Assembly: GCA_023248995.1 (NCBI GenBank)
Contig: JAHFDN010000006.1
Location: 1-64,000 of the forward strand
Length of the DNA: 64,000 bases
From: Candidatus Rokuibacteriota bacterium
GTDB lineage: Bacteria > Methylomirabilota > Methylomirabilia > Rokubacteriales > CSP1-6
Reading direction: 5' to 3'
The notes below the pieces were generated by a model. That model saw only the letters and a program-made list of their open reading frames with translations, ran no database searches and was not told where the DNA came from. Numbering within the stretch: position 1 is the first letter of the stretch; each line of letters starts with the position of its first letter. This document shows, in pieces, positions 1-64,000 of this stretch. Position numbers and translations under genes: made by a program.

Positions 1-2070
1 GCGGAGGCTCCGCCACCGGCGCCGCCGCCCGCGCCCGCCGCCCAGCGCGCGAAGTTCGTCGTCCTCAACTTCGACAACGCGGATATCGAGGTCGTCGTCC
101 ACGCCGCCAGCGAGATCGTCGGCTTCAACTATGTCCTGGCTCCCGACGTCAAGGGAAAGATCACCGTGCATACCTCGAGCCGGATCCCCCAGGAGGAGGT
201 TTTCAACGTCCTCCTCGCGATCCTGGAGGTGCACGGGTTCACCGCCGTCAAGTCCGATTCCCTCTACAAGATCATCAAGCTGGAAGGGGCCCGCGAGCGG
301 CCCGTGCCCACCATCGTCGGGGCGATCCCCGACCCGGGACGCGTCGGGGACGAGATCATCACGCAGATCGTGCCGATCCGCTTCGCGTCCGTCGCCGAGC
401 TCAGCAACCTGCTGCGCCCGCTGATCTCGGCGCGCGGGACCCTGATCCCCCACCGGGAGACCAACCTCCTCATCATCACCGATGCCGCCGCCAACATCCG
501 CCGGCTCCTCGATATCGTCAAGCTGGTGGACGTGCAGGTGACGCTCGAAGAGCTCCAGGTGATCCCGGTGAAGTTCGCCGACGCCGAGGAGCTCGCCCGG
601 ATTCTCAATCAGCTCTTCGCCGGCGGCCGCACCCGGCTGACCCCCGGGGCCGCGCCGACGCCGGCGCCGGGGGCTCCACCGGCGGCGGTCCGTCCCACGA
701 CCGATGGCGCTCCCGCCGAGCGCCCGCCGCTGATCGTGGCCTACCGCGGCATCAACGTGCTCATCGTCCACGCGCGGAAAAACGAGCTGGAGCTCATCCG
801 GCGCCTCCTGACGCAGCTCGACGTGGATGTCTACGGCGGCCGCCGGATCTTCATCTACTACGTCGAGAATGCCAAAGCCAAAGAGCTGGCGGCGACGATG
901 AACGCCATCTACGGACGGGCCGACGGCACCCCGACGGCCGCCGCGCCCCGTGCTGGAACCGCCCCAGGGGCAGCGCCAACGTACACTCCACCGCCCGCCC
1001 GGGCACCATCGTCTCCGGGGGCGTCCGGCGCCTCAGAACTCGGGGGGGTGGAGGGCGAGGTGCGCTTCATCGCCGACGAGGTAACCAACGCGGTGATCGT
1101 CTCCACCTTCCCGCGCAACTGGGAGGAGATCGAACAGACCCTGAAAAAGCTGGACCGCATGCCCCGCCAGGTGCTGATCGAGGTCCTGGTGGCGGAGATC
1201 ACGCTGACCGACGACACGCGGCTCGGCATCGAGTGGGCATTCCGCACCGGGCGGTTTGACGTCTTCAACGCCCCTTCTGGGACGACCCTCAGCACCCGGC
1301 CGACGTTTAGGCTTCCCACTGATCCGACCGCCACAACTACTGCGATCACCGGCCTCGCGCAGGGACTCAACTTCTTCACCTTCGCCACCGACCAGTTCTT
1401 CGGCGCGTTGAACGCGCTGGCCTCCGACAATAAGGTCAACGTGCTCTCGAGCCCCTCGATCCTGACCACGGAGAACAAGAAGGCAGTGATCAACGTCTCC
1501 GACTCGATCCCCGTCATCACCAGCCAGCAGATCCCGCTCGCGGGGGCAACCACCACCACCTCTTCGACGCCCACGGCGATCGCCACCCAGACGGTGGAGT
1601 ACAAGGACGCGGGCGTGATCCTGACGGTGACGCCGCGGATCGGCGAGCGGGGCACCGTGGCCCTGGACATCAAGCAGGAGGTGAACGACGTCGGGGCCCA
1701 GGAGCCTCCCACGTTTTCCCGGCGCTTCGTCAAGCGGGAGGCGGAGACCTCCGTGGTGCTGACCAACAACCAGACCTTGGCACTCGGCGGCCTGATCAAG
1801 AACAAACGGACCCTGACGCGAAGTGGCATCCCCATTCTCAACCGGATCCCATTGCTGGGCCTGCTGTTCGGCACCACCGAAGAGGTGATCGACAAGACCG
1901 AGCTCCTGATCTTGATCACCCCCCGCGTGCTGGGCACGGCGCTCGACGCCCAGAAGCTCACCGAGGAGATGAAGCGGATCACCCCGGCGATCCACGACGC
2001 CATTAAGCAGGCCCCACGGCTGCCCCCGCCGCCGTCCGACCGCCTCCCATCCCCCCGCGACGGAGGCTAA
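1..2070 (+). CDS. gspD: Type II secretion system secretin GspD-like protein (5' truncated by window edge)
   Basis: Frame 1 is open from base 1 (AEAPPPAPPP...KFVVLNFDNADIEVVVHAASEIVGFNYVLAPDVKGKITVHTSSRIP), so the gene starts upstream of the ORF-track ATG at 166. Repeated N-domains and a C-terminal secretin domain (VNVLSSPSILTTENKKAVINVSDSIPVI ... LALGGLIKNKRTLTRSGIPILNRIPLLGLLFG). Confidence 0.93.
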   Translation, partial: AEAPPPAPPPAPAAQRAKFVVLNFDNADIEVVVHAASEIVGFNYVLAPDVKGKITVHTSSRIPQEEVFNVLLAILEVHGFTAVKSDSLYKIIKLEGARERPVPTIVGAIPDPGRVGDEIITQIVPIRFASVAELSNLLRPLISARGTLIPHRETNLLIITDAAANIRRLLDIVKLVDVQVTLEELQVIPVKFADAEELARILNQLFAGGRTRLTPGAAPTPAPGAPPAAVRPTTDGAPAERPPLIVAYRGINVLIVHARKNELELIRRLLTQLDVDVYGGRRIFIYYVENAKAKELAATMNAIYGRADGTPTAAAPRAGTAPGAAPTYTPPPARAPSSPGASGASELGGVEGEVRFIADEVTNAVIVSTFPRNWEEIEQTLKKLDRMPRQVLIEVLVAEITLTDDTRLGIEWAFRTGRFDVFNAPSGTTLSTRPTFRLPTDPTATTTAITGLAQGLNFFTFATDQFFGALNALASDNKVNVLSSPSILTTENKKAVINVSDSIPVITSQQIPLAGATTTTSSTPTAIATQTVEYKDAGVILTVTPRIGERGTVALDIKQEVNDVGAQEPPTFSRRFVKREAETSVVLTNNQTLALGGLIKNKRTLTRSGIPILNRIPLLGLLFGTTEEVIDKTELLILITPRVLGTALDAQKLTEEMKRITPAIHDAIKQAPRLPPPPSDRLPSPRDGG

Positions 2071-2093
2071 GCGGGCCGCTAAGACCCCCCGAA

Positions 2094-2120
2094 GGGGTCA
2101 GGTCTTGCAATCCAACATGT
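2094..2120 (+). repeat. Left inverted-repeat copy flanking the RAYT gene (GGGGTCAGGTCTTGCAATCCAACATGT)
   Basis: 27 nt identical to the reverse complement of 3018..3044 on the other side of the transposase. Confidence 0.85.
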
Positions 2121-2172
2121 CTACGGGAAGTCACATCTTCCCCGCTGCCGGTTCATTTGATACCGTCGCGCC

Positions 2173-2997
2173 ATGTCGCGCCCGCTGCGGATCCAATACC
2201 CTGGCGCGGTCTACCATGTCACATCACGCGGGAATGCCCGCCAACCGATTTACCGGGAGGAGGCTGATCGCGGGCTCTTCTTAGGCATCCTGTCCCGCGT
2301 CATCCCCCGTTATCAGTGGCTCTGCCACGCCTACTGTCTGATGGACAACCACTACCACCTTCTGATCGAAACGCTTCAGCCGAACCTTTCAATTGGGATG
2401 CGTCAGCTCAACGGCCTCTACACCCAGGCTGTCAATCGCCGACATCAACGCGTGGGCCATCTCTTTCAGGGGCGCTACACGGCCATCCTCGTCGAGAAGC
2501 AGGCCCACCTGCTCGAGCTCTGCCGGTACGTCGTGTTGAATCCTTTGCGCGTGAAGGCTGAACCGCGGGTGGAGAACTGGAAGTGGAGCAGCTACTTGCC
2601 CACGGCAGGATTGGCCCCCGTGCCCGGATTCCTAACGGTGGACTGGATTCTCCGTCACTTTGGCCGCACGCGAAGCGACGCCCAGGGCAAATATCGGGCT
2701 TTCGTCAGGGCCGGTCTGGGCAATCGACCGTGGGAGCAACTGCGGGGCCAAATCTATTTGGGGGACGAGGAATTCGTCAAGCGACATGCCCAGGCCCCCG
2801 CGGACTTGAATGAAGTTCCGCGCGCCCAGCGGCATGCGGCGAGGCCCCCGCTGGAAGAAATCTTCCGCACGGCCGGATCGCAAGCGATCGCGCTCGCCTA
2901 CCACGAGCACGGTTATCGGATGAAGGAGATGGCAAACTTCCTGCGCGTCCACTATGCCACGGTCAGCCGGCGGCTGCGCCAGCTGGAAGCCCCCTAA
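2173..2997 (+). CDS. REP-associated tyrosine transposase (RAYT) / IS200-like Y1 transposase
   Basis: MSRPLRIQYPGAVYHVTSRGNARQPIYREEADRGLFLGIL...YCLMDNHYHLLIET (HxH motif) with a C-terminal HTH (MANFLRVHYATVSRRLRQLE). Confidence 0.92.
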   Translation: MSRPLRIQYPGAVYHVTSRGNARQPIYREEADRGLFLGILSRVIPRYQWLCHAYCLMDNHYHLLIETLQPNLSIGMRQLNGLYTQAVNRRHQRVGHLFQGRYTAILVEKQAHLLELCRYVVLNPLRVKAEPRVENWKWSSYLPTAGLAPVPGFLTVDWILRHFGRTRSDAQGKYRAFVRAGLGNRPWEQLRGQIYLGDEEFVKRHAQAPADLNEVPRAQRHAARPPLEEIFRTAGSQAIALAYHEHGYRMKEMANFLRVHYATVSRRLRQLEAP

Positions 2998-2998
2998 C

Positions 2999-3044
2999 GG
3001 GGTCAGGTCTTGCAATCACATGTTGGATTGCAAGACCTGACCCC
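2999..3044. repeat. REP-like perfect hairpin downstream of RAYT (19-bp stem, 8-nt loop)
   Basis: GGGGTCAGGTCTTGCAATC-ACATGTTG-GATTGCAAGACCTGACCCC. Confidence 0.9.
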
Positions 3045-3117
3045 GGCCTAGACCCGACCCCGGCCTAGACCCCGGCCTATAAGTTCCTACGCCCTAGGTG
3101 TCAAGCCAGGAGGGAGG

Positions 3118-4200
3118 CTACGCCGTGGCGGCGGGGCGGGCGCCGGCCTGAAGGGAGAAGCGGCGGATGAAGACGGCGCCCTTGGTCTGGAGCCATTCCT
3201 TGGTGCTGACGTAGCCGAACCGGAGCGCGGCCCGGCTCGCGTCGAATCCCATGGAGGGGCCGAAGAGCGGGGACTCCTTCGGCTCCGGTTGGCACAGGAA
3301 GAACTCCACCTTCGGATGCTTTTGCTGGAGATCACGGAGCCCGAGCTCCAGGAGGTGCTTGCTGTTGATCCGGCCCGCCTGTTCCAGGATCGAAAAAAAT
3401 CCCCTCGCTTTCAGGCCGCGGCGGTGCTCGCCGTCCTGCTCCATCAACGGAACGAGCGGATTGATCACCACGACGGCGTCCGCCCCGCGCTCCACGGCCA
3501 GATCCGCGTGGCCCGTGTAGCCGACCCCTCCGTCCACATAGTCACGCCCCCCGACGGTGTACGGCTCGAAGAAGCCCGGGATCGCCGAGGAAGCGGCAAC
3601 GGCCTGCGAGATAGGCACCTCGACCGATTCGCCCAGCCCGAAGACCACGCGCTCAGCTCGATCCAGATCCACCGCCGGGATCAGCAGCGTGTGGGATAGC
3701 ATGCGGAAGTCGTTGGACAGTCCCTTTTCCTCGAAGACCCGCCGCATGTAGACCTCGAGCTGCTGGACCGTGAAGAAGCCTGAGGGAAGGGCGCCCTGGA
3801 TTCTGGCCAGCAGGTCCGGAAACGAGCCGCGCCGGCCGGTGAGGAAATTCTTCCCGAGGGCCCAGACCAGCTTGCCGAGCCTGCCGGCGGCCCCGGAGAA
3901 GGCGCGCCGGTCGTAGACGGAGCCCCGCTGGAAGTTCATCGGATCGGCCAGGCCCTCATTCAGGATCCGATAGAGGTCCACCGGCCGGACGCCGTTGGCC
4001 ATGAGGGAGCCCACGACCGCGCCGGCGCTCGACCCCACGAAGATGTCGAAGTCGTTGACCTGAAAGCCCCGGAGCTCCTCATCCAGGGCCGTCAGGACCC
4101 CGACCTCGTACATCCCGCCGATCACGCCCCCGCCGGCGAGCACGAGCGCCCGCTTGCCGGAGTCGTGCCGTCCCGGCCAGAGACGATAGAACCAGCGCAT
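3118..4200 (-). CDS. Patatin-like phospholipase family protein
   Basis: ALVLAGGGVIGGMYEVGVL oxyanion region, GSSAGAVVG nucleophile elbow, DGGVGYTGHADLA. Confidence 0.92.
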   Translation of the reverse strand: MRWFYRLWPGRHDSGKRALVLAGGGVIGGMYEVGVLTALDEELRGFQVNDFDIFVGSSAGAVVGSLMANGVRPVDLYRILNEGLADPMNFQRGSVYDRRAFSGAAGRLGKLVWALGKNFLTGRRGSFPDLLARIQGALPSGFFTVQQLEVYMRRVFEEKGLSNDFRMLSHTLLIPAVDLDRAERVVFGLGESVEVPISQAVAASSAIPGFFEPYTVGGRDYVDGGVGYTGHADLAVERGADAVVVINPLVPLMEQDGEHRRGLKARGFFSILEQAGRINSKHLLELGLRDLQQKHPKVEFFLCQPEPKESPLFGPSMGFDASRAALRFGYVSTKEWLQTKGAVFIRRFSLQAGARPAATA

Positions 4201-4258
4201 GCCACTATTCTACGCCAGGACCTGAGGGGAATTCTCAGCGGAATGATAGAATTCCGCC

Positions 4259-5419
4259 ATGAGCTTCTCCGCCGTGAACCTGCGGCAGATCCTCGGGCTC
4301 CCTACGCTGGCACTGACTCTTCTCCTCGCCGGCTGTGCCGCCGCCCGCCCGGTGGACCCCCTCCTGGACGCCCAGCTCGGCCGGCTGCTCCTCGTCGGCT
4401 TCCGGGGAAGCCAGGTGGAGGGCAACGACGAGCTCCGCCATCTGCTCTGCGACGTCAAGGTCGGCGGGCTCATCCTCTTCGAGCGCGACGTGGCGACGGG
4501 CGGCCCCCGCAACATCACGAGTCCGGATCAGGTCCGGCGCCTCACGACGGATCTCCGGGCGCTCTCTCGAGACTGCGCGGGACGCGTCCCCCTGATCGCC
4601 GCCGACAACGAGGGCGGCGCCGTGATGCGCCTCAGCGCGCGGGCCGGCTACCCGCCGACCCTCGGCCAGGCCGAGCTGGGAGAGCACGACGACGTGGCGC
4701 TGACCGAGCTCGAGGCGCGGCGGATCGGCGCGATGCTCCGGGACGCCGGCATAGACTGGAATCTGGCGCCCGTCGTGGACGTGGGGCTGAATCCGTTCAA
4801 CACCGTCGTGGTCCAGACCGGGCGCACGTTCGCCCAGAGCGCCGAGCGCGTGACCGCCCACGCGCGCGCCTACGTCCGCGGGATGCACGCCGCGGGCATT
4901 GTCACCGCTCTCAAGCACTTCCCGGGGCACGGGTCGAGCTTCGAGGATTCCCACCGGGAATTCGTGGACGTGACGGCGACCGCCGATCCGGACGTGGAGC
5001 TCCTCCCGTACCGCGCGCTGATCGCGGAAGGGATGGCGGACGCCGTGATGACGGCGCACGTCTTCAACCGGAACCTGGACCCGGAGTATCCGGCCACGCT
5101 CTCCCGCGCGACCGTCGAGGGCCTCCTGAGGGGCCGGCTGGGCTTCACCGGCCTGGTGGTCTCGGACGACCTTCTGATGGAAGCGGTCGTCTCACGCTAC
5201 GGGATCGAGGAAGCGGCCGTCCTCGCCCTCGGGGCCGGCGTTGACCTGCTGCTTGTCTCCCACAACACCCTCGCCCGGGACGGCGCCGCCACGGACCGCG
5301 TGCTCGTCGCCCTCCGCCAGGCCCTCGCCGACGGCCGCCTGGCCCCCGACGCCGTGGAGGCGGCCCTCGCCCGGGTCGGCCGGTTCGCCGAAGGGCAGCG
5401 GCCTAGGCCTTCCCCCTGA
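4259..5419 (+). CDS. nagZ: Beta-N-acetylhexosaminidase, GH3 (NagZ-like), lipoprotein-type signal
   Basis: LLLAGC lipobox-like N-terminus; ALKHFPGHGSSFEDSH and GLVVSDDLLMEAV GH3/NagZ motifs. Confidence 0.9.
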   Translation: MSFSAVNLRQILGLPTLALTLLLAGCAAARPVDPLLDAQLGRLLLVGFRGSQVEGNDELRHLLCDVKVGGLILFERDVATGGPRNITSPDQVRRLTTDLRALSRDCAGRVPLIAADNEGGAVMRLSARAGYPPTLGQAELGEHDDVALTELEARRIGAMLRDAGIDWNLAPVVDVGLNPFNTVVVQTGRTFAQSAERVTAHARAYVRGMHAAGIVTALKHFPGHGSSFEDSHREFVDVTATADPDVELLPYRALIAEGMADAVMTAHVFNRNLDPEYPATLSRATVEGLLRGRLGFTGLVVSDDLLMEAVVSRYGIEEAAVLALGAGVDLLLVSHNTLARDGAATDRVLVALRQALADGRLAPDAVEAALARVGRFAEGQRPRPSP

Positions 5420-6332
5420 GTGCTTTCAAGAATTCTTCCACCCGGGAGCGGTCGGGCAGCGCCGCCTGGGCCCCGGTGCGCGTGCACGCGAGCGCTGCCG
5501 CGGCGTTCGCCAGGGGGATCGCCTGCTCGAGCGTGCCTCCCGCGGCCAGCCCGACAGCGAGCCCGGCGTTGAAGGCGTCGCCGGCACCGGTGGTGTCCAC
5601 CACCTCCACGGGGAAGGCTGGAAAGTGGGCGACCGAGGCGCCGTCCAGGACGAGCGCGCCCTGGGGCCCCAGCGTGACCACCACCGTCCCCGCGCCGCGC
5701 GCGAGCAGCCGTTCCGCCGCGCGTCGCGCCGATTCGGGGTCGTCCACGGGCTGGCCGGTGAGGAGCGCGGCCTCGACGGTGTTGGGGGTGAGGTAGTCCA
5801 CCAGCGGATAGAGGTGCCCCGGCAGCGCCTGCGCGGGCGCCGGGTTCAAGATCGTCAGGATGCGGCGCCGCCGCGCCTCCCGGAGCACCCACGCGACCGT
5901 CGGGAGCGGCGTCTCGAGCTGGATCAGGAGCACCTGGGCCCACTCGAAGTCCGCCTCGCGTGCCTGGACCATTTCGGGCGAGAGTCCCCGGTTCGCGCCG
6001 GGAGCCACCGCGATCTGGTTTCGTCCCAGAGCGTCCACCACGATGAGCGCCGTCCCCGTCCGCGCCTCGGCGGAGCGGTGGAGGCCGTCCACCCCGACGC
6101 CCTGGGCGGCCAGGTCCCCCGCGATCTCATCGCCGAACGGATCGGCGCCGACGCAGCCGATGAACCGCACCTCGGCGCCGAGGCGCCGCCCCGCCACCGC
6201 CTGGTTGGCCCCCTTGCCGCCGTGGCCGACCTCGAGGCGTCCCCCCGACACGGTCTCGCCTTCCCGCGGGAGGCGGTCCACGGTGACGGTGAAATCCACG
6301 TTGGCCGATCCGACTACGAGGAGGCGGGGCAT
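5403..6332 (-). CDS. rbsK: Ribokinase (PfkB family)
   Basis: MPRLLVVGSANVDFTVTVDRLPREGETVSGG...GGKGANQAVAGRRLGAEV...DTTGAGDAFNAGLA; start taken at the internal ATG. Confidence 0.9.
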   Translation of the reverse strand: MPRLLVVGSANVDFTVTVDRLPREGETVSGGRLEVGHGGKGANQAVAGRRLGAEVRFIGCVGADPFGDEIAGDLAAQGVGVDGLHRSAEARTGTALIVVDALGRNQIAVAPGANRGLSPEMVQAREADFEWAQVLLIQLETPLPTVAWVLREARRRRILTILNPAPAQALPGHLYPLVDYLTPNTVEAALLTGQPVDDPESARRAAERLLARGAGTVVVTLGPQGALVLDGASVAHFPAFPVEVVDTTGAGDAFNAGLAVGLAAGGTLEQAIPLANAAAALACTRTGAQAALPDRSRVEEFLKALRGKA

Positions 6333-7291
6333 AGCCGATCGAGGAACAGGTGGAGGAAGGTGTCCGCCCTGAGCCAGCGCGCGACCCGGCACGTCGCAGG
6401 CGCTTTGCGGCCCACCGGGATCACCCGCCGATCCCCCACCGACATCCCCCGCGTCAGCGTTCCCTCGCACTCCACCGCCACGTGAAGCGCCTCGAAGTGA
6501 GTCAGGGAGGAATCGAGGGCGATCCCGACGGCGACAGGGTCGTGGAGCGTGATCCCGCCCTCACCGATCTCCTCCGCGAACTGAAATCCCCACTGGGTCA
6601 TGTCCGTGACGAAGCGGGCGACCGGGTCCGAAGAGGCGAGGAGCCGCTGCTCGAAGACGCTCCTGGGCAGGACCGCGCGCCGGGTGACGTCCAGCGGGAC
6701 GAGCTCGATCGGCAGCCCCGAGGCCAGCACGCGGGAGGCCGCCTCCGGGTCCACGTAGAAATTGAACTCGGCGACCGGGGTCATGTTGCCTGGCACCCCG
6801 ACCGCGCCTCCCATGATCACGAGGCGGCGCAGGAGCGCCATCCGGCCGGGGTCGCGCTCGAGCGCCAGCGCCAGGTTGGTCAGGGGGCCGAGGGCCACGA
6901 CGACCAGCTCGCTGGGAAAGCGACCGATCGTGTCCAGAATCAGGTCGGGGCCATCGAGCGGCGACAGCGTGAGGCTCGGTGACGGGTAGCGGGGGCTCCC
7001 GTCCGGCTCCCGGAGCTCGCCCAGATTGCTCAACCCGTCGTCGCCGTGGATGTGGGCGGCCGAGACGAGCGGGCGCGCAAGGGGCTTCTCCGCCCCGCGT
7101 CCCACGAGGGGGCGGCGGGCGGGCCTCACGGCGCTCAGGATCCTGCACACGTTCAGCGTGCACCGCTCGACCCCGACGTTGCCGGCGACGGTGGTGAGGG
7201 CTTCGACGGAGCACTCGGGGGACCGGAACGCCAGGAAGATGGCGAGGGCGTCGTCGATCCCCGGGTCCGTGTCGATGAGGAGCGGAATCAT
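6314..7291 (-). CDS. Nucleoside hydrolase
   Basis: MIPLLIDTDPGIDDALAIFLAF (DTDPGxDD) and family-typical MGGAVGVPGN..EFNFYVDPEAA. Confidence 0.94.
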   Translation of the reverse strand: MIPLLIDTDPGIDDALAIFLAFRSPECSVEALTTVAGNVGVERCTLNVCRILSAVRPARRPLVGRGAEKPLARPLVSAAHIHGDDGLSNLGELREPDGSPRYPSPSLTLSPLDGPDLILDTIGRFPSELVVVALGPLTNLALALERDPGRMALLRRLVIMGGAVGVPGNMTPVAEFNFYVDPEAASRVLASGLPIELVPLDVTRRAVLPRSVFEQRLLASSDPVARFVTDMTQWGFQFAEEIGEGGITLHDPVAVGIALDSSLTHFEALHVAVECEGTLTRGMSVGDRRVIPVGRKAPATCRVARWLRADTFLHLFLDRLCPASS

Positions 7292-7355
7292 TTGACAGCC
7301 TCGGCACGCCCCATTATCATCGGAGAGAGGTCATCACAAAAGACAGGGAGAGCGG

Positions 7356-7583
7356 ATGAACATCCTCATCACGTACTGCGGGGAGTGAAACTACCTCCCC
7401 CAGGCCTCCAGTCTGCAGGCCGCGATCAAGAAGGAATTCGGCATCACCGCCGACCTCAAAGAGGGGCACAGCGGCATCTTCACCGTCGCCCTTGATGGCA
7501 AGATCGTCTACGACAACCAGGTGACCCACCGCTTCCCCGAGAACGCCGAGATCTTCGAAAAGATCCGCGCCATCAAGAAGTAG
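7356..7583 (+). CDS. Putative selenoprotein, SelW/Rdx (SelT/SelW/SelH) family; UGA 7386..7388 read as Sec (U11)
   Basis: MNILITYCGE-U-NYLPQASSLQAAIKKEFGITADLKEGHSGIFTVALDGKIVYDNQVTHRFPENAEIFEKIRAIKK; CxxU redox motif; good SD (aGGGAGAG) upstream; hairpin 3' of the UGA. Not in the ORF track because of the in-frame TGA. Confidence 0.85.
7403..7421 (+). promoter_or_regulatory. Putative bacterial SECIS hairpin of the SelW-like gene
   Basis: GGCCT-C-CA-[GUC]-UG-C-AGGCC; loop G at 7411, 22 nt after the UGA. Confidence 0.6.
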
Positions 7584-8820
7584 CCAAGCTCCGTTCCAGC
7601 TCTTCTCTGAATTTCGGCTCCGCGATCCGGATCAGGGCCCGGGCGCGCGACGTCGCGCCGAGGCCCCGGAGCCGCGCCTCCCCGCGCTCCGTCACGACCC
7701 AGTCCGCCAGGTAGCGCGGCGTCGTCACGGCGGCGCCCGCGCCGAGCCGGGGGACGATCCGGGAGACGGCACCGCCTTTGGCCGTGGCGGGCAGCGCGAT
7801 GATCGAGGCGCCGCCGGGCGCGCCCGAGGCCCCGAGCACGAAGTCGAACTGCCCCCCGACCCCGGCGAGCTGGCGCGAGCCCACGCTCTCGGCGTTGATC
7901 TGGCCGGTCAGGTCCACCTCGAGCGCCGAGTTGATCGAGACGAAGCCGGGGATCCGTCCCACCACCCCGGGGTCGTGCATGAGATCCGACGGCTCCATGT
8001 GGACGAGGGGATTGTCGTGGACGAAGTCGAAGAGCCGCCGCGTGCCCATGACCTCGCCGACGTTTGTCCGGGTGATCACGCCCTTCTCGATCAACGGCAG
8101 CATCTGGTCCACGAGGATCGAATGCACGCCGAGGTCCCGCCGCTCCCCGAGCGCCTCCATGATGGCCTGGGGGAGCGCCCCTATCCCGATCTGGACCGTC
8201 GCGCCGTCGGAGATCAGCGCGGCCACGCGGGCGCCGATCTGGCGCTCCACGGGGCCGGGCACGGTGGGGGGATTCTCGACCAGCGGCGAATCCGCCTCGA
8301 CCCAGCAGTCGATCTGGGAGCGGTGGAGGAAGGCGTTCCCGAGCGTCCACGGCATCCGCGGGTTCACCTGGGCGATGACGAGCGGCGCCTCGCGGGCCGC
8401 CGGAAGCGAGTAGCTCACCGACACGCCGAGGCTCACGTAGCCGTACCGGTCGGGCGGCCCGGTGTGGACCACCACCGCGTCGGGCGCCCAGGGGCCGCCC
8501 CGCCCGAAGAGCCTCACCACGTCGAAATAGCGGGCCGGAACGAACTCGACCTGCCCGCGCTCCCACGCCGACACAGCCGGCGGCATCAACTGCCACGTCA
8601 CCCATCGGAGCGCCCCCGCGTACTCGGCGCGCAGGAAGGGGTAGTCGTCGAAAAGTAGCCCCCCCATGAGTGTGAGCGGGGTCAGACGGTCGGCCTGCCG
8701 GCAGAGTTCCCGGATGAACGCGGCCGGCTCGCCGCATCCCGGCGGGAGGAGCACCTTCATCCCCGGCTGGAGGCGGCCGACCGCCTCGTCGAGGCTCAGC
8801 CGATGAAACGGCCGTCCCAT
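7573..8820 (-). CDS. Acetyl-CoA hydrolase/transferase (4-hydroxybutyrate CoA-transferase-like)
   Basis: GADAVVVHTGPPDRYGYVSLGVSVSY-type region, IGIGALPQAIMEAL, VGGQFDFVLGA..GGASIIALPATA. Confidence 0.9.
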   Translation of the reverse strand: MGRPFHRLSLDEAVGRLQPGMKVLLPPGCGEPAAFIRELCRQADRLTPLTLMGGLLFDDYPFLRAEYAGALRWVTWQLMPPAVSAWERGQVEFVPARYFDVVRLFGRGGPWAPDAVVVHTGPPDRYGYVSLGVSVSYSLPAAREAPLVIAQVNPRMPWTLGNAFLHRSQIDCWVEADSPLVENPPTVPGPVERQIGARVAALISDGATVQIGIGALPQAIMEALGERRDLGVHSILVDQMLPLIEKGVITRTNVGEVMGTRRLFDFVHDNPLVHMEPSDLMHDPGVVGRIPGFVSINSALEVDLTGQINAESVGSRQLAGVGGQFDFVLGASGAPGGASIIALPATAKGGAVSRIVPRLGAGAAVTTPRYLADWVVTERGEARLRGLGATSRARALIRIAEPKFREELERSLATS

Positions 8821-8910
8821 GGGCGGGCGAAGTATAACCCGCCTGTTTTTTCTCTGCTAGAATCTCTGCCGTATGGCTGCCGGGTCCCCCGGGCCGAGAC
8901 CTCGAGCCTG

Positions 8911-9318
8911 ATGCCGCGCGTCCGGACGAAGCGCGTGTACGATCCGAAGGCGCCCGGCGACGGGACCCGGATCCTGGTGATGCGCCTCTGGCCGCGGGGG
9001 ATCAAGAGGAGCCACGTGGACGGCTGGCTCCGAGAGCTCGGCGCCCCGCTGCCGCTCATCAAGGCGCGGAAAAGCGGCATGGTCTCGTGGCCCGAGTTCG
9101 GACGGCGCTACCTGGCAAGCCTCAAGAAGCCTCTAGCCCGCGTCCAGCTCCAGGAGCTCAGAGCGCGCGCCAGGAGAGGGCGCGTGACGCTCCTCTGCGC
9201 CTGTCCGGACGAGTCCCGCTGCCACCGCGGCCTCCTGAAGCGTCTCCTCGGCCAAGTGCGCAAAAGGTTGCCGTCCCTCCAAGATCATCCTGTAAGCTGG
9301 GGTCGAGGCCAACGATAA
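8911..9318 (+). CDS. DUF488 family protein (YeaO-like)
   Basis: VRTKRVYDPKAPGDGTRILVMRLWPRGIKRSHVDGWLRELGAP...LLCACPDESRCHRGLL; internal ATG chosen. Confidence 0.85.
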   Translation: MPRVRTKRVYDPKAPGDGTRILVMRLWPRGIKRSHVDGWLRELGAPLPLIKARKSGMVSWPEFGRRYLASLKKPLARVQLQELRARARRGRVTLLCACPDESRCHRGLLKRLLGQVRKRLPSLQDHPVSWGRGQR

Positions 9319-9337
9319 CGCGGACAAGGACTCCACG

Positions 9338-10393
9338 ATGAGATGCGCCCTGGCGGTGGCGATTTTAGCGGTGATGGAGCTGGTTGTCGGTGTCGCGGCG
9401 GTCGTGTCCGAGCCAGAGGGGCATCTGCGGCCTGGCTCGGACCCGTCGGTGCTGCCGGGGCCTGTCCTCATCGCCGATGAAGGCAACGACCGGCTCGTGC
9501 TCGTGGATCGGGAGGGGCGCGTCCTCTGGACCTTCCCTGAACCGGGCGACCTCCCGCCGGGCGAGAGCTTCAAGTCGCCAGATGACGCCTTCTACACGCC
9601 CGACGGCAAGCACATCATCGTCACCCACGAAGAGAATTTTACGGTGACACTGGTGGATCCTGCCACTCGCCGCATCGTCTGGCGCTACGGGACCCCGGGA
9701 GTCCATGGGCACGGGCCGAACCAGCTGTGGAACCCTGATGACGCCCTCGTACTCCCCGACGGCCACATTCTCGTGCCGGACATCAAGAACTGCCGCATCC
9801 TACTGATCGCCCAGGGGACCCAGGTGCCCAAGCGGATCTACGGCGCGGATCGCCGCCCGCCTGCAGGGTGCCGGCACGATCCGCCGCGCATCTTCGGGAG
9901 CCCCAACGGGGCCTTCCCCATGCGGAACGGTCACTACCTTGTGACCGAGATCCACGGCCCGTGGCTGAGCGAATTCGACCTTCGGACGGGGACGGTGGTC
10001 CGGTCCTTCCGCCCGCCCGGCGTCCGGTACCCATCCGACACCAACGAAGTCGCCCCGGGGCGCTACATCACGGCTGACTACTCCCGTCCGGGGCAGATCG
10101 TGATGTTCGACAGCACGGGCAAGGAACTATGGCGGTACAAGCCCGTCGGGAAGGACGCGCTCGACCACCCCTCCCTGGCCCTGGTCCTGCCGAACGGCTA
10201 CGTCCTCGCCAACGACGACGAGAACCACCGGGTCATCGTCGTGGATCCGAAAACGAACCGGATCGTCTGGCAGTACGGAGAGACGCACCGGCCGGGACGC
10301 CAGCCCGGTCGCCTCAACACCCCCGATGGCGTGGACCTGGCGCCGCCCCATTCACTCCTCATGATCCACGCGGCGACGATGGGAACGCCTTAG
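9338..10393 (+). CDS. Secreted beta-propeller (PQQ/NHL-like or arylsulfotransferase-like) protein
   Basis: Repeated GPVLIADEGNDRLVLVDREGRVLWTF / IVWRYGTPG / RIVWQYGETHRPG blades after an N-terminal signal. Confidence 0.75.
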   Translation: MRCALAVAILAVMELVVGVAAVVSEPEGHLRPGSDPSVLPGPVLIADEGNDRLVLVDREGRVLWTFPEPGDLPPGESFKSPDDAFYTPDGKHIIVTHEENFTVTLVDPATRRIVWRYGTPGVHGHGPNQLWNPDDALVLPDGHILVPDIKNCRILLIAQGTQVPKRIYGADRRPPAGCRHDPPRIFGSPNGAFPMRNGHYLVTEIHGPWLSEFDLRTGTVVRSFRPPGVRYPSDTNEVAPGRYITADYSRPGQIVMFDSTGKELWRYKPVGKDALDHPSLALVLPNGYVLANDDENHRVIVVDPKTNRIVWQYGETHRPGRQPGRLNTPDGVDLAPPHSLLMIHAATMGTP

Positions 10394-10444
10394 CCGGGAC
10401 TAAACCACGCGGGACGAGCCGCCAGAACGCTACGCCGGGCCGCC

Positions 10445-10657
10445 CTAGTCGACGTCACGCTGCGTTCGCTTGAGCGCCCGCTGCCGCTTCTTCCGCGCCT
10501 GCGCCTGCTTCCGCTTACGCTTCACCGAGGGCTTCTCGTAGTAGGCGCGCCGCTTCATCTCCTGGAACACGCCTGCCTTGAGCATGTGTTTCTTCAGAGC
10601 CTTCAGCGCGGGCTCGATTTGGTTTTCGAAGACCTCGATCCTCACCGCCACCTCCAC
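10445..10657 (-). CDS. rpsU: 30S ribosomal protein S21
   Basis: EVFENQIEPALKALKKHMLKAGVFQEMKRRAYYEKPSVKRKRKQAQARKKRQR. Confidence 0.93.
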   Translation of the reverse strand: MEVAVRIEVFENQIEPALKALKKHMLKAGVFQEMKRRAYYEKPSVKRKRKQAQARKKRQRALKRTQRDVD

Positions 10658-10765
10658 GGCTCGGGCATCATCATGAGCACTGGGGCTTTACAGGCTCGGC
10701 AACGTCGGTCAGGAATACCCGCTCGTGCGGCAGGTCAGGCTAGACGCATCGGTTCCAACGCTTGC

Positions 10766-11074
10766 CTACCAGCGTGTCGTACGGGGACCACTACGGCTCG
10801 AGCCTCCGCGGTCGTCGCCGCCTCCCCCGGACGGCTTGGCCAACTCGACCTTGATCTGCCGGCCGTCGACCTCCTGGCCATTGAAGCGCGAGACGGCCTT
10901 TTGAGCCTCCTCCGCTGTCGCCATCTCGACGAAGCCGAAGCCACGCGACTGACCCGTCCCCCGGTCCGTCACGACGGTGGCGCTTTCCACCGTGCCGACT
11001 GCGGCGAACAGCTCGCGGAGACGATCACTGGTAGTAGAAAAGGGAAGACCACCGACGAAAAGTTTGTGGGCCAC
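10766..11074 (-). CDS. RNA-binding protein, single RRM with Gly/Arg-rich tail
   Basis: RNP2 KLFVGGLPF, RNP1 SRGFGFVEM, tail GGGGDDRGGSSRSG. Confidence 0.93.
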   Translation of the reverse strand: MAHKLFVGGLPFSTTSDRLRELFAAVGTVESATVVTDRGTGQSRGFGFVEMATAEEAQKAVSRFNGQEVDGRQIKVELAKPSGGGGDDRGGSSRSGPRTTRW

Positions 11075-11315
11075 GGACGCCTCCTTTGACTTCTTCCGCT
11101 TTCATGCACGTCCCAGAACGCGGAAGAAGCACCGGAGACGTGGGCTGGTGCTCACGGCTCCCGAATACACCGCGGATACACCAGACAGCAGTACTCTAGC
11201 AGGTTCCGGGATTCGACACCAGCATTCATGCGCGGCAGAAACGGGGTAAGGATCCGGGAAGCCATCCCGCGCGCGGCATCGCGGGCGAGGCCGCGGAACG
11301 GGCAGCACACGAAGG

Positions 11316-11723
11316 TCACGCGAGCGAGTCGGCCAGCCGGTCGCAGGCGGCGATGTTGGCGAGGTGGCGGGCCTTCATCTCCGTGAGGAAAGCGCTGACC
11401 GGCTCGGGCAGCGTCTGGCCGAGGAGCCCGTCGAGCCGCTTGACGACCCACATCTGACCCCGGTTCAGGAGCCGGAGCCGGGCGGCGAGCGTGGGCTCGC
11501 CCATCACCTTGTCGGCAAAGTCCCCCTTCTTCTCCGACATAACGCCACCCAGCGTCTTGATGGCACGGGCGAGGCCGGCGCACGACCAGGCCTCGTCGTC
11601 CCTGACCTCCCCGAAGAGCTTCAGCATCTCGGGTGTGCGCGCCTCGGGAAAGAGCCGGGAGAGCGTTTCGACCCCTGCTCGCTCCGCCTCGAGGAGCTCG
11701 TTCAGCCGATCCACAGCGGTCAT
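11316..11723 (-). CDS. Conserved helical (ferritin-like / DUF6306-type) protein
   Basis: NELLEAERAGVETLSRLFPEA...DEAWSCAGLARAIKTLGGVMSEKKGDFADKVM; family name from memory. Confidence 0.55.
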   Translation of the reverse strand: MTAVDRLNELLEAERAGVETLSRLFPEARTPEMLKLFGEVRDDEAWSCAGLARAIKTLGGVMSEKKGDFADKVMGEPTLAARLRLLNRGQMWVVKRLDGLLGQTLPEPVSAFLTEMKARHLANIAACDRLADSLA

Positions 11724-11771
11724 GTTCCGCCCTCCTTGACTTTGCCTTCCCCCGGCCCCTACACTGGCGCC

Positions 11772-12191
11772 GTGGCGGGCAAGTGGGCACGAGTGTTAGC
11801 GTTTTCCTTCGTCGGCCTCGTGCTCCCCTCCGGTGCCCCGGCCGAGCACGAGGTCTACTACCGCTATGTGGTGCTCGGCTACGTCAAGGACGCGAGCGGT
11901 GTCCCGCTCCAAGGCACCCGCGTCCGCGTGATCCGGGAGAAGACCGGATTCTCGTACATGGCCGAGACCGACGCCCGGGGCTTCTACGTTATTGTAGCCC
12001 GGCTGGGCGACGAAAGCGTGGGCGAGCGCCTCCAGGTCAAGGCGAAATCGTCGAGCGCCACCCTCGTGGCCCGCTTCGATCCCGGCAACCACACGGCCGA
12101 CCGCGGGACGCGCCTCGACTTCCTCGGCAAGAAGCCCGTGGAGCGTCCCGGCACCTTCGCCGCCACCCTCAAGCAGTTCCTGACCCGGTAG
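11772..12191 (+). CDS. Carboxypeptidase-regulatory-like (Ig-like) secreted protein
   Basis: Signal peptide then VVLGYVKDASGVPLQGTRVRVIREKTGFSYMAETDARGFYVIVA; GTG start chosen. Confidence 0.7.
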   Translation: MAGKWARVLAFSFVGLVLPSGAPAEHEVYYRYVVLGYVKDASGVPLQGTRVRVIREKTGFSYMAETDARGFYVIVARLGDESVGERLQVKAKSSSATLVARFDPGNHTADRGTRLDFLGKKPVERPGTFAATLKQFLTR

Positions 12192-12199
12192 GAGCCACC

Positions 12200-13573
12200 G
12201 TGAACCCGCTCTACGTCTTCGTCCGCCTGGTGGGGCGCTTCTGGATCTGGTTCTTCTTCAAGTCGGTGGAAGTCCGCCATCCGGAGCGCGTGCCCCGCGA
12301 GGGGCCGGTCCTCCTCTGCATCAACCATCCCAACAGCCTCATTGACTCGCTCCTCGTGGGCGCAGCCGTCCCCCGCCAGGTCCACTTCCTGGCGAAGGCG
12401 ACGCTGTTCGACAGGCCGCTGCTCGGCCGCTTCCTCACGGCCGCCGGCACGCTCCCCGTCTTCCGACGTCAGGATGACCCCGACAGGATGGACCGGAACG
12501 TCGAGACGTTCGAGGCCTGCTTCCAGGCGCTCGAGCGTGGCCAGTTGCTCGCCATCTACCCCGAGGGGGTGACCCACGCCGAGCCCCGGGTCCAGCGGAT
12601 CAAGAGCGGGGCCGCGCGGATCGCCCTCGAGAGCGAGGCGCGCCACGACGGCAGGCTGGGATTGGCGCTGATCCCGGTGGGGCTCACCTTCGAGGCCCGG
12701 AAGTCGTTCAAGCGCCGCGTGCTGATGGCCTTCGGCGAGCCCATCGAGTTCCAACCCTACCTCGAGCATTACAAGAATGACCCGCGGAAGGCCGTGGACG
12801 CCCTGACGACGGCGATCCAGTGGGCGTTGGAGACTCAGGTCATCCACGTGGAGCGGATAGACCAGGAGGACGTGGTGCGCGAGGTCGAGGGGCTCTACCG
12901 CGACGATCTGATCCGCGAACTGGAGGAGCAGCAGGGCCTGGCGGCCAAGCAGATCGACCTGATGCGGCTGTCGCGGACGATCGTGGACGCCGTCCAGCAT
13001 TTCAAGACGCGCGAGCCGGACCGCGTCGAGCGCCTCTGGCAGAGGATTCAAGAGTACCAGGCCCTCCTGGCGCAGTACCGCATCCGGGACCAGGCCGTGC
13101 GGGCGCGTCTCAAGGTGACCCCGCTCCGCCGCAAGGTCTGGGCGCGGGGCCTCGGCCTCCTGGGCCTCCCTGTCTTCGCCTATGGGGCGGTGGTCAACGC
13201 GCTCCCGTACCTCGTCCCGCGCTGGATCGCGCACAGGCTGGCCGCGGAAGAGACCGATTACGCGACAGCCCGCTTCCTCGCCAGCATCGTCGCCTTTCCC
13301 TGCTTCTGGGGAGCGGAGACCTGGCTCGTGTGGCGCCTGTCCAACCTCCGCCTCGCCGCGCTCTTCCTGGCCTCGCTTCCCGTGAGCGGCCTCTTCGCCT
13401 ACCGCTACCTGGGCGGGCTCAGGCGGCTTGGCGCCCAGCTCGCGTTCGCGCGCCTCGCGTTCACGCGCGCGCAGGCGGCCCGCCGGCTCCTGAGCCAGCG
13501 TCAAGAGATCGTCGACGAGCTGGAGCGCGCGAAGGCCGAGTATCTCCGAGCCACGCGAGGGAGTTCGTTCTAG
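12200..13573 (+). CDS. 1-acyl-sn-glycerol-3-phosphate acyltransferase (PlsC-like)
   Basis: GPVLLCINHPNSLIDSLL (NHxxxxD-like), LLAIYPEGVTH, C-terminal TM segments; GTG start chosen. Confidence 0.88.
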   Translation: MNPLYVFVRLVGRFWIWFFFKSVEVRHPERVPREGPVLLCINHPNSLIDSLLVGAAVPRQVHFLAKATLFDRPLLGRFLTAAGTLPVFRRQDDPDRMDRNVETFEACFQALERGQLLAIYPEGVTHAEPRVQRIKSGAARIALESEARHDGRLGLALIPVGLTFEARKSFKRRVLMAFGEPIEFQPYLEHYKNDPRKAVDALTTAIQWALETQVIHVERIDQEDVVREVEGLYRDDLIRELEEQQGLAAKQIDLMRLSRTIVDAVQHFKTREPDRVERLWQRIQEYQALLAQYRIRDQAVRARLKVTPLRRKVWARGLGLLGLPVFAYGAVVNALPYLVPRWIAHRLAAEETDYATARFLASIVAFPCFWGAETWLVWRLSNLRLAALFLASLPVSGLFAYRYLGGLRRLGAQLAFARLAFTRAQAARRLLSQRQEIVDELERAKAEYLRATRGSSF

Positions 13574-13615
13574 GATTTCGCAGCCGGTCATCTCTGACCG
13601 AGGGAGGGAACAGCC

Positions 13616-13861
13616 ATGAAAGCCTACGTCCTCATCGAAACCGCCGCCGGAAAGACCAAGTCGGTCAAGAAGGCGCTCTCGACGCTCAAGGGCGGCAAGA
13701 CCGCCGTCCTCTCCATGGACGCGGTGACCGGCCCCTACGACTTCATCGTGGTGCTCGAGGGCCCAAGCCTCGACGGCATCGGACAGGTGGTCACCGAGCA
13801 CATCGGCGTGGTGGACGGGGTGACCCGCACCACGACGTGCGTCGCCGTCGCCATCAGCTGA
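13616..13861 (+). CDS. Stand-alone Lrp/AsnC ligand-binding (RAM) domain protein
   Basis: MKAYVLIETAAGKTKSVKKALSTLKGGKTAVLSMDAVTGPYDFIVVLEG; no HTH. Confidence 0.85.
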   Translation: MKAYVLIETAAGKTKSVKKALSTLKGGKTAVLSMDAVTGPYDFIVVLEGPSLDGIGQVVTEHIGVVDGVTRTTTCVAVAIS

Positions 13862-13876
13862 CGCCGGGACGCCCTT

Positions 13877-13910
13877 CCTCTCCCCGAGGGGGAGAGGGTG
13901 GGGTGAGGGG
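13877..13910. repeat. Palindromic intergenic repeat copy A
   Basis: CCTCTCCCC-GAG-GGGGAGAGG followed by gtGGGGTGAGGGG. Confidence 0.7.
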
Positions 13911-13919
13911 TAGCGTGGT

Positions 13920-14906
13920 ATGATGGCGCCCGGCATGCGCGTGCTCGTCGTCGGCGGCACCGAGTTCGTCAGCCTCGCGCTCGTCCGGGCGCTCCTTCGC
14001 GACGGCCACGCCGTCTCCGTATTGAATCGCGGCCGGCGCAACGACCGGCTCCCCCCGAACGTCGGCGTCCTGGTCACGGACAGGAAGGACCACGCCCGCC
14101 TCAGGGCCGTGCTCGCCGGCGTTCGCTTCGACGCCGTCTACGACGTCATTTACGCGCCGACCACGGGCGAGGACGTCTCCGCGCTGGCCGACGCCGTGGA
14201 GGCCGGCGGCCCCCACGTGCTCTTCGTCTCCACCGGGCGCGTCTACGACCACGCGCTGCCGATCCCCTATAGCGAGACGACGCCCCGAGGATACTACTGG
14301 GGCGAGTACGCCCGCCACAAGATCGCCGGGGAGGACACCCTCCTGGCACGCCACCGGACTGGCGCGCTCTCCGTCACCATCGTCAGGCCGACCCACTTGC
14401 TGGGCCCGCTCAACACCCGGAACAACGAGACCTTCTTCTTCGACCGGATCCTCCAGGGCCGGCCCGTCCTGGTGCCCGGTGACGGGCGCTGGCTCCGCCA
14501 GTTCGGCCACGTCGAGGACCTGGCGGACGCGCTCGCCGCGATGCTGGGAGACAGCCGAGCGCTCGGCCAGGCTTACAACGTCACGGGAGAGGAGTGCGTG
14601 ACCCAGGTGGGGCTCGTGGAGCTGATCGCCGAGGTGCTCGACCGTCCGGTGGAGCTGCGCCATTTCGATCCGGCGCTCCTCAAGCGGTTCGACAAGCCGG
14701 GGCCGGTCTTCGGGCAGAACCTCGTCTACGATTGCCACGCGGTTTACACCACGGCGAAGCTCCGCACGGAGCTCGGGATCCGCCCCCGCTACACGCTGGC
14801 CTCCGGCCTGCGGCAGACCTGGGACTGGTACCGGAAGGAGGGCCTGGACCAGCGACCGGTGGACTTCTCCTTCGAAGATCAGCTCCTCGCCCTCCTCCCG
14901 CGGTGA
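13920..14906 (+). CDS. NAD-dependent epimerase/dehydratase (SDR extended)
   Basis: MRVLVVGGTEFVSLALVRALLRDGHAVSVLNRG; YSETTPRGYYWGEYARHK. Confidence 0.88.
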   Translation: MMAPGMRVLVVGGTEFVSLALVRALLRDGHAVSVLNRGRRNDRLPPNVGVLVTDRKDHARLRAVLAGVRFDAVYDVIYAPTTGEDVSALADAVEAGGPHVLFVSTGRVYDHALPIPYSETTPRGYYWGEYARHKIAGEDTLLARHRTGALSVTIVRPTHLLGPLNTRNNETFFFDRILQGRPVLVPGDGRWLRQFGHVEDLADALAAMLGDSRALGQAYNVTGEECVTQVGLVELIAEVLDRPVELRHFDPALLKRFDKPGPVFGQNLVYDCHAVYTTAKLRTELGIRPRYTLASGLRQTWDWYRKEGLDQRPVDFSFEDQLLALLPR

Positions 14907-15844
14907 CTCCGCGCCCGGTCCTCCTCTATCACCCCAAGGACGCCCAGGCGTACGCCCAGCTCGTGAGAGCGCCGAAGGGCGCGATCCGCCTCGAGGTCTG
15001 CGCGACGCCCGAGGCGGCGGCCTCGCACATCCGGGAGGCCGAGATCCTCTACGCCTGGAAGTTCCCGGCCGAGCTCCTCGCCCGCGCCTCCCGCCTCCGG
15101 TGGATCCAGGCGATGGGCGCGGGCGTCGAGCGATTCCTCGTCCCCGAGCTACCGGCCCGCGTCACGGTGACTCGGGCGACCGGGATGTTCGGCGCCTGGA
15201 TGGCCGAGTACGCCCTCGGCTGGTGCGCGTGGGTGACCCAGCGGATGGAGACGTTTCGAAGGGCGCAACGGGAGCGCCGCTGGGAGCCGTTGGACCCCGA
15301 GCCCCTTCACGGCAGAACGCTCGCCGTCATCGGCCTCGGGGACATCGGCCGCGCGATCGGACGCGCCGGCGCCGGGGTCGGCATGCGCGTGATCGGCGTG
15401 AGCCGGAGCGGCAGGCGCGTCGGAGGGGTGGAGGCGGTCTACCGTCCCGCCGGGCTCCGGCGCGCGCTCGGGCAGGCCGACTTCGCGGTGATCGTGCTCC
15501 CCCTGACCGAGGACACGCGCGGGCTGATCGGGGAGGCGGAGCTCCGGGCGATGAAGCCCTCGGCGTGGCTCCTCAACATCGGCCGGGGCCCGGCGATCGG
15601 CGAGCCGGCGCTGCTCCGGGCGCTCCGCGAGGGATGGATCGCCGGCGCCGTCCTCGACGTCTTCGACGCCGAGCCGCTCCCGCCGGAGCATCCGCTCTGG
15701 GCGATGCCCAACGTCGTCATCACGCCGCACGTGGCCGGGCCGAGCGTGCCGGCCGAGATCGCCCCCGTCTTCAACGACAACCTGCGGCGCTACCTGGCGG
15801 GCCGCCGCCTCCGCTTCGTCGCGAATCGGAGCCGCGGCTACTAA
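14903..15844 (+). CDS. D-2-hydroxyacid dehydrogenase
   Basis: LAVIGLGDIGRAIGRAGAGVGMRVIGVSRSG; LLNIGRGPAIGEPALLRAL; PEHPLWAMPNVVITPHVAG; GTG start overlaps preceding stop. Confidence 0.9.
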   Translation: MTPRPVLLYHPKDAQAYAQLVRAPKGAIRLEVCATPEAAASHIREAEILYAWKFPAELLARASRLRWIQAMGAGVERFLVPELPARVTVTRATGMFGAWMAEYALGWCAWVTQRMETFRRAQRERRWEPLDPEPLHGRTLAVIGLGDIGRAIGRAGAGVGMRVIGVSRSGRRVGGVEAVYRPAGLRRALGQADFAVIVLPLTEDTRGLIGEAELRAMKPSAWLLNIGRGPAIGEPALLRALREGWIAGAVLDVFDAEPLPPEHPLWAMPNVVITPHVAGPSVPAEIAPVFNDNLRRYLAGRRLRFVANRSRGY

Positions 15845-16039
15845 TTACGCAGACAAAGCCAGGCCGGCCGTGGGAGGCGGCGGGCGGGGAGCCCCGCGGC
15901 GCGGAGCGCACCGCCTCAAATCATATTGGCTCGATCGTGGTTCCCACGGCTGCTTTGGTCGCCGTCTTCGCGGGAGCGAGCACCGTGGGGCTGCCCGCCG
16001 ACAGGACCCGCGGCCGGCGGATGGGTGCGGGTCGCGTCG

Positions 16040-17797
16040 CTAGCGCTTCGAGATGAGGAAGGGCCCGAGCGCCAGGTGCGGGAGGCCCGAGCGCTCGAAC
16101 GTGTCGAGAGCGTCGGCGGGCGAGCAGACGATCGGCTCGCCGTGGAGGTTGAACGAGGTGTTGAGGACGGCGCCGATCCCGGTCCGGCGCTCGAACTCGC
16201 GGATGATCCGGTAGTACGCCGGGTTCCAGGACTCCTCCAGGATCTGCGGGCGCGCGGTGGCGTCATGCGGGTGGAGGGCTGCGACCAGCTCCTCCTGGCG
16301 CTTGGCCTGGGCGGGGAACGCCAGCATCATGTACGGCGACGACAGCCCCTTCGGGTTCACCACGTAGTCGGCCTCGCGCTCCCTCAGGATCGTCGGCGCG
16401 AACGGCATCCAGAAGTCCCGGTTCTTGATCATCCGGTTGATCAGCGGGACGACCCGGTGGTCGGACGGGTTGGCGAGGATCGAGCGATTGCCGAGCGCCC
16501 GGGCGCCGAACTCCATCCGGCCCGCGCAGCGCGCGACCACGCCGTCCGACACGAGCAGGTCGGCGATCCTCTCCTCGATCCGGTCGTGGAGGGCCACCTT
16601 GTAGCGTGCCTCCAGGTTCCGCTCGCGGATCAGCGCCTCGATCTCCTCGGCGATGGGCTCGGGCCCGAGGTACGCCGGGCCCAGCGGCTCGGGAGCCGCC
16701 GGAATCCCCCGGCGCCCGCACTCTTCGAGGTACGCGAGGTAGGCCGCGCCGATGGCGTTGGACTCGTCGCCGCAGGAGGGGAACACGAACAGGTCCTCGA
16801 TCCCCTCCTCCTGGGCGATCAGCATGTTGGCCTTCACGTTCATGAACACACCGCCGCCCAGGGCGAGCCGCGAGCCGCCCCGGCGGGCGCGCTGGACCCG
16901 CACCCAGCGCAGGAGGATCTCTTCCAGGAGCTGCTGCGCGCCGGCCGCCACCCAGTCGAAGCGAAGACCGAGGCACGCGCGCAGGAGCAACTGATAGCGC
17001 TCGCCGCGCTTCGTCCACTCGAAGCGGCACGGCGTCCCCTCGCGGAGGTCGAACAGCTCCTTGAGCGCCTGGTGGGCGCTCCGTCGCCCGCGCTCGGCGG
17101 CGTACGGCGCGAGCCCCATCACCTTGTACTCGTGCTCGCCGAACTTCATGCCGAGGTAGAGGGTCACGAACGAATAGAAGGCCCCGAGCGACCCGGGGGC
17201 GCTGGAGGTCGCCTCGCGGCGGGTGAGACGCTGCGCCTCCGCGGTCGAGACCGTCGCGCAGAGGCCGTCGCCCGAGTTGTCGTTGGTCAGGACCAGCGCC
17301 GGCGCTCCCCGGTAGGGCGAACCAAAGTACGCCGCCGCAGCATGACAGCTGTGGTGGTCCAGGCAGCGGATGCGCTCGGTGCCGATCCCCAGGTGGTCGG
17401 TCACCAACCCGAGGCGCTGGGCCTGCGGGATCCCGAACTTACCCCGCGAGGCGTCGATGAGCCCGAACTTGGCCCCGAGCTTCCTGAAGCGCTTCTCGAG
17501 CGTCCGCCGCGCTGACGGGAGTCGGACCCCGTAGTATTCCCGGATATACCCGTCGTCCTGGAGCACCCGATCGAGCCACTCCTTGGCCGCCATGCGCGCC
17601 CCGGCCAGCGCCACAACGTCCACGTCGCGCGGCGCGAGCCCCAGCTGGGCGAGGAGGGCCTCCACCGCGCGGCGCGGGTACCCCGAATCGTTCTTCACCC
17701 GGGTGAACCGCTCCTCGCTCGCGCAGCCGACGATCTTGCCGTCCTTGAGGACGGCGGCGGTGGCGCAGTGGGTCTCGTTGATCCCGAGGACGATCAT
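16040..17797 (-). CDS. Carbamoyltransferase (NodU/CmcH family)
   Basis: MIVLGINETHCATAAVLKDGKIVGCASEERFTRVKND; HHSCHAAAAYFGSPYRGAPALVLTNDNSGDG; GGVFMNVKAN. Confidence 0.95.
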   Translation of the reverse strand: MIVLGINETHCATAAVLKDGKIVGCASEERFTRVKNDSGYPRRAVEALLAQLGLAPRDVDVVALAGARMAAKEWLDRVLQDDGYIREYYGVRLPSARRTLEKRFRKLGAKFGLIDASRGKFGIPQAQRLGLVTDHLGIGTERIRCLDHHSCHAAAAYFGSPYRGAPALVLTNDNSGDGLCATVSTAEAQRLTRREATSSAPGSLGAFYSFVTLYLGMKFGEHEYKVMGLAPYAAERGRRSAHQALKELFDLREGTPCRFEWTKRGERYQLLLRACLGLRFDWVAAGAQQLLEEILLRWVRVQRARRGGSRLALGGGVFMNVKANMLIAQEEGIEDLFVFPSCGDESNAIGAAYLAYLEECGRRGIPAAPEPLGPAYLGPEPIAEEIEALIRERNLEARYKVALHDRIEERIADLLVSDGVVARCAGRMEFGARALGNRSILANPSDHRVVPLINRMIKNRDFWMPFAPTILREREADYVVNPKGLSSPYMMLAFPAQAKRQEELVAALHPHDATARPQILEESWNPAYYRIIREFERRTGIGAVLNTSFNLHGEPIVCSPADALDTFERSGLPHLALGPFLISKR

Positions 17798-17895
17798 GGG
17801 ACGCTCAGTCAGGGAGCATCATACCAGAGGAGGGGGGCAAAGGAGGAGCAGCGGAGATCCGGCTGCCCCTCCGCGCGGGAGAGCGACGCGGGGGC

Positions 17896-18420
17896 TTACT
17901 TCTTGGACAGCGCCAGGACGATCGCACGGCAGAAGGCCGGGAGGTCGTCGGGCTTGCGCGAGGTGATGAGGGTCCCGTCCACCACGACTTCCTCGTCCAC
18001 CCAGGCGGCGCCAGCGTTGATCATGTCGTCCTTGATGGCGAAGAAGCTCGTGGCCTTCTTGCCTTTCAGGATCCCGGCGGAGGCGAGCACCCAGCCGGCG
18101 TGGCAGATCGCCGCGACGACTTTCCCCTGCTGGAACGCCTCGTGGACGAGCTTCACCATCGCGGCGTGCCGGCGCATCATGTCGGGGGCGTAGCCCCCCG
18201 GCACCACCACCGCGTCGAACTCCACCGCGCTCACGGCCTCCGCTTGCACGTCCACGTTCACCGGATAGCCGTGCTTGGAGGTGTAGGTCCTGGCCCCGCC
18301 GGCGCCGACCACCTTCACCTCCGCCCCCTCCTCCCGGAGCCGGTAGTAGGGGACCCACAGCTCCATCTCCTGGTACATGTTCTCCGCGAGGATGGCGACC
18401 CGCTTGCCGTGGAGGCTCAT
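17896..18420 (-). CDS. DJ-1/PfpI family protein (type 1 glutamine amidotransferase-like)
   Basis: KRVAILAENMYQEMELWVPYYRLREEGAEVKVVG; VVAAICHAGWVLASAG. Confidence 0.92.
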   Translation of the reverse strand: MSLHGKRVAILAENMYQEMELWVPYYRLREEGAEVKVVGAGGARTYTSKHGYPVNVDVQAEAVSAVEFDAVVVPGGYAPDMMRRHAAMVKLVHEAFQQGKVVAAICHAGWVLASAGILKGKKATSFFAIKDDMINAGAAWVDEEVVVDGTLITSRKPDDLPAFCRAIVLALSKK

Positions 18421-18430
18421 GCGCGTCCTC

Positions 18431-18595
18431 CTAGCTTTTGCGCGAGGTCTTCGAGAAGAAGGAACCCATCAACGGCTGGAGCTCCTTGCCCCCGCAGGCC
18501 GGACACGTGTACTCCCCGCGCTCCCGCTCGCCGATGGTGAGGGTCAGCAACACTTCCTTCCGGCACTTCCCGCAGAGAAACTCGTATGAAGGCAT
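18431..18595 (-). CDS. FmdB-type zinc-ribbon small protein (54 aa)
   Basis: Translated by hand: MPSYEFLCGKCRKEVLLTLTIGERERGEYTCPACGGKELQPLMGSFFSKTSRKS; CxxC..CxxC; below the ORF-track length cutoff. Confidence 0.85.
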   Translation of the reverse strand: MPSYEFLCGKCRKEVLLTLTIGERERGEYTCPACGGKELQPLMGSFFSKTSRKS

Positions 18596-18669
18596 ATCCA
18601 TCCCTCCTCAGCACCCTCTCGAGGTTGCGCCCTTGGTGTAGCACGGGCCGGGCGAGGCGTCAAGATGGG

Positions 18670-20151
18670 TCAGGTCGGTAAGGACACGACCACCGACTTG
18701 ACTTCCGTGTACTCTTCGATCCCCTCGTGGCCGCCTTCCCGGCCGAGCCCCGACTCCTTGAACCCGCCGAAGGGGATCTCGTGGGTGTAGCCGGTGGCGT
18801 CGTTGGCGCCCACGAGGCCGTACTCGAGCTGCTCCGCCACCCGCATGACACGCGCCATGTCCCGGGCGTAGAAGTAAGCGGCCAGCCCGAACTTGGTGGC
18901 GTTGGCCCGGCGGATCACCTCCTCCTCCGTGTCGAAGAGGAGGATCGGCGCGGCGGGCCCGAAGATCTCTTCCTGGGCGATCGGCATGTCGTCGGTGACG
19001 TCGAGGAGCACCGCGGGCGCGTAGAAGAAGCCCTTGGCGTAGAGGCCCTCGGTGAGGTAGTGGCCCCCGAGGGCCAGGCGCGCCCGGCGCTTGACGGCGT
19101 CCTGGACCAACGCGTGCACCTTGGCGCGCGTCTCCTCGTTGATGAGGGGGCCGATCTGGGCCCCCGGCTCGAAGCCGGGGGCGACCTTGAGGCGCTTCAC
19201 CGCGTCGATGAAGGCGGGGACGAACCGATCCGCGACGGACCGCTGGACGTAGATCCGGTTGGCGCAGATGCAGGACTGGCCGCCGACCCGGAGGTACTTC
19301 ATCGCCACCGCCCCCTCGACCGCCGCGGGGAGATCGGCATCCTCGAACACGATGAACGGCGCGTTCCCGCCGAGCTCGAAGGAGAGCCGCTTGATCTGCT
19401 TGGCCGCGTTCTCCATGATGCCCTTCCCCACGTCCGTGGAGCCCGTGAAGCCGATCTTGCGGATGAGGGGGTGGGTCAGGAGCTCGTTGCCGACCAGGCG
19501 CGAGCGGTTAGTGGTGAGCACGTTGAAGACGCCGCGGGGCAGCCCCGCGTCCTGGGTGATCTTGGCGATGGCGAGCGCTGTGAGCGGGGTGGCGGAGGCC
19601 GGCTTGAGGACGACCGTGCAGCCGGCGGCCAGCGCGGGGGCGATCTTGCGGGTGACCATGGTCGCGGGGAAGTTCCACGGGGTGACCGCGGCGACGAGGC
19701 CGATGGGCTGATGGAACACCCAGTAGCGCTTGCCCGGCTGGGGCGAAGGGATCCACTCCCCGGTCATCCGCCGCGCTTCCTCCGCGAACCAGCCGAAGTA
19801 GCCGAGGGAGAACTGGACCTCCTTTCGCGCCTCCTCGAACGGCTTGCCGTTCTCGAGCGTGATCAGGCGCGCCAGCTCGTCCCGGCGCTCCTCCATCAGT
19901 CGCTGGATGGTCAGAAGGAACTGCCCGCGGTCCTTCGGCGCCAGCACAGACCAGTCCTTGAACGCCGCCTGCGCCGCGTCCACCGCCCGCAGGACCTCGG
20001 GGGTGGCGCCGTTCGCGACGCGCGCCACGACGGACTGGTCGGCGGGGTTGACGACATCGAACGTGGCGCCCCCCTCGGCGAGCACCCATCCCCCGTTGAT
20101 GTACATGCGCTTGGCGTCGTCCTTCATGTTGACCGCGCCCTCTTCCATCAC
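18670..20151 (-). CDS. NAD(P)-dependent aldehyde dehydrogenase (succinate-semialdehyde dehydrogenase-like)
   Basis: VTPWNFPATMVTRKIAPALAAGCTVVLKPA; FTGSTDVGKGI; FELGGNAPFIVFEDAD; GGQSCICANR. Confidence 0.95.
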   Translation of the reverse strand: MMEEGAVNMKDDAKRMYINGGWVLAEGGATFDVVNPADQSVVARVANGATPEVLRAVDAAQAAFKDWSVLAPKDRGQFLLTIQRLMEERRDELARLITLENGKPFEEARKEVQFSLGYFGWFAEEARRMTGEWIPSPQPGKRYWVFHQPIGLVAAVTPWNFPATMVTRKIAPALAAGCTVVLKPASATPLTALAIAKITQDAGLPRGVFNVLTTNRSRLVGNELLTHPLIRKIGFTGSTDVGKGIMENAAKQIKRLSFELGGNAPFIVFEDADLPAAVEGAVAMKYLRVGGQSCICANRIYVQRSVADRFVPAFIDAVKRLKVAPGFEPGAQIGPLINEETRAKVHALVQDAVKRRARLALGGHYLTEGLYAKGFFYAPAVLLDVTDDMPIAQEEIFGPAAPILLFDTEEEVIRRANATKFGLAAYFYARDMARVMRVAEQLEYGLVGANDATGYTHEIPFGGFKESGLGREGGHEGIEEYTEVKSVVVSLPT

Positions 20152-20167
20152 GGCCCTCCCGAACGGC

Positions 20168-20656
20168 TCAGTAAGCCTTGTTGATCACGATGTCCACCTT
20201 GCTCGATCCGACCGGCACCGGGTTGCCGGGGTAGACGCCCTCCAGGTTCCCCGGCCCGGCCGCGCCCACCAGCCCGGCTGGGTCGATGCGCGCCGTCACG
20301 TACATCTTGCCATCGAAGGTCGCCCCGACCAGCGTGATGTCCTCGGCCGTCAGCTTGTACTCGTAGGGGAAGGTGGCTCCGGCGACCCGCTTGACCACGA
20401 TGGGCGGCTTGGTCGGCCCCGGAGACTTGGACGCGATGATCAGGAGGAGCGGCTCCTTGGGGGCTTTGTCCTTGAGCGCCGGATCCAGGCTGATCGTCCC
20501 TGAGATCGCCGCTTCGGCGGCGGGCTGGGGCGCCGTGCCCCGGGCCCCGGAGGCCGTCTTCTCCTCCTTCTTGTCGCCGCCGCAGCCGCCGAGCCCGGCC
20601 AGCAGGACCACGAGACCCAGCATCGTCCAGGAGCCCCGACATCGCCGATTCCTCAC
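20168..20656 (-). CDS. Lipoprotein with CcmI/CycH C-terminal-like domain
   Basis: VLLAGLGGCGG lipobox; AISGTISLDPALKDKAPKEPLLLIIASK..PPIVVKRVAGATFPYEYKLTAEDITL. Confidence 0.6.
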   Translation of the reverse strand: MRNRRCRGSWTMLGLVVLLAGLGGCGGDKKEEKTASGARGTAPQPAAEAAISGTISLDPALKDKAPKEPLLLIIASKSPGPTKPPIVVKRVAGATFPYEYKLTAEDITLVGATFDGKMYVTARIDPAGLVGAAGPGNLEGVYPGNPVPVGSSKVDIVINKAY

Positions 20657-20677
20657 GTTCCGCCCCCTCCCCCGACG

Positions 20678-21604
20678 CTAACCCTTCACCGAGCCGGTGA
20701 TGCCCGCGACGTAATGCTCGACGAAGAACGAGTAGATCAACGCCACCGGGATCGAGCCCAGCAGCGCGCCCGACATGAGCTCGCCCCAATAGAACACGTC
20801 TCCTTTGATCAGTTCGCTCACGACGCCGACGGGAACCGTCTTGTTCGCGTTGTCGTAGATGAAGACCAGCGCGTACAGGAACTCGTTGGCCGACAGGGTG
20901 AAGGCGAACATCCCCGCGGACAGCACCCCCGGGAGCGCCACGGGCAGGATGATCCGCACCATGGCCTGGATCCGGGTGGCGCCGTCGATCATCGCCACCT
21001 CCTCCAACTCCTTCGGGATCGTGCGGAAGTAACCGGTCAGGAGCCACGTGCAGAACGGCACCAGGAAGGTCGGATAGGCCACGATGAGCCCCCACGGCGT
21101 GTTGAGGAGGTTTCCGTGCACGAGCGGCAGGTCCCCGATGACGTCGGACAGCGGGATGAAGAGCAGCGTGGGCGGGACCAGGTACGTGACGAAGATCAGG
21201 ACCCCGAACGTGTCCGCGCCCCGGAATTTGAGGCGCGCGAGCGCGTACGCGGAGGTGATGCCCGCGAACAGCGAGATGAAGGTCGAGACGAGGGCGATGA
21301 ACAGCGTGTTCTGGAGCCACCGGATGAAGAGCGTGTCCCGCAGGAGGTAGCGCCAGTGAAAGAGGCAGTCGTCCATGAGGGCCGGGCCGTTCACGTGGAA
21401 CGTCCGGACCTGCTCCACGATGGTCGTCGTGCAGGCCACCGGGATGAAGGGGTTCACGCTCCGGTTGTACGTCTCGTGCGTGGACTTGATGGAGGTGACG
21501 AACATCCAGTAGAAGGGAAACAGGGTGAAGACGATGAAGAAGAAGAGCGGGAGGTGATAGACGAGCAGCCGCCTGCCGAAGCCCTCGCCGATCTGGGGGC
21601 GCAT
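20678..21604 (-). CDS. Carbohydrate ABC transporter permease (MalG-like)
   Basis: Multiple TMs, EAA-like loop EELEEVAMIDGATRIQAMVRIILPVALPG. Confidence 0.92.
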   Translation of the reverse strand: MRPQIGEGFGRRLLVYHLPLFFFIVFTLFPFYWMFVTSIKSTHETYNRSVNPFIPVACTTTIVEQVRTFHVNGPALMDDCLFHWRYLLRDTLFIRWLQNTLFIALVSTFISLFAGITSAYALARLKFRGADTFGVLIFVTYLVPPTLLFIPLSDVIGDLPLVHGNLLNTPWGLIVAYPTFLVPFCTWLLTGYFRTIPKELEEVAMIDGATRIQAMVRIILPVALPGVLSAGMFAFTLSANEFLYALVFIYDNANKTVPVGVVSELIKGDVFYWGELMSGALLGSIPVALIYSFFVEHYVAGITGSVKG

Positions 21605-21606
21605 CG

Positions 21607-22602
21607 CTAGCGCTCCTCCCGCCGGAGGTAGACCAGCTGGAAGACGATCACGAGCGCCAGGACAGGGAACATGAAGAGCGAAATGGCCGCGCCGAGACCG
21701 AGCCGCGTTCCCACCATCGCGACCTGGTAGGCGTAGGTCGCGAAGAGGTGCGTGCTGTTGGCCGGCCCGCCGCGCGTCAGCACGTACACGATCTGGAAGT
21801 CGGAGAAGGTGACGACGATGGAAAAGACGATGACCACGACCATGATCGGCTTGATCCCCGGCAGGGTCACGCGCCGGAAGCGCTGCCAGGCGCCCGCACC
21901 GTCGATGGCCGCGGCCTCGTAGAGCTCCGGGCTGATCGTCTGCAGCCCCGCCAGGAACGCGATCGCATAGAAGGGAGTCCCGCGCCAGATGTTGACGAAC
22001 GTCACCGACATGAGGGCCAGGAAGGGATCTCCGAGCCACAAGGGTCCCTTCACGTAGCCCCAGCCCATCCAGACGTAGAATTGCCGAAGCGTCCAGTTGA
22101 TGACGCTGAAGTCAGGATCGAAGATCCAGAGGAAGGCGATCGTGCTGAGGACCGTCGGGATGATCCACGGAAGGAGGACCGCGGCGCGGATCAGCCGCTT
22201 GAACCGCACCACCCGGTTCAGCAGGACCGCGAGCCAGATCCCGAGGACCCACTTCACCGCGGTGGCGATGGCCGTGTAGACGAAGCTGTTCCAGACCGTG
22301 TCCCAGAAGACGCCGTCCCGGGTCCAGAGGACGACGTAGTTCCTGAGGCCGACGAAGCTCACCCGGGACCACGGCATCCCGATCTCTTTGTTGGTGAGGC
22401 TCATCCAGACGCCCCAGGCGAACGGGTAGGCGATGAAGGCGAAGATGATGAAGGCGGCGGGGAGCATGAGAACGTACCCCAGCACGCCAGGCCGATCCAG
22501 GAGCCCGAGCGCGGCCTGCGGCCGCCAGCCGGTCCGAATCCCTGCCAGGCGAACGGCGTCCGACTCTCCGCCCCCCGTCGCCGGAAGCTTCGACAAGGTC
22601 AC
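21607..22602 (-). CDS. Sugar ABC transporter permease (MalF-like)
   Basis: EAA-like loop PELYEAAAIDGAGAWQRFRRVTLPGIKP; TM segments. Confidence 0.92.
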   Translation of the reverse strand: MTLSKLPATGGGESDAVRLAGIRTGWRPQAALGLLDRPGVLGYVLMLPAAFIIFAFIAYPFAWGVWMSLTNKEIGMPWSRVSFVGLRNYVVLWTRDGVFWDTVWNSFVYTAIATAVKWVLGIWLAVLLNRVVRFKRLIRAAVLLPWIIPTVLSTIAFLWIFDPDFSVINWTLRQFYVWMGWGYVKGPLWLGDPFLALMSVTFVNIWRGTPFYAIAFLAGLQTISPELYEAAAIDGAGAWQRFRRVTLPGIKPIMVVVIVFSIVVTFSDFQIVYVLTRGGPANSTHLFATYAYQVAMVGTRLGLGAAISLFMFPVLALVIVFQLVYLRREER

Positions 22603-23960
22603 CCGCCGTAGATCGCGTTGAGCTGGCTCTCTCCCCACTTCAGCGATTCTTCGGGCGACATTTTCCCGGTGGCGACGTTCGCCAGCATGTCAATCAGCAC
22701 GTAGTTCTGGACCACCCGTGCCGCCTTGGCGTCGGAGCTGCCCTTCCACCCGACGTTCCGCCCCTCCAGCAAATGGTCCCGGAAGGGCTTGAGGGCGGGG
22801 AACATGTCCCACATGATGTCCTTCAAGTAGACCTTCAGCCCCGCCGCCTGATAGGCCTGGCCGCGCCGCAGGTACTTGGAGAGCTGGTCCTTGTCCATCA
22901 GCCAGCGGATGAACTCCTTGGCCGCCTGCACGTTCTTCGAGTACTTGGGAATGGCCAGCTGCTGGCTGTAGTGATAGTGGAAGACGCCCGCGGGTCCCTC
23001 CGGGTTGGGCACGTGGCCGATGTCGTTGGCCACCGGCTCCCCCTTGTCGTCCAGGATGACGTTGTTCGATGCCGTGAGGTAGATGCTGGGGGCGTTGTTC
23101 GTCGCCGCGATCGCCCCCGACAGGAACGCCCGGTTGTTGCTCGAGTCGTCCCAACCCGCGCCGGCGGGATCCATGGCGTCGTCCCACAGCGCTTTGAAGA
23201 ATTTCAGGGCCTCCAGGCACTGCTTGCTCCCGATGGCGACCCGGCCCCGTTCGTCGCGCTCGACGGCGCCGAAGCTCCAGAGGTACGGATAGGTGAAGTC
23301 CACGGCGTCCCCGAAGGTGTGGCCGACCGTCTGCCCCACGGGATGACCCGCCGCCTTCCACTTCTTCCCCTCGCGCCGCAGGTCCTCCCACGTGAATTTC
23401 TTGGTCTTGGTGTACGTCGTGGGCCAATCCGAGCCCGCCGCCTTCAGGTACGACTTCCGCACGACGAAGATGTTCGGCACGATGGTATGCGGCACCGCGT
23501 TGAAGCGCCCGCCCAGCATGGCATGGGCCTTCGCGTAGTCGACGTAGCCACCGTACTTCGATTCGATATCGGCCGCGATGTCCGTGACGTCCACCAGGGT
23601 GTCCGCGTACTGGTTCTGCCAGTTGTGGAAGAACTGGATGATGTCGGGCCCCTGCTTGCCCTCGATCGCCGCCGAGGCCCGGGCGGGGATGTCGTTGGCG
23701 TTGATCTGCTCGATCTTGACGTTGACGTTGTGCTGCTTCCCCCACTCGGTGCCCTGCCGGAGGATCTCCACGTCGGCCGGCGGCGAGAAGTTCTTCCAGA
23801 GCAGGAAGTGGAGCGAGGCGCCCTGGGCGTACGCCGGCGCCTTCCGGGCCGCCAGGATCCCCTCGAGGCCCAGGCCGGCCGCCGCGCCGGTGGCCAACCC
23901 CGCCGTCTTCACGAAGTCGCGACGCGTGATTCCCCGCTGCTTGTCCGCCTGATCCGTCAT
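22599..23960 (-). CDS. ABC transporter substrate-binding protein, Tat-exported
   Basis: ITRRDFVKTAGLATGAAAG twin-arginine signal; extracellular solute-binding fold. Confidence 0.9.
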   Translation of the reverse strand: MTDQADKQRGITRRDFVKTAGLATGAAAGLGLEGILAARKAPAYAQGASLHFLLWKNFSPPADVEILRQGTEWGKQHNVNVKIEQINANDIPARASAAIEGKQGPDIIQFFHNWQNQYADTLVDVTDIAADIESKYGGYVDYAKAHAMLGGRFNAVPHTIVPNIFVVRKSYLKAAGSDWPTTYTKTKKFTWEDLRREGKKWKAAGHPVGQTVGHTFGDAVDFTYPYLWSFGAVERDERGRVAIGSKQCLEALKFFKALWDDAMDPAGAGWDDSSNNRAFLSGAIAATNNAPSIYLTASNNVILDDKGEPVANDIGHVPNPEGPAGVFHYHYSQQLAIPKYSKNVQAAKEFIRWLMDKDQLSKYLRRGQAYQAAGLKVYLKDIMWDMFPALKPFRDHLLEGRNVGWKGSSDAKAARVVQNYVLIDMLANVATGKMSPEESLKWGESQLNAIYGG

Positions 23961-24071
23961 GATGGCCCTCCTGGGAGGCCGGCGCCGGCCCCCGCTCAAA
24001 GTGTGGGTGCGATCACTCGGCTGGAAGCTCTCCAAAAACCGCGTATAAGTATCGGCCTTGAGGATTCGTTG

Positions 24072-24773
24072 TCAAGGAATTCCCGTGCCGGCGGGACCCA
24101 GTGTGAGAACCAGCCTCTCCCCCTCGCGCCTGATCGCCAGCCGGAGCGGCTCAGCGAGGGTCACCCCCACCAGGACTTCCCTCACGGCCTGGCGGGAGAG
24201 GACCGGCCGCTCGTTGACCTCGACAATCACGTCTCCGGTCCTGAGTCCCCCCTGCTCCGCCCGGCTCCCCTTGATCACCACCGCCACCGAAGGAACCGGC
24301 CCGCCCGGGCCCTCGGACTCGCCGGGCGGCTCCCGCATCACGAAGCCGAACTCGGCGGCGACGCGTTCGGCCACGACCTCGGCCGGCATCACCCCCAGCC
24401 GGACCTGGACTCGTCGGCGCCCCTCGCCCGCCCGGAGCACGGTCAGTGCCACCTCTTCCCCGACCGGCGTCGCGGCCACGAGACGCTGCAGCGCGCGCGT
24501 GTCCACGACCGGCCCATCCTTGAAAGCCACCACCAGATCGCCGTTCTTGAGGCCGGCCTGGGCCGCCGGCGTCTCCTTCAGCACCTCGACGACCAGCGCC
24601 CCGTACCCCTCGCGGATCCCATGGCGGAGGGAAATCTCCTCCATCTCCTGCTCGGAGAGGTCGCGGATGCGCACCCCCAGCCACCCCCATGGCGTCGCGT
24701 CGGCCACGCCCGGCAGCGCCAGGAGGGCGAGGAGCAGGAGCCGGGCCGAAAACGTGCGCGCGCCGGCCGCCAT
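24072..24773 (-). CDS. Secreted protein with two PDZ domains
   Basis: GYGALVVEVLKETPAAQAGLKNGDLVVAFKDGPV...and GSRAEQGGLRTGDVIVEVNERPV; no protease domain. Confidence 0.85.
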   Translation of the reverse strand: MAAGARTFSARLLLLALLALPGVADATPWGWLGVRIRDLSEQEMEEISLRHGIREGYGALVVEVLKETPAAQAGLKNGDLVVAFKDGPVVDTRALQRLVAATPVGEEVALTVLRAGEGRRRVQVRLGVMPAEVVAERVAAEFGFVMREPPGESEGPGGPVPSVAVVIKGSRAEQGGLRTGDVIVEVNERPVLSRQAVREVLVGVTLAEPLRLAIRREGERLVLTLGPAGTGIP

Positions 24774-25408
24774 CAGGTCACCTGGCGGAGGAGATCGTCC
24801 AGCGCGGCGGCCAGCCGCTCGAGCCGTCGGCGGACATCGAGCGTCTCCAGGAGCTCCTGCCTGAGGTCGGGGTCAGGGATGACCGCCGACGCGATCCGGT
24901 CCGCGACCACGCCCGGGGCGGTGACGGCGTGGAACGCCTGCTCGATCTCGGGCGAGGCCTGGCCGTGAGCCTTGAGCAGCTCGAGAGAGGCCGCCGTCAC
25001 ACGCCGGGTCTCGGAGGCGAGCCCCGCGCCCTCCGGGACCTCCTCCGCGAGAACGCGCGCGCGCACGAGGCGGTAGAGCGTGTCGGTCGGCAGCTCGGTC
25101 TCGATCCGGATCCGACAATCGCCGCGGAGCAGGATGTTGAACCGCCCGCTGGCGAGCCGTTCCCACCGAACGATCTCGCCGGCCCCGGCGACCGGGTGGA
25201 CCGCAGGTCTGCCGTCGTAGGCGGCCTCGTAGCCGGGCTTGAGCCCGACCACGGCCAGACGCCGATCGCGGGCCAGGCAGTCCGACACCATGGCGCGGTA
25301 GCGCGCCTCGAAGACGTGAAGGGGCAGGAGCGTGTGGGGGAAGAACGTCAGCCCCGGGAGGGGGAAGATCGGCAGGACGACGGAGCGCCCAGAGTCGGCG
25401 ATCGCCAC
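24773..25408 (-). CDS. LON peptidase substrate-binding domain protein
   Basis: VVLPIFPLPGLTFFPHTLLPLHVFEARYRAMVSDCLARDRRLAVVGL. Confidence 0.9.
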   Translation of the reverse strand: MAIADSGRSVVLPIFPLPGLTFFPHTLLPLHVFEARYRAMVSDCLARDRRLAVVGLKPGYEAAYDGRPAVHPVAGAGEIVRWERLASGRFNILLRGDCRIRIETELPTDTLYRLVRARVLAEEVPEGAGLASETRRVTAASLELLKAHGQASPEIEQAFHAVTAPGVVADRIASAVIPDPDLRQELLETLDVRRRLERLAAALDDLLRQVT

Positions 25409-25409
25409 G

Positions 25410-26516
25410 CTAGCTGATGGTGGGGAGCTTCAGCACCGACAGCGTGCCGACGCGCTCGGCGACGACCGCCGCCAGCTTGCGGAACGCGGCGGCCTGCGCC
25501 GAATCCGGCTCCCTCAGGAGGACCGGGAATCCCTCGTCGCCGCCCTTGCGCGTCTCCGGGTCGAGGGGCACCTGGGCCAGGAGCGGCACGCCCATCTCGG
25601 CGGCGATCTTCTGGCCTCCGCCCTCGCCGAAGATCGGCGTCGGGGTCCCGCAGTGCGGGCAGACGAAGACGCTCATGTTCTCCACCACCCCGAGGATCGG
25701 GACGTTGAGCTTCCTGAACATGGCCAGCGCCTTGCGCACGTCGAGGAGCGCCACGTCCTGGGGGGTCGTCACCATCACGACCCCCGAGAGCGGGATGACC
25801 TGGGAGAGCGAGAGCTGGGCATCGCCGGTGCCCGGCGGCATGTCGAAGACCAGGTAGTCGAGCTCGCCCCACATGACGTCCCGCAAGAACTGTTGGACGG
25901 CCGAGTGGATCATCGGCCCCCGCCAAACGATCGCCTCGCCCGGCGCCACGAAGAAGCCGATGGAGATGAGCTTGATGCCGTAGCTCTCGACGGGGATGAT
26001 GCGGTTCTCGAACATCCCGGGCTTCCCGCGCGCCCCCATCATCAGCGGAATGTCCGGGCCGTACACGTCCACGTCCACGAGGCCCACCTTGTTGCCGGCC
26101 TCGTGGAGTGCCAGCGCCAGATTGACGGCGACGGTGGATTTCCCCACCCCGCCCTTGCCCGAGGAGACCGCGACCGTGTGCTTCACCTCGGGGATGAGGT
26201 CCTGCTTCGGGGGTTCCGCCTGAGGGCGACCCGCGGCTTGGGACCGGGCGCCCATGGACACCTCCACCTCGCTCACGCCGGGCAGGCCGGCCACGGCTTT
26301 GCGGGCCTGGCTGTGGATCTGGGCTTTCGCCAGCGCGGGCTGGGTGGTGAACGCCAGCACGAAGGAGACCGCGCCGCCTTGAATGGCCATGTCCTTGACC
26401 AAACCGAGGCTCACGATGTCCTTGCGGAGGTCAGGGTCCTGAACCCCCCGGAGCGCCTCGAGCACGGCCGCTTCGGTGACAGGCGGGGCGCTGGGATCCT
26501 GCTTGATCGGGTTCAT
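25410..26516 (-). CDS. apbC: Mrp/NBP35-type P-loop Fe-S carrier ATPase
   Basis: VSSGKGGVGKSTVAVNLALALHEAGNKVGLVDVDVYGPDIPLMMG; N-terminal MIP18-like domain; CPHC. Confidence 0.94.
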   Translation of the reverse strand: MNPIKQDPSAPPVTEAAVLEALRGVQDPDLRKDIVSLGLVKDMAIQGGAVSFVLAFTTQPALAKAQIHSQARKAVAGLPGVSEVEVSMGARSQAAGRPQAEPPKQDLIPEVKHTVAVSSGKGGVGKSTVAVNLALALHEAGNKVGLVDVDVYGPDIPLMMGARGKPGMFENRIIPVESYGIKLISIGFFVAPGEAIVWRGPMIHSAVQQFLRDVMWGELDYLVFDMPPGTGDAQLSLSQVIPLSGVVMVTTPQDVALLDVRKALAMFRKLNVPILGVVENMSVFVCPHCGTPTPIFGEGGGQKIAAEMGVPLLAQVPLDPETRKGGDEGFPVLLREPDSAQAAAFRKLAAVVAERVGTLSVLKLPTIS

Positions 26517-26653
26517 GGAGCGCAGAAGAAACGGGAAGCCAAACGCGGGCTCAGTATAGGGGCGGCCTGGCGCGGAGTCAAGGAACTCCTTGATCATGCT
26601 TGCAAAGGCGCGAGGGACCTGCTAAAAAAGGACGGTGCTCCCGCGGATCTCCC

Positions 26654-27145
26654 ATGGGCATCGGCGCTGAGGAATTCCGACACGTCCTCAGCCATTTCGC
26701 CAGCGGCGTGACGGTGGTGACCACCTGGGACGAGGACCAGCGTCCCACGGGTCTCACCGTCAGCGCGTTCGCCTCGGTTTCCCTGGATCCCCCGCTGGTG
26801 CTGGTCTGCGTGGAGCAGCGCGCCCACTGCTACCCGGCGCTCCGCGCGCACGGTCGCTTCGCCGTCAACGTCTTGGCCGCCGAGCACGAGGCCGTCTCCC
26901 GGCGGTTCGCCCTCTCCGAACCCGAAAAGTTCCAGGCGCACGCCTACCGCGCGGGCCCGCTCGGGCTACCGCTCCTGCCCGGGGCGCTGGCGCACCTCGA
27001 GTGCCGGACCGTTCACGCCTACCCGGGCGGCGACCACACCATCTTCGTCGGCGAGGTCGAGAGCGCCAGCGCCCGGCCGGGGGAGCCGCTTCTCTATTTC
27101 CGCGGGGGCTACGTGCCCTCGCCCTCGCCACCGCCTTCGCCCTGA
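26654..27145 (+). CDS. Flavin reductase family protein
   Basis: FRHVLSHFASGVTVVTTWDEDQRPTGLTVSAFASVSLDPPLVLVCVEQRAH. Confidence 0.92.
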   Translation: MGIGAEEFRHVLSHFASGVTVVTTWDEDQRPTGLTVSAFASVSLDPPLVLVCVEQRAHCYPALRAHGRFAVNVLAAEHEAVSRRFALSEPEKFQAHAYRAGPLGLPLLPGALAHLECRTVHAYPGGDHTIFVGEVESASARPGEPLLYFRGGYVPSPSPPPSP

Positions 27146-27160
27146 AGGAGGCTCCGATCC

Positions 27161-28240
27161 ATGACGATTCCGCTCTCACGCCCCCCGCTGGACGACGAGA
27201 TCAAGGGGGCGGTGTTGGCCGCGATGGATTCCCGCCAGTACATCCTCGGCCCGGAGTGCCGGGCGTTCGAGGCGGAGTTCGCGCAGTACGTAGGCGCCCG
27301 GCACGCCGTGCTCACCTCCTCGGGGACGGCCGCCCTCTGGATGGTGCTCAAGGCCTTTGGCGTCAAGGCGGGCGACGAGGTCCTCGTTCCCGCGCACACG
27401 GCATTCCCGACCGTGGAGGCCATCTGCTTCGGGGAGGCGACCCCCGTCTTCGTGGACGTGGACGACTCCTACACCCTGGACCCGGCCGACGCCGCCGCCA
27501 AGATCACCCCGCGGACCGTCGGCATCGTCCCGGTCCACATCTACGGCCATCCCGCGAACCTGAGCCAGCTGCAAGAGCTAACCTCCCGCTTCGGCCTCTG
27601 GCTCCTGGAGGACTGCTGCCAGGCGCACGGGGCTTCGTTCAAGGGGAAGAAGGTCGGCGCCTTCGGCCGGGCCGGCGCCTTTTCGTTCTACCCGTCGAAG
27701 AACCTGACCGTCATGGGGGACGGCGGCATTCTCGTGACCGACGACGACGAGGTCGCCGCCCGCTGCCGCCGGGTGCGGGACCACGGGCGCTTGAATAAAG
27801 ACGTCCACGCCGAGATCGGCTTCAACCTCCGCTTCAACGAGATCCAGGCGGCGGTCGGCCGGGTCCTCCTCCGGCGCCTCGACGCGATGAACGACCGACG
27901 CCGGCAGCTGGCCGCCCGATACGGCGAGCGCCTGAAGGGCCTCCCGCTCACGCTCCCCGTCGAGCAGCCGGGCGCCCGCCATGTGTTCCACCTCTACGTC
28001 ATCCGGACCGACCGCCGGGAGGCACTGGCCCAGTTCCTCAAGGCGGCCGGGGTGCAGACGGGAATCCACTACCCCGTCCCGTGTCACCGTCAGCCGGCGG
28101 TGGAACACCTGAGCGCTCCGGCGCTCCCGCGGACGGAGCGGATCGTCCGAGAGATCCTGAGCCTCCCGATCTCCGCCGGCCACACCGACGGGGAGATTGA
28201 CGAGGTCGCGGCCCACGTGAGGGAGTTCTTTCGCGCGTGA
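27161..28240 (+). CDS. DegT/DnrJ/EryC1/StrS family PLP aminotransferase
   Basis: LEDCCQAHGASFKGKKVGAFGRAGAFSFYPSKNLTVMGDGGILVTDDDE. Confidence 0.95.
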   Translation: MTIPLSRPPLDDEIKGAVLAAMDSRQYILGPECRAFEAEFAQYVGARHAVLTSSGTAALWMVLKAFGVKAGDEVLVPAHTAFPTVEAICFGEATPVFVDVDDSYTLDPADAAAKITPRTVGIVPVHIYGHPANLSQLQELTSRFGLWLLEDCCQAHGASFKGKKVGAFGRAGAFSFYPSKNLTVMGDGGILVTDDDEVAARCRRVRDHGRLNKDVHAEIGFNLRFNEIQAAVGRVLLRRLDAMNDRRRQLAARYGERLKGLPLTLPVEQPGARHVFHLYVIRTDRREALAQFLKAAGVQTGIHYPVPCHRQPAVEHLSAPALPRTERIVREILSLPISAGHTDGEIDEVAAHVREFFRA

Positions 28241-28491
28241 CCCTGGAGACGCTTCCGGACGGGGCCGGCAGCGATCTGCCCGAGTGAGCACTTGCCGGAG
28301 GCGGGCGGGTCCCCACTGTGAGCGAGCGGGGAAGGGGAAACCGGACCGGAGGAGGACCGAACTCCTAGAAGCATCGGAGTCATCGGTGAGAGTCCGGAGG
28401 GGCATCCCCGCCCCGCGAGCCACAGAAGGGTGCCCGACGCAGGCTGGCGAGCGAGCGGCAGACGCTGCCGGCCCCAGAAGATACGCGCTAA

Positions 28492-29613
28492 ATGGCTGAG
28501 CCGCTCAGGATTCTCCAGATCTACCCCAAGGAGGACTATTTCACCGGAGCCGCGATCCAGCTCTGTGAGCTGAGTTTCGGGCTCCGAGCCCGCGGTCACC
28601 ACGTGGTCGTCGCGACCCGTCCGAGCGAGATCTGGGCGGCCAAGATGCGAGAGGCCGCCGTCCCCCATTACGCGCTCGCCATGTCCTCCGAGGTAGACCT
28701 CCGCTCGGTGCGCCGGCTTGTACGGATTCTCCGGACTCACCGAATCCAGGTAGTTCACGCGCAAAAAGGCAAGGCCCGAACCCTGGCGCTGATTGCGGGC
28801 CTCTTCGTCCGCATCCCCGTGCTCATCCTGAACCGCGGGGTGAGCTTCCCGCTCGACCCGTTCAACCGCCTCGGCTACACGACAAAACGCGTGACCGCCG
28901 TCGTGGCGGTCTGCGAGTCGATCAAGCGGAGCCTCGTGGCCGCCGGCGTGCCGGAAGGGAAGATCGAGGTGATCTACTCGGGGACCGACACCGACCGCTT
29001 CCACCCCGGCGTTGACGGCGGGACAATTCGGCAGGAACTGGGTCTCAAGCCAGACCAGTTCCTGATCACCCAGATCGGGATCCGGAGCTGGAGGGGAAAC
29101 GACGACGTCCTGGAAGCGATGCGGGCGGTGACCGCCCGAGCGCCGCGGGCGCACCTCCTCTTCGTCGGGGCGAACGAGCAAAAGGCGAAGATCCTGCGCG
29201 AGAAGGCCGAGGCGCGCGGAGTCGCCGACGCGACGTCAGTGTTCCTCGCCCGCGAGGACATTCCCGATATCCTGGCGGCCAGCGACTGCTGCGTCGATGC
29301 CTCCTACCAGGGGCTCGGGCTCACCGGCGCGTTGCGGGAAGCCCTTGCGGTAGAGACCCCGGTCATCGGCACCGACATCGAGGGGAACCCGGAGCTGATC
29401 GTCGAGGGCCAGACCGGGTTCCTGGTGCCGCCGCGCAACCCCGACGCCCTCGCCCGGGCGATTGTCCGGGTGATGGAGAACCCAGCCGCCGCGAAGGAGA
29501 TGGCGCGGGCCGGGCGGAAGCTGGTGGAGGCCCGGTTCTCCACCCGCGTGAAGGTGGAACGCACCGAGGCGCTCTACGCCCGGTTGCTGGCGAAATATGC
29601 TCCGATCGCCTAG
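28492..29613 (+). CDS. Glycosyltransferase family 4
   Basis: ILQIYPKEDYFTGAAIQLCELSFGLRARGHHVVV; ALAVETPVIGTDIEGNPELIVEGQTGFLVPPRNPDALA. Confidence 0.93.
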   Translation: MAEPLRILQIYPKEDYFTGAAIQLCELSFGLRARGHHVVVATRPSEIWAAKMREAAVPHYALAMSSEVDLRSVRRLVRILRTHRIQVVHAQKGKARTLALIAGLFVRIPVLILNRGVSFPLDPFNRLGYTTKRVTAVVAVCESIKRSLVAAGVPEGKIEVIYSGTDTDRFHPGVDGGTIRQELGLKPDQFLITQIGIRSWRGNDDVLEAMRAVTARAPRAHLLFVGANEQKAKILREKAEARGVADATSVFLAREDIPDILAASDCCVDASYQGLGLTGALREALAVETPVIGTDIEGNPELIVEGQTGFLVPPRNPDALARAIVRVMENPAAAKEMARAGRKLVEARFSTRVKVERTEALYARLLAKYAPIA

Positions 29614-29642
29614 ATGTGGGAAAATGCTTCAACGTGAGCCAA

Positions 29643-31403
29643 ATGCCCATGCGCCCTAAGCCACACATCTACACCCGCCTCTGGCCCTACACCAGGCTGT
29701 ACATCGGGTGGCTGCTGATCGGCACGGTCCTGGCGCTGCTGGTCTCCGCGATGGACGGCGCCATTGCCTGGCTGGTGAAGCCGGCGATGGACGACATTTT
29801 CATCCGCCACGACATGCTGATGCTCAAGCTCCTGCCGTTGGCGCTCCTCGGCATCTACGTGCTCAAGGGGATCGGGCGGTACCTTCAGTCATACCTCATG
29901 GCGGCCGTCGGCGAGCGAATCATCGCCAAGCTCCGACGCGACCTCTACACGCACATCCAGGGCATGCCCCTATCGTTCTTCGCGGACCTTCACTCGGCGG
30001 AGCTGATGTCCCGCGTGATCGTGGACGTCGGGCGGCTGGCCCGGCTCTCCTCCCAGGTGCTGGTCATGGCGATCCGCCAGGTCGGCACGATCGTCGCGCT
30101 GGTGGTGGTCATGTTCGTGCGCGAGTGGATCCTCACCCTCGTCGCGCTGGTCGCGTTCCCGTTCGTCGCGGTCCTGGTCCGCATCATCGGCAAGAAGCTC
30201 TATAAGATCAACAAGCGGGCCCAGGAGAAGATCGCGGAGCTGAACGTCATCCTCCAGGAATCCTTCGCCGGCACCAAGATCGTCAAGGCGTTCGGGCGCG
30301 AGGATCACGAGCAGGAGCGCTTCGACCGGGTCAACCGCCGGCTCCTCGACCTGTCGTTGAAAGACGCGCGGGCCGACCTGATCACCGAGCCGCTCATGGA
30401 GATTCTGGGAGCGCTGGGGATCATGGGTGCCCTCTGGTACGGCGGCTACCAGGTGATCCAGGGGCACATGACGCCGGGGACCTTCTTCTCGTTCACCGCG
30501 GCCGTGATCATGCTCTACGGACCCGTTCGGCACCTCACGCGCATCGCCAACACGGTGCAGCAGTCCACCGGCTCCGTAGAGCGGGTCTTCGAGGTCCTCG
30601 ACATGCCGCCTGCAATCGTGGATCGGCCGGGAGCCATCCACCTGCCGGAGTTCCACGACCGCATCGAATTCGATCGGGTGTCCTTCCAATATTCAGGCGC
30701 CGAGGAGCCTGTCCTCAAGGAGATCTCGCTGACTGTCAGGCGGGGAGAGGTGGTGGCCTTCGTCGGGCTGAGCGGGGCCGGGAAGTCCACTCTCATGGAC
30801 CTCCTCCCCCGCTTCCACGATGTAACAAGCGGGCGGATCCTGATGGACGGGCACGACGTGCGCGACCTGACCATCGCCTCCCTCCGGGGGCAGATCGGTG
30901 TCGTCACCCAGGGCACGTTCCTTTTCAGCGATTCGATCTTCTACAACATTGCGTACGGGAAGCCGGGCGGGACGCCCGAAGAGGTGACGCGGGCGGCGAT
31001 GCTGGCCCACGCCCACGACTTCATCATCGCCACCCCGAACGGCTACGACAGCGAGGTGGGTGAGCGGGCCGTGAAACTTTCAGGCGGGCAGCGCCAGCGC
31101 CTCGCCATCGCGCGGGCGTTTCTGAAGGACCCATCCATCCTGATCCTCGACGAGGCCACATCAGACCTGGACGCGGAGAGCGAGTTCATCGTCCAGCAGG
31201 CCCTGACCGACCTGATGAAGGGCCGCACCGTCCTCGTCATCGCCCACCGGCTCTCCACGATCCGAAACGCCGACCGGATCTACGTCATCCACGACGGCCA
31301 GATCGCCGAGGTGGGTCGCCACGAGGAGCTCCTGGCGCGCAACGGGATTTACCAGCGGCTCTACGGGCTTCAGATCGACCCCAAGCGCGCCGACTCCCGC
31401 TGA
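29643..31403 (+). CDS. msbA: ABC transporter ATP-binding/permease, MsbA-like lipid exporter
   Basis: N-terminal TMD; VGLSGAGKSTLMDLLPRF Walker A; LSGGQRQRLAIARAFLKDPSILILDEATSDLD. Confidence 0.9.
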   Translation: MPMRPKPHIYTRLWPYTRLYIGWLLIGTVLALLVSAMDGAIAWLVKPAMDDIFIRHDMLMLKLLPLALLGIYVLKGIGRYLQSYLMAAVGERIIAKLRRDLYTHIQGMPLSFFADLHSAELMSRVIVDVGRLARLSSQVLVMAIRQVGTIVALVVVMFVREWILTLVALVAFPFVAVLVRIIGKKLYKINKRAQEKIAELNVILQESFAGTKIVKAFGREDHEQERFDRVNRRLLDLSLKDARADLITEPLMEILGALGIMGALWYGGYQVIQGHMTPGTFFSFTAAVIMLYGPVRHLTRIANTVQQSTGSVERVFEVLDMPPAIVDRPGAIHLPEFHDRIEFDRVSFQYSGAEEPVLKEISLTVRRGEVVAFVGLSGAGKSTLMDLLPRFHDVTSGRILMDGHDVRDLTIASLRGQIGVVTQGTFLFSDSIFYNIAYGKPGGTPEEVTRAAMLAHAHDFIIATPNGYDSEVGERAVKLSGGQRQRLAIARAFLKDPSILILDEATSDLDAESEFIVQQALTDLMKGRTVLVIAHRLSTIRNADRIYVIHDGQIAEVGRHEELLARNGIYQRLYGLQIDPKRADSR

Positions 31404-31480
31404 CTTTCCACGAACACGAATTGAAAATCCTCTGCGCGTGAGGCGGCCGGGCTCGCGCGGGGGCCGGGAGCGCGTGGGTG

Positions 31481-33205
31481 CTACGGCTCGCGGAAGCGGT
31501 TGACGATGGGCAGGCGCCAGTCCTTGCCGAAGGCGCGCGGGGTGATCTTGATGCCGATGGGGCCCTGGCGGCGCTTGTACTCGTTCCTGTCAACCATGGC
31601 GACCACCTTCTTCACTGTTGCCACATCGAACCCCTGCGCCGCGATCTCCTTCAGGCCTTTGTCCCCCTGCACGTACGCCTCCAGGATCTGGTCCAGCACC
31701 GGGTACGGGGGGAGCGTGTCCTGGTCAGTCTGATCCGGGCGGAGCTCCGCCGACGGCGGCCGCTCGAAGACGCTCTCCGGGATCAGGGTCCGCCCGGCGC
31801 GCTCGTTCACGTGCCGGGCCAGGCGGTAGACCATCGTCTTCGGCACGTCCTTGATCACCGCGAAGCCGCCCGCCATGTCGCCGTAGAGGGTGCAGTAGCC
31901 CACGCCGATCTCGCTCTTGTTGCCGGTCGTCAGGACCAGCCAGCCGAACTTGTTCGAGAGCGCCATGAGGAGCGTGCCGCGGATCCGCGCCTGGATGTTT
32001 TCTTCAGTGACGTCCTCCTTCAGCCCCTTGAACGGCCGGGCGAGCGCCCGCTTGAACGCCCGGAAGACCGTCGTGATGGGGAGCGTGAGGAACTCGATCC
32101 CGAGGCTCTTCGCCAGGCGCTTGGCGTCGGCCCGCGTGCCGCGGGAGGAGTACGGGGACGGCATCGTCACACCGGCCACGTTCTCCGATCCCAGGGCCTC
32201 GCAGGCGATGGCGGCCACGAGCGAGGAGTCGATCCCGCCGGAGAGGCCGACCACCACCCGCTTGAACCCGTTCTTCCTGACGTAGTCGCGGGTGCCGAGG
32301 AGGAGCGCCTGGTAGATCTCGGCGACGGGCTCGAGGATCCGGACCTCGCGCGCCGGCAACGGCGGCCGGGCCGACGGCTGAAGCGCCGAGAGTTCGATCC
32401 GGGGGACCCGCTCGGGAGCCTTGAGCTTTTCCTTCCGGCGGCGCGAGTCGTGCAGCCGCGCCCGGAAGACCTCGTCGAGGTCAACGTCTGCGACCAACAG
32501 GTCCTCCTCGAAGGCCTTCCCGCGGGCGACGCACTCCCCCTTCTCGTTGAAGATGAAGCTCTGGCCGTCGAAGACCAGCTCGTCCTGGCCGCCCACGGTG
32601 TTGACGTAGGCGAGGCAGACCAGGTCGTCGGCCGCGCGGGTGGCCAGCATCTTCTCCCGGACGTGGCCCTTGCCGGCGTGGTAGGGCGAGCCGTTGATCG
32701 TCACCACCAGCTCGGCGCCCGCCAGAGCCTGGGCGGTGGCGGGGCCGGCGGGGTACCAGATGTCCTCGCAGATGTTGGGGGCGACAACCAACTCGCCCAG
32801 CGCGAAGACCGGCGCCTCGGTGCCGGCCTGGAAGTAGCGGTTCTCGTCGAAGACGCCGTAGTTCGGGAGGTACTGCTTGTGGTACACGCCCGCGAGGCGG
32901 CCGTCATGGAGCACCGCCGCGGCGTTGAAGATGTCGTCCTTCTTATCCACGAACCCAACAACCGCCGTGAGACCGCGGGAGCCCTTCGTGACAGCCTCGA
33001 GGGCTCTCAGATTTGCCTCAATGAAGGCGGGCTTGAAGAGGAGGTCCTCGGGCGGGTAACCGGTCAGCACCAGCTCGGGGAAGGCCACGATGTCGCAGCC
33101 GAGCGCGCGCGCGCGATCTAGCCAGTCCAGGACCAGGCGGACGTTCCCCTCGAGGTCGCCCACCGTCGGGTTTACCTGGGCCAGGCCGATCCTGAGCTGC
33201 CTCAT
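31481..33205 (-). CDS. nadE: Glutamine-dependent NAD+ synthetase
   Basis: N-terminal nitrilase domain; VVGLSGGIDSSLVAAIA; LVLTTGNKSEIGVGYCTLYGDMAGGFAVIKDVPKT. Confidence 0.95.
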   Translation of the reverse strand: MRQLRIGLAQVNPTVGDLEGNVRLVLDWLDRARALGCDIVAFPELVLTGYPPEDLLFKPAFIEANLRALEAVTKGSRGLTAVVGFVDKKDDIFNAAAVLHDGRLAGVYHKQYLPNYGVFDENRYFQAGTEAPVFALGELVVAPNICEDIWYPAGPATAQALAGAELVVTINGSPYHAGKGHVREKMLATRAADDLVCLAYVNTVGGQDELVFDGQSFIFNEKGECVARGKAFEEDLLVADVDLDEVFRARLHDSRRRKEKLKAPERVPRIELSALQPSARPPLPAREVRILEPVAEIYQALLLGTRDYVRKNGFKRVVVGLSGGIDSSLVAAIACEALGSENVAGVTMPSPYSSRGTRADAKRLAKSLGIEFLTLPITTVFRAFKRALARPFKGLKEDVTEENIQARIRGTLLMALSNKFGWLVLTTGNKSEIGVGYCTLYGDMAGGFAVIKDVPKTMVYRLARHVNERAGRTLIPESVFERPPSAELRPDQTDQDTLPPYPVLDQILEAYVQGDKGLKEIAAQGFDVATVKKVVAMVDRNEYKRRQGPIGIKITPRAFGKDWRLPIVNRFREP

Positions 33206-33321
33206 GCCCTGTCTCTCCCCGCCCCTATTCTAAACCGGCGCCCCGGCCAAGCGCGCGGAATTGCCGGACCCCCCTCCCCGCCGCTTGACAGCCGCCGGAA
33301 CGGCGGCCACCCTGAAGGCGT

Positions 33322-33504
33322 ATGGCGAAGGTTCCCTGGCTCCCTTCGGAAGTCCCCAAGGGCGAAACGCCGGAGCGGTGTCCCCACTGCAGCCGGCCCG
33401 CCATGATCCGGTGGACGCTCCGCCGAGACGCCCAGCGGCGGGTCTTCCGCACCTGGGTGTGCGCGGAGTGCCAGCACCTGGAAGAGCGCGAAGAGCCTGA
33501 ATAG
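33322..33504 (+). CDS. Small zinc-ribbon protein
   Basis: ERCPHC...VCAEC paired CxxC over 60 aa. Confidence 0.55.
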
Positions 33505-33544
33505 GGCCATGTCCCGTGGTAGAGTGAGCGGAGGAGGAGCCGCG

Positions 33545-34375
33545 ATGAACCCCGACGACCTCAAGGCGACGATCCAGGACAAGTACGGCCGCGCTGCGAA
33601 ACGGGCGCAAGAAGGCGCCGGCTGCTGCGGCAGCGCCTCCGGCGGGGGCGTGATCACGCGCGACCTCTACGTGACCGACGAGCTCACCGGCCTGCCGCCC
33701 GAAGCCGTCGCCGCCTCGCTCGGGTGCGGCAACCCCACGACGCTCGCCGTGCTCAAGCCCGGCGAGGTGGTGCTCGATCTGGGCTCGGGCGGCGGCATTG
33801 ACGTCCTCCTCTCGGCCAGGCGCGTGGGGCCGTCGGGCAAGGCTTACGGCCTCGACATGACCGACGAGATGCTGGCCCTGGCGCGCGAGAACCAGCGGAA
33901 GGCCGGCGTCGAGAACGTCGAGTTCCTCAAGGGAGAAATCGAGAAGATCCCCCTCCCCGACCGCTCGGTGGACGTCGTCATCTCGAACTGCGTCATCAAC
34001 CTCTCGGGGAACAAGGATCGGGTCCTGGCCGAGGCCTTTCGCGTCCTCCGCCCCGGCGGCCGCTTCGCCGTCTCGGACATCGTGGCGCGCGGGGAGCTGC
34101 CCGCCGTGATCCGCCGGAGTTTGGAAGCGTGGGCCGGCTGCGTGGCCGGGGCCCTCACCGAAGACGAGTACCGGGAGAAGCTGGCCCGAGTGGGGTTCAG
34201 CCGGATCGCGGTCGAGCCGACCCGGATCTACCGGCTCGAAGACGCCGGAGAGCTGCTCGCCCAGTACAAGGACCTCCTCGCGGCCGGAACACTCGAGGGC
34301 GCGAGCCTCGATGAGCTCATCGCCGAGACCGACGGCAAGCTCATGAGCGCCTTCGTCAGGGCGGTCAAGCCCTAG
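33545..34375 (+). CDS. arsM: Arsenite methyltransferase ArsM-like
   Basis: [99 protein letters not shown]. Confidence 0.92.
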
Positions 34376-35403
34376 GAGCGGTTCAGGAAGTCGATCAGCT
34401 GGCGCAGCCGGCCGTAGCTCGACCGGTTGAACGGCAGGACGAGGCGGGGCAACTGGGGAAACTCGTCCGCCTCGGCGGGAAGCGGGCCGGGGACCATCTC
34501 GGCGGGACCCTTCAGGATGTCATCGAACTCCCGCTGGAGCGCGGCCAGAGCCTCGGGCGAGAGCGACTGGTGGAGCCGCAGGACCAGCTGCTCGCCGACC
34601 ACCCGCTGGGAGTGGAACACGCGGTAGAAGCCGAGGGTCTCCCGCGCCGCCTCCTCGACGCTGTCCGTCACGCGGTAGAGCTGGACGTCCTCGGCCGAGA
34701 TCAGCCCGTGATCGACCATCCGCTCCCGAACGAAGCCGGCCCAGGCCTTCCAGTAGTCCCCACCGGGAGCATCAAGCAGGATCACCGGGATCAGCCTGGT
34801 CTTCCCCGTCTGGATCAGCGTCAATACCTCGAACGCCTCGTCGCACGTGCCGAACCCGCCGGGGAGATAGCAGACGGCCGCCGACTCCTTGAGCAGGAAG
34901 AGCTTGCGCGTGAAGAAGTACTTGAACGTGATCAGCTTGGGATCGTCCGCGATCCAGGGGTTCGCTTCCTGCTCGAAGGGGAGCCGGATGTTGAGCCCGA
35001 AGCTCTTCTCCCGCCCGGCACCCTCCTGGGCCCCGCCCATCACGCCGCTCCCGGCCCCCGTCACGACCATCCAGCCCGCCTCCACCAGCCGGCGGCCGAA
35101 GGCGTACGCCTGGAGCGACAACGGGTGGTCGGCCGGCGTCCGCGACGAGCCGAAGACGGTCACCTTCGGCGTCGCCCGGAACGGGGCGAACACCTTGAAG
35201 GCGTACCGGAGCTCCTTCAGAGCGGAGTTGGCGATCTTCAGGTCGCCGCTGTCGGCGCCGTCCTCGAACATCTTGAGGACGGTGGTGAGCATCTGCGAGT
35301 AGTACGACCAGGTCTCCGCGGGGATCTGGAGCCCTTCGAGGACCGCGTCGAGCTCTCGGTTGGCCTCGGCGGAATGGAGCTGGTACTTCCTGTCGTTCGC
35401 CAT
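34372..35403 (-). CDS. LOG family / TIGR00730-type Rossmann protein
   Basis: [40 protein letters not shown]. Confidence 0.88.
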
Positions 35404-35449
35404 GGCTCCAGTATAGAGACGAGCGCGGGACGCAGCAACCTTTAGAAGA

Positions 35450-36499
35450 TCACCAGCGTCGGGTCTCGCCGTGCTTGAGAAGCCAGATCCGGTCCGGGTC
35501 GAGCCCGCGGCGGCGCGCCTCCGCCTCCACCCGCCTCGGCGGCTCCTCGATCGGCTCCTCGGCCAGGTCGAAGGTCCCCCAGTGGATGCCGACCATGTGC
35601 CTGCCGCCGACGTCCAGGAGCACCTGGAGCGCTTCCTCCGGGCTCGTGTGGTGAGCCTCCATGATGGAGGCAGGCCGATAGGCGCCGATGGGGATCGCCG
35701 CCAGGTCGAAGGGGCCGAGGCGCCGGCCGATCTCCTTGAAGACGTCGTAGTAGCCCGAGTCGCCGGCGAAGTAGAGCCGCTTCGTTTGGCCGGCGACGGC
35801 CCACCCGCCCCAGAGCCGGCGGTTCCGATCCCGGAGGCCGCGACCGCTGAAGTGCTGGGCGGGGAGGAACGTCAGCGTGAGCCCGTCGAACGTCCGGCTC
35901 TGCCACCAGTCCAGCTCCTCCACCCGCGTGATTCCCCGCTCCCGGAACCAGGCCTGGAGTCCCAGGGGCACCAGGAAGAGGGGACGCTGAACCTCGGCCA
36001 AGCGCGTCACCGTGGCCATGTCGAGGTGATCGTAGTGGTCGTGGGAGATGAGGACGAGGTGGATCGGCGGCAGGTCCTCGAACCTGAGCCCCGGAGGCGT
36101 CACGCGCGTGGGCCCGGCGAAGGAGACCGGGCTCGCCCGATCGGACCACTGGGGATCGGTGAGGAGGTTCACGCCGTCGAGCTGGACCAGGAGCGTCGAG
36201 TGGCCCACCCACGTGACCGTCGCCTCGGCGCGGTTCTCACGGAGCGCCTTCCCCTCGTTGGCCACCCGCGGCAGGTCCGCCGATCTCGGATGGAAGGTCG
36301 TCACCCAGAGGCGGGACACGAAGAACTTGGTTCGGACCCACGCGCCCGGGCGCGTGTAGGCGGCATTCGTGTTCCGGAAGCCATGCTCGAGGTGGTGGGC
36401 GGGAGCCCCGGGCTTCGGGCCGCCGGGCTCGGCGCAACCCGCCGCCAGCGAGCCGACCAGGAGGACGACAGCGGGCTGGAGGAGGCGCGCGCCCCTCAC
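35450..36499 (-). CDS. MBL-fold hydrolase (NAPE-PLD/UlaG-like), lipoprotein signal
   Basis: AAGC lipobox; VTWVGHSTLLVQLDGVNLLTDPQWSDRASP; HDHYDHLD; FAGDSGYY; exact start uncertain. Confidence 0.88.
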   Translation of the reverse strand: MRGARLLQPAVVLLVGSLAAGCAEPGGPKPGAPAHHLEHGFRNTNAAYTRPGAWVRTKFFVSRLWVTTFHPRSADLPRVANEGKALRENRAEATVTWVGHSTLLVQLDGVNLLTDPQWSDRASPVSFAGPTRVTPPGLRFEDLPPIHLVLISHDHYDHLDMATVTRLAEVQRPLFLVPLGLQAWFRERGITRVEELDWWQSRTFDGLTLTFLPAQHFSGRGLRDRNRRLWGGWAVAGQTKRLYFAGDSGYYDVFKEIGRRLGPFDLAAIPIGAYRPASIMEAHHTSPEEALQVLLDVGGRHMVGIHWGTFDLAEEPIEEPPRRVEAEARRRGLDPDRIWLLKHGETRRW

Positions 36500-37572
36500 G
36501 CGCTCTGGCGCTTGGTGAGACTCCCGGCGCCGCCGCCCAGCCCGCCGGCCATCCACAGCTCGGCGGCACACTCCGACTCGGCCGCCTCGTGGCCCAGGAT
36601 GGTGAAGCCCAGATCGCGGATCATGGCGAAGTCCGCCTCGGGGAGCTGGCCCTTGGTCGTCAGATAGTCGCCGACGAAGATGGAATTCGCCACGAGGAGG
36701 CCGAAGGGCTGCAGCCAGCGGAGCTGCACCTCACGGCCGCCGGCGATCCGGATCTCGGCCGCCGGGTTCAGCAGGCGGAAGAGGCAGAGGATCTTGAGGC
36801 ACTCTCGCGGCCCGAGCGCGGGCCGATCGGCCAGCGGCGTGCCGGCGATCGGGACCAGGAAGTTGATCGGGATCGAATCCGCCCCGAGCGCCCTGAGCGC
36901 GAAGGCCAGCGCCACGACGTCCTCGTCGGTCTCGCCCATCCCGAAGAGTGCGCCGGAGCACGGCGAGAGCCCCGCTGCCTTGGCGTGGCGGATCGTCGCG
37001 ACCCGGTCCTGGAAGGTGTGGGTGGAGCAGATCTCCTGGTAGAACCGCTCGCTCGTGTTCAGGTTGTGGTTGTAGGCGTGGACCCCCGCCTCCCGGAGGC
37101 GCTCGGCCTGCCCGTCCCTGAGGAGCCCGAGACAGGCGCACACCTCGAGGTCCGGGTGGGCCGCGCGGACCGCTCGGACGCCCTCCACGAGACGGTCGAG
37201 CTCGCGCTCGGTCGGGCCCCGCCCGCTCGCCACCATGCAGAAGCGCGCCGCCTTCGCCTTGACCGCCCGCTCCGCCGCGGCGAGGATCCCCGGGACCGGC
37301 AGGATCGGATACCTGGCAATGTCGGCCGTCGAGAGGGCGGACTGGGAACAGTAGTGGCAGTCCTCGGGGCAGAGCCCGCTCTTGACGTTCAGCAGGAAGT
37401 TCAGCTTGACCGTGACGCCCCAGTGGGCCCGGCGGACGCGCGCGGAAGCCGCGAGGAGAGAAAGGAGCTCGTCGTCCGGCGCCGTCAGAACCGCCCGGGC
37501 CTCCTCGGGCGTGATCGATCGGCCGTCGAGCGCGGTCTCGGCCAGCCGGTCCCACTCGACGGTCCGGGTCAC
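36496..37572 (-). CDS. bioB: Biotin synthase
   Basis: NVKSGLCPEDCHYCSQS radical-SAM motif; YNHNLNTSERFYQEICSTHTFQDR. Confidence 0.96.
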   Translation of the reverse strand: MTRTVEWDRLAETALDGRSITPEEARAVLTAPDDELLSLLAASARVRRAHWGVTVKLNFLLNVKSGLCPEDCHYCSQSALSTADIARYPILPVPGILAAAERAVKAKAARFCMVASGRGPTERELDRLVEGVRAVRAAHPDLEVCACLGLLRDGQAERLREAGVHAYNHNLNTSERFYQEICSTHTFQDRVATIRHAKAAGLSPCSGALFGMGETDEDVVALAFALRALGADSIPINFLVPIAGTPLADRPALGPRECLKILCLFRLLNPAAEIRIAGGREVQLRWLQPFGLLVANSIFVGDYLTTKGQLPEADFAMIRDLGFTILGHEAAESECAAELWMAGGLGGGAGSLTKRQSA

Positions 37573-38438
37573 AGGTCGTCCTCGCGCGGCGCGCGGATCG
37601 TCGAGAGCCGGTCCTTGAGGGAACGGATGACGGCGTCGTCCATGGACACGGCGCGCTCGGGGATGGAGAAGCGTCGCGTGCGCACCTCATCGGCGAATTT
37701 CCTCGCCGCGTTCCGGATCGTCTCGCCGAGATCGGCGTAGCGCTTGGCGTGCTTGGGCGTGAAGTCGGGGATCCACCCGAGCAGGTCGTGGATCACCTGG
37801 ACCTGGCCGTCGCAGTCGGGCCCGGCGCCGATCCCGATGGTCGGGATTCCCAGGCTTTCCGTGATGAGGCGGGCGAGCTCCGCCGGGATGCATTCGAGCA
37901 CCAGCGCGAAGGCCCCGGCCGTCTCCACGGCCACCGCGTCCCTGAGGATTTCCTCCGCCGCCGCGAGCGATCTGCCCTGCACCCTGTAGCCTCCCAGGTT
38001 GAGCACCTGCTGCGGCGTGAGCCCCACATGCCCCATCACGGGAATCCCCGCCGCCACGAGCCGGCGGACCGTCTCGGCGACGGACCGTCCCCCCTCGAGC
38101 TTCACGGCCTGCGCTCCCGCCTCCTGGATGAAGCGGGCCGCGTTGTCCATGGCCCGCTCGAGGCTCACCGTGTAGCTCATGAACGGCATGTCGGCGACGA
38201 CGAGGGCCCGTCGGCTTCCCCGCATGACCGCCTTGACGTGATGGAGCATGTCGTCCATGGTGACGGCCGTGGTGTCCGTGTACCCGAGGACCACCATGCC
38301 CAGCGAATCGCCGACAAGGATCAGCGGGACCTCGGCCTCCTCGACGAGCCGGGCCGTCACCGCGTCGTAGGCCGTGAGCATGGGGATCGGGATCCCCTGC
38401 TCTTTCATCTTCCTGATCTCCGGGATCGTGACGCGCAT
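37569..38438 (-). CDS. panB: 3-methyl-2-oxobutanoate hydroxymethyltransferase
   Basis: PIPMLTAYDAVTARLVEEAEVPLILVGDSLGMVVLGY; KLEGG; GHVGLTPQ; TIGIGAGPDCDGQVQVIHDLLG. Confidence 0.96.
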   Translation of the reverse strand: MRVTIPEIRKMKEQGIPIPMLTAYDAVTARLVEEAEVPLILVGDSLGMVVLGYTDTTAVTMDDMLHHVKAVMRGSRRALVVADMPFMSYTVSLERAMDNAARFIQEAGAQAVKLEGGRSVAETVRRLVAAGIPVMGHVGLTPQQVLNLGGYRVQGRSLAAAEEILRDAVAVETAGAFALVLECIPAELARLITESLGIPTIGIGAGPDCDGQVQVIHDLLGWIPDFTPKHAKRYADLGETIRNAARKFADEVRTRRFSIPERAVSMDDAVIRSLKDRLSTIRAPREDDL

Positions 38439-38486
38439 GGTTCTTCTCGTACCATCCGCGCCGCGCGCTGTCAAGTCAGGAAGGTG

Positions 38487-38780
38487 TCAGCGCGGGGAGG
38501 GCGAACGGGCAGGGGTGCGTCCTTCCGGGGCGGGCGCGGCGAGGCCGAGGGTGCGGAGACGTTTCCTGAGCGTGTTCCGGTTCAGGCCGAGGAGGCGGGC
38601 GGCCCTGAGCTGGTTGCCCCCCGACAGGAGCAGGACGTGGCGCAGGAGCGGCCGCTCGACCCGCGCCAGGACGGCGCGGTAGACGGAGCCCGCCTTCTGC
38701 GTGACCACCTCGCTCACGACCGACGGCAGGGCGGCGTCCACCAGCTTCTCGAACCCGTCCACCCCCCGTCCGTCGTCCAT
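38487..38780 (-). CDS. Fis-family HTH DNA-binding protein
   Basis: VERPLLRHVLLLSGGNQLRAARLLGLNRNTLRKRLRTLGL. Confidence 0.85.
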   Translation of the reverse strand: MDDGRGVDGFEKLVDAALPSVVSEVVTQKAGSVYRAVLARVERPLLRHVLLLSGGNQLRAARLLGLNRNTLRKRLRTLGLAAPAPEGRTPARSPSPR

Positions 38781-39150
38781 TCGCTGTCCTAGCACTCTTT
38801 CTTCGACCGGCAGCAAGCCGCGTGCCGACGAAGCCACGACGGCCAGGCCCTGAATTTTCAAGAGGTTGGCTGTCTCTGGTCCTGGCCAGAGCCGACCGGG
38901 ATGCCTTGCTCGTAGGCAGATTGTCAGGTCTGCCCACGATTCGCGCAGTTCACGGGGCGAAGCGGCGATTTGGGGGCGGGCTAGTGGACTTCCAACGAAC
39001 TCGAGCTAAGACTCATGCCGGACTCGATGTGCCGGGCCAAATAACGAGCCAGACGAGGCCCGAGGGAGGAGCCGACCGGAGCGTACGCGGTTGTACGTGA
39101 GGATCGGCGACAACCGAGAACGAAGTATGGCGAAGTTAGTTGGAACGGCA

Positions 39151-40344
39151 CTAGAAGAACGAGTAGTAGAGGCTCAGGGAGATGGTGTCCAGGGACGTGG
39201 ACGTGGGGCTGCCGATGTCGCGCATGCCGCGGAACTTGAAGACCTTCTCGTCAGCGTCGTCGTGACGGAACTCGGCACGACCGACCAGGCCCTTCCAGAT
39301 CTTGTACTGGACCGTGGCCGTCGTGGACCAGAGGTCGACCTTGGAGCCGAAGCCGGTGCGGGCCCCGTCGGCATCCTTGAAATACTCCTGGCGCAGCGAG
39401 GTTCGGAGCTTCTCCGTCCAGTCATAGGCTGCGTATGCCGCCCAGCCCCACCAGGTCGCGTTCTTGCTCTGGCGAGTGTCCAGCGCTTCGAGGGACGCTT
39501 CTTTCGTCTCGTGGCCGTAATCGACGTTGAGCCCCAGCGTCGTGTTCTTGAAGCCGGTATAGTTGAGCACCCAGTCGAGCACGTAGCGGGTCTTGGTGTT
39601 GTTGTCGTTCTGCTCGGGACCCGAGATCCAGTTCAGGTTGGCGGTAAAATCCTTGACGGGCGTAAAGGCAAACTGGCCGGTGGCCGAAGGCCGGTCATTG
39701 TTGTCCCTTGAATTGTCCCAGCCGAGCACGACCCCCGCCGTGACGCTGAACCAGTCCGTGAGCGTGTACGACACGAGCCCGCCCGTGTGGGTGAACGGAA
39801 TAGCCAGGCTGAACAGGTAACCTCTGGAGAAATTCAGATTGTTGGGAGACTCGATCACCTCGTAGCCGAGGAGGGTGACGAACTTGCCGCCCTTGAGCGT
39901 CAGGCCGCTCCCGAGGGGAACCGTTGCCGACAGGTAGGCTTCCTGAAAGTCGAACCACTTGGTATTGCGGAACGGGAAGACCTGCTCCTCGTCCCGGAAA
40001 ATCCCCAGCGAATGGTTCTTCTGGGAGTCGAGGCCCGCCGTCGCCACCAGGCCGAAGCCGAAGGGGTACTTCTCCGAAGGGTCCTTCTTGATGCTGAACT
40101 CGGCGATGTTGAAGGTGTACCCCTCGTTGAAGTCGTAGAGGCGGAACTCGTTGACGGCACGCCTGCCCGCCCCGGTCAGGTTACCGGTATAGCTGTTCTC
40201 GATATAGGAGAAGAGGGTGACCTCCTCCCAGAGCGTCTTCGGCTTCTCCGCCTCTTTCGGCTTTTCCTGGGCAGAGACTCCCGAGAACGACCAGGCGACG
40301 AACGAGGCGAGGACCAGCGTGACAGGCACGAGCTTTCGGATCAA
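39151..40344 (-). CDS. Outer-membrane beta-barrel (porin-like) protein
   Basis: Signal peptide, alternating aromatic/polar strands, C-terminal aromatic residues (SLYYSFF). Confidence 0.8.
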   Translation of the reverse strand: MIRKLVPVTLVLASFVAWSFSGVSAQEKPKEAEKPKTLWEEVTLFSYIENSYTGNLTGAGRRAVNEFRLYDFNEGYTFNIAEFSIKKDPSEKYPFGFGLVATAGLDSQKNHSLGIFRDEEQVFPFRNTKWFDFQEAYLSATVPLGSGLTLKGGKFVTLLGYEVIESPNNLNFSRGYLFSLAIPFTHTGGLVSYTLTDWFSVTAGVVLGWDNSRDNNDRPSATGQFAFTPVKDFTANLNWISGPEQNDNNTKTRYVLDWVLNYTGFKNTTLGLNVDYGHETKEASLEALDTRQSKNATWWGWAAYAAYDWTEKLRTSLRQEYFKDADGARTGFGSKVDLWSTTATVQYKIWKGLVGRAEFRHDDADEKVFKFRGMRDIGSPTSTSLDTISLSLYYSFF

Positions 40345-40452
40345 GGCGTTCCCTCCCTGGGTGCTGACGATCTAGGCACATCCCTGACCCGGCAGTCAGG
40401 CCCCCCGATGCCCCGTTTGTAGTCCCAGGCCCGGTGCCGAGTCAAGGGGTTT

Positions 40453-40800
<348 letters not shown>

Positions 40801-42477
40801 TCAGCGACCCCCTTCGGGGGCGACCACTCTGGCGGGAACCGCCTGGGCCCTCGCGGAGCCCAGCGCGCCCATTCCATGCACAAGCGTGGGCGGGCCTTGG
40901 ATCTCCGGGTACCCGTGAGCGCCCATCTCGGGGACGTCCAGGCCCTCCAGTTCCACGTCGCGCGGCACGCGCATCCCGATGGTGGCATCCAGGAGCTTGA
41001 AGAAGAGCCAGGAGGCGCCGAAGATGAAGCCGAAGTTGACCACCGGACCGATGATCTGGGCCACGAGCTGGGAAGGATCGCCGTACAGAAGACCCTTCAC
41101 CGTGCTGGGAACCCCGTTGAACCCGTCCCCGTACGTGCCGTCGGCGAAGAGGCCGAGGCTGATCACCCCCCAGGCGCCGCAGGTGCCGTGGACCGAGATG
41201 GCGCCCACCGGGTCGTCCACCTTCATCGTCCGCTCGAAGAAGAACACGCTCCAGCACAGGATCACGCCCGCGATCGCGCCGATCACGAACGCCCAGAAGC
41301 TGGAGACGAAGGCGCAGGGCGCCGTGATGGCCACGAGGCCGGCCAGGAAGCCGTTGGCCGCCATGCTGGGGTCCGGCTTGCCGTAGACGACCCACATGTA
41401 GAGGGCGGCCAAGATCGCCCCGGCCGCCGAGGCCAGCATCGTGTTCACCGCGATGACCGCGATGCGGAGATCGCCACCGGCGAGGGTGCTGCCCGGGTTG
41501 AAGCCGAACCATCCGAACGCGAGGATAAAGCACCCCAGAATGGCCATGGGGATGTTGTGCCCGGGGATCGGGTTCGGCGTGCCGTCCTTGGTGTACTTGC
41601 CGATCCGCGGCCCGAGGACCATCGCCCCCGCGAGGCCCGTCACCCCGCCGACCATGTGAACGACGGAGGAGCCGGCGAAGTCCACGTAGCCGTGGCCGAG
41701 GCCGAAGTTCTTGCCGAGCGTGGAGAGCCACCCGCCGCCCCAGACCCAGTTGGCGAAGAGCGGATAGGTGATCATCGAAATGAAGAAGCCATAGATGAAG
41801 AAGGCGCTGAACTTCCAGCGCTCGGCCATCGCGCCGGTCGGGATCGTGGCCGCTGTGTCCATGAAGACCATCTGGAAGAGGAAGAGCGCGAACACCGCCA
41901 CGTCGTAGCTCGAGCCCGCCAGGAAGAAGCCCTTCGTGCCCCAGAGGCCGAACTCCTTGCCGAACAGCGTGATCGTGAATTCGCTGTCGAGGACGCCCGT
42001 GCCGCCCAGCGTGCCCAGCGCGCCCACGCCGCCCATCTGAAGGGCGAACCCCATGATCCAGTAGCCGGTCATCCCGATCGCGTAGATCATGAAGTTCATC
42101 ATCATCGTGTGGGCGACGTTCTTCGCCCGGGTGAACCCGGTCTCGGCGAGCGCAAACCCCGCCTGCATGAACATGACGAGGAAGCCGGTGATAAGGGTCC
42201 ACATGATGTTGATCGCAACCCTGTTGTGGCCGACGGCGTCCGCCACCTCCACGAGGGTCGGCTTTCCGGCTTCCTTGGCGGGGACGTCGGCGATCGTGCC
42301 CGTGGCGGTCCCGCCAGGATCGGGCTTCGGCGGGGGCGCCGGCGCGGCCGCCTGGGCCGCCGCGTCCGCCGGTTTCTCCGCCGGCTTGTCCTGCGACAGC
42401 GCCTTGCCCGCCAGGGCGACGATCAGGGCAAGGCCACACACCCCGAGCCTCCAGCTCCATCGGCTGCCGATCCGCAT
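40801..42477 (-). CDS. amtB: Ammonium transporter Amt (copy 1)
   Basis: HMVGGVTGLAGAMVLGPRIGKY; ILAFGWFGFNPGSTLAGGD; VHGTCGAWGVISLGLFA. Confidence 0.95.
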   Translation of the reverse strand: MRIGSRWSWRLGVCGLALIVALAGKALSQDKPAEKPADAAAQAAAPAPPPKPDPGGTATGTIADVPAKEAGKPTLVEVADAVGHNRVAINIMWTLITGFLVMFMQAGFALAETGFTRAKNVAHTMMMNFMIYAIGMTGYWIMGFALQMGGVGALGTLGGTGVLDSEFTITLFGKEFGLWGTKGFFLAGSSYDVAVFALFLFQMVFMDTAATIPTGAMAERWKFSAFFIYGFFISMITYPLFANWVWGGGWLSTLGKNFGLGHGYVDFAGSSVVHMVGGVTGLAGAMVLGPRIGKYTKDGTPNPIPGHNIPMAILGCFILAFGWFGFNPGSTLAGGDLRIAVIAVNTMLASAAGAILAALYMWVVYGKPDPSMAANGFLAGLVAITAPCAFVSSFWAFVIGAIAGVILCWSVFFFERTMKVDDPVGAISVHGTCGAWGVISLGLFADGTYGDGFNGVPSTVKGLLYGDPSQLVAQIIGPVVNFGFIFGASWLFFKLLDATIGMRVPRDVELEGLDVPEMGAHGYPEIQGPPTLVHGMGALGSARAQAVPARVVAPEGGR

Positions 42478-42522
42478 GCTCGACTCCTTTCGCGAGAGAT
42501 GAATGACTTCGAGTCCCGTCGG

Positions 42523-42538
42523 TGCGATTACCGTGCCA
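42523..42538 (-). promoter_or_regulatory. Putative sigma-54 (-24/-12) promoter of amt copy 1
   Basis: Minus strand TGGCACGGTAATCGCA versus consensus TGGCAC-N5-TTGCW; one mismatch in the defined positions. Confidence 0.75.
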
Positions 42539-42685
42539 GGGCGCTGAGGACCGCGCGCAACTGCTAACTGATTGAAATGACGGGAACCGGCGTGGAGTGC
42601 CGCGATGGGAGGCAGGCCTGGCCCCTGCTCACGGAACGATCAAGCGCGGACGATTGCTTAAACCGGAGTCAGCGGACAGGCCCGT

Positions 42686-42737
42686 CCCCCTCACCCTGCC
42701 CTCTCCCCCGCCGGGGGAGAGGATAAAGGTGAGGGGG
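42686..42737. repeat. Palindromic intergenic repeat copy B (could act as terminator of glnA)
   Basis: Nested stems CCCCCTCACC/GGTGAGGGGG and CCTCTCCCCC-GCC-GGGGGAGAGG. Confidence 0.75.
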
Positions 42738-42744
42738 AAGGGTT

Positions 42745-44169
42745 CTAGATGTCGAAGTACAGCGCAAACTCCCAGGGATGCGGCCGGAGGCGGATCTGGT
42801 CGTCCTCGTTCTTCCGCTTGTACTCGATCCAGGTCTCGATCAGATCCGGGGTGAAGACGTCGCCCTTCAGGAGGAACTCGTGGTCCTTCTCGAGCGCGTC
42901 CAGCACCTCGCCGAGGGAGCCCGGGAGCTGCTTGACCCTCTTCGCCTCGGCGGGCGGCAGCTCGTACAGATCCTTGTCGATGGGTTGGCCGGGATCGATC
43001 TTGTTGGCGACTCCGTCGAGGCCCGCCATGAGGCAGGCGGCGAAGGAGAGGTAGGGGTTGCAGGAGGGATCCGGCGTCCTGAACTCGATGCGCTTGGACT
43101 TCTCCGACCGGGAGTACATCGGGATCCGGACACAGGCCGAGCGGTTCCGCTGGCTGTACACGAGGTTGATGGGAGCCTCGTAGCCCGGCACCAGCCGGCG
43201 GTAAGAGTTGGTCGTCGGGGCGATGATCGCGCACAGGGCGGCGGCGTGCTTCAGAATGCCGCCGATGTAATACAGGCAGAACTTCGAGATGTCGGCGTAG
43301 CTGCCGCGCTCGTACATCAGGTTCTTGCCGCTCTTCCAGAGCGACTGGTGGGTGTGCATGCCCGAGCCGTTGTCCTGGAAGATCGGCTTGGGCATGAAGG
43401 TGGCCGTCTTACCGTGCTTCTTGGCGGTGTTCTTGGCGCAGTACTTGTACCACATGACGCTGTCGGCCATCTTGGTCAGCGTGTTGAAGCGCATGTCCAC
43501 CTCGGTCTGCCCGGCGGTGGCCACCTCGTGGTGGTGCACCTCGATCTTGACGCCGACGGACTCCAGCGCCAGCACCATGTCGGAGCGGATGTCCTGGAAC
43601 TTGTCCATGGGCGGCACCGGGAAATAGCCCTGCTTGTAGCGAGGCTTGTAGCCCAGGTTGGGGCGGTCGGGGGTCCCCGGCTTGCCGGAGTTCCAGAACC
43701 CCGCCTCGGAGTCGATATAGTAGTAGCCGCAGTTGTACGTCTGGTCGAAGCGGATCTCGTCGAAGAAGAAGAACTCCAGCTCGGGGCCGATGTACACCGT
43801 GTCCGCCACGCCCGACTTCTTCACGTAGGCCTCGGCCTTCTGAGCGATATAGCGCGGGTCGCGACTGTAGGACTTCCCCGTGACCGGATCCTTGACGTTC
43901 GTGATGAGAACGAGGGTCGGCACCGCGGTGAACGGGTCCATCGCCGCCGTGGACGGGTCGGGAATCAGGAGCATGTCGGATTCGTCGATGGTCTGGAAGC
44001 CGCGGATGGACGAGCCGTCGAAGCCGATCCCTTCCTCGAAGAGCTCCTCGGTGAGCTCTCCCACCGGGATCGAGAAGTGCTGCCACAGACCGGGGACGTC
44101 TATGAAGCGGAGGTCCACGATCTTGGCGCCCTTCTCCTTGGCCAGCTTGAAGACATCCTTCGGGGTCAT
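42745..44169 (-). CDS. glnA: Glutamine synthetase type I
   Basis: [70 protein letters not shown]. Confidence 0.97.
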
Positions 44170-44287
44170 GCGTCGCCTCCTCTCGGGCGCGTGGCCCCGG
44201 CTCTCGCCGGGGCCCGAATGAGATTATTTCCGGCCGACTTCAGGACTCACTGAAGATACTGAGATCGCCCCGCAAAATCAAGCCTCC

Positions 44288-45685
44288 TCAACGCCCGCCG
44301 GACCCCACGGTGGCCTGGCCCTCGAGGGCGTAGGCAGTCTCCGAATGTTGAGACAGGTCGAGCCCCGCCATCTCTTCGTCCGCGCTTACCCGGAGACCCA
44401 TGACGGCATCGATGATCTTCAGGATAATCGTGGTCCCGACGAACGCCAGGACCCACGAGGCCACGATGGCCACGATCTGAATTCCCACCTGGCCCGGGTT
44501 TCCGTACAAGAGCCCGTCGCCGCCGTCGGGGTTGATCGTCTTCGTGGCGAAGAAGCCCGTGGCGAGCGCGCCCCAGGTTCCCCCCACGCCGTGGACGCCC
44601 ACCACGTCCAGCGAATCGTCGTACCCCAGCTTCGTCTTCACGTTGCAGGCGGTGTAGCAGAGGAAGCCGGCCACGGCGCCGATGACGATCGAGGCCATCG
44701 GGGTCACGTAGCCCGAGGCGGGGGTGATCGCCACCAGTCCCGCCACGGCCCCCGAAGCGGCCCCCAGCACGGTGGGCTTGCCGCGGGCAGCCCACTCCGA
44801 AAACATCCATCCGAGCGCCGCTGCCGCCGTGGCGGTGTTGGTCACCACGAACGCGCTGGTCGCCAGGGCACCCGCGCTGATGGCGCTCCCGGCGTTGAAG
44901 CCGAACCAGCCAAACCAGAGGAGCGCCGCGCCGGTCACCGTCAGCGGCAGGTTGTGCGGGCGTAAGGGCTCGTGGCCGTACCCCTTCCGCTTGCCCATGA
45001 TCAGGGCCGCGGCCAGGGCGGAGACCCCGGAGCTGATGTGCACGACCGTCCCGCCGGCGAAGTCGAGGGCGCCCCGGTTCTTGAGCCAGCCCCCCGTCCC
45101 CCAAACCCAGTGCGCCAGCGGATCATAGATGAAGGTGGCCCAGGCCAGGGTGAAGACGATGAACGACGAGAACTTCATCCGCTCGGCGAAGGCCCCGGTG
45201 ATCAGCGCGGGCGTGATGACGGCGAACATGAGCTGGAAGACCATGTAGGCCTGGTGAGGGACGGTGGCGCCGTAGTCGGGGTTCGGCTGAAGGCCCACGC
45301 CCTGGAGGCCGATCCACTCGAGGCCGCCGACGATGCCTCCCTTGTCCGGGCCGAAGGCCAGGCTGTACCCCCAGAGGACCCACTGCACCGAGATCAGCGC
45401 CAGGATGATGAAGCTCTGCATGATCGTGCCCAGGGCGTTCTTCGAGCGCACCATGCCGCCGTAGAAGAGCGCGAGCCCCGGCGCTGTCATGAGGAGAACC
45501 AGGGCCGACGAGGTCAAGAGCCAGGCCGTGTCCCCCGAGTCAATCTTGGGGGGTGGCGCCGGCGCCGCCGCTGCCGGGGCCGCCGGGGCCGGCGCCTGCT
45601 CTGCCCAGACGAGGGCCGACCCGGAGATGGAAAGCACCAGGAAAAAGATCGCCAACGCGATTGTCGAGCGTCTCGTCGTCGTCAC
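44288..45685 (-). CDS. amtB: Ammonium transporter Amt (copy 2)
   Basis: PGLALFYGGMVRSKNALGTIMQSF; HISSGVSALAAALIMGKRKGYG; VHGVGGTWGALATGFFA; GTG start chosen. Confidence 0.94.
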   Translation of the reverse strand: MTTTRRSTIALAIFFLVLSISGSALVWAEQAPAPAAPAAAAPAPPPKIDSGDTAWLLTSSALVLLMTAPGLALFYGGMVRSKNALGTIMQSFIILALISVQWVLWGYSLAFGPDKGGIVGGLEWIGLQGVGLQPNPDYGATVPHQAYMVFQLMFAVITPALITGAFAERMKFSSFIVFTLAWATFIYDPLAHWVWGTGGWLKNRGALDFAGGTVVHISSGVSALAAALIMGKRKGYGHEPLRPHNLPLTVTGAALLWFGWFGFNAGSAISAGALATSAFVVTNTATAAAALGWMFSEWAARGKPTVLGAASGAVAGLVAITPASGYVTPMASIVIGAVAGFLCYTACNVKTKLGYDDSLDVVGVHGVGGTWGALATGFFATKTINPDGGDGLLYGNPGQVGIQIVAIVASWVLAFVGTTIILKIIDAVMGLRVSADEEMAGLDLSQHSETAYALEGQATVGSGGR

Positions 45686-45704
45686 GGTCCCTCCTCCCTT
45701 ATCT

Positions 45705-46181
<477 letters not shown>

Positions 46182-46217
46182 TGAAGGAGGGGTGCTTTGT
46201 TCTTGGGCAGGGACGTC

Positions 46218-46312
46218 CCCTCACCCCGACCCGACCGCAAGGGTCGGGTGCCCGCTAAGGAAGGCTCGCTTCGCTCGCGCCTTGCGTGAAGGGGGGAGAA
46301 AAGGTGAGGGGC
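46218..46312. repeat. Palindromic intergenic repeat copy C
   Basis: Outer arms CCCCTCACC (46218..46226) / GGTGAGGGG (46304..46312); inner hairpin ACCCGACC-GCAAG-GGTCGGGT (46230..46250). Confidence 0.7.
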
Positions 46313-46317
46313 AGCAT

Positions 46318-47672
<1,355 letters not shown>

Positions 47673-47676
<4 letters not shown>

Positions 47677-49151
47677 GGCTGCCTCACCGGCAGGACGACC
47701 CGCACGCGGGTCCCCTGTCCGAGCCGGCTGTCGATGTCAATCCGACCGCCGTGGAGGTCCACGACCGAGCGGGAGATGGCCATCCCGAGGCCGGTCCCGT
47801 GCGGCTTGGTGGTGAAGAACAGGTCGAACACTCGGGAGAGCGTCTCCTCGGACATGCCGCAGCCGGAGTCCTCCACCGTCACCCTCAGCATGTCCCCCTC
47901 GCGGTCGTAGGCGACACCCACGCCGAGCGTCCCTTCGTCCCCCATGGCGTCCAGCGCGTTCAGCAGGAGGTTCAAAAAGACCTTGCGCATTTCGCGCGGA
48001 TCCAGAAATGCCACGGGGATGTCGGGCTCGTCTTCCCGCGCCACGCGGATCCGCCGCCCCGCCAGGCGGTCCTGGGCGAGCGAGAGGCAGTCGTCCAGGA
48101 GCTGGGGCACGTTGACGTTCTCCTGCTTGAGCTCGGGAGGACGACCGAACGCCGTGATCTCGGTCACCAGGTCCGCCAGATGATCCACCGCGTGCCCGAT
48201 TTTCTGGGCCAGCCCGGCGAGCTCGGGATCCGACCCGGCGGCGAGTCGCTTCTCCAGGTGGCGGGCGTAGAGCTTCAGCCCGCCGAGCGGGTTCTTCAGT
48301 TCATGGGCGACCTGGGTGGCCATGCGCCCAAGCGCGGCGAGCGCGCCGCTACGAAGCTGGGAGAGCTCGTGGGCGTTCTTGAGGGCCACCGCGGCCTGAA
48401 AGGAGAAAAGCGCCAAGAGCTCCAGGTCTTCCTCCGTCGGGGAGACGCGCTCGGCGCACTCCACCACGAGCGCCCCGACGGGGCCGTTCTTCACCACGAG
48501 GGGCGCCGCCAGCGCCACCCGCCCGTCCTCCCCCGTCACCCTCGTGGGCGCCCCCTTCTCGATGGCGGCGGCCGCCGCGGCCTGGAGCGGCTCCCACGCC
48601 TTGGGCTGGGTCCCCGCGCTCGCCATCGGGACGACTTGGCCGCCCTCGAAGAGAAAGACGACCGCGCGCTCGGCCTCCGTCGCCTCCACGGTCGCCTGGG
48701 CGACGGCGTCGAGGATCCGCTCCACGATCCCCGACGACGCGAGGGTCTCCCCCACGGCCTTGAGCCGCCCCCGGTCGCGCGTCCATCGCCGTTCCGACAG
48801 GGCCCGCCCCACCCGGGCCCGGAGCTCATCGGGGATGAAAGGCTTCGTGAGATAGTCGAAGGCTCCACGCTGAATCGCAGCCACGGCGTCGCCAACGGCG
48901 CCGGGCGCGGTCATGATCAGCACCGGCAACCCCGGCTGGCGGGCGTGGGCCGCCTCGATCAGGGCGAGGCCGTCCGTGGGCTCCATCCTGAGGTCGAAGA
49001 GCGCAAGCTCGAACCCGCCCGACTCGAGAGCGGCCAGGGCTTCGCGCGAGCTGCCGACCGCCTTCACCGCCAGCCCGAAGTCCTCCAGCCGAACCTCCAG
49101 CACCCGGCGGCTCTCCGGATCGTCGTCAAGCACGAGCACCTGCCCCTTCAC
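47673..49151 (-). CDS. REC-GAF-HisKA-HATPase sensor kinase
   Basis: VLVLDDDPESRRVL...LFDLRM receiver; MATQVAHELKNPLGGLKLYARHL H-box; DSGCGMSEETLSRVFDLFFTTKPHGTGLGMAISRSVVDLHGG. Confidence 0.94.
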
Positions 49152-49489
49152 TGCCCCGTCTCCTCTGGCCCGCCCTGAGAAAAATCCCTGCGTGCCAACA
49201 CGTTCGATTTCGACAGTAGCACAAGGCCTCGGCTAGTGTCACGAGTCCGACACTCGCCAGGGGGTGCCGTCAGAGCCTGAACGCGCCCGGCGGCCTGCCC
49301 CCCGGCCATCCGGTCAATTTCTCCTCTTAACTCAACGGGTTCACGGCGCGAGGTCATCGGGCCCCCGTGGATCTTGTGCAAGGTCAGGGCCGAACGGCAC
49401 GGAAGCCGCCCCCGTTGCAAACCGGCCTCCCCTGCCCTACCATGAGGCGTCGGGGCTCCTCCCGCCGTGCACCTCTCAAGGAGGCTTCC

Positions 49490-50452
49490 GTGCACTTCGG
49501 CTTCTCGCTCCCGGGCCGCGGGCCGCTCGCCAAGCCCGACCTGCTCCTGAGACTCGCCCAGAAGGGGGACGCGCTCGGCTACGCCTCGCTCTTCGTCACC
49601 GATCACGTCGTCCTGCCGACCAGCAACGTTTCCAAGTACCCCTATCATCCGTCGGGCCAGTTCCCGGGCGGCGCGGACCAGGATTATCTCGAGCCGCTCA
49701 CCCTGCTGGCGTTCCTGGCGGCGGCCACCCGGAAGATCCGCCTGGGCACGAGCGTCCTGATCATCCCGTACCGCAACCCGGTCGTCACGGCGAAGATGCT
49801 GGCCACTCTCGACGTCCTCTCGGGCGGCCGCGTGATCCTCGGCTGCGGCGTCGGCTGGCTCGAGGAAGAGTTCGCGGCGCTCAAAGCTCCCCCGTTCGGC
49901 GAGCGCGGCAGGGTGACGGACGAGTACCTGAGGCTGATGCGCGAGTGCTGGACCAAGGACCGGATTGATTTCAAGGGGACGTACTACCAAGCCCGCGACA
50001 TCGTGTTCAGGCCAAAGCCGCTCCAGAAGGGCGGGATCCCCATCTGGATCGGTGGCCACACCGACGGGGCGCTCCGCCGCGCGGGCGAGCTCGGGGACGG
50101 CTGGCATCCCATCGGCCTTCGCCCGCCAGCCCTGCTTCACCCGCCCGAGTACGCGGAAAAGGTCAAGCAGATCCACGCGTGGGCGACCCGGGCCGGACGA
50201 GATCCGAAGGAGATCACGCTGACCTTCCGCGCGCCGATGGAGGTCTGGCCGAAACGGGCCAAGCCGGCGGCGGGCGCCCGCCAGCTCTTCAAGGGCACGG
50301 CCGCCCAGGTCATCGAGGACATCCGGCAGTACCAGGCGCTCGGCGTCACCCATTTCGTCTTCGACTTCACCACGTCCGACGACAAGGCGGCGGGCGCGAA
50401 TATGGAACGCTTCGCCGAGGATGTGCGCCCCAAGGTCAGGCGCGCTCCATGA
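49490..50452 (+). CDS. LLM-class F420-dependent oxidoreductase
   Basis: HFGFSLPGRGPLAKPDLLLRLAQKGDALGYASLFVTDHVVLP; IRLGTSVLIIPYRNPVVTAKMLATLDVLSGGRVILGCGVGWLEEEF; GTG start. Confidence 0.93.
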   Translation: MHFGFSLPGRGPLAKPDLLLRLAQKGDALGYASLFVTDHVVLPTSNVSKYPYHPSGQFPGGADQDYLEPLTLLAFLAAATRKIRLGTSVLIIPYRNPVVTAKMLATLDVLSGGRVILGCGVGWLEEEFAALKAPPFGERGRVTDEYLRLMRECWTKDRIDFKGTYYQARDIVFRPKPLQKGGIPIWIGGHTDGALRRAGELGDGWHPIGLRPPALLHPPEYAEKVKQIHAWATRAGRDPKEITLTFRAPMEVWPKRAKPAAGARQLFKGTAAQVIEDIRQYQALGVTHFVFDFTTSDDKAAGANMERFAEDVRPKVRRAP

Positions 50453-50889
50453 AGGCACCGCTCGTCTCCCCGGAGGTCGGCCGGTTCCTGCGCGTGGCGC
50501 GGGTCGCCCGCCTCGGCACGGCGGATGCCGGCGGCCAGCCGCTGGTGGTCCCGATCTGCTACGCCTTCGACGGCCGTCACTGCTACTCCGCCCTGGACGC
50601 CAAGCCGAAGCGGAAGGCGCCGGCCCAGCTTCGGCGGGTGACGAACATCCGCGAAAACCCGCGCGTCTCCGTCCTCGTGGATCACTACGAAGAAGACTGG
50701 AAGCGGCTCCGTTACGTCCTGCTCGAGGGGCGGGCCGACGTCCTGACGGAAGGCGAGGAGTTCACCCACGCGATAGACCTGCTGCTCGAGAAGTACCCGC
50801 AGTACCGCGCGATGCACCTGGACCGCCGCACCGGGCTCGTGATCAAGATCACCCCCGAGCGGGTGATCGAGTGGAGCGGCGCGGCATGA
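50449..50889 (+). CDS. PPOX-class F420-dependent / pyridoxamine 5'-phosphate oxidase-fold protein
   Basis: VARLGTADAGGQPLVVPICYAFDGRHCYSALDAKPKRKAPAQLRRVTNIRENPRVSVLVDHYEEDW. Confidence 0.9.
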   Translation: MKAPLVSPEVGRFLRVARVARLGTADAGGQPLVVPICYAFDGRHCYSALDAKPKRKAPAQLRRVTNIRENPRVSVLVDHYEEDWKRLRYVLLEGRADVLTEGEEFTHAIDLLLEKYPQYRAMHLDRRTGLVIKITPERVIEWSGAA

Positions 50890-52050
50890 GGAACGCCCTA
50901 CGCGCGCTCGACCGGGCCGAGGCAGGCCTCGCGCTGAGCCGGGCCGAGGCCCTGAGCCTGCTCGGCGTCCCCGACGTCCAGTTACCCGCGCTCCTCACCG
51001 CGGCGGCCGCGGCGCGGGACCGGGGGCGGGGGCGCCGCGTCACGTTCTCGAAAAAGGTCTTCGTCCCGCTGACGACCCTCTGCCGGGACTACTGCGGCTA
51101 CTGCACGTTCCGACGGGACCCCGGCGAGCCCGGCGCCCACACGATGACCCCCGATGAGGTGCTCGCGCTGGTCCAGGCGGGGGCCCGTCTCGGGGCGAAG
51201 GAGGCGCTTTTCTCCCTCGGCGACCGCCCGGAAACCCTCTTCGCCGAGCACCGCGACTTCCTCCGGCGGAGGGGACACCGGACGACGCTCGGCTATCTGA
51301 GACACGTCTGCGAGGCGGTCCTCAGGGAGTCACCGCTTCTGCCTCACGCGAACCCGGGCGTCATGGGCGAGCGCGACCTGGCGGCCCTCCGCGAGGTCAC
51401 CGTCAGCATGGGGCTCATGCTCGAGACCACGTCGGAGCGGCTCTTGGGCCCCGGGATGGCCCACGACCGGGCGCCCGACAAGGTGCCGGCGCGGCGCCTT
51501 CGCACCATCGAGCTGGCCGGCAAGCTCCAGATCCCCTTCACCACCGGCATCCTGATCGGCATCGGGGAGACGGCGGCGGAGCGCGTGGACGCGCTCCTCG
51601 CCATCCGCGAGCTCCACGAGCGCTACGGCCACATCCAGGAGGTCATCGTCCAGAACTTCCGGGCCAAGCCCCGCATCCCGATGAGCCGGCAGCCCGAGCC
51701 GTCGGCGGGCGAGATGCTCCGCACGCTCGCGGTCGCGCGACTCGTCCTCGGACCGGAGATGAACCTCCAGGCCCCGCCCAACCTGTCAGGGGACACCTAT
51801 CCGAGACTCCTCGACGCGGGCCTCAATGACTGGGGCGGCATCTCGCCGCTCACGGTGGACCACATCAACCCCGAGGCCCCCTGGCCCCTGATCCGCGAGC
51901 TGAGGCGAGCCACCGAGGCGGCAGGCCTCGAGCTTCGCGAGCGGCTGGCCATCTACCCCGAATACGTCTTGCGCCCCGAGTTCCTGGCCGAGGGCCTGCG
52001 CCCCCGCGTCCGGGCCCTCGTAGACGACGAGGGCTACGTGAGGAGCGAGT

Positions 52051-52073
<23 letters not shown>
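50886..52073 (+). CDS. cofG: 7,8-didemethyl-8-hydroxy-5-deazariboflavin synthase subunit CofG
   Basis: VFVPLTTLCRDYCGYCTFRRDPGEPGAHTMTPDEVLALVQAGARLGAKEALFSLGDRPE. Confidence 0.95.
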
Positions 52074-53325
<1,252 letters not shown>

Positions 53326-53408
53326 CCTTGCGCTCGGCGGTCGCTGGATTACAATACGACCCTGGCTTCGTTTGTCTTTCTTCACCCCAACGCTGAGGAG
53401 GATGCTCC

Positions 53409-53696
53409 ATGGGCAAGTCCATGACCAAGTCAGCCACCATCGCTCACCTGGCCGGCAAGGCCACGCTCTCGAAGAAACAGGTGACGATGGTGCTCGAGCA
53501 GCTCGCCACGCTGGCCGCCAAGGAAGCCAGGAACGGCTTCGTGATCCCCGGCCTCGGGAAACTGGCGCTCCGCAACCGCGCCGCGCGGATGGGGCGCAAT
53601 CCGCAGACGGGCGAGCCGATCAAGATTCCCGCCAAGCGCGTGGTCAGGTTCCGGGTGGCCAAGGCCATGAAGGACGCCGTGCTTGGGAAGAAGTAA
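53409..53696 (+). CDS. HU-family DNA-binding protein
   Basis: GFVIPGLGKLALRNRAARMGRNPQTGEPIKIPAKRVVRFRVAKAMKDAVLG. Confidence 0.93.
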   Translation: MGKSMTKSATIAHLAGKATLSKKQVTMVLEQLATLAAKEARNGFVIPGLGKLALRNRAARMGRNPQTGEPIKIPAKRVVRFRVAKAMKDAVLGKK

Positions 53697-54264
53697 ACCC
53701 TCGCGGGCCGGGACACGGGCGGCCCCGGTTCCGGCCCCCCACCCCCCGGCGGCCTCGCGGGCGCCCGAGGGGGTGCGGCTCGGGCCGCTCGACGGCGAGA
53801 CGGAGGATGCGCGACGGCTCTTCAGCTATGCGGGGGCCGGGATGCCGGCGGCCTCGCCAGGCGAGTTCGGATGGGGCGCCTGGATCGGAGAAGGAAGTGA
53901 GGGCCGCCGTCTCATCGGCGCGGTCCTGCTCGAAAGCACGGGCGCGACCGGTTTCGTCCACGGGCCGGTAGTCGTCGTCGACCCGGGCCTTCCTCAAGAG
54001 GTCGAGCCCGTCGAGATCGCCGCCCACCTCCTCGCCGCTCTCGTCCCCCACGCGACCGCGAGCGGCATCGACACGCTCTTCGCGCGCCCCCAGGGCCTGG
54101 ACCGGGTGTGGGTGCGCTTCGGCTTCATCCCCGTTCCGGAGGCGGACCTCCCGGCGGCGTTCAGACGGCGGCCCGGAACCGGGCTCTTCGCGTGGCGAGG
54201 CGGGACGGCGCTCTGGTCGTCGCGCCGGCGGGCGAAGGACGGCGCCGCCGAGCCTCGCCCCTGA
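53683..54264 (+). CDS. Hypothetical protein, possible GNAT-like fold
   Basis: Conserved position inside the cof cluster; ALVPHATASGIDTLFARPQGLDRVWVRFGFIPVPEADLP resembles an acetyltransferase tail; start uncertain. Confidence 0.4.
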   Translation: MGRSKPSRAGTRAAPVPAPHPPAASRAPEGVRLGPLDGETEDARRLFSYAGAGMPAASPGEFGWGAWIGEGSEGRRLIGAVLLESTGATGFVHGPVVVVDPGLPQEVEPVEIAAHLLAALVPHATASGIDTLFARPQGLDRVWVRFGFIPVPEADLPAAFRRRPGTGLFAWRGGTALWSSRRRAKDGAAEPRP

Positions 54265-55190
54265 TGCGCGTCACCGCGCTCGCCGGGGGAACGGGCGCCG
54301 CCAAGTTCCTGCGAGGGCTGACGGCCGTCATCGCCCCCGAGCAGGTCACGGTGATCGGCAACACGGGCGACGACGCGCTCATCTGGGGTCTCCACGTCTC
54401 GCCCGACCTCGATACCGTCATCTACGCCCTCGCCGGTCTCCTCGACGAAAGCAAGGGGTGGGGAATCCGCGGCGACAGCTTCCGCTGCCTGGCGGCCATG
54501 GCCACCCTCGGCCGGGAGACGTGGTTCAACCTGGGCGACCGGGACCTGGCCACTCACCTCTTCAGGACCGAGCGCCTCCGCACGGGCGAAAGCCTGAGCC
54601 AAGTGACCGACGCCCTCCGGCGCACGTTGGGCGTCGGCAGCCGGATCCTCCCGGCCTCCGACGCCCCCGTCAGCACCCGCATCCTGACGCCTGAGGGCTG
54701 GCTCGGCTTTCAGGAGTTCTTCGTCCGGGAAAAGGCTCGGCCCGAGGTCCTCGACGTGGCCTACGCCGGGGCCGACCTCGCCCACCCGGCTCCCGGCGTG
54801 CTGGAGGCCATCGAAATGGCCACGGCGATCCTCGTCTGCCCGTCGAATCCCATCACGTCCATCGGGCCGATCCTCGCCGTCCCCGGCATCGTCGACGCGC
54901 TCGGCGCCGCGCGCGGAGAGATCCTGGCCATCAGCCCGATCGTCGGGGACGCCCCCGTGAGCGGTCCGGCGGGGAAGCTGATGGCCGCCCGAGGGCTCTC
55001 CGTGTCCGCGACGGGCGTCGCGCGCTTCTATCGCCCGTGGCTCGATACGCTCGTCCTCGACCGCCGGGATGAAGCGCTCCTCTCCTCTCTCCAGGAGCTC
55101 GGCGTGACGCCGGTGCTCGCGGACACGCTCATGACCGATCGGGAGAAGGCCGAAGCCCTGGCGCGGCGCGTGCTGGAGCTCCTCACGTGA
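54264..55190 (+). CDS. cofD: 2-phospho-L-lactate transferase CofD
   Basis: VTALAGGTGAAKFLRGLTAVIAPEQVTVIGNTGDDALIWGLHVSPDLDTVIYALAGL; CPSNPITSIGPILAVPGI. Confidence 0.96.
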   Translation: MRVTALAGGTGAAKFLRGLTAVIAPEQVTVIGNTGDDALIWGLHVSPDLDTVIYALAGLLDESKGWGIRGDSFRCLAAMATLGRETWFNLGDRDLATHLFRTERLRTGESLSQVTDALRRTLGVGSRILPASDAPVSTRILTPEGWLGFQEFFVREKARPEVLDVAYAGADLAHPAPGVLEAIEMATAILVCPSNPITSIGPILAVPGIVDALGAARGEILAISPIVGDAPVSGPAGKLMAARGLSVSATGVARFYRPWLDTLVLDRRDEALLSSLQELGVTPVLADTLMTDREKAEALARRVLELLT

Positions 55191-55837
55191 CGACGGTCGC
55201 GGCCGTCCCCGTCAAGGACCTGGACAACGCCAAGCAGCGGCTGATCCCGGTTCTGTCGCCCGCCGAGCGCCGAGCCCTGGCCCAGGCGATGCTGGAAGAC
55301 GTCCTCGGCGCGCTCTCCCGCGCGGGGCTCGACGCGGTCTGGGTCGTCACCCGCGACCGGGAGGTCGTGGAGCTGGCGCGCCGCTTCGCCGTGACGATCC
55401 TGGAAGAGGCGGAGAACCGAGGCCACACCGAGGCCGTCACCCTTGCCCAAGCCCAGGCGACCCGAATGGGCGCCGACCGGTTCCTCACGATCCCGGGAGA
55501 CGTCCCGCGGGTCACCGCCGACGAGATCCGGGCCGTGTGCCGGGTCGCCGAGCCGGGGCGGTCGGCGGTCTTCGTCCCCTCGCGCTCCGGCTTCGGGACC
55601 AACGCGGCGCTCTTGTCCCCGCCCGCCGTCATGCCCTTCAAGTTCGGCGAGCCCTCCTTCGCGAACCACCTGAGCGCGGCGAGGACGCGGGGACTCGAGC
55701 CCCGCGTCCTCGAGCTGCCGGGGCTCGGCCTCGACATTGACGGCCCCGAGGACCTCACGACGCTGGCCACCGGGCCGGATGGGACGGAGAGCGCGCGCCT
55801 GCTCCGCTCCTGGGGCTTCCCCCGCCGCCCGGCATGA
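55187..55837 (+). CDS. cofC: 2-phospho-L-lactate guanylyltransferase CofC
   Basis: AAVPVKDLDNAKQRLIPVLSPAERRALAQAMLEDVLGAL; IPGDVPRVTADEI. Confidence 0.93.
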   Translation: MTTVAAVPVKDLDNAKQRLIPVLSPAERRALAQAMLEDVLGALSRAGLDAVWVVTRDREVVELARRFAVTILEEAENRGHTEAVTLAQAQATRMGADRFLTIPGDVPRVTADEIRAVCRVAEPGRSAVFVPSRSGFGTNAALLSPPAVMPFKFGEPSFANHLSAARTRGLEPRVLELPGLGLDIDGPEDLTTLATGPDGTESARLLRSWGFPRRPA

Positions 55838-56586
55838 CGCCGCGCTACGAGATCATCGGGGTCGTCGGCCTGCCCGAGATCCGGACGGGGGACGACTTGG
55901 GTCGCCTCATCGTCCTGGGCACCGCCGCCCAGGCCACGCCCCTCAGGGACGGAGACCTGCTCGTCGTCAGCCAGAAGATCGTGTCGAAGTCCGAGGGGCG
56001 GGTCGTCCGCCTGGCGGACGTGACTCCTTCAACCGCGGCGCGCGCCATGGCGCGCGAGCTCGGCAAAGACCCGCGGTTGGTCGAGCTGATTCTCGGGGAG
56101 TCACGGCGGGTGGTGAGGATGGACAAGGGGGTGCTGCTCGTCGAGACCCACCACGGCTGGATCTGCGCCAACGGCGGCGTGGACCAGTCCAACGTGGACC
56201 TGGACGCCGCCTCCCTGCTCCCGGAAGACCCCGACCGCTCGGCCCAGCTCCTCCGCGAGCGCGTCCACGGGCTCACCGGGATGGATGTCCCGGTCATCGT
56301 CTCGGACACCTTCGGCCGGCCGTGGCGGGAGGGCCTCACGAACGTCGCGATCGGGGTCGCGGGCCTCCAGCCGATCCGGAGCTACATCGGCGTCCGGGAC
56401 CCGGCGGGGCACACGCTCCAGGCCACGCTCCTGGCCCTGGCCGACGAGCTGGCGGGCGCGGCCGAGCCGGTCATGGGGAAGCTCAGCCGGATCCCGGTCA
56501 CGATCGTCCGCGGCCTCGCCTTCGAGCGCGCCGAGCAAACCTCCAAGGCGCTCCTCCGTGATCCCTCGCGCGACCTATTCCGCTAG
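55834..56586 (+). CDS. cofE: Coenzyme F420-0:L-glutamate ligase CofE
   Basis: LPEIRTGDDLGRLI...DLLVVSQKIVSKSEGRVV; ICANGGVDQSNVD; PVIVSDTFGRPWREGLTNVAIGVAGLQPI. Confidence 0.95.
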   Translation: MTPRYEIIGVVGLPEIRTGDDLGRLIVLGTAAQATPLRDGDLLVVSQKIVSKSEGRVVRLADVTPSTAARAMARELGKDPRLVELILGESRRVVRMDKGVLLVETHHGWICANGGVDQSNVDLDAASLLPEDPDRSAQLLRERVHGLTGMDVPVIVSDTFGRPWREGLTNVAIGVAGLQPIRSYIGVRDPAGHTLQATLLALADELAGAAEPVMGKLSRIPVTIVRGLAFERAEQTSKALLRDPSRDLFR

Positions 56587-56589
56587 GGT

Positions 56590-57960
56590 ATGATGGGGCC
56601 TCAGCGGACAAGGGCTATGCAGAGACGCTACCTCCCCCTGATCGTCCTGTCGGCGTGGCTCACCGGCTGCAGCGCCGCCGCCACCGTCCCGTCCACCGTC
56701 TCCAACGACACGGGGCTCCCTCCGCCCACCCGCCAGGTGCTTGCCAACGGCATGCGCCTGATCGTCCAGGAGCATCGGGCGGCGGACATCGTGGCCCTCT
56801 ATCTCTTCGTCGCGGTCGGCGCGCGCGACGAGGGGCCGACCGACCTCGGCTTCTCCCACTTCCAGGAGCACATGGTCTTCAAAGGCACGGACACCCAGGG
56901 GCCCGGCTTCGTGGATCGCGCGGTGGAGGGCGCCGGGGGCAGATCGGACGCCAACACCTCATTCGACTATACCTTTTATTCCCTCGTCCTCCCGACCAGC
57001 GAAGCGTCCCACGGCATCCAGATCCTGGCCGACATGGCGTTCCGCTCGAAGTTCGATCCCGTGGAGATGGCCCGCGAGCGCGACGTGATCCTGGAGGAGG
57101 CGCGAGTCGAGCAGGACTCCCCCGACACAGCGCTGACCCGGGGACTCAACAGGCTCGTCTTCCGCGATCATCCTTATGGCCGCTCCCTCTTGGGCAGCGA
57201 GGCAACGCTGAAGGGGGCGACGCGTGAGAGACTCCTCGCCTACTACAGGCGCCACTACGTGCCGGACCAGATGACCCTCGTGGTCGTCGGTCCGGTGGCG
57301 CCGAGACACATCGAAGCCGCCGTGCAGGACACCTTCGGCCGCATCCCGGCCGGCGGTCACAGACGGGCTCCCCTCGCGGCGGCGCGCCCGCTGACGGACG
57401 GCACGCGCCAGGACGTCGAGCGGCCGGAGCAACAAGCCTATCTCGCCCTGGGCTGGCGCGCCCCGAGCACGAGCGATCCCGACGGCTTCGCCGTAGATCT
57501 CCTGGCCACCATCCTGGGGGGAACGGAGAGTTCCCGTCTCGCCCAGACGCTTCGAGACCGGGACCAGCTCGTCGCACGCATCACGATGGACTACAACTCC
57601 CTCGAGGCGGGCGGCGTCGTGAGCATCAAGGCCAAACTCGAAGCGAAGGACCTGGACAAGGTCCAGCGCCTGATCCTCGACGAGATCGCGCGCATCCAGG
57701 AACACGGAGTGACCGAAGACGAGCGCGAGCTCGCGCTGACCACGTTCGAGGCTTCACACGCCTTCGACACCGAGACCGCGGAAGGACTCGCGTACGCCTA
57801 CGGCCTCGCGGAGACGACCTGGACGCTCGAGGCAGAGCTCATGTACGTCAAGCGCCTCCGGCAGGTGACCCGGGAGCAGATCCAGGACGCCGCGCGCCGG
57901 TTCCTCTCCCGGACCGACTACGCCCGCCTGGCGTTCGTGCCCGCGCGGAAGAGCCGGTGA
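56590..57960 (+). CDS. M16 family zinc peptidase (catalytic subunit), lipoprotein signal
   Basis: LTGC lipobox; HFQEHMVFKGT (HxxEH) with downstream ILEEARVEQD glutamate. Confidence 0.93.
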   Translation: MMGPQRTRAMQRRYLPLIVLSAWLTGCSAAATVPSTVSNDTGLPPPTRQVLANGMRLIVQEHRAADIVALYLFVAVGARDEGPTDLGFSHFQEHMVFKGTDTQGPGFVDRAVEGAGGRSDANTSFDYTFYSLVLPTSEASHGIQILADMAFRSKFDPVEMARERDVILEEARVEQDSPDTALTRGLNRLVFRDHPYGRSLLGSEATLKGATRERLLAYYRRHYVPDQMTLVVVGPVAPRHIEAAVQDTFGRIPAGGHRRAPLAAARPLTDGTRQDVERPEQQAYLALGWRAPSTSDPDGFAVDLLATILGGTESSRLAQTLRDRDQLVARITMDYNSLEAGGVVSIKAKLEAKDLDKVQRLILDEIARIQEHGVTEDERELALTTFEASHAFDTETAEGLAYAYGLAETTWTLEAELMYVKRLRQVTREQIQDAARRFLSRTDYARLAFVPARKSR

Positions 57961-59270
57961 TGCGACGACGCCCGATGGCCTGGTCGCTGGCCGCGACGCT
58001 CCTCCTGGGGTTGGCGGTGCCCGCGGGCGCCGCGGACGCCGGGGCGATCGCCCGAACCCGGCTGGCCAACGGCTTCACCGTCCTCGTCCGCCCGAACCCG
58101 GCGGCTCCCGTCGTCGCCATCTCGCTGGGGATCCGCATGGGAACGCGCTGGGAGACGCCGGAGACGGCCGGGATTTCGAATTTCCTCCAGCTCATGGTCG
58201 TGCGGGACACCGCTTCGCGGAGCGGAACCCAGATCGTCCAGGAAGCCGAGCGGCTGGGAGGCCAAATCGACGCCGTGGCAGACCAGGACTGGTCCGAGAT
58301 CTCGGCCACGGCGCTCTCCCGCAACTGGAAGGCCATCCTCGAGCTGGTCGCTGACGTCGCCCTTCATCCGACGCTGGCGGATAGCCTCGCGGACAGCATC
58401 AAGGAGTTCGTGCTCCGGCAGATTCGGAATCGCGGCGATCAACCATACGCCGTCGCGGTGGACGCGCTGACGCAATCACTCTTCGGGCAGCATCCCTACG
58501 CGTGGAACCCCCTCGGGAGAGGGCAGAGTGTCGAACGCATAGACCGGACATCCCTTCTCGCCCACTATCGCCGCCATTACGTCCCGGGTGGGATGGTCCT
58601 CGCGGTGAGCGGACGGGTGCGCACCCCGGAGGTCGTCGCGGAGGCCGAGCGGCTCTTCGGCGGCATGCCGGTGGGACGACCACCGTCGGCAACCACTGCC
58701 ACCCCGCCGCCCGTCGGGGCCACCCGCCTTGAGAGCGAGGTGCCGGGCGCCCAGGCGCAGATCCTCATGGGGGCGCTGGCCCCGCCCTTCATTCACCCCG
58801 ACTACCCCGCGACGAAGGTCCTCAGCACGGTGCTCGGCGGTGGCATGGCCGGCCGCTTCTTCTCGGAGCTCCGCGACAAGCAGGCGCTCGCCTACTCCAC
58901 GCGGGCGCTCTACCCGTCGCTCACTGACACGGGCTACTTCGTGGCCCAACTGGGCACGGCGCCGGAGAATCTGGCCCGCGCCGAGGCGAGTCTCAAGAAG
59001 GAGCTGGAGCGGATCCGGGAGGAGCCGCCCTCGGCCGAGGAACTGCGCGTGGCCAAGGCGTACCTCCTGGGGAACCTGGCCATGGACCGGCGCACCAACG
59101 CGCGCCAGGCCTGGTACCTCGCCACGTTCGAGCTGGCGGGGGTGGGCTACGAGTTTCTCGACCGGTACACGGCCGCCGTCGGAGCCGTCACGGCCGCCGA
59201 CGTCCAGCGCGTGGCCCGAGCCTATCTGAAAACGATGCGGGAGAGCGTGGCGCGCCCCCCGATCCGTTGA
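57957..59270 (+). CDS. M16 family peptidase-like protein lacking HxxEH (non-catalytic partner)
   Basis: M16 fold (TRLANGFTVLVRPNPAAPVVAISLGIRMGTRWETPETAGISNFLQLMVV) with NFLQL in place of HxxEH. Confidence 0.88.
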   Translation: MMRRRPMAWSLAATLLLGLAVPAGAADAGAIARTRLANGFTVLVRPNPAAPVVAISLGIRMGTRWETPETAGISNFLQLMVVRDTASRSGTQIVQEAERLGGQIDAVADQDWSEISATALSRNWKAILELVADVALHPTLADSLADSIKEFVLRQIRNRGDQPYAVAVDALTQSLFGQHPYAWNPLGRGQSVERIDRTSLLAHYRRHYVPGGMVLAVSGRVRTPEVVAEAERLFGGMPVGRPPSATTATPPPVGATRLESEVPGAQAQILMGALAPPFIHPDYPATKVLSTVLGGGMAGRFFSELRDKQALAYSTRALYPSLTDTGYFVAQLGTAPENLARAEASLKKELERIREEPPSAEELRVAKAYLLGNLAMDRRTNARQAWYLATFELAGVGYEFLDRYTAAVGAVTAADVQRVARAYLKTMRESVARPPIR

Positions 59271-59289
59271 CCCGCATCGTGGGCGGAGG

Positions 59290-60861
59290 ATGCGAATGCT
59301 CAAACGACTGACGTGGACCCTGGCTGTCCCGGCGCTCCTCTGGCCGCTCCCGGCGGCCCTGGCCGATCAGCCCGTGCAGGTCCAGGAGCTGGTGCTCCGC
59401 GCCAAGCCGGCCGTGATCCTCGTGACCGCCCGGGTGGACGCCGAGGTGACGCTCAGCTGCGGCGGTGGCCCGGTGACGGTCAAGCCCTCGCCCTTCCTGG
59501 AAACGGGCACCGGCTGGTTCGTCGACGGCCGGGGCTACCTGATCACCAACGCCCACGTGGTGGACCCGGTCCATCGGATCCCGCCGTGGGTGATCCACGA
59601 ACTCAAGCGGAGCGCGGTGGACGAGGCCTGCGTCGATCCGGTCCTCATGAGGCAGGGGCTCTCGCGCGGCCAGCGGCCGGAGGCCGAAGACCAGGTCCGG
59701 CGGCGGGTGGACATGGCGAGCATCAGGGTGAAGCCTCTCCCCCGGCTGACCGTGCTCCTGTCCAACGGCACCGTGCTCTCGGCGGAAATCAAGAAGTTCA
59801 GCCCGCCGCTTTTGCTGGACGTCGCCGGGAAACCCGTTGCCGATGCCGGGCGCGACCTGGCGCTGCTCCGCGTCAAGGACGGCGTCTACCCGGCGTTGGG
59901 CCTTGCCCACGAGGAGGCCAAGATCGGAGACCCCCTGCACATCCTCGGGTTCCCGGGCGTCGTGCTGAGCCACGAACTCCTGAACAAGAGCGCGGCCCTG
60001 GAAGCCTCGGTCACCGGCGGGAGCGTCTCCGGCTTCAAGATGGACGCGCTCGGCCAGGACGTGATCCAGACCGACGCGCCGGCCGCCCCGGGCAACAGCG
60101 GCGGCCCGGCGGTCGGCCACAGTGGCGACGTGGTGGGCGTGCTGACCTTCGTGTCGCTCTCGCCGTCGGGGGGGAGCATCGTGCAGGGGTTCAACTTCCT
60201 GATCCCGACGCGGGACATCAAGAAATTCCTCGAGGGGACCGAGGCCACCAAGCTCGGCGAGAGCCGCTTCAACCCCGTCTGGGCCGCCGGCATCCGGGAC
60301 CTCCTGGACGAGCGCTACAGGAGCGCCGCGGCAAGGTTCGCCGAGGCGGACGCCCTCCTGCCGAACCTCGTGGACGTCAAGCGCGCGCGCGCCGAGGCGG
60401 AGTTCAAGGTGAAGAACCCGCCCCCGCGGCCGTTCCCGTGGGCGTGGATCGCGATCGGGCTCGCGCTGATGAGCGGCGGCGGCTACGGCGCCCTGTGGTG
60501 CCGGCGCTGGCAGCGCAACCGCTTCCGGATCAAGGCCGGGGAGGTCGTCCGCTTGCTCGAGGAGGGAACCAATCCGCTCCTCCTTGACGTCCGCAAATCG
60601 TCGGCCCAGAAGACGAGTCCGCTCAAGATCCCCGGGGCCGTCTCCATCACACCGGAGGCGCTCGAGTCCGGTGAGACGGGGATCCTGGTGGAGCCGGAGC
60701 GGATCGTCGTCGCCTACTGCTCCTGAACCGACGAAGCCACGAGCGCCCGGGTGGCGCAGCAGCTTCGACGGGTCGGCTTCAAGGACGTGAGAATCCTCAA
60801 GGGCGGCCTCGGCGGCTGGGCGAACGCGGGGCTCCCGCTCGAGTCGAGGCCGGGCGGCTGA
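59290..60861 (+). CDS. Putative selenoprotein: trypsin-like serine protease - TM - rhodanese domain; UGA 60724..60726 read as Sec (U479)
   Basis: Protease triad regions ITNAHVVDP, GRDLALLRVKDG, GNSGGPAVGHSG; TM PWAWIAIGLALMSGGGYGALW; rhodanese NPLLLDVRKSS...VVAYC-S-U-TDEATSARVAQQLRRVGFKDVRILKGGLGGWANAGLPLESRPGG. Frame stays open past the TGA for 44 codons of clear rhodanese homology to a TGA at 60859..60861. Confidence 0.82.
60732..60767 (+). promoter_or_regulatory. Putative bacterial SECIS hairpin of the selenorhodanese gene
   Basis: CGAAGC/cacga/GCGCC-[CGGGU]-GGCGC/agca/GCUUCG; apical loop starts 21 nt after the UGA and carries G at position 2. Confidence 0.65.
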
Positions 60862-60872
60862 TCGGGAGCCCG

Positions 60873-62069
60873 ATGGGGGCCCTCAACGGCGTCAAGATCC
60901 TCGAGCTGGCCCGCGTCGCGCCGGCGGAGTTCTGCACGATGCTCCTGGCCGACATGGGCGCCGACGTCCTGAAGCTCGAAACCCCACCCGCCGACGGCCA
61001 GGCCGAGACCCCCGAGGAGAAGCGCCGGGCGGCCTTCGCCTACGTCAACCGGAACAAGCGGAGCCTGGCGCTGAACCTCAAAGCGCCCGAGGCGCAGGCG
61101 ATCTTCCAGACGCTCGCCACCACGGCCGACGTCGTCGTCGAGGGCTTCCGCCCGGGAGTGATGAAGCGGCTCGGCGGCGATTACGAGACCATCCGCAAGG
61201 TCAACCCGCGCGTCATCTACTGCTCGCTCTCCGGCTTCGGGCAGAACGGCCCGTACAAGGACTACCCGGCCCACGACCTGAATTATCTCTCGCTGGCGGG
61301 CGTCCTGGGGCTCATTGGAGAGCCTGACAGGAAGCCCGCCATCCCCCTGAACCTCGTCGCCGACTACGGCGGGGCGAGCCTCCACGGGGCGCTGGGAATC
61401 GTGCTCGCGCTGTTCGCACGCGAGCGGACCGGCCAGGGCCAGCAGGTAGACGTGGCGTACCTCGACGCCACGCTCTCCCTGCTCGGGGCCACGCCGAACC
61501 TCCGCTTCTTCTGGAGCGACGGCCTCGCGCCGCGCCGGGGCGCCGGCTTCCTCGGCGGCTCCTACCCCTACTACGCCGTATACGAGACCAAGGATCGAAA
61601 GCTCCTCAGCATCGCCTGCACCGAGCCCTGGCTCTGGGAGAACTTCTGCAAGGCGATCGGCCGGCCCGAGTTCGCCAGGTACAGCCGCGTGGCCGACCAG
61701 TTCGTCCGCGCCGCCAACCCGGAGGAAGTCCGGGCGCGCGAGGAGGTCGAGGCGATCATCCGGACCCGGACGCGCGACGAATGGTACGAGGACCTCGTCA
61801 CGCGAGACGTCTGCGTGGGGAAGGTCTACGATGTGGAGGAGGTCTTCGAAGACCCGCACATTCGGGCCCGCCAGATGCTCGTGGAGACCGAGCACCCGGA
61901 GATCGGCAAGGTCAAGGAGGTCGGCATCGCGATCAAGCTGTCCGGCACCCCCGGCGCGGTCCGCGGCGCGGCCCCCTACCGGGGCGAGCACACCGACCAG
62001 GTGTTGCGCGAGCTCGGGATGAAGCCGGAGGAGATCCGGGAGCTCCGCGACAGGCGCGTGGTGGCGTAG
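60873..62069 (+). CDS. CaiB/BaiF (family III) CoA-transferase
   Basis: GVKILELARVAPAEFCTMLLADMGADVLKLETP; NRNKRSLALNLKAPEAQAIFQTLATTADVVVEGFRPGVMKRLG; GFGQNGPYKDYPAHDLNY. Confidence 0.95.
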   Translation: MGALNGVKILELARVAPAEFCTMLLADMGADVLKLETPPADGQAETPEEKRRAAFAYVNRNKRSLALNLKAPEAQAIFQTLATTADVVVEGFRPGVMKRLGGDYETIRKVNPRVIYCSLSGFGQNGPYKDYPAHDLNYLSLAGVLGLIGEPDRKPAIPLNLVADYGGASLHGALGIVLALFARERTGQGQQVDVAYLDATLSLLGATPNLRFFWSDGLAPRRGAGFLGGSYPYYAVYETKDRKLLSIACTEPWLWENFCKAIGRPEFARYSRVADQFVRAANPEEVRAREEVEAIIRTRTRDEWYEDLVTRDVCVGKVYDVEEVFEDPHIRARQMLVETEHPEIGKVKEVGIAIKLSGTPGAVRGAAPYRGEHTDQVLRELGMKPEEIRELRDRRVVA

Positions 62070-62079
62070 CGAGGGCGAC

Positions 62080-62121
62080 ATGCGGCTCAAGGGCAAGGTA
62101 GCGATCGTGACGGGGGCCTGA
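62080..62121 (+). pseudogene. N-terminal remnant of a short-chain dehydrogenase
   Basis: MRLKGKVAIVTGA followed by TGA and no further SDR homology in that frame. Confidence 0.55.
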
Positions 62122-62155
62122 GCCCGATGCGTCGCGAAGAGAGGTGAGGGTGGCC

Positions 62156-62350
62156 ATGAGGCACATCGGGATCGTCCTCTTCGCCTGGTGGGTGTACGTC
62201 TACACGTACGTCGTGGTGGCGCCGAACGCGATCCCCATCTACAAGTGGGTCCCGCAAGAGCGCTTCCTCAAGCAGGAGTTCTGCGACTTCAAGGCCCGGC
62301 AGCTCCGACGGGAGGGCGTCGAAGCCGTCTGCTGGTACGTGGACGACTGA
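62156..62350 (+). CDS. Small single-TM hypothetical protein
   Basis: MRHIGIVLFAWWVYVYTYVVVAPNAIPIYKWVPQERFLKQEFCDFKARQLRREGVEAVCWYVDD; coding-like composition; start could be 62144. Confidence 0.5.
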   Translation: MRHIGIVLFAWWVYVYTYVVVAPNAIPIYKWVPQERFLKQEFCDFKARQLRREGVEAVCWYVDD

Positions 62351-62358
62351 CCCGCGCG

Positions 62359-63393
62359 ATGAAAATCTACGTCACGGGCGCCTACGGCCCGTCCCAGGAG
62401 CTGGAATCGCTGCGCGAGGCCGGGCACGAGGTCGTGCTGGGGCGGCCCGTGGACCAACCGGGACGGCGGCCGTACACCGAGCAAGAGCTGGTCGAGTGGT
62501 GCCGGGACGCCGACGTGATCATGGCCTCCCACCAGGACACGATCAGCCGGGCGGTCCTCGCGGCGTCCCAGAACCTCCGGCTCGTGGTCGTCCCGCTGGT
62601 CGGCGTGGACAAGATTGACGTTCCCGCCGCCACCGAGCTGGGCATCGTCGTGGCCAACAGCCCCACGACGCTGGACATCGCGGCCACCGCGGAGGCCACC
62701 ATCGCCCTCATGCTCATGCTCCTGAAGCGCATCAAGCACAACGAGTCCAAGCTCCGCCGCGGCGAGTGGTCCCGGCGGGCGGACCTGGGCTGGCTCGTCG
62801 CGGGAAAGACCATCGGCCTCGTCGGCCTGGGCCGCGTCGGCGCGCACGTCGCCCGCCGCCTTCAGGGCTGGGAGGCGCGGTTCTTGGCGTGCGATCCCTA
62901 CGTCGCGCCGGAGACCGCGCGACCGCTCCAGGTGTCTCTGGTGAACCTCCCCACGCTCCTGGCCGATTCGGACGTCGTGAGCCTCCATGCGGCCCTGACT
63001 CCCAAGACGCGCGGCATGATCGGCGAAAAAGAGCTGAAGTCCATGAACCGGGCCGCGTTCCTGATCAACACGGCCCGAGGGGAACTGGTGGACGAAGAAG
63101 CCCTCTGCCGGGCGATCGAAGGGGGCTGGATCGCCGGCGCCGCGCTGGATACCTTCGAGTCGGAGCCATTGCCCATGGAGAGCCGGCTCCGGACGCTCGA
63201 CCCGAAACGGGTGATCCTCACCCCGCACAACGCCGCCCACAGCGAGGCAGGACGGCTGGCCGATCTCAAGCTCGCCTTCGATGCCACCCTGAGCGCGCTC
63301 CGGGGTGAGGTGCCCAAGCACACCGTGAATCCGCAGGTGGTCGCCCAGTGGCGGCAGCGCTTCGGGGGCACGAAGGCGGGCCGAATCCGCTAG
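62359..63393 (+). CDS. D-2-hydroxyacid dehydrogenase (NAD-binding)
   Basis: GKTIGLVGLGRVGAHVARRLQGWEARFLACDPY; FLINTARGELVDEEALCRAIEGGWIAGAALDTFESEPLP. Confidence 0.93.
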   Translation: MKIYVTGAYGPSQELESLREAGHEVVLGRPVDQPGRRPYTEQELVEWCRDADVIMASHQDTISRAVLAASQNLRLVVVPLVGVDKIDVPAATELGIVVANSPTTLDIAATAEATIALMLMLLKRIKHNESKLRRGEWSRRADLGWLVAGKTIGLVGLGRVGAHVARRLQGWEARFLACDPYVAPETARPLQVSLVNLPTLLADSDVVSLHAALTPKTRGMIGEKELKSMNRAAFLINTARGELVDEEALCRAIEGGWIAGAALDTFESEPLPMESRLRTLDPKRVILTPHNAAHSEAGRLADLKLAFDATLSALRGEVPKHTVNPQVVAQWRQRFGGTKAGRIR

Positions 63394-63418
63394 GCGCGCC
63401 CGACACGGGAGGACAGGG

Positions 63419-63595
63419 ATGAGGATCGAGGTCATCGTCGAGCAGAACGCGGCCGGCGAGTTCGTCGCGACGGCGGCGGAGTATCCCGGCGTCGGCGCCA
63501 CCGGCCGCACGGAGAAAGAGGCGCTCACTCGCCTCCTCGGCGCCCTCGAGTTCCACCTCCAAGGCGGCCGCAGGTCAGCCTCTCCCTCGGCGTGA
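63419..63595 (+). CDS. HicB-like small protein (58 aa)
   Basis: Translated by hand: MRIEVIVEQNAAGEFVATAAEYPGVGATGRTEKEALTRLLGALEFHLQGGRRSASPSA; below the ORF-track cutoff. Confidence 0.55.
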   Translation: MRIEVIVEQNAAGEFVATAAEYPGVGATGRTEKEALTRLLGALEFHLQGGRRSASPSA

Positions 63596-64000
63596 GATCC
63601 CGTCGCTGTTGCGCCGTCCGCCTGCTCGCCCTGGCCGTGGCCCTCGGCCTCTCGTCGGCGCATTCCGAGCCGGCCAGGGCTCAGGGGTCGTACCAGGGGC
63701 CGCTGATCGACGCCCACTCGCATCTGCCGAATCTCCAGGTGCTGGACGCCTACGTCGAGGCGATGAAGCGGCACAACGTGGCTGACGTGCTCCTGCTGGG
63801 CGTCGGCGGCGTGCAGAAGCAGGACGTGGAGTGGATCGCCGCGGCCGCCAAGCGACACCCGGTGCGCGTCCTCCAAGCTGCCCCCGTTCCCGATCCGCTC
63901 GGCCCCGGCCAGGCGAAGGCGCTGGACGCTCTGCTCGCCTCCGGCCAGTACCGGGCCGCCGGCGAGGTCCACGTCCGGCAGGTCTCGCGCCAGATCGAGC
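63592..64000 (+). CDS. Secreted amidohydrolase-family protein (3' truncated by window edge)
   Basis: GTG start, signal peptide, then GPLIDAHSHLPNLQVLDAYVEAMKRHNVADVLLLGVGG; open to the window end. Confidence 0.75.
   Translation, partial: MRSRRCCAVRLLALAVALGLSSAHSEPARAQGSYQGPLIDAHSHLPNLQVLDAYVEAMKRHNVADVLLLGVGGVQKQDVEWIAAAAKRHPVRVLQAAPVPDPLGPGQAKALDALLASGQYRAAGEVHVRQVSRQIE

Follow-up and report, generated by a model that had tools for sequence, protein, structure and literature searches.

A gene in the analysed window, a 64,000-nucleotide stretch of a Candidatus Rokuibacteriota genome (contig JAHFDN010000006.1), almost certainly encodes a selenoprotein in which a protease, a transmembrane (TM) helix and a rhodanese domain are joined in one chain. 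By sequence, it has an intact catalytic triad and a CxU pair (Cys and selenocysteine, Sec, two residues apart), has paralogues with a cNMP-binding domain and is linked to a pair of M16 peptidase genes. The source assembly comprises 2.34 Mb in 57 contigs and is 97% complete. The features of the gene are as follows, with residues numbered from the ATG at 59290, so that Sec is residue 479:

59285..59289, + strand: Shine-Dalgarno sequence GGAGG, favouring ATG 59296 over ATG 59290 (sequence)
59290..60861, + strand: selenoprotein gene, HtrA-like protease / TM / CxU rhodanese (translation, Pfam, alignment of relatives)
59296..59364, + strand: predicted N-terminal signal sequence, hydrophobic stretch at residues 7-25 (hydropathy)
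59380..60231, + strand: HtrA/DegS-like serine protease domain (Pfam, relatives, AlphaFold2, Foldseek)
60268..60414, + strand: three helices linking protease and membrane, residues 327-375 (AlphaFold2 model)
60439..60519, + strand: single TM helix within residues 384-410 (hydropathy, AlphaFold2 model)
60538..60825, + strand: rhodanese domain, residues 417-512 (Pfam, relatives)
60718..60720, + strand: Cys477 codon, Cys in 80 of 83 relatives
60724..60726, + strand: codon 479, TGA, read as selenocysteine (translation, relatives)
60743..60757, + strand: SECIS apical hairpin GCGCC-CGGGT-GGCGC, 16 nt after the TGA (comparison of relatives)
60859..60861, + strand: true stop codon, TGA (translation)

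Translation confirmed the observation behind the original prediction, namely that the gene stops at a TGA in the rhodanese loop and that the same frame resumes for 44 codons. It reads ...RIVVAYCS-U-TDEATSARVAQQLRRVGFKDVRILKGGLGGWANAGLPLESRPGG*, with the in-frame TGA (60724-60726) two residues after the rhodanese Cys and directly after the Tyr-Cys-Ser of the loop, followed by 44 further codons up to the TGA at 60859-60861. Counting Sec, this gives 523 codons from 59290 or 521 from 59296, plus the stop; as GGAGG adjoins ATG 59290 without a gap and ATG 59296 has a spacing of 6 nt, the in-frame ATG at 59296 is the likelier start. A standard gene finder ends the gene at TGA 60724-60726. Were this TGA an ordinary stop, the product would end at Ser478, within the active-site loop, and the tail would be a remnant or a separate piece; the gene finder's call agrees with such a stop, as does the use of UGA as a stop in this organism (the window gene itself ends in one).

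To place codon 479 among homologues, 83 relatives were aligned, all from one phylum (families f1 and f5); the full-length ones with the TGA include proteins with as little as about 35% identity. Of the 83, 46 have TGA at this codon, the remainder having Ser (29), Thr (5), Cys (2; L080 and L108) or Glu (1), so that both Sec and Cys occur at this site in homologues of the fusion. A second Cys had been expected at the UGA site, an expectation that fits few of these proteins: the relatives mostly have Sec, Ser or Thr, and Cys is found in only 2 of 83, with CxC also present in a Burkholderia DedA-rhodanese. The TGA recurs in many independent assemblies, and the relatives continue past it into the rhodanese tail. 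Comparison of the window gene with six close relatives yielded dN/dS values of 0.06-0.21 over the 40 codons that follow the TGA, indicating purifying selection, and amino-acid changes are fewer there than over the 40 codons that precede it. With the window protein as query, a match was obtained in 57 of 57 genomes of the family (E below 1e-20 in 55). The fusion was found in families f1 and f5, both of this phylum; a scan of genome contigs matched five Rokubacteria only, and in a tblastn search of plasmids either the protease or the rhodanese was matched, each separately and in part, with no full-length fusion.

The sequence after the TGA contains a hairpin of the form GCGCC-N5-GGCGC, which starts 16 nt after the TGA, just 3' of the UGA and with a G in its loop, in 46 of 46 TGA genes. 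When synonymous codons were redrawn from each gene's own usage, the hairpin arose in 8.4% of draws, or 3.8 of 46 genes expected, and a chance hairpin in GC-rich DNA was therefore rejected; the 46 genes are related and so do not amount to 46 independent trials, yet they extend to family f5, where identity is about 35%. The Sec copies encode Ala486 only by GCC and Ala489 only by GCG, which does not hold for the non-Sec copies, and the full stem is present in only 3 of the 37 non-Sec copies. Two of these three are the Cys copy L108 (TGT) and the Glu copy L065 (GAA), which look like recent losses of Sec with the hairpin retained. In L065 (genome G036) the hairpin is still intact, and its Glu codon may reflect either such a loss or an assembly difference. 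The same hairpin is found in the DedA-rhodanese selenogenes of these genomes, with a compensatory C-G to G-C change in L147 and L152 that counts as one event because both belong to the same genus; within the protease family there is no covariation because the stem is invariant. An Rfam search of the region gave no SECIS family match.

Sec decoding machinery is present in the source genome, which contains tRNA-Sec (anticodon tca), selA, selB and selD, with selA and selB adjoining tRNA-Sec on contig 51. Both selB and the tRNA, on which the original prediction depended, are thus in place, and selB was found in 52 of the 57 genomes of the family. The selD gene (L113, contig 22, 271492-272433) has an in-frame TGA of its own and is probably itself a selenoprotein gene. 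Given its recurrence in relatives, the hairpin that follows it and the selection acting downstream, the TGA at 60724-60726 is not a chance occurrence, and a pseudogene or an assembly error is ruled out on the same grounds. Together with the Sec machinery, these findings make an ordinary stop extremely improbable and strongly support the gene's assignment as a selenoprotein, in which the UGA would be decoded as Sec via the bacterial SECIS hairpin directly downstream. As the standard reading frame stops inside the active-site loop, such genes need re-annotation.

To define the parts of the protein, Pfam was applied and an AlphaFold2 model was built from 34 sequences. Pfam matched Trypsin_2 at residues 73-284 and Rhodanese at residues 417-512, the second match spanning the TGA, and the model (mean pLDDT 86.7; pTM 0.68, which leaves the packing of the domains uncertain) contains the protease, three helices, the helix at 384-410 and the rhodanese. 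The proposed fusion of a serine protease, a TM helix and a rhodanese is therefore borne out by Pfam, the model and the relatives. Its description as trypsin-like held for the triad, which is intact (His89, Asp189 and Ser270, invariant in 81 of 81), but the best Foldseek matches of the model are DegQ, DegS, Deg1 and HtrA proteases, including HtrA1, making the domain HtrA/DegS-like and not a generic trypsin. While the protein has a chymotrypsin-fold domain with His-Asp-Ser, Pfam found no PDZ domain in it or in the scanned relatives, and its TIGR02037 score of 61.5 lies below the family cut-off of 416 bits. His89 and Asp189 (59554-59856) are about 100 residues apart, with a helical insert between them. 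Cys57 and Cys114, invariant like the triad, may form a periplasmic disulfide, and the linking helices at 327-375 could conceivably be TPR-like. Directly after the hydrophobic part of the TM helix, from residue 405, lies the Arg/Lys cluster RRWQRNRFRIK. By the positive-inside rule, a basic cluster after a TM helix marks the cytosolic side, from which we infer that the rhodanese is cytosolic; the protease is predicted to be periplasmic, anchored in the inner membrane. This predicted arrangement is the one first proposed, with the protease outside and the rhodanese inside.

The rhodanese loop of the window protein reads Y476-C477-S478-U479-T480-D481-E482, so the translation contains the anticipated Cys-x-Sec motif, with Sec two residues after the Cys. 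PF00581 matched in 34 of 34 proteins scanned, in keeping with a rhodanese fold that carries the loop Cys. At the +5 position, the place of the canonical Arg/Lys, the protein has Glu482, which is invariant (83 of 83), and the CxxxxR/K pattern of canonical rhodaneses is therefore absent. In canonical rhodaneses, the basic residue of the loop binds anionic sulfur donors; with an invariant Glu in its place, thiosulfate transfer is unlikely. In 34 of the 37 non-Sec members, the Sec site is occupied by Ser or Thr and so offers no second thiol; sulfur transfer across the membrane, part of the original prediction, is likewise unlikely given both observations. In three relatives (L036, L116 and L117), Asp replaces the rhodanese Cys (YDT) with the protease triad intact, leaving a loop incapable of thiol chemistry.

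These features bear on whether the rhodanese is a working cytosolic sulfur/selenium enzyme, tethered to the membrane and not regulating the protease, for example a persulfide carrier or reductase in which CxU resolves a persulfide on Cys477. Protease and rhodanese could then serve the same process, such as the handling of oxidised or persulfidated envelope proteins. The loop Cys is retained in 80 of 83 relatives, and a CxU/CxC loop is likewise present in DedA-rhodaneses, which have no protease, so the domain can work without one. The invariant Glu482, the prevalence of Ser/Thr among non-Sec members, the three losses of the Cys and a sister group's gain of a cNMP domain, likewise on the cytosolic side, all argue against a working enzyme, which we consider unlikely.

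The sister group is distinguished by a long C-terminal tail, found in 32 members. All 32 have Ser or Thr at position 479, compared with 1 of 49 short copies, an association that represents one or two evolutionary events and not 32. In the members scanned with Pfam the tail is a cNMP_binding domain; it contains a conserved phosphate-binding cassette (GEMALFR..RSA), and a confident model of a cNMP-tailed copy displays a beta-roll and a C-terminal helix (pLDDT 83.2, pTM 0.54). In this group, Ser/Thr has replaced Sec and a cNMP domain has been added to the same protease. Most genomes of the cNMP group carry selB, and several also have a Sec-type paralogue; an origin of the Ser/Thr forms from loss of Sec decoding was rejected because selB is present in the same genomes. 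Sec-decoding genomes can thus contain close paralogues of both kinds, with Sec or with Ser/Thr plus cNMP, a natural experiment in which the contribution of Sec is directly testable.

Trees of the whole protein and of its two halves were built by a quick method. Genus g19 (L069 and L119) combines the rhodanese-cNMP module with another protease backbone: the tree of the protease half rejects placing it in the cNMP clade (p-AU 3.7e-6), while that of the rhodanese half supports this placement (99.6), a disagreement that implies at least one exchange of modules between paralogues. For the rhodanese half of the window clade itself, both groupings are allowed in the tree test.

The selenoprotein gene is closely flanked by the following genes:

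56590..57960, + strand: M16 zinc peptidase with an HFQEH motif, the active partner (Pfam, synteny, sequence motif)
57957..59270, + strand: second M16 peptidase, lacking the zinc motif, ending 19 nt before the selenoprotein gene (Pfam, synteny)
60873..62069, + strand: CoA-transferase family III, 11 nt downstream of the selenoprotein gene (Pfam; same order in three relatives)

F420 cofactor genes (CofD-like and F420-0 glutamyl ligase, 54258-56586) lie just upstream of this cluster, and the order CofD, F420 ligase, two M16 genes, selenoprotein gene, CoA-transferase is kept in the window genome and in G046, G037 and G038. In the other Sec clade, an M16 pair is nearby but divergent in most loci examined. 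The same genome contains a second protease-TM-selenorhodanese paralogue on contig 39 (L061:1497-3137), also with an M16 pair nearby. M16 peptidases occur as active/inactive pairs, and the window pair, with HxxEH in the first member and not in the second, resembles these; a functional link between the pair and the HtrA-like protease in the envelope is plausible.

Such linkage to a periplasmic-type M16 pair would suit signalling from the outside in, whereby periplasmic proteolysis or envelope stress alters the rhodanese (or, in paralogues, the cNMP domain), and DegS, one of the nearest proteins of solved structure in the fold comparison, is a stress-sensing regulatory protease. However, cNMP-binding domains usually serve as inputs, not outputs, and no downstream cytosolic effector was seen conserved beside the gene in all clades; we regard this direction as quite improbable.

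The C-terminal module varies while the protease triad is invariant, and we therefore favour a regulatory reading, in which topology, signalling direction, redox chemistry and substrates are all inferred. The product would be an inner-membrane HtrA/DegS-type protease with a periplasmic catalytic domain, in which the place of the usual PDZ regulatory domain would be taken by the linking helices, the single TM helix and a cytosolic rhodanese with Cys-Ser-Sec. Cys477 and Sec479 would act as a fast thiol/selenol switch. By forming a selenenylsulfide or a persulfide, this switch would register the redox or sulfane-sulfur state of the cytosol and adjust the protease's activity or assembly. The three copies with Asp for Cys477 count against such a switch. 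That a cytosolic switch of this kind controls the periplasmic protease has, in our estimation, a little under an even chance of being correct, and the inside-out direction is a guess. In the sister group, with the same protease, Ser/Thr at the Sec site and a cNMP domain, a cyclic nucleotide would provide the input. More tentatively, these proteins may be transmembrane signalling proteases of a new class, with a Cys-Sec rhodanese switch, in which sister paralogues swapped in a cyclic-nucleotide sensor on the same scaffold. If the mechanism is true, cytosolic selenium chemistry would be tied to periplasmic proteolysis.

Several known systems resemble parts of this protein. Predicted selenoproteomes in this phylum are very large: PMC13188914 cites a Methylomirabilota MAG for which 63 selenoproteins were predicted. 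Predicted selenoproteins annotated as 'Trypsin-like serine protease' and 'MucD' were reported from marine data in the GOS survey (PMC2398784); their Sec lies within the trypsin-like domain or in CxxU (MucD), and no rhodanese is described. The multidomain rhodanese selenoprotein TsoB (NF045694), which is rhodanese/DsbD fusion-like, differs in having two Sec (UxxxxU), a DsbD-like partner and no protease, and the window protein scores only 12.7 bits against its model. DedA-rhodanese fusions share the order of a membrane part followed by a rhodanese, the CxC/CxU-P-N/D-E loop and, in Rokubacterial copies, the same SECIS, but have a DedA membrane protein in place of the protease and single TM helix. 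Examples are Burkholderia WP_258285231, a Cys counterpart with a YCACPNE loop, and a copy on contig 25 of the source genome (L062:1162-2106), which has an in-frame TGA (YCV-U-PNE; YCVUPNE when read through) and the same SECIS; a further 20 stretches of the family's genomes contain TGA copies, and no description of a DedA selenoprotein was found in the literature searched. HtrA/DegS proteases (TIGR02037, TIGR02038; DegS structures) share the catalytic fold, the triad and a membrane-anchored periplasmic protease, whereas the window protein lacks PDZ, has a long helical His-Asp insert with the invariant Cys114 and a C-terminal TM helix and rhodanese, and falls far below the family cut-offs. No paper describing a protease joined to a Sec-rhodanese across a membrane was found in the literature searched, although a groundwater MAG study outside the search (ref. 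66 of PMC13188914) might list such proteins. The CxU rhodanese is itself among the listed subfamilies of selenoproteins ('form 3', NF041203, rhodanese_LYCAU; PMC13188914 Table 1; PMC9312934), with Sec two residues after the rhodanese Cys. NF041203 is the best NCBIfam match of the window protein, which has the CxU motif but scores 72 bits against a cut-off of 115 (an f5 member scores 67 and a DedA-rhodanese 85.5 bits). The subfamily model is a 126-residue rhodanese, whereas in the window protein the rhodanese forms a single chain with an HtrA-type protease and a TM helix. Since the CxU rhodanese is already listed, the claim of a new selenoprotein architecture stands, within the literature searched, for the protease-TM fusion only.
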